Source of the DNA: a virus | Strand: one strand, 5' to 3' | IMG/VR virus record: IMGVR_UViG_3300032050_000900 | Span: 1-22,052 of that record | DNA length: 22,052 nucleotides | Part shown: positions 1-22,052 of the stretch, in pieces | How the letters are laid out: the number at the start of each line of letters is the position of its first letter | Position numbering within the stretch: position 1 is the stretch's first letter | The notes under the pieces: model-generated | Databases searched by the model: none | What the model saw: only the letters and a program-made list of their open reading frames with translations | Told to the model about the DNA's origin: nothing | Made by a program: the position numbers and the translations under genes

Positions 1-73
1 CATATATTGCGGTGAATTTGCTTATCTATGCAAATTAGACATGGCAACCCTTGTGGATAGGATTGCGGTTGTA
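1..73. other. left-edge non-coding stretch
   Basis: No gene is supported here. The only structure seen is a perfect 7-bp inverted repeat, AATTTGC at 15-21 and GCAAATT at 30-36, separated by 8 bases. There is no T-tract on either side, so it is not a convincing intrinsic terminator for the lysis operon that ends at 74. It could be an operator or chance. Confidence 0.3.
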
Positions 74-694
74 TCAATCTAACAAAGTGAAGTCAATAAC
101 CTGACCGAGGTTAAATCGTTTTATTATTTCAAACCAGTGAGCATCAGGAACCGTTTGGCAACCTGCACTCCACTTGTTTACAAAGTTTCCTATACCTGCA
201 CGGTGCAAGTTTATCCCATAAAGGCCGAATTGCTTTGTCACCCCGTCAACTAAATTGTTTTTATTGCCGTCACGCTGAATGGTAATGGGTAAAACCTGCT
301 GGAAGTAAGGCGCACCCAACCAAAGGTTTTTCCAGTTCGCACCTGTCACAAATCTGTGCGAATTTGTGACTTGCTGTGCAACGGCAACGGCTGTGCCAGT
401 AACACCGCCAACGGTCAAAGGATTGTAAACGTAAAAATCACCAGCCGTTGTGGATGCCGGTGCCACATACACAATCCTGCCGTTTTTGTAGCATACCACA
501 AAATCATCGAATTTATTACTGAACACCATATCCGTACGCAACCACACCAACCCATCAACCGGCATCACGTATTTGCGGGCCTTTATTTCGGCTTTTATGT
601 AGTTGTCAAGTGCATTGATTGTTTGTGAGCCAATCACCCCGTCATTGGCAATTTTTGCTCCTTTTGTGTTCAGGTATATTTGCAGGTTTTTCAT
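74..694 (-). CDS. probable endolysin: peptidoglycan-binding domain plus YkuD-like HxR...SAGC motif
   Basis: Predicted cell-wall-active protein of 206 residues, last gene of the lysis block. Residues about 4-33 resemble a peptidoglycan-binding domain of the repeat type, with the usual DGVIGSQT turn. The C-terminal part has NLHR (His164) followed by WSAGCQ (Ser176, Cys179). That arrangement recalls the His...S-x-G-C catalytic motif of L,D-transpeptidase (YkuD) folds and of phage proteins with the same signature. There is no signal peptide, so access to the wall would need the holin-like proteins upstream. The ATG overlaps the stop of the preceding gene (GCATGA). Enzymatic activity is inferred: the motif is seen, but whether it cuts or remodels peptidoglycan is not known. 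Confidence 0.7.
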   Translation of the reverse strand: MKNLQIYLNTKGAKIANDGVIGSQTINALDNYIKAEIKARKYVMPVDGLVWLRTDMVFSNKFDDFVVCYKNGRIVYVAPASTTAGDFYVYNPLTVGGVTGTAVAVAQQVTNSHRFVTGANWKNLWLGAPYFQQVLPITIQRDGNKNNLVDGVTKQFGLYGINLHRAGIGNFVNKWSAGCQTVPDAHWFEIIKRFNLGQVIDFTLLD

Positions 695-900
695 GCGAGT
701 AGTTTTTTATCCCTTGTTTTTATCTCTTGGCAGAACGTAATTGCAGGCTTTCCCATCCGCCCCCATGCTTTCCGTGCATCGTTTTCCGTGCGGTAAACGC
801 AGGGTTTTATCACCGCATTAAGTTCGGCAGATGGATGCCATTGCCCGTCTTTGCAATAGTAAAAATCTTGTATGCCTTGCTGTTTAATTAGTGTAAACAT
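691..900 (-). CDS. small hypothetical protein in lysis block
   Basis: A 69-residue soluble protein of unknown function. It contains a conserved-looking stretch YRTENDARKAWGRMGKP and ends basic (KTRDKKLL). No membrane segment or signal peptide is seen. The start at 900 is ATG and lies only five bases after a perfect TAnnTTTG box (905-912), so its transcript may be nearly leaderless. Its stop overlaps the start of the lysin gene by ATGA, so the two are probably cotranscribed and coupled. The context suggests a lysis or late-expression accessory role, but nothing in the sequence fixes it. Confidence 0.6.
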   Translation of the reverse strand: MFTLIKQQGIQDFYYCKDGQWHPSAELNAVIKPCVYRTENDARKAWGRMGKPAITFCQEIKTRDKKLLA

Positions 901-904
901 TCTA

Positions 905-936
905 CAAAGTTACTTTGCAACAGCAACCAATCCAAA
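905..936 (-). promoter_or_regulatory. Bacteroidota-type promoter, TTTG-N20-TAACTTTG
   Basis: On the minus strand a TTTG box (933-936) is followed after exactly 20 bases by TAACTTTG (905-912), matching the -33 TTTG and -7 TAnnTTTG consensus of primary-sigma promoters in Bacteroidota. The box sits inside the last codons of the spanin-like gene, just ahead of the ATG at 900. It would drive the last two lysis genes separately. The match is seen; activity is inferred. Confidence 0.6.
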
Positions 937-1428
937 CACAACCGCAATCGTTTTCCATAAATTCGTCTTTACACGCTCTTTTTTTACTTGTTTGGCACAA
1001 TCACTCATCAATTCTTTTTGAGTGGCTGTAATCGCCTCTAAATGCGAAATTACGCTATCTTGATAAATAACCACTTGTCCTTGATTTGCAATTATTAAAC
1101 TATCCTCAAAAACAATCTCTTTCATCAGGGCATTTTCAGACAGCAGATTTGCAATGCCAGAAGTGTCACCAACGAGTGCCTCAATGGTCAGCGTGTCGTG
1201 GACATATTTTGTCCTGATTTCACGCAAGGTTTTTATTTTTACTGCACGGCTATTCAGCAGGGTTAAATACTCGGCTTTCAAGCTGTCGATTTCTGCCTTG
1301 TATTTGTCCACTTTGCCTTGCATGGTGTCTACATTTTGCCGTGTTTGGATTGCATCCTCACAACTCCGAGTGCTAAACACAAGGAAAAAAAGCAGAAAAA
1401 CAATAATACCTGCATTTACCCACCTCAT
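910..1428 (-). CDS. spanin-like membrane-anchored coiled-coil protein
   Basis: A 172-residue protein starting at the ATG at 1428, which overlaps the stop of the upstream gene (AATGA). The reading frame is open further upstream, but those codons lie inside the neighbour. Residues about 4-20 form a hydrophobic anchor (AGIIVFLLFFLVF). A long charged helical region rich in K, E, L and I follows, typical of a coiled coil. The C-terminus has a second hydrophobic stretch (TIAVVFGLVAV). A membrane-anchored coiled coil in a lysis cassette fits an inner-membrane spanin, which would help fuse the inner and outer membranes of a Gram-negative host. No lipoprotein o-spanin partner was recognised, so the spanin call rests on architecture and position. 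Confidence 0.55.
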   Translation of the reverse strand: MRWVNAGIIVFLLFFLVFSTRSCEDAIQTRQNVDTMQGKVDKYKAEIDSLKAEYLTLLNSRAVKIKTLREIRTKYVHDTLTIEALVGDTSGIANLLSENALMKEIVFEDSLIIANQGQVVIYQDSVISHLEAITATQKELMSDCAKQVKKERVKTNLWKTIAVVFGLVAVAK

Positions 1429-1694
1429 TCCTCTGCGAAAAAGTTTGTGACAAATTTGCCAACCGCACCCAGTACACCGCACAGCAACATCAGTTTTGGG
1501 TGGTCAAGGTTTAACCCGGCAACAAACAAAGATGCAGCCGCAATGCTGTCCCCCAAAACACGAAAGCGTTTAGGTGTTGGTGAGAAATAGTTTTTCAATT
1601 TCATCTTCCTTGTCCTACGTACGGCTTGCTGCTCTTGTGTTTGTTGGCTGACTTTTTGTGCCTGCCCAATCTCTTTTTGGGTTTCGGTTGCCAT
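1425..1694 (-). CDS. holin-like membrane protein
   Basis: An 89-residue protein. The first 45 residues are hydrophilic and Q/K/R-rich. The second half carries two hydrophobic stretches separated by a short polar turn (about DSIAAASLFVAG and KLMLLCGVLGAVG), ending NFFAEE. The segment around SPTPKRFRVLGDS, followed by two membrane helices, resembles small membrane proteins of lysis cassettes in Bacteroidota phages. It probably sits in the cytoplasmic membrane as a holin or antiholin. The ATG at 1694 is preceded by AAAGAGGTAACCAA, one of the few purine-rich leaders in the window. It is followed by an AATGA overlap with the spanin-like gene. Which of the two small membrane proteins here is the real holin cannot be decided from sequence. 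Confidence 0.6.
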   Translation of the reverse strand: MATETQKEIGQAQKVSQQTQEQQAVRRTRKMKLKNYFSPTPKRFRVLGDSIAAASLFVAGLNLDHPKLMLLCGVLGAVGKFVTNFFAEE

Positions 1695-1706
1695 TTGGTT
1701 ACCTCT

Positions 1707-1865
1707 TTACTTTTTGCCATGTTTAAAAAACTTGTAGATGCCTATGCAAGACAGCACCAATGCTGCGGTAAATGAAAGGAATTGAATAATGGGCAGCAAC
1801 TTTGCTGCTGCTCCTGCAACCCATAATAACCAACTGCCCACTATTGTTTCGTTCAAATTTTTCAC
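1707..1865 (-). CDS. small two-helix membrane protein, holin candidate
   Basis: A 52-residue protein when started at the GTG at 1863-1865, which overlaps the stop of the upstream gene in a GTGA arrangement. The frame extends to another GTG at 1922, but that part lies inside the neighbour and is not hydrophobic. The product has two likely membrane helices, about residues 9-19 plus 24-44 (SWLLWVAGAAA, LPIIQFLSFTAALVLSCIGIY), and a basic tail KFFKHGKK. Size, two helices and a positive C-terminus are typical of class II holins. It lies directly upstream of a second membrane protein and the spanin-like gene. The start codon choice is inferred from the overlap. Confidence 0.6.
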   Translation of the reverse strand: MKNLNETIVGSWLLWVAGAAAKLLPIIQFLSFTAALVLSCIGIYKFFKHGKK

Positions 1866-2113
1866 GGAAAGGGCGGTGATGGTTTTGGTACAAACGGGAT
1901 AAGCGGCAAATCTTTCACCCACATAAAATCAGGGTTTACGCACTGGGAAATCTCCTCAACCGAAATCACCCACTTGTCGTCAGCATCTTGGATAGGGTTG
2001 AAATAGCTATCGGCCATATACCATTGACCGACTAAGCTGTCTTTGTCTTCGATTGTCAGCACACCAACGTAAGTGCTGTATTGTTCGGGCGTTATGTCTT
2101 TTATGGTTATCAT
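1862..2113 (-). CDS. small hypothetical protein next to tail fibre
   Basis: An 83-residue acidic protein. It has an N-terminal part that looks foldable (IKDITPEQYSTYVG) and a proline-rich end (VPKPSPPFP). It contains WY/W-rich segments (VGQWYMADSYFNPIQDADDKW). No transmembrane segment is visible. The ATG overlaps the fibre gene stop (GTATGATA), so it is coupled to the fibre gene. Small proteins placed directly after a fibre gene are sometimes fibre chaperones or accessory tip proteins. That is only an inference here, and the family is not recognised. Confidence 0.55.
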   Translation of the reverse strand: MITIKDITPEQYSTYVGVLTIEDKDSLVGQWYMADSYFNPIQDADDKWVISVEEISQCVNPDFMWVKDLPLIPFVPKPSPPFP

Positions 2114-2928
2114 ACGTTACGAGATAAAGTTGTTTGATATGCTTGAACTGCCGTGTAAAGGTTAGCGGCTTCGGTGTCGGTTAGACCGTCACCTATTGTG
2201 GAAAATGCAAGCTCACGATTTGAATAATATTTTGCGCCAACACCTGCATGGTTTGCAGCTCCTAAATAAATTGTAGAATTAAACAATGATAATGATTGGC
2301 TTGTTGTTGATGAACCAATTGAAGTTCCATTTTTATACAATTTGCCTGAATTAGATGCAGTTGTTGTCAATAATCCATAACCTAATGAATCAGAAACAGA
2401 TACAACTATGCTGTGACTTCCATTATATGCTTGAAGCTGTAAACTTGCTCTCATTGCTATTTGATTGAATGAATAAGTTGTATTGTCTGTTATACCACAT
2501 TCAAATTTGAAATCTTGATTAATTCCTGAATTTGTATTAGTTCTTGAATATACAGATATATGATTACTATTTAACATTAAATTAGCAGATTGATTTAATT
2601 TAGTATCGGCATAACCATTTGTGCCGTTTGGAAGCCACCCGGTTGAGCTGTGCGTGGAACCCCCTGCAAACACCAATCTAAATGCAGCATCAAGGTCACG
2701 AGGGTCTTTTAAGTTCCATTTGTGAGTTGATGAAGTTCCACCTACAAAAGGATAAATGGCCTTCATTTTATCCCAAATGGAATAACCTTTCAAGTCAGTT
2801 ACCAACGTATTAATGGCTGACTGCTGTGTTGCATCAGTTATCCCAGCGGCTGTGATAAATGCCTGTGCATCCGCATCATTAGATGGGCCACCACCTGCTA
2901 CAAATGACCGAACACCTATCCTAATCAT
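2110..2928 (-). CDS. probable tail fibre / receptor-binding protein
   Basis: A 272-residue protein. The first ~60 residues (with DADAQAFITAAGITD and SIWDKMKAIYPFVGG) match a type of N-terminal region seen in fibre-like proteins of Bacteroidota phages. A Ser/Thr/Asn-rich beta-type region follows, up to about residue 250, that could form a lectin-like (LamG / concanavalin-type) fold. The C-terminus returns to a helical segment (DTEAANLYTAVQAYQTTLSRNV). The middle of the gene, about 2230-2620, is visibly more AT-rich than its flanks, as expected for a variable receptor-binding domain acquired separately. ATGA overlaps with both neighbours place it in one operon with the lysis genes. Receptor binding is inferred from composition and position. 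Confidence 0.6.
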   Translation of the reverse strand: MIRIGVRSFVAGGGPSNDADAQAFITAAGITDATQQSAINTLVTDLKGYSIWDKMKAIYPFVGGTSSTHKWNLKDPRDLDAAFRLVFAGGSTHSSTGWLPNGTNGYADTKLNQSANLMLNSNHISVYSRTNTNSGINQDFKFECGITDNTTYSFNQIAMRASLQLQAYNGSHSIVVSVSDSLGYGLLTTTASNSGKLYKNGTSIGSSTTSQSLSLFNSTIYLGAANHAGVGAKYYSNRELAFSTIGDGLTDTEAANLYTAVQAYQTTLSRNV

Positions 2929-3194
2929 ACGTTGTAAGCTACGATGCTTCCGCTTGTCAGTGTGATGCTGCTGAAATAATCACCTTCGGGCAAGGAAATG
3001 AACGTGCCTTGTTTCAAGGTTACGCCTGTCAGTCCAAGGGTTGTCATTACGCTGCTACCTGCTTTGTCAAGGGCAGCGGAAACAACCGCATCTGCGTTAA
3101 CTACAAAACCCTGCCATCTGCCAGTGTTTGCGCCTGTTCCTGATAATACCTTGCAGCCAGTGAAGCCGCTCATAAATTCTAATGAAGTACTCAT
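2925..3194 (-). CDS. small virion-associated protein before the fibre
   Basis: An 89-residue Gly/Ser/Thr/Val-rich, probably all-beta protein (GTGANTGRWQGFVVNADAVV ... SITLTSGSIVAYNV). No signal peptide or membrane segment is seen. It resembles small proteins encoded directly upstream of fibre genes in Bacteroidota phages, but I cannot assign a precise role. Its ATG lies two bases after the stop of the tail-terminator-like gene, and its stop overlaps the fibre start. It may be a decoration, adaptor or fibre-base protein. Confidence 0.55.
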   Translation of the reverse strand: MSTSLEFMSGFTGCKVLSGTGANTGRWQGFVVNADAVVSAALDKAGSSVMTTLGLTGVTLKQGTFISLPEGDYFSSITLTSGSIVAYNV

Positions 3195-3195
3195 A

Positions 3196-3660
3196 TTATT
3201 CTATTGTTGGAAATGTTAAATTGTTATTGGGGGTGTCGCAGTAATCACGTAGGTTGCTGCAATGAAATTCAATGACACAGGCAACACCGCTCACGATGTC
3301 TGTCTGTGCGTCATAAAAGGGTGTGATGCTGTCAGCAATCACCCACGTTCCTGCGATGTTGCCACGATAAACGTAGCGCAGCATGGAGTAAATATCCAGC
3401 ATCACGGTGTGCATATCGGATATGCGTTCCACCGCATCGGTAAAATCTTCCCGGTGGCGGTCAGCAATGGCAACGGCAAACCGATAAATCACCTTGTCAA
3501 CCGTTACCTGCGAGCCGTCGGGAAAAATCCTCATTAACGGATAAAGCTGCTCCCCGCTCGTGTTGATGTTTGGCTCAACATTAACGATTGTTGCCTTTAT
3601 CTGCTTGTGATTTTGCCCTGCTCTTGTCAGTGCTGCCAGTAGCTGATTGATTGTTACCAC
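3196..3660 (-). CDS. tail-terminator / tail-completion-like protein
   Basis: A 154-residue protein. The start must be the GTG at 3658-3660 or later, because a TAA stop sits immediately upstream in frame. Features are an N-terminal helix (INQLLAALTRAG), a beta-rich middle (YPLMRIFPDG, VTVDKVIYRFAVAIADRH) and a central Asp/Met-rich helix around EDFTDAVERISDMHTVMLDI. A final segment follows with a Cys- and Asp-rich end (CSNLRDYCDTP). Size, fold pattern and position after the connector-like gene fit the tail terminator or minor head-tail protein. The family assignment is by analogy. The GTG start overlaps a short ORF in another frame. Confidence 0.5.
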   Translation of the reverse strand: MVTINQLLAALTRAGQNHKQIKATIVNVEPNINTSGEQLYPLMRIFPDGSQVTVDKVIYRFAVAIADRHREDFTDAVERISDMHTVMLDIYSMLRYVYRGNIAGTWVIADSITPFYDAQTDIVSGVACVIEFHCSNLRDYCDTPNNNLTFPTIE

Positions 3661-3709
3661 TTAAAAATAGCTTTAATTTGTTTTCGTTCTTAATACGTAC
3701 TTTGTTCAT
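3581..3709 (-). CDS. short overlapping ORF, 42 residues (tentative)
   Basis: An ATG at 3707-3709 overlaps the stop of the connector-like gene in the same ATGA arrangement used throughout this phage. It opens a 42-codon frame that starts basic (MNKVRIKNENKLKLFL) and runs 80 bases into the next gene in a different frame. It fills the otherwise empty gap 3661-3705. It may be a genuine leader peptide that carries ribosomes to the GTG start of the downstream gene, or simply chance. No homology is recognised. Confidence 0.25.
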   Translation of the reverse strand: MNKVRIKNENKLKLFLSGNNQSATGSTDKSRAKSQADKGNNR

Positions 3710-4257
3710 CTAAAAAAACCACGTAAAAATTTATATTCCTCATCCTCACCCAGCATAAAACCGCCAAAAATGACTTGCTCTTGTGGGTTAATCGTGTCCA
3801 ATCCCGGTGCAGGTGTCCTATATTCAGGGAATAAATCCATGTTTTCACACAAATACAACCGCATTCTTTCGGCATAATACTCGGCTTTTTGCTGATAACG
3901 CTGCTCAATCATGCGTAACTGGTCAACATCAATGGCATTTGCGTTCTCTGCACCCCGTGTAGCTACCGATTTATTCATCATTTTGAACGTCATGGGCAGG
4001 ATGCTATCCGTAATAACGTAGTGATACAAACAAGGTGCGATGTATTTGTTGACCAAAGTCAGGTAATTACCCGCCAATCCTGCCCCGTTTATGTCGTCAC
4101 AAAGTTTATCGTAAAGGGTTGAGCCGATTATATCCCGAATATAAATGTCTTGGGCGGTACGCATGGCTGTTTGTAGCAGCTTGCTGTCCACGTTTTCGTC
4201 AATCGGGGTGTTTTTCTTAACGTCCTGCTCTGATATGAAATATGCAAATGTTGCCAT
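3706..4257 (-). CDS. head-tail connector / adaptor-like protein
   Basis: A 183-residue, mainly helical protein. The start is taken as the ATG at 4255-4257, which shares one base with the portal stop (TAATG). The longer frame reaching back to 4290 would lie inside the portal gene. The N-terminal half has the pattern ISEQDVKKNTPIDENVD ... DIYIRDIIGSTLYDKL, and the C-terminal half is helical (QRYQQKAEYYAERMRLYL). Small helical proteins coded directly after the portal are usually head-completion or adaptor proteins that bind below the portal ring. Similar proteins with the ISE...D / IGS.LYD pattern occur in Bacteroidota phages. Function is inferred from size and position. Confidence 0.55.
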   Translation of the reverse strand: MATFAYFISEQDVKKNTPIDENVDSKLLQTAMRTAQDIYIRDIIGSTLYDKLCDDINGAGLAGNYLTLVNKYIAPCLYHYVITDSILPMTFKMMNKSVATRGAENANAIDVDQLRMIEQRYQQKAEYYAERMRLYLCENMDLFPEYRTPAPGLDTINPQEQVIFGGFMLGEDEEYKFLRGFFR

Positions 4258-6176
4258 TATGATTTTCTCCTTACTACTTTTTGCGACCACTCATGTCTGC
4301 AATGCGGAATGTGCAATGGTGGCTCACTATTTGGAACGGTGTACCAACCACCACGACGAAGCCATGCGTTGTAACCTACTATGCCGCTTATTTGGTCTAT
4401 TTCTGCACGGGTGTATAGCTTTTTCAAGTCGGTCATTTTGATACAGAACTCACGCGACTTTCCACCTGGTTGCAAAGGCAGTGCATCAGGGCTTAAATCG
4501 TATTTGTAACGCACCTCTATTTTGGGCAATCCCTCGTCTTGAATGTCTGCCCTCCCAATGTCGGTGATTTTGATTGCGTTGTTTGTCCAGTTCAGCTTGC
4601 CGTCGGATTGCAGTTTTTTCAGGATTTCGATTACCTCTGGTTCATCCAATTTTACGGCATCAGCAATGTTTTTCACCGTGGCTTTTTCATCAGCCGTAAC
4701 CACCGCAAGGACTTTTTTCTCTTTTGTGTCAAGGGCAAACAACATTGGCACGTCTTCAAACTCATCAGCACTCATACCGAACTTGGAAAATACCTCGATG
4801 TCGCTGTCTTTCCATGTTTCACATTCACATTTCATTTTTACTGCTGTGAACGTGGTAGGTTCGGGTGCTGTGCTGGGTGTACTTGCAAGCGCATCTCCAC
4901 CTTCAATAGGTGGCAATCCTGCCAATGCACGTTTTTCATTTACGGTCATATTGGCAAGTACGTTGTTTGCTACCAATGGTGACAAGCTGTTGATATTGTC
5001 AATGGTTTTCTGCGCTGCATCAATAACTTTTTGCTCACTTTCACCCAATCCTAACTGCTCACGGGCTTCATCTACGGTGGCAATTCCTGCACCATACAAA
5101 GCCACGTAATCAATAGCTAAAAACTCGCTGTCTTTGGTGCTGATTTGGATGCCGGGATAAACGGTTTCAAGGGTATTTTCAAGGCACGTTTCAATCTTTT
5201 CCTGCCTGCGGTTGATGTAGCTTTTATGCAGCAACTCATACGCCTGTATCATTTCGTTACGCTGCCCCAATGCACCCTCAGTTGCGTAGCCCAATAAAAT
5301 CTTGGGGAAGTTATGACCGACGAAAATCTCATCCTGCACCGTTTCATTCAACTGCAAAAACTGCTTATCCATTTCGCTCGGTTGCAGGTGATTAATGGTG
5401 GCCTCTTTCTCGTTCATTTCATTGAACTGAATTAGCACACCACCTGCGTTGTCCGTGCCGGTTGTTTTGGCTTTGAACTTACGCTCAAATTCGTAGGCGA
5501 TTTCCTGCGATGGCTGCCCTTTAAACAACTGTACCAACGTACCGTTTGAAAACCCGTTGCGGATGTTGTTGTTGTGGAAGTTTGCTATCTCAACATCAAT
5601 TTCAATATACTGCAAACAATGCTGGTAAGGTGGCAGGGGGTAAACACCCAATCCCGGTGCGTATTCACGGAAGTAAAACAACTGCACCTCCATTGGCTGT
5701 GCCTTTTTGGGGTTGAAAGGGCGGTAATGCTTCATGTCCTCATGCTTCGCCTTTTTCCAATCCTCTGCGTACATATACAAGTCGTGGTCAAGTGTACGAA
5801 CCTTGCTAAAATCAACGTGGTATAAAGCAGCTAATTGTCCCAATTTATTGTAATGTACCTCGTATGCAAAGCCGTTGAACAACTCGTAATCAAGTGCCAG
5901 TTTATTTTTGAACTCCTGCACACCCTCGTAAGGGTTCACGTAATCAATTATTTTGACAGCGTTGGGGTTGCCCTCCACAATCGTTTCCTCACCTGCTACA
6001 AATCGTGCCTTTTGGCGTACGATTGCACCATGTTTTGGCGAACGGTTGTAAAATTCCAATAGGTGCTGTGGGAAATCGTTGGCTTCCCCAAAATACATTA
6101 TGCCCTTATTCTTATTCTCTTTGAATACAGGCAACTTGCTTTCGGCAAAATTTATGCGTAATAGTTCAAAACTCAT
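4257..6176 (-). CDS. portal protein with long C-terminal extension
   Basis: A 639-residue protein. Residues about 1-430 have the character of an HK97-type portal: an N-terminal region with NRSPKHGAIVRQKARFVAGE, then NEMNEKEATINHLQPSEMD, then the Gln-rich helix around NFPKILLGYATEGALGQRNE, and a helical end (INRRQEKIETCLENTLE). Portals form the dodecameric ring through which DNA enters the head. From residue about 447 the protein continues for some 190 residues. This part holds a winged-helix-like segment (about 490-545, ATVKNIADAVKLDEPEVIE) and a terminal domain with RRGGWYT and the Cys/His motif PHCRHEW (about 572-639). Such a tail is not part of a standard portal. ATGA overlaps the upstream gene. 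Confidence 0.8.
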   Translation of the reverse strand: MSFELLRINFAESKLPVFKENKNKGIMYFGEANDFPQHLLEFYNRSPKHGAIVRQKARFVAGEETIVEGNPNAVKIIDYVNPYEGVQEFKNKLALDYELFNGFAYEVHYNKLGQLAALYHVDFSKVRTLDHDLYMYAEDWKKAKHEDMKHYRPFNPKKAQPMEVQLFYFREYAPGLGVYPLPPYQHCLQYIEIDVEIANFHNNNIRNGFSNGTLVQLFKGQPSQEIAYEFERKFKAKTTGTDNAGGVLIQFNEMNEKEATINHLQPSEMDKQFLQLNETVQDEIFVGHNFPKILLGYATEGALGQRNEMIQAYELLHKSYINRRQEKIETCLENTLETVYPGIQISTKDSEFLAIDYVALYGAGIATVDEAREQLGLGESEQKVIDAAQKTIDNINSLSPLVANNVLANMTVNEKRALAGLPPIEGGDALASTPSTAPEPTTFTAVKMKCECETWKDSDIEVFSKFGMSADEFEDVPMLFALDTKEKKVLAVVTADEKATVKNIADAVKLDEPEVIEILKKLQSDGKLNWTNNAIKITDIGRADIQDEGLPKIEVRYKYDLSPDALPLQPGGKSREFCIKMTDLKKLYTRAEIDQISGIVGYNAWLRRGGWYTVPNSEPPLHIPHCRHEWSQKVVRRKS

Positions 6177-6550
6177 CCTACGTTGTGCTGTTTAATCGTT
6201 GTGTTGACCTCGTGGTCATTAAATGGGGTGTGGCTGGTAGAAACATATGCAAGGCCTCTGTCGATTTCCTCGTTTGCCAGCAGATAATTTGTGTTGGTCG
6301 GTGAAGTTTGTGCGTATAATGACCAATAATGCGTACCTACGGCAAGCGTTTTGGCGGTGCTGCTACCCTCAACAAATGAAAATAGCTGATATCTGTTGGG
6401 TGCTGTGCTGCTGTCCGACACGATAAATGCCTTGCGTTCCTGCGACATTTCGCTCTCGAACACCAATAAATAATACACGGGAGAAATTGTCACTTTCTCC
6501 TTTCCTGTTATTATCAATTCAGGTGTGCCGCTTTTTGTGATGTATAACAT
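6173..6550 (-). CDS. small virion protein, first gene of the portal operon
   Basis: A 125-residue protein starting at the ATG at 6548-6550. A TTG three bases upstream is in frame but weaker. Its composition is beta-rich with many Thr and Ser (LYITKSGTPELIITGKEKVT, NRYQLFSFVEGSSTAKTL). Similar short proteins lie near capsid genes of Bacteroidota phages, and a structural role is likely but not proved. The gene follows a terminator and a promoter-like box, so it begins a transcription unit that includes portal, connector and tail-terminator genes. Its stop overlaps the portal ATG. Confidence 0.55.
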   Translation of the reverse strand: MLYITKSGTPELIITGKEKVTISPVYYLLVFESEMSQERKAFIVSDSSTAPNRYQLFSFVEGSSTAKTLAVGTHYWSLYAQTSPTNTNYLLANEEIDRGLAYVSTSHTPFNDHEVNTTIKQHNVG

Positions 6551-6556
6551 CAACTA

Positions 6557-6586
6557 TAAAAGTAGGTAATTCCGATGTTAAACAAA
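6557..6586 (-). promoter_or_regulatory. promoter-like element for the portal operon
   Basis: On the minus strand TTTG (6583-6586) is followed after 18 bases by TACTTTTA (6557-6564), inside the longer box ACCTACTTTTATA. This is a one-mismatch version of TAnnTTTG. It lies between the terminator at 6580-6613 and the ATG at 6550, the right place for a new transcription unit. The start codon is only six bases from the box, so the mRNA would be nearly leaderless. Confidence 0.5.
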
Positions 6587-6613
6587 AAGGGCTACCGAAT
6601 GGCAGCCCCTTTT
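6580..6613 (-). terminator. intrinsic terminator after the tail-tube gene
   Basis: In minus-strand RNA, GGGCTGCC (6601-6608) pairs with GGTAGCCC (6589-6596) across the loop ATTC, followed by TTTTTGTTT. One pair is G-U on this strand and becomes A-C on the other strand, which supports minus-strand function. It would end or attenuate transcripts coming from the capsid and tail-tube genes. Confidence 0.8.
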
Positions 6614-6633
6614 GCATGAAACACTCAAATCAA

Positions 6634-7149
6634 TCAAGAACCGAGAGCGAGCGAAGTTACAACAGAAGATTGAACTTTCAAAGGTAAATCGGTTTCTTTG
6701 TGCAAAAAGTTCAGCACATGACCTTTGAAGTCACCAAACGCCTGACCGAAATTGCTTTCACTCTGCTGCAACTGAACACCATAGTCAGCACCCAACAGCC
6801 AGTAGTCACCGCTTGCATCAAGGGCAATGGCCAACATTCTGTTCTGTGCCAGCAGCTTAATTTCGTTACGCTGGGCGGTTGTTACTTTGTGCAGACGAGC
6901 AACAAGGTCGGCTTCGTAAAATACAGTGCCGTTCTCGGTTGAGGGAATAGTACGCCAAGTCATAGAGGCAGTTTCTTTTTCAAGTTCGTACTTGAAATAA
7001 GATTTGCCACCTGACAAGGTGTGGGCGGATACTTCTCCGCTTGATTTAGTGAGGGTTGACTTCGCTGAAAATTCAACAAGCCAAATGGTCTTAATGCCTG
7101 CACTTGCTGTCTTACAGTCAAGTACAAAGCCCGTGGTTAACTGACACAT
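6634..7149 (-). CDS. probable major tail tube protein
   Basis: A 171-residue beta-rich protein encoded alone between two terminators, directly downstream of the major capsid gene. Recognisable segments are CQLTTGFVLDCKTASAGIK at the N-terminus, a middle helix (TTAQRNEIKLLAQNRM), and the GDYWLLGADYG and FGQAFGDFKGHVLNFLHKE segments near the C-terminus. Tail tube proteins are commonly of this length and often have the GD..G....L.F..KE pattern near the end. Isolation as a single-gene unit after the capsid gene suggests a protein needed in high copy number. The alternative is a capsid decoration or head-tail protein. The start is ATG, preceded by an A-rich leader (TTAAAAT). Confidence 0.55.
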   Translation of the reverse strand: MCQLTTGFVLDCKTASAGIKTIWLVEFSAKSTLTKSSGEVSAHTLSGGKSYFKYELEKETASMTWRTIPSTENGTVFYEADLVARLHKVTTAQRNEIKLLAQNRMLAIALDASGDYWLLGADYGVQLQQSESNFGQAFGDFKGHVLNFLHKETDLPLKVQSSVVTSLALGS

Positions 7150-7167
7150 ATTTTAATTTTTTTTTAT

Positions 7168-7200
7168 TAAAAAGGGGGTGAGGTTGTATCCCCACCCCCC
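7168..7200 (-). terminator. intrinsic terminator after the major capsid gene
   Basis: In minus-strand RNA, GGGGGTGGGG (7190-7199) pairs with CCTCACCCCC (7174-7183) across the loop ATACAA, followed by TTTTT. The single G-U pair becomes a mismatch on the plus strand. A strong stem just after a capsid gene would limit read-through and keep capsid mRNA abundant relative to downstream genes. Confidence 0.85.
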
Positions 7201-7235
7201 GGGTTAAACTTACTATTCAGTAACTTACTATTTGG

Positions 7236-8183
7236 TTACAGAGAGAAATACACGATTTGGTCACAATAACCCAGCTGCACCCCGTATTTAAAGGCAGCGT
7301 GGAATTGAACTCTCCGCTCAAATGGATTGAAGATGAACTCGAACTCACTTTGTTCGTCGAATAAATCCGTACCCAAGAAGAAGTTACTCCAAAGTCCGGC
7401 AACGATTTTGTTGGTTCCATTCATACCATGCAGACCGTAAATCTTGATACCAGTTACAGGGTCAATGATTTCCATTTCAGCAACTTCGTTGGCAGGGTAG
7501 TGATAAAGATTAGCACCTACCAACCATTGACGGTATTTGCGGAAAGTATCAACACCCATACCGATGAACAAATCGGGTTTGCCCAAAAGTTCAGCAGGAA
7601 TTACGCTGTAAATGGTACCCAGAATGTCGTCGATGTTTGAAGCAGTGATTGAAGTGTAAGCATCACCCACGTTGCCTTTGATGGGGTCACCAGCACCACC
7701 GAAGCCCAAGTCACCGAGAATAGTCAAGAAACCATCCCAGTAAGCGTTGTTTCCAGTTCCACCTGTGGTGTCACCCTGCCAAATTGCGGTTTCGATAGCT
7801 TCGGCAATTTTGGCAGCTTTTTCAGCACCAATCTGCTCGGTGAACACGCCCATGTCGATAGCTTCGCCAGCGGCAAGTGCTTTCTGTGTGTACTTGGTTT
7901 CAAGGTCTTTGGGGCAAAGTGTTTCTTGTACCTTTACTTTACCTACGGTCAAAGTACGCTTTGAAAGGGTGGTGTTACCGCTGGTCTGGTAAGAACAGCT
8001 GTCACTTTGAAAATAAACGTCAGAATAAAGCAGAGGCAATATTTCTGCGCTTTTAATGTTAGGGAGAACTTGTCCAGCGGCATTCAGCAGATTTGCTGTT
8101 TTGGCGGTGAACATAGCTTTGGTCAGGAGCTGCAAGCTCTCCTCTTTGGTGTAATTCGATAAACCGGTTACGTCAAATGCCAT
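7236..8183 (-). CDS. major capsid protein
   Basis: A 315-residue protein between the scaffold gene and a strong terminator. Capsid-like features are an N-terminal helical arm (TKEESLQLLTKAMFTAKTAN), the LYSDVYFQSDSCSYQTSGN beta segment and a helical spine with EQIGAEKAAKIAEAIETAIW. An ATPAE-like domain follows (DDILGTIYSVIPAELLGKPD, MGVDTFRKYRQWL), then the end FNPFERRVQFHAAFKYGVQL. These patterns fit the HK97 fold as found in Bacteroidota phages. Hundreds of copies would form the shell. Its 5' end lies a few bases after the scaffold stop, so both are probably made from one transcript. Confidence 0.8.
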   Translation of the reverse strand: MAFDVTGLSNYTKEESLQLLTKAMFTAKTANLLNAAGQVLPNIKSAEILPLLYSDVYFQSDSCSYQTSGNTTLSKRTLTVGKVKVQETLCPKDLETKYTQKALAAGEAIDMGVFTEQIGAEKAAKIAEAIETAIWQGDTTGGTGNNAYWDGFLTILGDLGFGGAGDPIKGNVGDAYTSITASNIDDILGTIYSVIPAELLGKPDLFIGMGVDTFRKYRQWLVGANLYHYPANEVAEMEIIDPVTGIKIYGLHGMNGTNKIVAGLWSNFFLGTDLFDEQSEFEFIFNPFERRVQFHAAFKYGVQLGYCDQIVYFSL

Positions 8184-8189
8184 GATTAT

Positions 8190-8759
8190 TTAGTTTTTAA
8201 TTTTGTTTAAAGCAGAAACAAAACCCTTAAAAATTTCCTCGTTTTTTTTGTTTACTGAACCAAAGGGTTTTTTGGTCGGTTCAGGTGTAGCAGATGCAAA
8301 CTTTTCAAATACGCTGAAAGTTTCTTCTACTTTGCCCAACACATTGATAAGGGCGTTTTCAAGGGTGGCGATCTTCTTTGCCATTTCCTCATTGGCGGCA
8401 CGCAGAGCATCAAATTGTTCCAGCGATGCGAATTGATTTTCAACCTCAACTTCCTCAACTTCGGCTGTTTTCTCTTCGATAAGTTCAACAACTCCGTCTT
8501 TTGTAGTTACAAGCAGGCCATCGGTGGTTTCGTGTACGGCATCAGGGGCAGGCACAATGCCCTCCTCTGTTTTAACCGATAACATACTACCCACGTTTAA
8601 TTCGTCACCGTCAAATACTACGATTGTACCGTCAACCAAAGTCAACTCACCAAACGCAGCTTCAACGGGTGCAGGAACTTCATTGAAACGCTGCTTTACT
8701 TCGGCCATAAAAGCCGCAAGTCCGCTTTTCATTTCGTTAAGTTCTGTTTTGAAATCCAT
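8190..8759 (-). CDS. capsid scaffolding protein
   Basis: A 189-residue, very acidic and helical protein directly upstream of the major capsid gene, the usual scaffold position. It has an N-terminal helix (ELNEMKSGLAAFMAEVKQRF), a beta-like middle (GTIVVFDGDELNVGSMLSVK), an acidic stretch (ELIEEKTAEVEEVEVE) and a coiled-coil region (LRAANEEMAKKIATLENAL). It ends with a basic C-terminus (FKGFVSALNKIKN). Scaffolds commonly bind the capsid protein through such a basic C-terminal helix and are removed by the prohead protease. The protease candidate is the next gene upstream. No catalytic motif is seen. Confidence 0.7.
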   Translation of the reverse strand: MDFKTELNEMKSGLAAFMAEVKQRFNEVPAPVEAAFGELTLVDGTIVVFDGDELNVGSMLSVKTEEGIVPAPDAVHETTDGLLVTTKDGVVELIEEKTAEVEEVEVENQFASLEQFDALRAANEEMAKKIATLENALINVLGKVEETFSVFEKFASATPEPTKKPFGSVNKKNEEIFKGFVSALNKIKN

Positions 8760-8764
8760 ACCAT

Positions 8765-8794
8765 AAAAGGTACAAGACCAAAAACCTATGCAAA
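8765..8794 (-). promoter_or_regulatory. promoter-like element for the scaffold-capsid unit
   Basis: On the minus strand TTTG (8791-8794) is followed after 18 bases by TACCTTTT (8765-8772), one mismatch from TAnnTTTG. The spacing is the same as in the element at 6557-6586. The box overlaps the end of the protease gene and lies five bases before the scaffold ATG. It would give the scaffold and capsid genes their own strong late transcript. Activity is inferred. Confidence 0.5.
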
Positions 8795-9793
8795 ATTTTT
8801 CAGCATGGCAGCTATTTCACGCATCAGGGTTACGACTTCGTCTTGCTCTTCCATGTCAAAAAACCCCTCAACCGAAAACCCTTTCCATTCACCTGCCTTG
8901 ACTTTTGCCCACAATTCGTCATTGTCCACTAAATAGGTGAGAAACCAGCTACCGTCTTTGGCATCCTCATATCCTTTGGGTGGCATAACACCACGCTCTC
9001 GGTCAATAAAGTAACTCTCAATCATGTGGACACCACCATCAACCGGGGTTTCGTGGTCGGTATTTACGGCCTTGTAGAAGTTTTTACGGACAAATTTTTT
9101 GGCAATAGTCCAAATGGTAGGTGCATCAAAGGTTACATAGTACTCACCACGTACATCATCATAGCGGTAAATGGGTAAATCGGCCAACATTGCTGGGCCA
9201 GTCACAATGCGTTTCTCTTCATCCTGCACTGAATACGCTTGTTTCATGTCTATCTGTTGCAGTTTACGGCTCGCCCATTCAATACCCTCATCACCACCCC
9301 ACGCTAACCACATCAATCTACCGCATCCATCTCCAAGTTCTTTGTCGCTGTTCTGTCTGTGGCGTTCAAACCCTGCCATTCGTGCAATGGTTTCACGGGT
9401 GATGGCTTCACCGTTTGCCAACTGGTTTGCTCTTATCTTGCCAACGGGTGTGCCGCAATCACCCCAGCCGTTTTCCTCTGCCCAACGTAGTGCAATCTTT
9501 GCATTTTCTTTGGCGGCTTCGGGATAGTCATCGTAGCTTTCAAATTCCTTGCGGCTTTCCCACTTAGAATAACACACGGCTGCGGCTTGCTCTTGTTCCA
9601 TGCCCTCACCAATCATGACCGGAATACACCTGCTGATAAATTCATCCTCGGTTTCCTTTGCACCCGGTTCCACAAACTGCTGATTAAACAGCATGAAGTC
9701 CTTTTGTATTGCTGGGCGTTCCACGAAAGAAACTACATCAACCCCGGTATCGTCATCCTCATTAACTATGATTTTGTAAACTGGCAAGTCCAT
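8786..9793 (-). CDS. prohead protease-like protein (XkdF-type serine protease domain)
   Basis: A 335-residue protein. The start is taken as the ATG at 9791-9793 (MDLPVYKIIV). A TTG at 9817 is also in frame but would require translating the ACCTACTTTTA box and overlapping the upstream stop. The N-terminus (VDVVSFVERPAIQKDF) and the C-terminal half fit the XkdF-like peptidase domain: RIVTGPAMLADLPIYR, GEYYVTFDAPTIWTIAKKF, DHETPVDGGVHMIESYFI, WKGFSVEGFF. Inserted between them, about residues 45-175, are CIPVMIGEGM...EQAAAVCYSKWE and a block with ENGWGDCGTPVG, RMAGFERHR and GCGRLMWLAWGG. These are small domains seen in other phage head proteins. The protease would cleave scaffold and capsid precursors. 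Catalytic residues (Ser, His) are proposed, not proved. Confidence 0.7.
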   Translation of the reverse strand: MDLPVYKIIVNEDDDTGVDVVSFVERPAIQKDFMLFNQQFVEPGAKETEDEFISRCIPVMIGEGMEQEQAAAVCYSKWESRKEFESYDDYPEAAKENAKIALRWAEENGWGDCGTPVGKIRANQLANGEAITRETIARMAGFERHRQNSDKELGDGCGRLMWLAWGGDEGIEWASRKLQQIDMKQAYSVQDEEKRIVTGPAMLADLPIYRYDDVRGEYYVTFDAPTIWTIAKKFVRKNFYKAVNTDHETPVDGGVHMIESYFIDRERGVMPPKGYEDAKDGSWFLTYLVDNDELWAKVKAGEWKGFSVEGFFDMEEQDEVVTLMREIAAMLKNFA

Positions 9794-9798
9794 ATCTT

Positions 9799-9806
9799 TA
9801 AAAGTA
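9799..9806 (-). promoter_or_regulatory. ACCTACTTTTA box before the protease gene
   Basis: The minus-strand sequence ACCTACTTTTA ends five bases before the protease ATG at 9793 and follows the tape-measure stop directly. It repeats the core seen at 6557 and 16449. No TTTG lies 17-21 bases upstream, so it is either a weak promoter or a translation-initiation feature. Confidence 0.35.
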
Positions 9807-9809
9807 GGT

Positions 9810-11747
9810 TTAAACAACGCTCGTATTTCTTAACCTGCGGACACGGGTTTGGGTTTTGGTAATATCACCCTCTAACACATACACCCTGCCCATTCCACCG
9901 AACTGCTGCTCATCGGGCAATCCACCGCCAACGGTAGGTGCAAATGACGGGGCAGCAGGTGCAGCGGCAGAGCCACCGCCACCACCTCCACCGCCACTAC
10001 CTTTTATTAATGCTTTTGCCCTTGCTACGTTTGAAAGAATAATTGCTACATAAGCGGCATATTTAGCAAAACCTGCTGCACCGCCTGTCGCCACGTTGTC
10101 GGGTGTGGTAGCCATTGCGTTGGCTTGTGCTGCGGTCAATGCCTTTGCGGTATCAACTGCGATTTGAGCAAGGCCAAACGCCTTTTGCGACTTTTCGCTT
10201 TCACCAAACAACTGACCGAGCGAGCCGATTATTGACGATGCACTTTCGAGGGTTGCCATTTCAGCCGCACGTTTTGCTTTTTCTGTGTCCTCTTTGGCTT
10301 TGGCATCCTTGTCGTATATGTCTTTTTTCTTTGCCGCAATATCTTTTTCAATATCTACTGTGCTTTGTCCGTAATCACGGGCATTTTGTAATTTTGCATT
10401 TAATCTTTTAAGTTCAAGTGCATCAAATTCAGCTTGTGTTGCGCCCTGTTGTATTAAGGCAGTTTGTTGTATGGTAAAATAGTCATCTGTTGCCTTTTGA
10501 GCATCTGCAATTTCCTTTTCAGTTGTTTGCTTAAAGTTGTCCTCACGTTCCTTGTTGGCTTTTTCTTGGTCTGCCTTTTGTTTATCATAGAACGCTGTAC
10601 GTACCTTTTCAAGTTCGGCATCACGCAGGGTTGCAATTTGCTTTTCCGTGTATCCTTGATTTTTCAACTGCGTTACCTTTGTGGCGAAAGCCGCATCAGC
10701 CGCTTTGATTTGTGCATCAAGAGTGGATTGGTCAAGTGCCAACATCGTGGCATTGATTTCGAGCTGATTTTGTTTACGCTGCTCGGCAAGTTCACGTTGT
10801 TTTTGTGCAAGTTCCTCACTCTTTTTTAGTTCATCTTTTTTCGCTTTTGTTGACTCGGCTGCACGCTCGCTGTCTGCCTTTTTTATTTCCCTGTCAGCTT
10901 TATCACGGAACTGTTTTAATATGGCCTGTTTTTGTGCCTCTGAAAGTGTTTCATCTTTATTGACCTCCAATACCTTTTTTTTGTAATCAAGGTTTGCTTT
11001 GATTTTACGATTTGTATAAGCATCATATTTGTCACCATTCGCCTCTAAAAATGTTTCTGTTTGCTTAATGCTTTTTTCGGTATCTTTTAGCATCTTGTCC
11101 GTCTGACGTTGTGCTTCACTTGTAATACCTATCCAATCTGTTATTGCATTAATTACATCGCCTATTCCATTTGCCAATGCTCCAAATGGGCTATTTTTAA
11201 TCCATGCAGATACCTTTTCAAAATTAGCTATTAAAGCAGCAACACCAGCAACTAACAGTCCAATACCAGTTGCCATCATAGCACCTCTCAGCGTTGTAAA
11301 TGCTGTAATGACCTGCGTTTTAATCGTGGTAGCCATTGCCCCAAATGAGTTCCGCATATCCAACAACTGCTGTATACCCTGCGAAAAGGCAATCGCACCC
11401 TGAACCTTTGCAAGTGTCTTTTGTGCATCTTCGCTTTCAGCACCAAATAAGGCCATTGCACCAGTGGCAGCAGAAATACCGCCTGCAATACCTTGCGTAA
11501 CGCCTGCAATCGCTTGGAATTTATCGGGGTTTAAACCTGCGACACGCTGCTGGAAGTCGCCCATTTCATCTTTCAGCTTGGCAACCTTTTGCGCTGCTGC
11601 CGTTGCTTCGGGTGAGAACTCACCAAACTTACGGGCAAGCAATACCGCTTCGGCTGTGGCCTCCCTAATTTGTGTTTTCAGCGACTTTACGCTTTCCGTG
11701 CCTTTGGTTTTGGCCTCTAAATTTATTGCTACTGTTGTTTGTGCCAT
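9810..11747 (-). CDS. tail tape measure protein
   Basis: A 645-residue protein. The N-terminal ~130 residues are helical (KTQIREATAEAVLLARKF, EFSPEATAAAQKVAKLKDE). A hydrophobic stretch follows at about 140-175 (GAMMATGIGLLVAGVAALIA), typical of tape measures that insert into membranes during DNA ejection. Residues about 220-500 form a long charged coiled coil rich in Q, K, A and D. A Gly run (GSGGGGGGGGS, about residue 583) and an Ala/Pro-rich linker precede a short C-terminal domain. At about 1.5 angstroms per residue the length would correspond to a tail of roughly 95 nm, which suggests a siphovirus. The ATG at 11747 overlaps the end of the upstream tail-tip gene region by a few bases only. 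Confidence 0.8.
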   Translation of the reverse strand: MAQTTVAINLEAKTKGTESVKSLKTQIREATAEAVLLARKFGEFSPEATAAAQKVAKLKDEMGDFQQRVAGLNPDKFQAIAGVTQGIAGGISAATGAMALFGAESEDAQKTLAKVQGAIAFSQGIQQLLDMRNSFGAMATTIKTQVITAFTTLRGAMMATGIGLLVAGVAALIANFEKVSAWIKNSPFGALANGIGDVINAITDWIGITSEAQRQTDKMLKDTEKSIKQTETFLEANGDKYDAYTNRKIKANLDYKKKVLEVNKDETLSEAQKQAILKQFRDKADREIKKADSERAAESTKAKKDELKKSEELAQKQRELAEQRKQNQLEINATMLALDQSTLDAQIKAADAAFATKVTQLKNQGYTEKQIATLRDAELEKVRTAFYDKQKADQEKANKEREDNFKQTTEKEIADAQKATDDYFTIQQTALIQQGATQAEFDALELKRLNAKLQNARDYGQSTVDIEKDIAAKKKDIYDKDAKAKEDTEKAKRAAEMATLESASSIIGSLGQLFGESEKSQKAFGLAQIAVDTAKALTAAQANAMATTPDNVATGGAAGFAKYAAYVAIILSNVARAKALIKGSGGGGGGGGSAAAPAAPSFAPTVGGGLPDEQQFGGMGRVYVLEGDITKTQTRVRRLRNTSVV

Positions 11748-11748
11748 T

Positions 11749-14499
11749 TTATTTCTTTGATATTACTCTCCATTGTGTGCCGTCACTGACTATTTGCACA
11801 CATTCATAGTGTCCTGTTATTACATACGTTGCCCCGTCGTCAATCGTTTGTGCTTCATAGGGGTTGATTGTAAGCGAATGTGCTGATGTGTTTTTATAAA
11901 CATAGTATGCCTTACTTATACAAGTGGTTGCATCAGGTAAATTCAGCGTGGTGTTTGCCGTGCAATCCATGATGTAGATGTCTTTGTATAAATCAGCAGT
12001 TACCGTTGTGGCTGCGGTCAACTGAATACGGTTGGTGCTGAAATTTTCCTGTGTCATGCTGTGGCCTTGTAACCACACTTCATCACTTTGAACATTTTGA
12101 ACACCCTCGCCGATTACGATGCTGCGTTCGCTGCCGGGCAAAAAGGATGTGCCACTGGTTGCAAATGCGGCGTTTGCCCTGCCGTAGTTGCTGACCGCAT
12201 CCCCAGCAACTATGCCATCGCCAGCTTGATTGAATTGCCCAAGTGCAATGCCTTTATCTCTTATGACTTTACCTTGATTGTTTGCACCATCGTAGGGGTC
12301 GTATTCCTCTTGTCCGCTAAATATGTTACCATTTTTACCACCACCACTAACGCTGCCTGTTGTGGCTGTAAATGTTGGCCCGGCTTTAAGGAATAAGAAC
12401 TCGCATATATTGACCGAAGGGTTGATTGGGTCATAGTCCTCAATCTTATTTAACCGGAAATAATTGTTGTCAAAAAAGTACAAGTCACGGAATGACAACT
12501 TTTCCATGTCCCCTGGGGTAAGATAAAATTTACCTTTTACAATCTTGCTGTCTTTGTCTGTTATTTCTTGCAGGTATTTTGACCAATACTGATTTGTCAA
12601 ATTGTTATTTGTAATCGGTGTACGTGCAGGCAGTCCGATATATTTAGGCATCCCAAAATTGATATCATAAGTAGAGGTTAGTGGTGTATCAAAATGACCG
12701 ATGTAGGGATAGATTGTTTTGGTTGTTGTACTTGGTGTGCTTGCTGATGTTTTTGCCCCTAAATAAATTGTATAGCTGATGCAGTTTTGTTTTGCGTATT
12801 GCAATATACGCAATTTACCTGCCTTGCCGTCTTTGTTGTCGGTTGAGTTACCTGCAAAGTATTTGTCTGGCTCATTGACTGGTTTTACAATCAGTGTAGG
12901 TTGGAAGCCGATTTCAATTTTCTTTTCATCCTTAATAAAATCATTGTTTATTACAATAGTTCTGTCGCCATAAATTCTGTCAAACTCCTGTTTATACGCA
13001 TTGTTATCATCATCATCGCCCTCTGCATAGGTAAATAAATACTTGCTTGCATCCAATTCGCCCATTGGTACAATTTCAAGCGGCTGTGATATATCTCTTT
13101 TTTGTGTCCAATCCCTCACTGTGTTAGTATAAAATTCCTCACGGGGCAAAATGGTGAGTGTTTTATCTATATCGGTAGGTTCAATATAAAGATTAAACAT
13201 TGTAAACAGCCATTTCAAAAATTCACGCTGCTTTGTATCGCCTGTAAAAAACCCTGCAAAATCTAATGGCTTGTTGTATCCCCAACCCATATCATAAATC
13301 TGATTAAAAAATCGGCTGTTGGTTTTTTGCGTATAGGTATAGGTTAGTGCTGGAAATGTATTTGTGGTGTAATTGTAAACATATTGCAATTCCAGCTCAA
13401 CCGTGTCGCCAGAATTTAAGTAAATGAAATTGACTGGTAAAATACTATCAAATGTAACACTTCCAGCGCTTGCAATTTTACTCTCTGAATATAAAATCCT
13501 TGCTGCGTTGCCATTTATTTTTAACTCATAAATAGAGCCATAAGCATCACCATTGGTTAAACCTGATACGGTTGCCTTATTTACAAAAAACAAATCATAA
13601 ATACCCGAATAGTCATTGGTATATACCCCGGTTGTTGTGTTATATTGATTTGATGGATCGCTATTTTCGGCATTAAAAATTATTTTATCTAATGGCAAAA
13701 CCACAATATCGCTGCTTCTTTTGACGTCAATAGTTCTGTCCGCAACCGCATCTTGTGTCAATATCGGATAACGTGTCGGACAAGGTATCACCATTCTTTT
13801 AAATTCAGGTGTATTGAAAAAACTGCCCGATGTATATGAATAACCAGCACCACTGAATATCTTGTCAACTACTGTTTTTGCGTAAAGGCAAATTGTCATA
13901 TCCTCGGTGTTCAAGTTTTTGTAATCGGCATAAGTGCCGTCATCCATCCAAGTATAAACGTAGCCGTCACCAATCGGGGCGTTACCACTAAAATTTACAA
14001 ATGCACTTCCGTTTTTAATTATGCTCGTATCCCACGAATTAAAAATGTTAGTGTCGCTGATAATGTGGTTGTATTCGCTAAAATCTAAATTTATAAGTTT
14101 TTCATCGGCAATCTTAGCGAATAGGTCAGCCAGTTCCCCGTGCATTGAGCATTCATACTCAATTTGATTTAGGTCATTGACCTTTATACCCAACAACCTG
14201 ATAAAACCCTGTATCTGTGTAACCTCATCAACTTGCAAGATTGCATCGGCTTTCAAGTTAGGGTTGAAATCAGGACTGAAATTCGTGGCTGATGTATTGC
14301 GTATGCTCAAATTCAAATCAAACAAGTGGGTAAACAGCTTGTTGTTTGCCTTTGTGCCGGGCAGCGTGAATGTCTTTGACCAATCAGAACTGCGGCTTTC
14401 GGGTTCCCGAATATCGGCAATGGATTTGTTTATCAGTATTCCAAAATCACTCGGCAGGTCAACACTCACCCCACCGCATACTAATCTTACGTTGTTCAT
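11749..14499 (-). CDS. large tail-tip / baseplate protein with fibre-like C-terminus
   Basis: A 916-residue protein. The N-terminal part (VDLPSDFGILINKSIADI, EPESRSSDWSKTFTLPGT) is of a kind found in tail-tip proteins of Bacteroidota phages and probably docks on the distal tail. The middle is long and beta-rich. From about residue 730 the sequence becomes Gly/Ala-rich with a repeated G-x-N/G-A pattern (ALGQFNQAGDGIVAGDA, SNYGRANAAFATSGTSF), reminiscent of the beta-roll head of trimeric adhesins. A C-terminal fibre-type domain follows (TTLNLPDATTCISKAYYVYK, SDGTQWRVISKK). It may combine tip and side-fibre functions. The start overlaps the previous stop (GCATGA). The exact family is not certain. 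Confidence 0.65.
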   Translation of the reverse strand: MNNVRLVCGGVSVDLPSDFGILINKSIADIREPESRSSDWSKTFTLPGTKANNKLFTHLFDLNLSIRNTSATNFSPDFNPNLKADAILQVDEVTQIQGFIRLLGIKVNDLNQIEYECSMHGELADLFAKIADEKLINLDFSEYNHIISDTNIFNSWDTSIIKNGSAFVNFSGNAPIGDGYVYTWMDDGTYADYKNLNTEDMTICLYAKTVVDKIFSGAGYSYTSGSFFNTPEFKRMVIPCPTRYPILTQDAVADRTIDVKRSSDIVVLPLDKIIFNAENSDPSNQYNTTTGVYTNDYSGIYDLFFVNKATVSGLTNGDAYGSIYELKINGNAARILYSESKIASAGSVTFDSILPVNFIYLNSGDTVELELQYVYNYTTNTFPALTYTYTQKTNSRFFNQIYDMGWGYNKPLDFAGFFTGDTKQREFLKWLFTMFNLYIEPTDIDKTLTILPREEFYTNTVRDWTQKRDISQPLEIVPMGELDASKYLFTYAEGDDDDNNAYKQEFDRIYGDRTIVINNDFIKDEKKIEIGFQPTLIVKPVNEPDKYFAGNSTDNKDGKAGKLRILQYAKQNCISYTIYLGAKTSASTPSTTTKTIYPYIGHFDTPLTSTYDINFGMPKYIGLPARTPITNNNLTNQYWSKYLQEITDKDSKIVKGKFYLTPGDMEKLSFRDLYFFDNNYFRLNKIEDYDPINPSVNICEFLFLKAGPTFTATTGSVSGGGKNGNIFSGQEEYDPYDGANNQGKVIRDKGIALGQFNQAGDGIVAGDAVSNYGRANAAFATSGTSFLPGSERSIVIGEGVQNVQSDEVWLQGHSMTQENFSTNRIQLTAATTVTADLYKDIYIMDCTANTTLNLPDATTCISKAYYVYKNTSAHSLTINPYEAQTIDDGATYVITGHYECVQIVSDGTQWRVISKK

Positions 14500-15695
14500 G
14501 CGTTTTGCAACCTTTCCGGTTCAGTATATTGGACAGTAATTTTCAGATTATTCGGGCCGTCGATATCGTCAAACACCTCATAACTTGTATCGGTTATGTT
14601 AACGGGGATGTTGCCCAAAAAGACAACAGGCGATGCAATCAAATCCTGCAACCATTCAAATTCCGTTTCATTCAGCCAGTTGGTGTTCAAAGTTACCTCA
14701 CGGGTTTTTTCAACAGCATAGTTGGTGATACCGTGTTTACTGGTATCGTATGAGTATATGTTGCCAGACAGCGTGTAGTTATTCCGCTTGAATTGCTTTC
14801 TGCTGACGTTGTACTTGTCTTTTGATGCCATGCTGCACCGCACACTTTCAAAGCCGCCTAATGGGTTTAAAAAGTATAAATACTGCGGGGTGTATTTGCT
14901 GCACTCTTCCACCACGTCAAAGCGGTAAAGTTCGCTGCCCAACTGACTGCCGCTATCAATCGCCTGTATGGTGTAGTAATCTGTTGATGCTGGTATCACA
15001 TTGCCAGCCGTTCCGCTTGTAAGGTTGCCTGCGGTGATGTCATTGAGGTTATCAGGGCCAGCAGGGCATCTAAGTAAGAACTCGGACTTTTCGCCTGCAT
15101 CGGTGAAGTTATTTTTTATCTGTGATGTGGCAAGCAATGAGCCAGCAGCGTTGTATGCTTTTACTTGTATTTCGGTTGCCGCACCTACCGCACCCCTTAA
15201 AAAGTAAAGGTAGTCGGTTTGTGCAAGTGATACACGCCTTGTCCGTACACGGGTAAGAAACTTTGGTGTGGTGCTTGGGTAGGTGATTTGATATGTGGCT
15301 GTGGTTTCACTGCCGTACAAATTAAACAATCCGTTCCACACATATTTACCCGTATCACTAGCAAGGGTTAGGTATTCCGTGCCGCCATATTCCTCGCCAA
15401 ATTCCACGCTATATGCTAAATAACTGTTTGTGCATTTGCTGATTGATGCCAGCGATTGGGTAAAGTCATACGTCACATAATTTTGCAAAATTCGTGACAG
15501 ATTAAACACCGCTTTGTCAGTCGTGCCGTGAAAGATAGGTGCTTTCAGTTTTGCGATTACCACATTGGATGCGTTTTTTACGACCGCCACAAATTTAAAG
15601 TTCGGCTGTGCATAGTTGGTGGAAGTTACCACATAGGAAATATCGGAATACACGGGAGCCACATCAGCAGGTTCCCTATTAATTGTGATTGCCAT
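14496..15695 (-). CDS. tail protein, probable distal-tail component
   Basis: A 399-residue beta-rich protein. It begins MAITINREPADVAPVYSDIS and continues with alternating hydrophobic strands, e.g. FKFVAVVKNASNVVIAKLKA. A central segment has LTRVRTRRVSLAQTDYLYFL, and the C-terminal half has YLYFLNPLGGFESVRC and EFEWLQDLIASPVVFL. Its place next to the large tail-tip protein and upstream of the tape measure suggests a distal-tail or tip structural protein. No enzyme motif is visible. The ATG at 15695 lies six bases after TACTTTTA (15702-15709), one of the recurrent boxes, and its stop overlaps the next start. Confidence 0.6.
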   Translation of the reverse strand: MAITINREPADVAPVYSDISYVVTSTNYAQPNFKFVAVVKNASNVVIAKLKAPIFHGTTDKAVFNLSRILQNYVTYDFTQSLASISKCTNSYLAYSVEFGEEYGGTEYLTLASDTGKYVWNGLFNLYGSETTATYQITYPSTTPKFLTRVRTRRVSLAQTDYLYFLRGAVGAATEIQVKAYNAAGSLLATSQIKNNFTDAGEKSEFLLRCPAGPDNLNDITAGNLTSGTAGNVIPASTDYYTIQAIDSGSQLGSELYRFDVVEECSKYTPQYLYFLNPLGGFESVRCSMASKDKYNVSRKQFKRNNYTLSGNIYSYDTSKHGITNYAVEKTREVTLNTNWLNETEFEWLQDLIASPVVFLGNIPVNITDTSYEVFDDIDGPNNLKITVQYTEPERLQNA

Positions 15696-15701
15696 TAATA
15701 A

Positions 15702-15709
15702 TAAAAGTA
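15702..15709 (-). promoter_or_regulatory. TACTTTTA box before a tail gene
   Basis: Minus-strand GGTACTTTTATTATTA precedes the ATG at 15695. It shares the TACTTTTA core with the boxes at 6557, 9799 and 16449. The nearest TTTG is 24 bases upstream, too far for the standard spacing, so promoter activity is doubtful. Confidence 0.3.
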
Positions 15710-15710
15710 C

Positions 15711-16313
15711 CTATTTGGCTATCTCGGTAGTGACAAATGCTGAAATACGCAACCCGGTAATGTCGGATAGTTTCTGTGCAATGACATCCACGTTTTGCTG
15801 GGTAAGTACATCGGCTATAAATCCAGAACCCTTGTAACCAAACCTTTTGATTGTGCCTTTGCTGTGAATTTTACGCGCAATAGCAATAGCCATTGATTTA
15901 CGCAGTTCAAGTACAGATTGACCGCTTTGCCCTTTTGATTTGCGAACTGGAATGCCCTTTGCAGAAATCCATTGTTCTAAACTTTGTACGAGTGTCGGTT
16001 TGCTTGCAGTGGTTGTTTTGGTCGGCCCTCTTCCACTTTCTACCCATTGGTAGTAATCAGCCATTTCGATTGCAACCGTAATACCCTGTGGGGTGACACT
16101 TGGAAAATCAGCCCTAATGCTCTGCACAAGATTGCCTGTTGCTTTGACACCCTTTTCCATTGCTGATTGTTTCAGCTTGTCAATAATGACTTGTGCAACC
16201 CTTTCCATCGCATCACCAAGCACAGAGCCGCCCATACCTGCGGTGGCTTCATCAATGCCGATTGTTTTTAACAAATCATCCAAACGGGCTAAATCTGCCT
16301 TGCTTATGTTCAT
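15711..16313 (-). CDS. HK97 gp10-like tail-completion protein
   Basis: A 200-residue protein starting at the ATG at 16311-16313. The frame is open upstream and would begin MVDEGSIPSPGA, but that stretch is simply the translated T-arm and acceptor stem of the tRNA-like element, so it is not taken. The product has an N-terminal helix (ISKADLARLDDLLKTIGI) and the core typical of gp10-like proteins: KLKQSAMEKGVKATGNLVQS, VAIEMADYYQWVESGRGP. A helical C-terminal half follows (LRKSMAIAIARKIHSKG). Members of this family act at the head-tail joint or as minor tail proteins. The ATG directly follows the last base of the tRNA-like element. Confidence 0.7.
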   Translation of the reverse strand: MNISKADLARLDDLLKTIGIDEATAGMGGSVLGDAMERVAQVIIDKLKQSAMEKGVKATGNLVQSIRADFPSVTPQGITVAIEMADYYQWVESGRGPTKTTTASKPTLVQSLEQWISAKGIPVRKSKGQSGQSVLELRKSMAIAIARKIHSKGTIKRFGYKGSGFIADVLTQQNVDVIAQKLSDITGLRISAFVTTEIAK

Positions 16314-16429
16314 TGCACCGGGTGAGGGGATCGAACCCTCGTCCACCATCTTTGAATTGCTATTGTAGTGCCGCTCAAAGCAACCCGTTATCCGGAATGG
16401 AGATGTTACCTATTATACACTAACCCGGC
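16314..16429 (-). tRNA. tRNA-like element with an enlarged anticodon region
   Basis: Read on the minus strand, GCCGGGT (16429-16423) pairs with ACCCGGT (16323-16317), giving a 7-bp acceptor stem with one G-U. The D-arm is GTGT (16420-16417) with ACAT (16406-16403) around a loop containing GG. The T-arm is a canonical GAGGG-TTCGATC-CCCTC (16340-16324). CCATT (16400-16396) can pair with GATGG (16350-16346) as the anticodon stem, leaving a 5-base variable loop. The loop between them is 45 bases instead of 7, about 38 extra. Possible anticodons (CCG near the 5' side, CAA near the 3' side) cannot be decided. No CCA is encoded. It may be a tRNA with an insertion, a degraded tRNA, or a tRNA mimic. 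Confidence 0.55.
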
Positions 16430-16448
16430 AAGGCCGCAACCTCACTAA

Positions 16449-16477
16449 TAAAAGTAGGTCAAATCATTTCCTGCAAT
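16449..16477 (-). promoter_or_regulatory. promoter-like element for the tRNA-like gene
   Basis: Minus-strand ATTG (16474-16477), a 17-base spacer and TACTTTTA (16449-16456), inside ACCTACTTTTATTA. It lies about 20 bases before the 5' end of the tRNA-like element and overlaps the stop of the chaperone extension. A start near 16445 would give a short 5' leader to the tRNA-like RNA. The -33 box is imperfect. Confidence 0.4.
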
Positions 16478-16770
16478 AAGGCGATTTGGTACACGCTGCT
16501 ATCTTTGGCGGATTTTGCCCCTTGTGCTGCTGCATTAAGACGCTCGGTCTTTGCCCGTTGTTTTTCATTGTGGAACGATACCGCATTGAGAAACTCCACC
16601 AACCCCATATTTAAAAAGAAATCCCATTTGGTGCGGTCACCATTTGCCATGCCGTCTATTGTTTTGAGCCATGCGATTGCTGGGCGGTCTTTTCTGCGTG
16701 TATCTTCCTCAACTTCTCCACTTCCTGCTCTAAATATACTTGGGTAGCTTCGAGTAATTCCGGCAAGCAT
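16459..16770 (-). CDS. frameshift extension of the tail assembly chaperone (gpT-like)
   Basis: An open frame that overlaps the chaperone gene by 115 bases in the -1 frame and ends at 16459. An ATG at 16770 exists just after the slippery run, but the more likely expression route is a -1 shift, joining residues 1-161 of the chaperone to 105 residues from this frame (266 in all). The extension is charged and helical (DRTKWDFFLNMGLVEFLNAV, EKQRAKTERLNAAAQ), as expected for the T part of a G-GT pair, which binds tail tube and tape measure during tail assembly. Independent translation from 16770 cannot be excluded. Confidence 0.6.
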   Translation of the reverse strand: MLAGITRSYPSIFRAGSGEVEEDTRRKDRPAIAWLKTIDGMANGDRTKWDFFLNMGLVEFLNAVSFHNEKQRAKTERLNAAAQGAKSAKDSSVYQIALLQEMI

Positions 16771-17258
16771 AGAGAAAAAAAAAGCGTGTAGGCGTATGCA
16801 AACGATATCGGCATCTTCTCCCTGAACTGGGTAGCAATCTTTTCAAAGTCATCTGTCTTGACTTCCTTGCGCTTGGGTGGGAATATCCGGTAAGGCACAC
16901 ACAGGGCCGCCATAATCATGTGCAAGTTCTGCACCCACTTATCCTTTTCGGCAAACAAGTCCTGCACCATGATAAACTGATGCGCTTGTAAGTGGTGCTG
17001 GTTGGCTGCGAATTTATACAGCGTGTTGCCGATGCGGAAGCTACCAACGTTTTTTGCAGTAGGAAGTTCTGCCATGAATGCAAGTTTCGCTAATGCTGCC
17101 GTGATGTCCACGATGCGCATCTCCTCAATTTCGTCCAGTTTTTTATTAGATAAAATGGACAATGTTTTGAGCTGATTGTCAAACGATGGCTCTGTCAATA
17201 GCTGCAATTCCTGAAACTGCGCTATGCTTATTTCATTCCAATTCTTTGGTAATTTCAT
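16656..17258 (-). CDS. tail assembly chaperone (gpG-like)
   Basis: A 200-residue helical protein. It opens with MKLPKNWNEISIAQFQELQL, a type of start common in tail chaperones (a short segment before an 'F.EL' helix). Further helices follow (TLSILSNKKLDEIEEM, ITAALAKLAFMAEL), and a segment with PFPP-like residues (CVPYRIFPPKRKEV). The frame continues normally past the slippery T-run at 16775-16783 and ends 35 codons later with EKTAQQSHGSKQ. A second frame is open there, the classic arrangement of a tail chaperone and its frameshifted form. The ATG overlaps the previous stop (AAATGA). Role is inferred from architecture and position before tail genes. Confidence 0.65.
   Translation of the reverse strand: MKLPKNWNEISIAQFQELQLLTEPSFDNQLKTLSILSNKKLDEIEEMRIVDITAALAKLAFMAELPTAKNVGSFRIGNTLYKFAANQHHLQAHQFIMVQDLFAEKDKWVQNLHMIMAALCVPYRIFPPKRKEVKTDDFEKIATQFREKMPISFAYAYTLFFSLCLPELLEATQVYLEQEVEKLRKIHAEKTAQQSHGSKQ
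16775..16783 (-). other. T9 slippery sequence for -1 frameshifting
   Basis: Nine T residues on the minus strand, read in the chaperone frame as CTT TTT TTT TCT. This contains the heptamer T TTT TTT in the correct phase, so tandem Phe-tRNAs can re-pair after slipping back one base. Reading then continues TTC TCT ATG in the extension frame. No strong stimulatory stem-loop was found just downstream. Transcriptional slippage on the same run is an alternative. Confidence 0.6.
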
Positions 17259-17542
17259 TTGTTACCTCCGTATGTTTGTATAATTTCTTGCCACTCCGAT
17301 TTCATAAAGTAGTATTTACCTCCGTAACATCTGTTATCAATTAGAATACAAGCATTATCATGAGTAAATCCTGTACACTTACCAATAACTCTTTCAGGGT
17401 GTAATTTTGAAACAATATCATCCCCTATTTGATAATTAATCTCTGTATGATACATTTCTGTTGCCGGGCTTATAAAATATGAAAAGTGTCTGTTCAATTC
17501 ATTATCATACACTTCAAGAACTGTTGATTTTTTATTTCCCAT
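17255..17542 (-). CDS. small AT-rich hypothetical gene after the large terminase
   Basis: A 95-residue protein starting at the ATG at 17540-17542 (MGNKKSTVLEVYDNELNRHF). An in-frame TTG at 17557 is less likely. The middle has YQIGDDIVSKLHPERVIGKC, a short beta-barrel-like pattern, and the end is Tyr/Gly-rich (CYGGKYYFMKSEW). Function is not recognised. The gene is visibly more AT-rich than both neighbours. It has its own TATATTTG box at 17547-17554 and is coupled to the chaperone gene by an ATGA overlap. It could be a late-acquired accessory gene (moron). Confidence 0.6.
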   Translation of the reverse strand: MGNKKSTVLEVYDNELNRHFSYFISPATEMYHTEINYQIGDDIVSKLHPERVIGKCTGFTHDNACILIDNRCYGGKYYFMKSEWQEIIQTYGGNK

Positions 17543-17546
17543 ACCA

Positions 17547-17574
17547 CAAATATACAAAATTAAATAATAACAAA
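17547..17574 (-). promoter_or_regulatory. TAnnTTTG promoter before the AT-rich small gene
   Basis: Minus-strand TATATTTG (17547-17554) is an exact TAnnTTTG match five bases ahead of the ATG at 17542. A TTTG lies 16 bases upstream (17571-17574), a little closer than usual. It would allow transcription of the small gene separately from the terminase. Confidence 0.4.
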
Positions 17575-18747
17575 TACACCCTTTTTATTCTTTTGGCTGC
17601 AATACCGAGCAAGTGCCAACGCACAAACAGCATCATCGTGCAACCCTGATGGGGCAGAATAACGCAACCCGGTTGCCGTGTGTTCAAATTCAAAGTTACG
17701 CATTTCATCTGCGATTATGCCTTCGGGGAATTTAATCAGCCCAGCGTGAACATCGGCTGTCAACTGCTCCATCATTTGTTGCTTGCTTACTGATGTGAAT
17801 TTCACACCGATTGCACGAGGACAGACACGCTGTATTTTCTCAACAATAGGGTCACCTACCCCGGTGCTATCCAATGCCGCAGGTGTGCTGCCAATGGTAC
17901 GAATAATTCGCTGCTCTGTCTGCGCCCAGTCCTTTTGAAAGCGGTCAAAATAGCACACCCGGTATTCGGAGTCAAGGCCAATGATCACTGTGTAATCGCT
18001 ATACTTCGCCAAATCTATACCAAACCATTCGGTATTGGCGGTGGAAATCGGTGCGATGCACTGCGAAATATACGACAATCCAAATGGGTTACTACCATCC
18101 TCGGTTGGTTCGGCAAGGTACAACTCCGAAAAGATATGCTGTGGCAAATCCCTTTTTGCCTGTTCAACTTCCTCAAATTTAAGGATGCCAGCGTTCACAC
18201 CGTCGTATGCGGTGATTTTGTGGAACTCGTAGTTTGGTTCTCCCATCCTTGCCCGTTCACTTAACTTATATCCCCAGTTCTTTTTGCCCTTTACGTTCCC
18301 GATTAGTTTGCACTTGCCCTCTGTCTTGGTCAGGGTTGAACGTAAGGCGAACCATGCTTCTTCCCTTGCCCTTGTGAACTCGTCAAACACGGCTGCATAC
18401 ACATCGTCACCATAAAGGTTGTCGGGCTTCTCTGCTGACTTGAATTGAATGATGCCACCCGTTGGCGTGGTCAGTCGCAGTTTGCTTTCATTGACTTTAA
18501 AAAATGATTTATCAGTCACTTGTGTACGCATCCTGTTAAATGCAATTTCGGCCTGCTGATACACCGGTGCAACCCACCACACTGATTGATTTTCTTTGAG
18601 TGTCAATGCCTGCTCAAATAACCAAATAATATGCGATGCCGTCTTGCCTACTTTGGTGGCGGCTGCTGTAATCGTGTACCTTGCATGGCTGTCTAATATC
18701 CTGCGTTGGTAATCGGTTACGAATGGTCGCTTATATTGGATGTGCAT
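17560..18747 (-). CDS. terL: terminase large subunit
   Basis: A 395-residue ATPase-nuclease that pumps DNA into the prohead and cuts it. The N-terminal ATPase has a Walker A-type loop ATKVGKTAS near residue 32 (T-K-V-G-K-T, lacking the first glycine of the classical P-loop, as in many terminases). The Walker B motif YAAVFDEF is near residue 120. A coupling-type segment follows (KCKLIGNVKGKKNWGY). The nuclease domain has acidic motifs of the RNase H fold: FGIDLAKYSDYTVIIGLD, ALDSTGVGDP and HDDAVCALALA. The length is somewhat short for the family but all motifs are present. The ATG overlaps the end of the glycosyltransferase gene by 31 bases. Confidence 0.9.
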   Translation of the reverse strand: MHIQYKRPFVTDYQRRILDSHARYTITAAATKVGKTASHIIWLFEQALTLKENQSVWWVAPVYQQAEIAFNRMRTQVTDKSFFKVNESKLRLTTPTGGIIQFKSAEKPDNLYGDDVYAAVFDEFTRAREEAWFALRSTLTKTEGKCKLIGNVKGKKNWGYKLSERARMGEPNYEFHKITAYDGVNAGILKFEEVEQAKRDLPQHIFSELYLAEPTEDGSNPFGLSYISQCIAPISTANTEWFGIDLAKYSDYTVIIGLDSEYRVCYFDRFQKDWAQTEQRIIRTIGSTPAALDSTGVGDPIVEKIQRVCPRAIGVKFTSVSKQQMMEQLTADVHAGLIKFPEGIIADEMRNFEFEHTATGLRYSAPSGLHDDAVCALALARYCSQKNKKGVFVII

Positions 18748-19775
18748 TTGTAAAACTCCAACCTGTGGTTGTTAATTTTATCGAGGTCGTGATGCTCTTT
18801 GCAGTAGTAGAAATTGTTGTCTCCCAAAATCTTTGCACTTTCCTGACTGTCTAAAAAATGCTTCATTGATTTATACCACGCATCGGGGGTGTTGTCCGTG
18901 AAATGCACCCCGTAATTTTCAGCATGGTTAATATATGGGTTTACATTTGAGGCAATGACTGGCAACTTATAGGTTGCCGCTTCAATGATTTTCAGTTCCG
19001 ATTTGCACCCGTTCCACTTGGTATCTTCAAGCGGTGCAAGTGCCACATCAAACAAGCGGTAAAAATTGCCGTACTCGTTCGGGGCTTGTGCTGCTGATAC
19101 AACCACCTGCGGTCTAAGCACACCACTACCGCCATTGAACTTGTAAAGGATGCTATCCCATACGTAATTGTTCGGCATCCAACCGCAAATGACAAAGCGG
19201 ACACGGTCGCCATACTCATCACATATCCGGGCAATAGCATCCGAAATAATCATGATGTCGTTTGAGTGAGTAAGGCCACCCACCCAACCGAATGTAAAAA
19301 CATCACGTTGTTGCGGTGCTGACAACCAATGCTCATCTGTTGTGTCCAATGCGTTGGGCAGTATCTCCACGTTTCTGTTCAACTTTCGCAATTCAGCAGC
19401 CAGTTGAGGTGTGGTGGTGGTCACCCCGTCAGCGTATCGGATGGCATCGACAATAGCTTGCTTCAATTTATGCTCACGGAAATACTTATACGTTGGGTGG
19501 AACTTCGGCAATTCCCAAAAGTCGTCAATGTCGATAATGTATGGGATATTGTGCTTCGCCAAGTAGTGCAGGATTTCGTAGTGGTCAGCACCCAGCCACC
19601 GGTTGAATAATACAAGGTCATATTTATTTAAATTTGGTAATCCTGATTTTACAAATTCCTGCGACACTTCCACCTCTATTTGGTCTGCATGGTCAATTTG
19701 CAGACGTTTGAGTGGTACATACAGGCGGTGGTATTCAACCCCACCCATGCCATTCCATAATGCGAGTACTTTCAT
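18717..19775 (-). CDS. GT4-like glycosyltransferase
   Basis: A 352-residue GT-B type glycosyltransferase starting at the ATG at 19773-19775 (MKVLALWNGMGGVEYHRLYV). An in-frame TTG at 19802 is less likely. The N-terminal Rossmann part has YDLVLFNRWLGADH and PYIIDIDDFWELP. The C-terminal part has FTFGWVGGLTHSNDI, then RVRFVICGWMPN, and the donor-site region with KSELKIIEAATYKLPVIASN, which contains the E-x7-E-like pattern of GT4 enzymes. It presumably transfers a sugar from a nucleotide donor to a virion protein, DNA base or host glycan. The substrate cannot be told. It sits unusually between the small and large terminase genes. The ATG overlaps the stop of a short ORF (ATATGA). Confidence 0.8.
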   Translation of the reverse strand: MKVLALWNGMGGVEYHRLYVPLKRLQIDHADQIEVEVSQEFVKSGLPNLNKYDLVLFNRWLGADHYEILHYLAKHNIPYIIDIDDFWELPKFHPTYKYFREHKLKQAIVDAIRYADGVTTTTPQLAAELRKLNRNVEILPNALDTTDEHWLSAPQQRDVFTFGWVGGLTHSNDIMIISDAIARICDEYGDRVRFVICGWMPNNYVWDSILYKFNGGSGVLRPQVVVSAAQAPNEYGNFYRLFDVALAPLEDTKWNGCKSELKIIEAATYKLPVIASNVNPYINHAENYGVHFTDNTPDAWYKSMKHFLDSQESAKILGDNNFYYCKEHHDLDKINNHRLEFYKCTSNISDHS

Positions 19776-19900
19776 ATTTTGCAGGTTTTTATTTCTCGCC
19801 AAAGATTAAGAATTGTGCGGCTTTTGATTAGCATCAGGTGAAATTGTATCATCCTTAATGTTTTGGCTCTGTTTTTTAAAACGTGATATTTTCTTTTCAT
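19772..19900 (-). CDS. short basic ORF (42 residues) coupled to the glycosyltransferase
   Basis: An ATG at 19898-19900, preceded by an A-rich leader (ATATAAGCAA), opens 42 codons that end in TGA overlapping the glycosyltransferase ATG (ATATGA). The peptide is strongly basic (MKRKYHVLKNRAKTLRM at the start) with a hydrophobic centre. The ATGA overlap is the standard arrangement in this phage, which makes chance less likely. It could be a leader peptide for translational coupling, or a small nucleic-acid-binding protein. No homology is recognised. Confidence 0.4.
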   Translation of the reverse strand: MKRKYHVLKNRAKTLRMIQFHLMLIKSRTILNLWREIKTCKI

Positions 19901-19905
19901 TTGCT

Positions 19906-19979
19906 TATATTTGCACCAACAAAAAACAAGGGGTTGTGATTTGTGAAACCCACTGGCGAAAGTTGGTGGGTTTTTTTAT
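19906..19979 (+). ncRNA. candidate plus-strand small RNA ending in an intrinsic terminator
   Basis: The plus strand carries an exact TATATTTG box (19906-19913) followed 33 bases later by a terminator hairpin (19946-19973). A transcript of about 60 bases would be made, antisense to the leader of the short basic ORF. No TTTG box is seen at the expected distance upstream, so the promoter half is weak. The segment CACCAAC (19914-19920) can also pair with GTTGGTG (19962-19968), which would compete with the terminator stem. The terminator is strong evidence; the RNA itself is inference. Confidence 0.35.
19946..19979 (+). terminator. GAAA-tetraloop intrinsic terminator on the plus strand
   Basis: AAACCCACTGGC (19946-19957) pairs with GTTGGTGGGTTT (19962-19973) around a GAAA tetraloop, followed by a T-run to 19977. 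Three of the twelve pairs are G-U on the plus strand and become A-C mismatches on the minus strand, and the T-run is on the plus strand only. Its polarity is therefore opposite to every gene in the window. It lies just beyond the small-terminase stop codon. Confidence 0.75.
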
Positions 19980-20341
19980 TCTCCCAAATCTAATGTGATT
20001 TTAATTTCACCGCTCACGGTCTGGTTCACATCAGCAGTTTCCTTTGGCTTTCCGTACACACGGGAGAGTAGCGTTTCAATGGAATACAAACTGCCTTTTT
20101 CAAGGGACTTCCGCATAGCGTTGGCAATGGTCTTTTCCAATATGGTGGCCTTTGGGTTCTGCCATACTTCTTTCAGCTCGTCTAAATCCATTGACAGCAT
20201 GGCTTGGATAGTGTCTTCAACCTCCACGCGCTTATATCCGTGTTCTTTCAAAAGGGTGACATACTTCTTTGGTCTACCCTCTAAATTTCTTCTTTCGTCT
20301 TCGCCTTTCTTAAAAGGCTTCAAGTTTTGTTCATTTGCCAT
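19976..20341 (-). CDS. terminase small subunit-like protein
   Basis: A 121-residue protein upstream of the large terminase (one glycosyltransferase gene and a short ORF lie between). It begins with a basic, glycine/arginine-containing segment (FKKGEDERRNLEGRPKKYV), similar to the GxGRP start of DUF5681-type and small-terminase-like proteins. It continues as a helical domain with TIQAMLSMDLDELKEV, then KTIANAMRKSLEKG and LLSRVYGKP, the last a typical ending of such proteins. It would bind the packaging site and recruit TerL. The start is preceded by a tandem 11-bp repeat that could be its binding site. Identification rests on the N-terminal motif and on position. Confidence 0.65.
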   Translation of the reverse strand: MANEQNLKPFKKGEDERRNLEGRPKKYVTLLKEHGYKRVEVEDTIQAMLSMDLDELKEVWQNPKATILEKTIANAMRKSLEKGSLYSIETLLSRVYGKPKETADVNQTVSGEIKITLDLGE

Positions 20342-20343
20342 AT

Positions 20344-20365
20344 TTCACAGATTATTCACAGATTA
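20344..20365. repeat. tandem 11-bp direct repeat before the small terminase gene
   Basis: TTCACAGATTA occurs twice in perfect tandem (20344-20354 and 20355-20365), one helical turn apart. It overlaps the stop codon of the ParB-like gene and ends three bases before the small-terminase ATG codon. Equal spacing on one DNA face fits a protein-binding site, for instance for the small terminase or the ParB-like protein. Confidence 0.6.
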
Positions 20366-20788
20366 GACACTTTTGCCACAAGTCGGGCAACTTTCCTTTT
20401 CTTCCTTTTCTTCGGGTGCTTCGGGTAGATGCAATCCCCACTCCGCTAACTCTTCCGCATCCCATTCATTGGCGAGTGCATCCATATCCCATTTGCCATA
20501 ATGGGTGTTATCTTTAATCAGGAACTCATCACGCTGCTGTGCTGTCCAATCATCAGCCAATACAATGGGAACTTCCACCGCCCCGATGTCGCACAATGCA
20601 CGATAACGCTGATTGCCACCGAGAATAACATAGCCACCCATGTCGGATGTATAGCAAACTAATGGCCGGGCAGTTAGCATTTCAGGGAATTGCATCAGCG
20701 ACCTTTTAAGCAATGCAAAATCATCAGCCGATATTTGGCGTGGGTTGTTTGCGTTTGGTCTTATTTCGGTTAGTTTTACCCACTGCAT
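20363..20788 (-). CDS. ParB-like nuclease-domain protein
   Basis: A 141-residue protein with a ParB/sulfiredoxin-type fold: LTEIRPNANNPRQI at the N-terminus, then the nucleotide-binding box ILGGNQRYRALCDIG and VPIVLADDW. It ends with a helical acidic segment and CPTCGKSV, a Cys-x2-Cys pair that could bind metal. Phage ParB-like proteins beside methyltransferases or terminases are common. Their roles include DNA binding, CTP-dependent switching or DNA processing. A partition function is unlikely, since there is no ParA. The ATG at 20788 lies 65 bases inside the methyltransferase gene, a long overlap in this window. Confidence 0.75.
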   Translation of the reverse strand: MQWVKLTEIRPNANNPRQISADDFALLKRSLMQFPEMLTARPLVCYTSDMGGYVILGGNQRYRALCDIGAVEVPIVLADDWTAQQRDEFLIKDNTHYGKWDMDALANEWDAEELAEWGLHLPEAPEEKEEKESCPTCGKSV

Positions 20789-21341
20789 ATTTTTTTATGA
20801 TTACTTCGATGCTAAATTCTCCGTTGTTGTGTTCCTCTGGTTTGTCTGCGTTGGTTGCTGTGTCTATGACCTCTATATCCCAATACTCCTTTATGCCTGT
20901 TTGTAATAGGATGCCCTCAACACTAAAAGTATGTGGTGGCTCACATGAATAAGGCAGATAGAAATATCGGTGGTCAAGGTTCCAACGGCTCGGAAGCGTT
21001 TTTTTACGCTCGTACAAGTCCCGGTGTGGTATGCTCATGATGATATGCCCATCGGGTTTGCATATGCGATACCAATTTTGAATGGCGGTAACTGGGTCGT
21101 CAAGGTGTTCCAGCACGTGCGAAGCGTAAACGTAGTCAAAGGTGTTGTCCGGGTATTTGTCCATTGTGGTTGCATCGCAATCGTCTTTGTCGTGATGCAC
21201 ACAATCGGTCATGCTGATAGTGTCGATGCCGTCAAATGTATCAATTCTGCCGCATCCAATGTCTATTCCCTGACCTTTGATGTATTTTTCATAAAATCCT
21301 GACGCTTTGCGCCTTTCGTGTGCTTTAAAAGTTTCAGCCAT
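20724..21341 (-). CDS. class I SAM-dependent methyltransferase
   Basis: A 205-residue protein with the Rossmann-like methyltransferase motifs: QGIDIGCGRIDTFDGIDT (motif I, SAM binding), DYVYASHVLEHLDDP (motif IV-like) and RICKPDGHIIMSIPHRD (post-motif). It lacks the DPPY/NPPY signature of DNA amino-methyltransferases, so it is more like small-molecule or sugar methyltransferases (Methyltransf_11 type). With two glycosyltransferases nearby it may methylate a glycan that decorates the virion. Its last ~20 residues are Lys/Asn/Thr-rich and overlap the ParB-like gene. The start overlaps the upstream glycosyltransferase end by eight bases. Confidence 0.75.
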   Translation of the reverse strand: MAETFKAHERRKASGFYEKYIKGQGIDIGCGRIDTFDGIDTISMTDCVHHDKDDCDATTMDKYPDNTFDYVYASHVLEHLDDPVTAIQNWYRICKPDGHIIMSIPHRDLYERKKTLPSRWNLDHRYFYLPYSCEPPHTFSVEGILLQTGIKEYWDIEVIDTATNADKPEEHNNGEFSIEVIIKKYAVGKTNRNKTKRKQPTPNIG

Positions 21342-22052
21342 GTATTTTTAAAATTTGTAATAGATTAACGATTGTCCACGCACCAAATCCGTTCTGCCCT
21401 GTCGGGATGACGTTGTGCGCAGTTGGGCATATTTCCACAACTCTTGGGTGTTTCATCTGCTCGGCTATTGCAAAGGCCATTGACTGGTTGCCGATAAATA
21501 GATTGCATCCCGATATTACCTGTGCGAGTTCGTAAAAATCTTTTACCGGGTAGTGTTTTATGTTTGGCAACTTGGCGGAAATCACCCGAAATTCATCAGG
21601 CAGGCCGACAAAAGTTATTCTGTCCTGATATTGACGGAGTGCAGTGTAATCAAAAGTGGGGTTGTGGTAACGGCTTGTCCGATTTAAAACAATATCAAAT
21701 GCTTCGGGGCTGGGTGCTAAATCAAAGTTAATCGGCACGGATAAATCGCAGGTCAGTTCCGGGTAGATATGAAAATACCACTGTGAGATATGCCCTGTGT
21801 AATTATGAAACTTGCGGAATAGGTCAAAATTGTAATCAACTTTCTCATCATTTTCGGTTATGTGGATATCATTGATGAAATCCAAACCCCACAACAAAGG
21901 TTCCAGCATTTCAGCCATTTGCCTATTCATCTGCACGTTGCCCATCGGGTGCGACATATTGCCGTATTTGCCCGGTACGTTTATATGCAGGTACAAATCA
22001 ACGGTTTCGCCTTTCAGCTCGGCAGCTTTCCGCATGGCAGGTAAGGAGTAAA
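21334..22052 (-). CDS. glycosyltransferase, GT9/heptosyltransferase-like (5' end outside window)
   Basis: At least 238 residues. The frame stays open to the window edge: before the first in-window Met (22035) it reads YSLPAM, matching the 'GD..YSLPA.R' start of GT9-type enzymes, so the true start lies upstream. The C-terminal domain has CNLFIGNQSMAFAIAEQMKH and PRVVEICPTAHNVIP, the GNQS...AIAE...RVVE pattern of the donor-binding half. It likely transfers a sugar to a glycan. It is the first visible gene of a cassette with a methyltransferase and a GT4-like enzyme. The acceptor is unknown. Confidence 0.7.
   Translation of the reverse strand, partial: YSLPAMRKAAELKGETVDLYLHINVPGKYGNMSHPMGNVQMNRQMAEMLEPLLWGLDFINDIHITENDEKVDYNFDLFRKFHNYTGHISQWYFHIYPELTCDLSVPINFDLAPSPEAFDIVLNRTSRYHNPTFDYTALRQYQDRITFVGLPDEFRVISAKLPNIKHYPVKDFYELAQVISGCNLFIGNQSMAFAIAEQMKHPRVVEICPTAHNVIPTGQNGFGAWTIVNLLQILKIHG

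Follow-up and report, generated by a model that had tools for sequence, protein, structure and literature searches.

A tRNA-like element of 117 nt, here called TLE-A, lies beside a structural gene of a tailed phage and is best explained, with a probability that we put at about 0.68, as a phage small RNA that would use the tRNA fold as a scaffold and form homodimers through an allele-specific tag. The candidate tag is a hexamer that varies between related phages yet stays self-complementary.

The window, that is, the whole stretch of DNA analysed, is a single virus record of 22,052 bases. Terminase (17560-18747), neck/tail-completion, tape measure, head protease and portal genes were recognised on its minus strand. 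Searches of named phages returned none close to the window phage, the top terminase match being 31% identical, and the promoter box described below points to a Bacteroidota host. TLE-A occupies the intergenic site between an upstream gene (16770-16459) and the neck gene, the true start of which is likely the ATG at 16313-16311, the longer ORF to 16349 being mechanical; more distant relatives of the neck protein align from residue 12-13 onward, which supports this start. Elsewhere in the window, a strong GC hairpin followed by a T run (6578-6707, minus strand), with a sub-threshold match to Rfam STnc70, is probably a terminator between structural genes. The features of the TLE-A site are as follows.

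15711-16313, minus strand: downstream gene, neck1 / tail completion (phrog_5, E 1.2e-5)
16314-16430, minus strand: whole element TLE-A, 117 nt (Rfam tRNA, our own covariance model, homologue alignment)
16423-16429, minus strand: acceptor stem, 5' strand GCCGGGT; pairs with 16317-16323, 6 pairs invariant
16317-16323, minus strand: acceptor stem, 3' strand ACCCGGT (pairing from the alignment)
16403-16420, minus strand: D arm; stem 16420-16418 / 16405-16403, 3 pairs, 100% paired, one GC<->CG compensatory change
16397-16402, minus strand: anticodon-position stem, 5' strand CTCCAT; pairs with 16344-16349, UA<->AU and CG/UG/UA changes in homologues
16344-16349, minus strand: anticodon-position stem, 3' strand ATGGTG; pairs with 16397-16402
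16391-16396, minus strand: self-complementary hexamer TCCGGA, the proposed homodimerisation (kissing) site; six palindromic alleles in homologues
16387-16390, minus strand: linker UAAC, invariant, joining the hexamer to the insert hairpin
16354-16386, minus strand: insert hairpin; stem 16386-16377 / 16363-16354, best supported part 16383-16377 / 16363-16357, which includes TTGCT/AGCAA
16324-16340, minus strand: T arm with loop TTCGATC; stem 16340-16336 / 16328-16324, 5 pairs, 100% paired, 3 with double changes
16431-16442, minus strand: leader hairpin AGGU-UGCG-GCCU (UNCG-type loop), directly 5' of TLE-A (pairing read by eye)
16449-16456, minus strand: -7 promoter box TACTTTTA, Bacteroidota type TAnnTTTG (position in relatives; consensus from PMC9723704)
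16459-16770, minus strand: upstream gene, function unassigned, from the ORF list; no match in a PHROG search; stop 2 nt before the -7 box

The tRNA-like fold and its promoter context

TLE-A matched the Rfam tRNA family (RF00005) at 16429-16316 with 29.8 bits, barely above the gathering score of 29, and ARAGORN, which called nothing at the element in default mode, reported in intron mode a tRNA with a 38-nt intron (38-40 nt over the homologues). A homologue search with the neck protein as query yielded 80 IMG/VR loci, more than 20 of which carry TLE-A at the same place. Our own covariance model, R1, found 31 of 90 sources, a list in which some contigs are present twice, at 111-133 bits, the next class of matches reaching at most 26 bits. 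Removal of duplicates left 14 distinct homologues in a near gap-free alignment. A search for prophage copies in 395 Bacteroidota genomes returned ordinary tRNAs only, the best being a tRNA-Trp at 46 bits.

Across the 14 homologues, 95% of the cells in the structure were paired and 10 of the 28 pairs had changes on both sides; the covariation score was 0.280, compared with 0.125 in shuffles and at most 0.116 when the partners were slid by 1-3 columns. The acceptor, D, anticodon-position and T stems and the insert hairpin are supported because they are conserved or carry compensatory changes. Folding of the window element as a single sequence was ambiguous, being no better than shuffles (z -0.55). 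The first-pass annotation of this DNA had claimed convincing acceptor, D and T arms and had offered a tRNA mimic as one reading; conservation of the arms in the related phages bears out both, and the checks that it proposed, Infernal or ARAGORN with intron options and covariation across related phages, gave the results above. Its anticodon stem, CCATT/GATGG enclosing 45 bases, holds as a stem and changes in extent: the anticodon-position stem (columns 29-34/82-87, 16402-16397 / 16349-16344) has 6 bp, one of them a U.U mismatch in the window, and encloses 47 nt, and the last T-G pair of the original proposal falls in the variable hexamer. About 47 nt are enclosed in all 14 distinct homologues, compared with the 7-nt anticodon loop of a decoding tRNA, which rules out a decoding tRNA.

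Within the insert, two stems had been suggested. TTGCT/AGCAA was upheld, with four pairs that have changes on both sides: the window's version becomes TTGCA/TGCAA and TAGCAGC/GCTGTTA in relatives, and RNAalifold extends the hairpin to columns 45-54/68-77, adding three more pairs. The other, CTTTGA/TCAAAG, had no double change, paired in 77% of cells and was broken in up to 6 of the 14 sequences, and we discarded it. The leader hairpin in front of the element also covaries in relatives (AGGC-UACG-GCCU, GGGU-UACG-ACCU; read by eye). Together, these alignments indicate that TLE-A is a real, conserved tRNA-like RNA fold at a phage structural-gene site.

The promoter box of the window belongs to the TAnnTTTG type, a consensus described for the sigma-A -7 box in a flavobacterium (PMC9723704). 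Where no element stands in the leader, relatives have a box of the form TAC[A/T]TTT[A/G/C] exactly 5 nt before the neck start codon (L001-L080), suggesting a leaderless late mRNA in this phage group. In the group to which the window belongs, the -7 box is separated from the start codon by the leader hairpin and TLE-A, and the AUG follows three bases past the last acceptor pair. TLE-A could accordingly be read as mainly an RNA-processing signal, at which RNase P and 3' tRNA processing would release a leaderless neck mRNA starting CA-AUG, as the first-pass annotation had considered. We regard this as unlikely for the general function, since TLE-A is kept upstream of the promoter box in L035, L036, L051 and L054, where it cannot play this part, and the insert, the palindrome and the other scaffolds at the site are left unexplained. 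In the window's group, where the element stands between box and start codon, mRNA processing may be a second role of TLE-A.

The palindromic hexamer and its alleles

The hexamer, which immediately follows the 5' strand of the anticodon-position stem, is the most variable part of TLE-A, and its palindrome TCCGGA, which stays palindromic as the sequence changes, had been missed by the first-pass annotation. Six alleles were found, with copy numbers of 8 (TCCGGA), 6 (GCGCGC), 4 (AGGCCT), 4 (GTCGAC), 1 (AGCGCT) and 1 (GTGCAC). In an unbiased scan of 2.9 million viral contigs with the pattern CCAT-N6-TAACGGGT-N-GC, which leaves the hexamer free, it was palindromic in all 24 IMG/VR contigs in which TLE-A is present and in none of the 51 chance viral matches to the same flanking pattern. 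The same scan of genome contigs gave chance matches only, with palindromic hexamers in 3 of 118, both statements applying to the matches listed. The invariant columns 41-47 (TAACGGG) are included in this pattern and absent from an independent scan by the 3' half alone, which revealed no TLE-A copies beyond the 24-contig set. When the spacer was freed to 4-8 nt, the true copies all had exactly 6 nt, and the eight additional matches were all due to chance. One apparent non-palindromic 'element' (L269) was rejected as a chance match in a Morganella bacterial genome.

Treated as pairs, the hexamer columns were paired in 42 of 42 cells, with 20 double changes and no one-sided change, and scored 1.238 for covariation versus 0.275. 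Shuffling the columns of the six alleles left all of them palindromic in only 7 of 10^6 trials, the rule being drawn from these six alleles in metagenome assemblies, with some allele sharing from recombination. Every allele is GC-rich (at least 4 of 6 bases), with a predicted self-duplex energy of -7.5 to -10.9 kcal/mol. The mean unpaired probability of the hexamer was 0.19-0.90 in unconstrained folds and 0.67-0.89 with the conserved structure enforced; in the minimum-energy folds of single sequences, the hexamer is partly paired within the molecule.

The elements of L034 and L055 are identical apart from four of the six hexamer bases. Likewise, the sister phages L035/L036 and L051/L054 carry different alleles next to downstream genes that are 95-96% identical, and the alleles are scattered on the tree of the neck gene. 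Allele switching is thus fast, and some of the pattern reflects recombination of the whole element. At the level of sequence comparison, then, the structure, the insert hairpin, the palindrome rule and the allele switching of TLE-A are established.

Other tRNA scaffolds at the same site

In related phages, the intergenic site of TLE-A is occupied by other tRNA-like elements. The scaffold of one of these, TLE-B (L276-L395, for example L287:284-3378), has the form AGTCAGGTGGCGGAAT.GGTAGACGC - insert - CAGGTTCGAATCCTGTCCTGACTAC; the acceptor, D and T arms vary little from copy to copy, whereas the inserts differ completely. Its exact 3' end was found in at least 120 IMG/VR records, with up to six copies per record, and 159 distinct copies had a median length of 103 nt, the shortest being 55 nt and the longest 192 nt. 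In 15 TLE-B copies, a Bacteroidota -7 box precedes the element by 3-7 nt, where 0.5 such copies were expected. ARAGORN called a tRNA in only 40 of the 150 copies tested, often with impossible anticodons; most of these tRNA-scaffold genes are missed or misnamed by standard tRNA finders. The insert sits in the D loop instead in L303, L347, L362 and L054, and at L044 (about 2690-2750) and L326 a 55-nt TLE-B copy lacks the anticodon arm, its D arm being joined to the T arm. One insert family has a conserved GGTCGTAAGCC hairpin (L305, L363, L377, L382), and apparent compensatory stem changes were seen in further families (for example L287/L316/L371 and L288/L328/L332).

Palindromic hairpin loops across TLE-B inserts generally were not in excess (10 of 159 compared with 5.4 expected and a maximum of 10 in 50 shuffles), and the palindrome signal is confined to one insert family, TLE-B1. 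This family was found at L357, L366, L387, part of L412-L440, L448 and L464, and in a deposited phage genome (MW202828.1:529-632, allele CTGCAG), where it is unannotated; the acceptor stem differs in some copies (L464, MW202828.1). Its loop is apical, with 9-10 nt on a 3-bp stem, and the contigs examined contained 11 alleles of the central hexamer. Six are strict palindromes (CTGCAG, TGTACA, TAGCTA, CTCGAG, AGTACT and CACGTG), two are self-complementary through G.U pairs (CTGCGG, GTGCAT), and three have a terminal mismatch (ATGCAG, CTGCAA, AGGCCG); the central four bases are self-complementary in all 11. The chance of at least six strict palindromes among 11 random hexamers is about 6e-9. The closing stem covaries as well (GAG/CTC, GGG/CCC, GTA/TAC, GTC/GAC), and the family scored 0.826 versus 0.202 in shuffles. 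These patterns suggest TLE-B1 as a second candidate homodimer, independent of TLE-A and no proof for it.

A third tRNA-like element, TLE-C (L019:2877-2965, L022:2876-2966, L079:2879-2963 and relatives), shares the intergenic site of TLE-A. Its D loop holds an inserted hairpin that alternates between GCAG/CTGC and CCGG/CCGG around GAATGAATA, and its anticodon loop has just 3-5 nt. Its own -7 box, TAAGTTTG or TAACTTTG, precedes the first base by about 5 nt, and a terminator-like hairpin follows the element. L058 and L068 have a different putative RNA just upstream of the neck gene, also with its own -7 box and with a strong terminator-like hairpin; a TTGAGCGGT-like sequence is common to this RNA and the TLE-A insert hairpin of L005. 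TLE-A, TLE-B and TLE-C have the appearance of small RNA genes that accompany the site, not of leaders of one gene, and tRNA scaffolds with variable inserts are, judging from these records, widespread among metagenomic phages.

TLE-B1 bears on a further reading of the TLE-A palindrome, namely that it acts in DNA, as the binding site of a symmetric protein or as a methylation, cleavage or recombination site that lies inside a tRNA-like gene by chance. Palindromic hexamers are typical for dimeric DNA-binding proteins and restriction sites, and none of the six TLE-A alleles contains a G.U self-pair; even so, we consider this reading improbable. The hexamer occurs elsewhere too in several contigs (L095, L103, L097, L133), which rejects a unique cut site, and a DNA-binding protein would need a new specificity for each allele, yet closely similar sister phages differ. 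Moreover, the position of the hexamer is fixed within a conserved RNA fold, and in TLE-B1 the G.U self-pairs (CUGCGG, GUGCAU), together with the stem covariation, make sense for RNA and point away from DNA.

We give little credence to a decoy or mimic of tRNA-binding host proteins (anticodon nucleases, synthetases or tRNA-sensing defence), in which the insert would block use by the ribosome. TLE-A, TLE-B and TLE-C do retain the tRNA elbow and acceptor arm without a decoding loop, but a decoy gives no reason for the self-complementarity of the hexamer, and no defence gene was linked to TLE-A in this analysis. The new small intron envisaged by the first-pass annotation, spliced from a functional tRNA as in the ARAGORN intron call, is scarcely credible: the insert is conserved as a structure in every homologue, no uninterrupted copy occurs at the locus among them, the predicted 'spliced' anticodon is tca or caa depending on the homologue in otherwise almost identical RNAs, and a G-U or G x A pair opens the acceptor stem. 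A bulge-helix-bulge intron (3-nt bulges and a 4-bp helix at the exon junctions) is ruled out by the asymmetric 10-nt/4-nt loop between the anticodon-position stem and the insert hairpin, and a group I intron by an insert of about 40 nt, far below the group I core, and by the lack of an Rfam group I match.

A self-dimerising RNA and known systems

We propose that TLE-A is transcribed and processed into an RNA in which the acceptor, D and T arms would fold into the elbow and acceptor end typical of a tRNA; such arms should stabilise the RNA and let host RNase P and 3' processing act on it. The anticodon hairpin would be swapped for an extended arm made up of the 6-bp stem, an internal loop and the closing insert hairpin, with the self-complementary hexamer at the start of the 5' strand of the loop. 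Six adjacent bases cannot self-pair within one molecule, so that their pairing must be between two; two RNA copies would join through the hexamer by six intermolecular base pairs to give a homodimer. Because the hexamer varies yet stays self-complementary, each allele is expected to pair with itself and not with other alleles. One may speculate that such a self-specific dimer serves in co-infected cells as, for example, a device that depends on concentration or tells self from other, and a device of this kind would fit the rapid allele switching.

More tentatively, and with less than even odds in our view, TLE-A may belong to a previously undescribed class of RNAs in many uncultivated phages, with tRNA arms that are conserved and an anticodon arm that is replaced by one of many different inserts. 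At least two of these inserts, those of TLE-A and TLE-B1, which are unrelated, would then bear fast-switching self-complementary kissing loops as self-recognition tags, allowing dimers only between copies from one phage type and sensing copy number, or self and non-self, when infections are mixed. No description of such elements was found in the open-access papers searched, most subscription journals and preprints lying outside that search. To our knowledge, functional RNA homo-oligomers are rare in nature. If dimerisation holds, TLE-A would represent a new viral way of recognising one's own RNA, discovered from sequence alone.

Several known RNAs share part of this design. tmRNA likewise joins a tRNA-like end to RNA of another kind where the anticodon arm would be; membership was rejected, as no tag reading frame was found, position 3-70 is a C-G pair instead of G-U, and ARAGORN made no tmRNA call. 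The pRNA of phi29 is a phage RNA that multimerises through loop-loop pairing, but it does so head to tail through two different complementary loops and is neither palindromic nor tRNA-like; TLE-A, with a palindromic pairing site and no Rfam match to pRNA, is not a member.

The closest likeness in the pairing element is the HIV-1 DIS, a kissing loop with the six-base palindrome GUGCAC that mediates RNA homodimerisation (PMC7357161). TLE-A has the same kind of GC-rich self-complementary hexamer, kept by covariation, and its allele GUGCAC is the DIS sequence itself. In contrast, the DIS is a purine-flanked apical loop in the genome of an RNA virus, whereas the TLE-A hexamer lies in an internal loop of a DNA phage RNA, with U on both sides. 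TLE-B1, with its apical loop of 9-10 nt, is closer in form to the DIS, but its 5' flank is U-rich.

OLE, GOLLD and ROOL are bacterial or phage non-coding homo-oligomers, GOLLD and ROOL occurring in phages and often near tRNA islands (PMC12286853). The symmetric kissing loops of the first two switch palindromes, from GGCC to GAUC or AGCU for OLE and from GC to CG for GOLLD, which has been read as evidence of homomeric kissing in agreement with cryo-EM contacts (PMC12286853). The same argument, allele switching with self-complementarity kept, points to a kissing homodimer for TLE-A. These RNAs differ in being hundreds of nucleotides long and not tRNA-like, and their switching palindromes have 2-4 nt, compared with 6 nt and six alleles here; the ROOL, GOLLD and OLE models of Rfam gave no match in a cmscan of the window and 20 related loci.

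Last, the engineered tRNA scaffold for RNA production keeps the acceptor, T and D arms of a tRNA body and puts an RNA where the anticodon stem-loop would stand (PMC3753655). That scaffold is man-made, whereas the tRNA-like elements are natural, occur in phages and have covarying inserts; the phage scaffolds with swapped inserts would thus be nature's version of the biochemists' tool. TLE-A would unite this tRNA fold with an allelic self-complementary tag within one small DNA-phage RNA, and the same rule holds in a second RNA unrelated to it.
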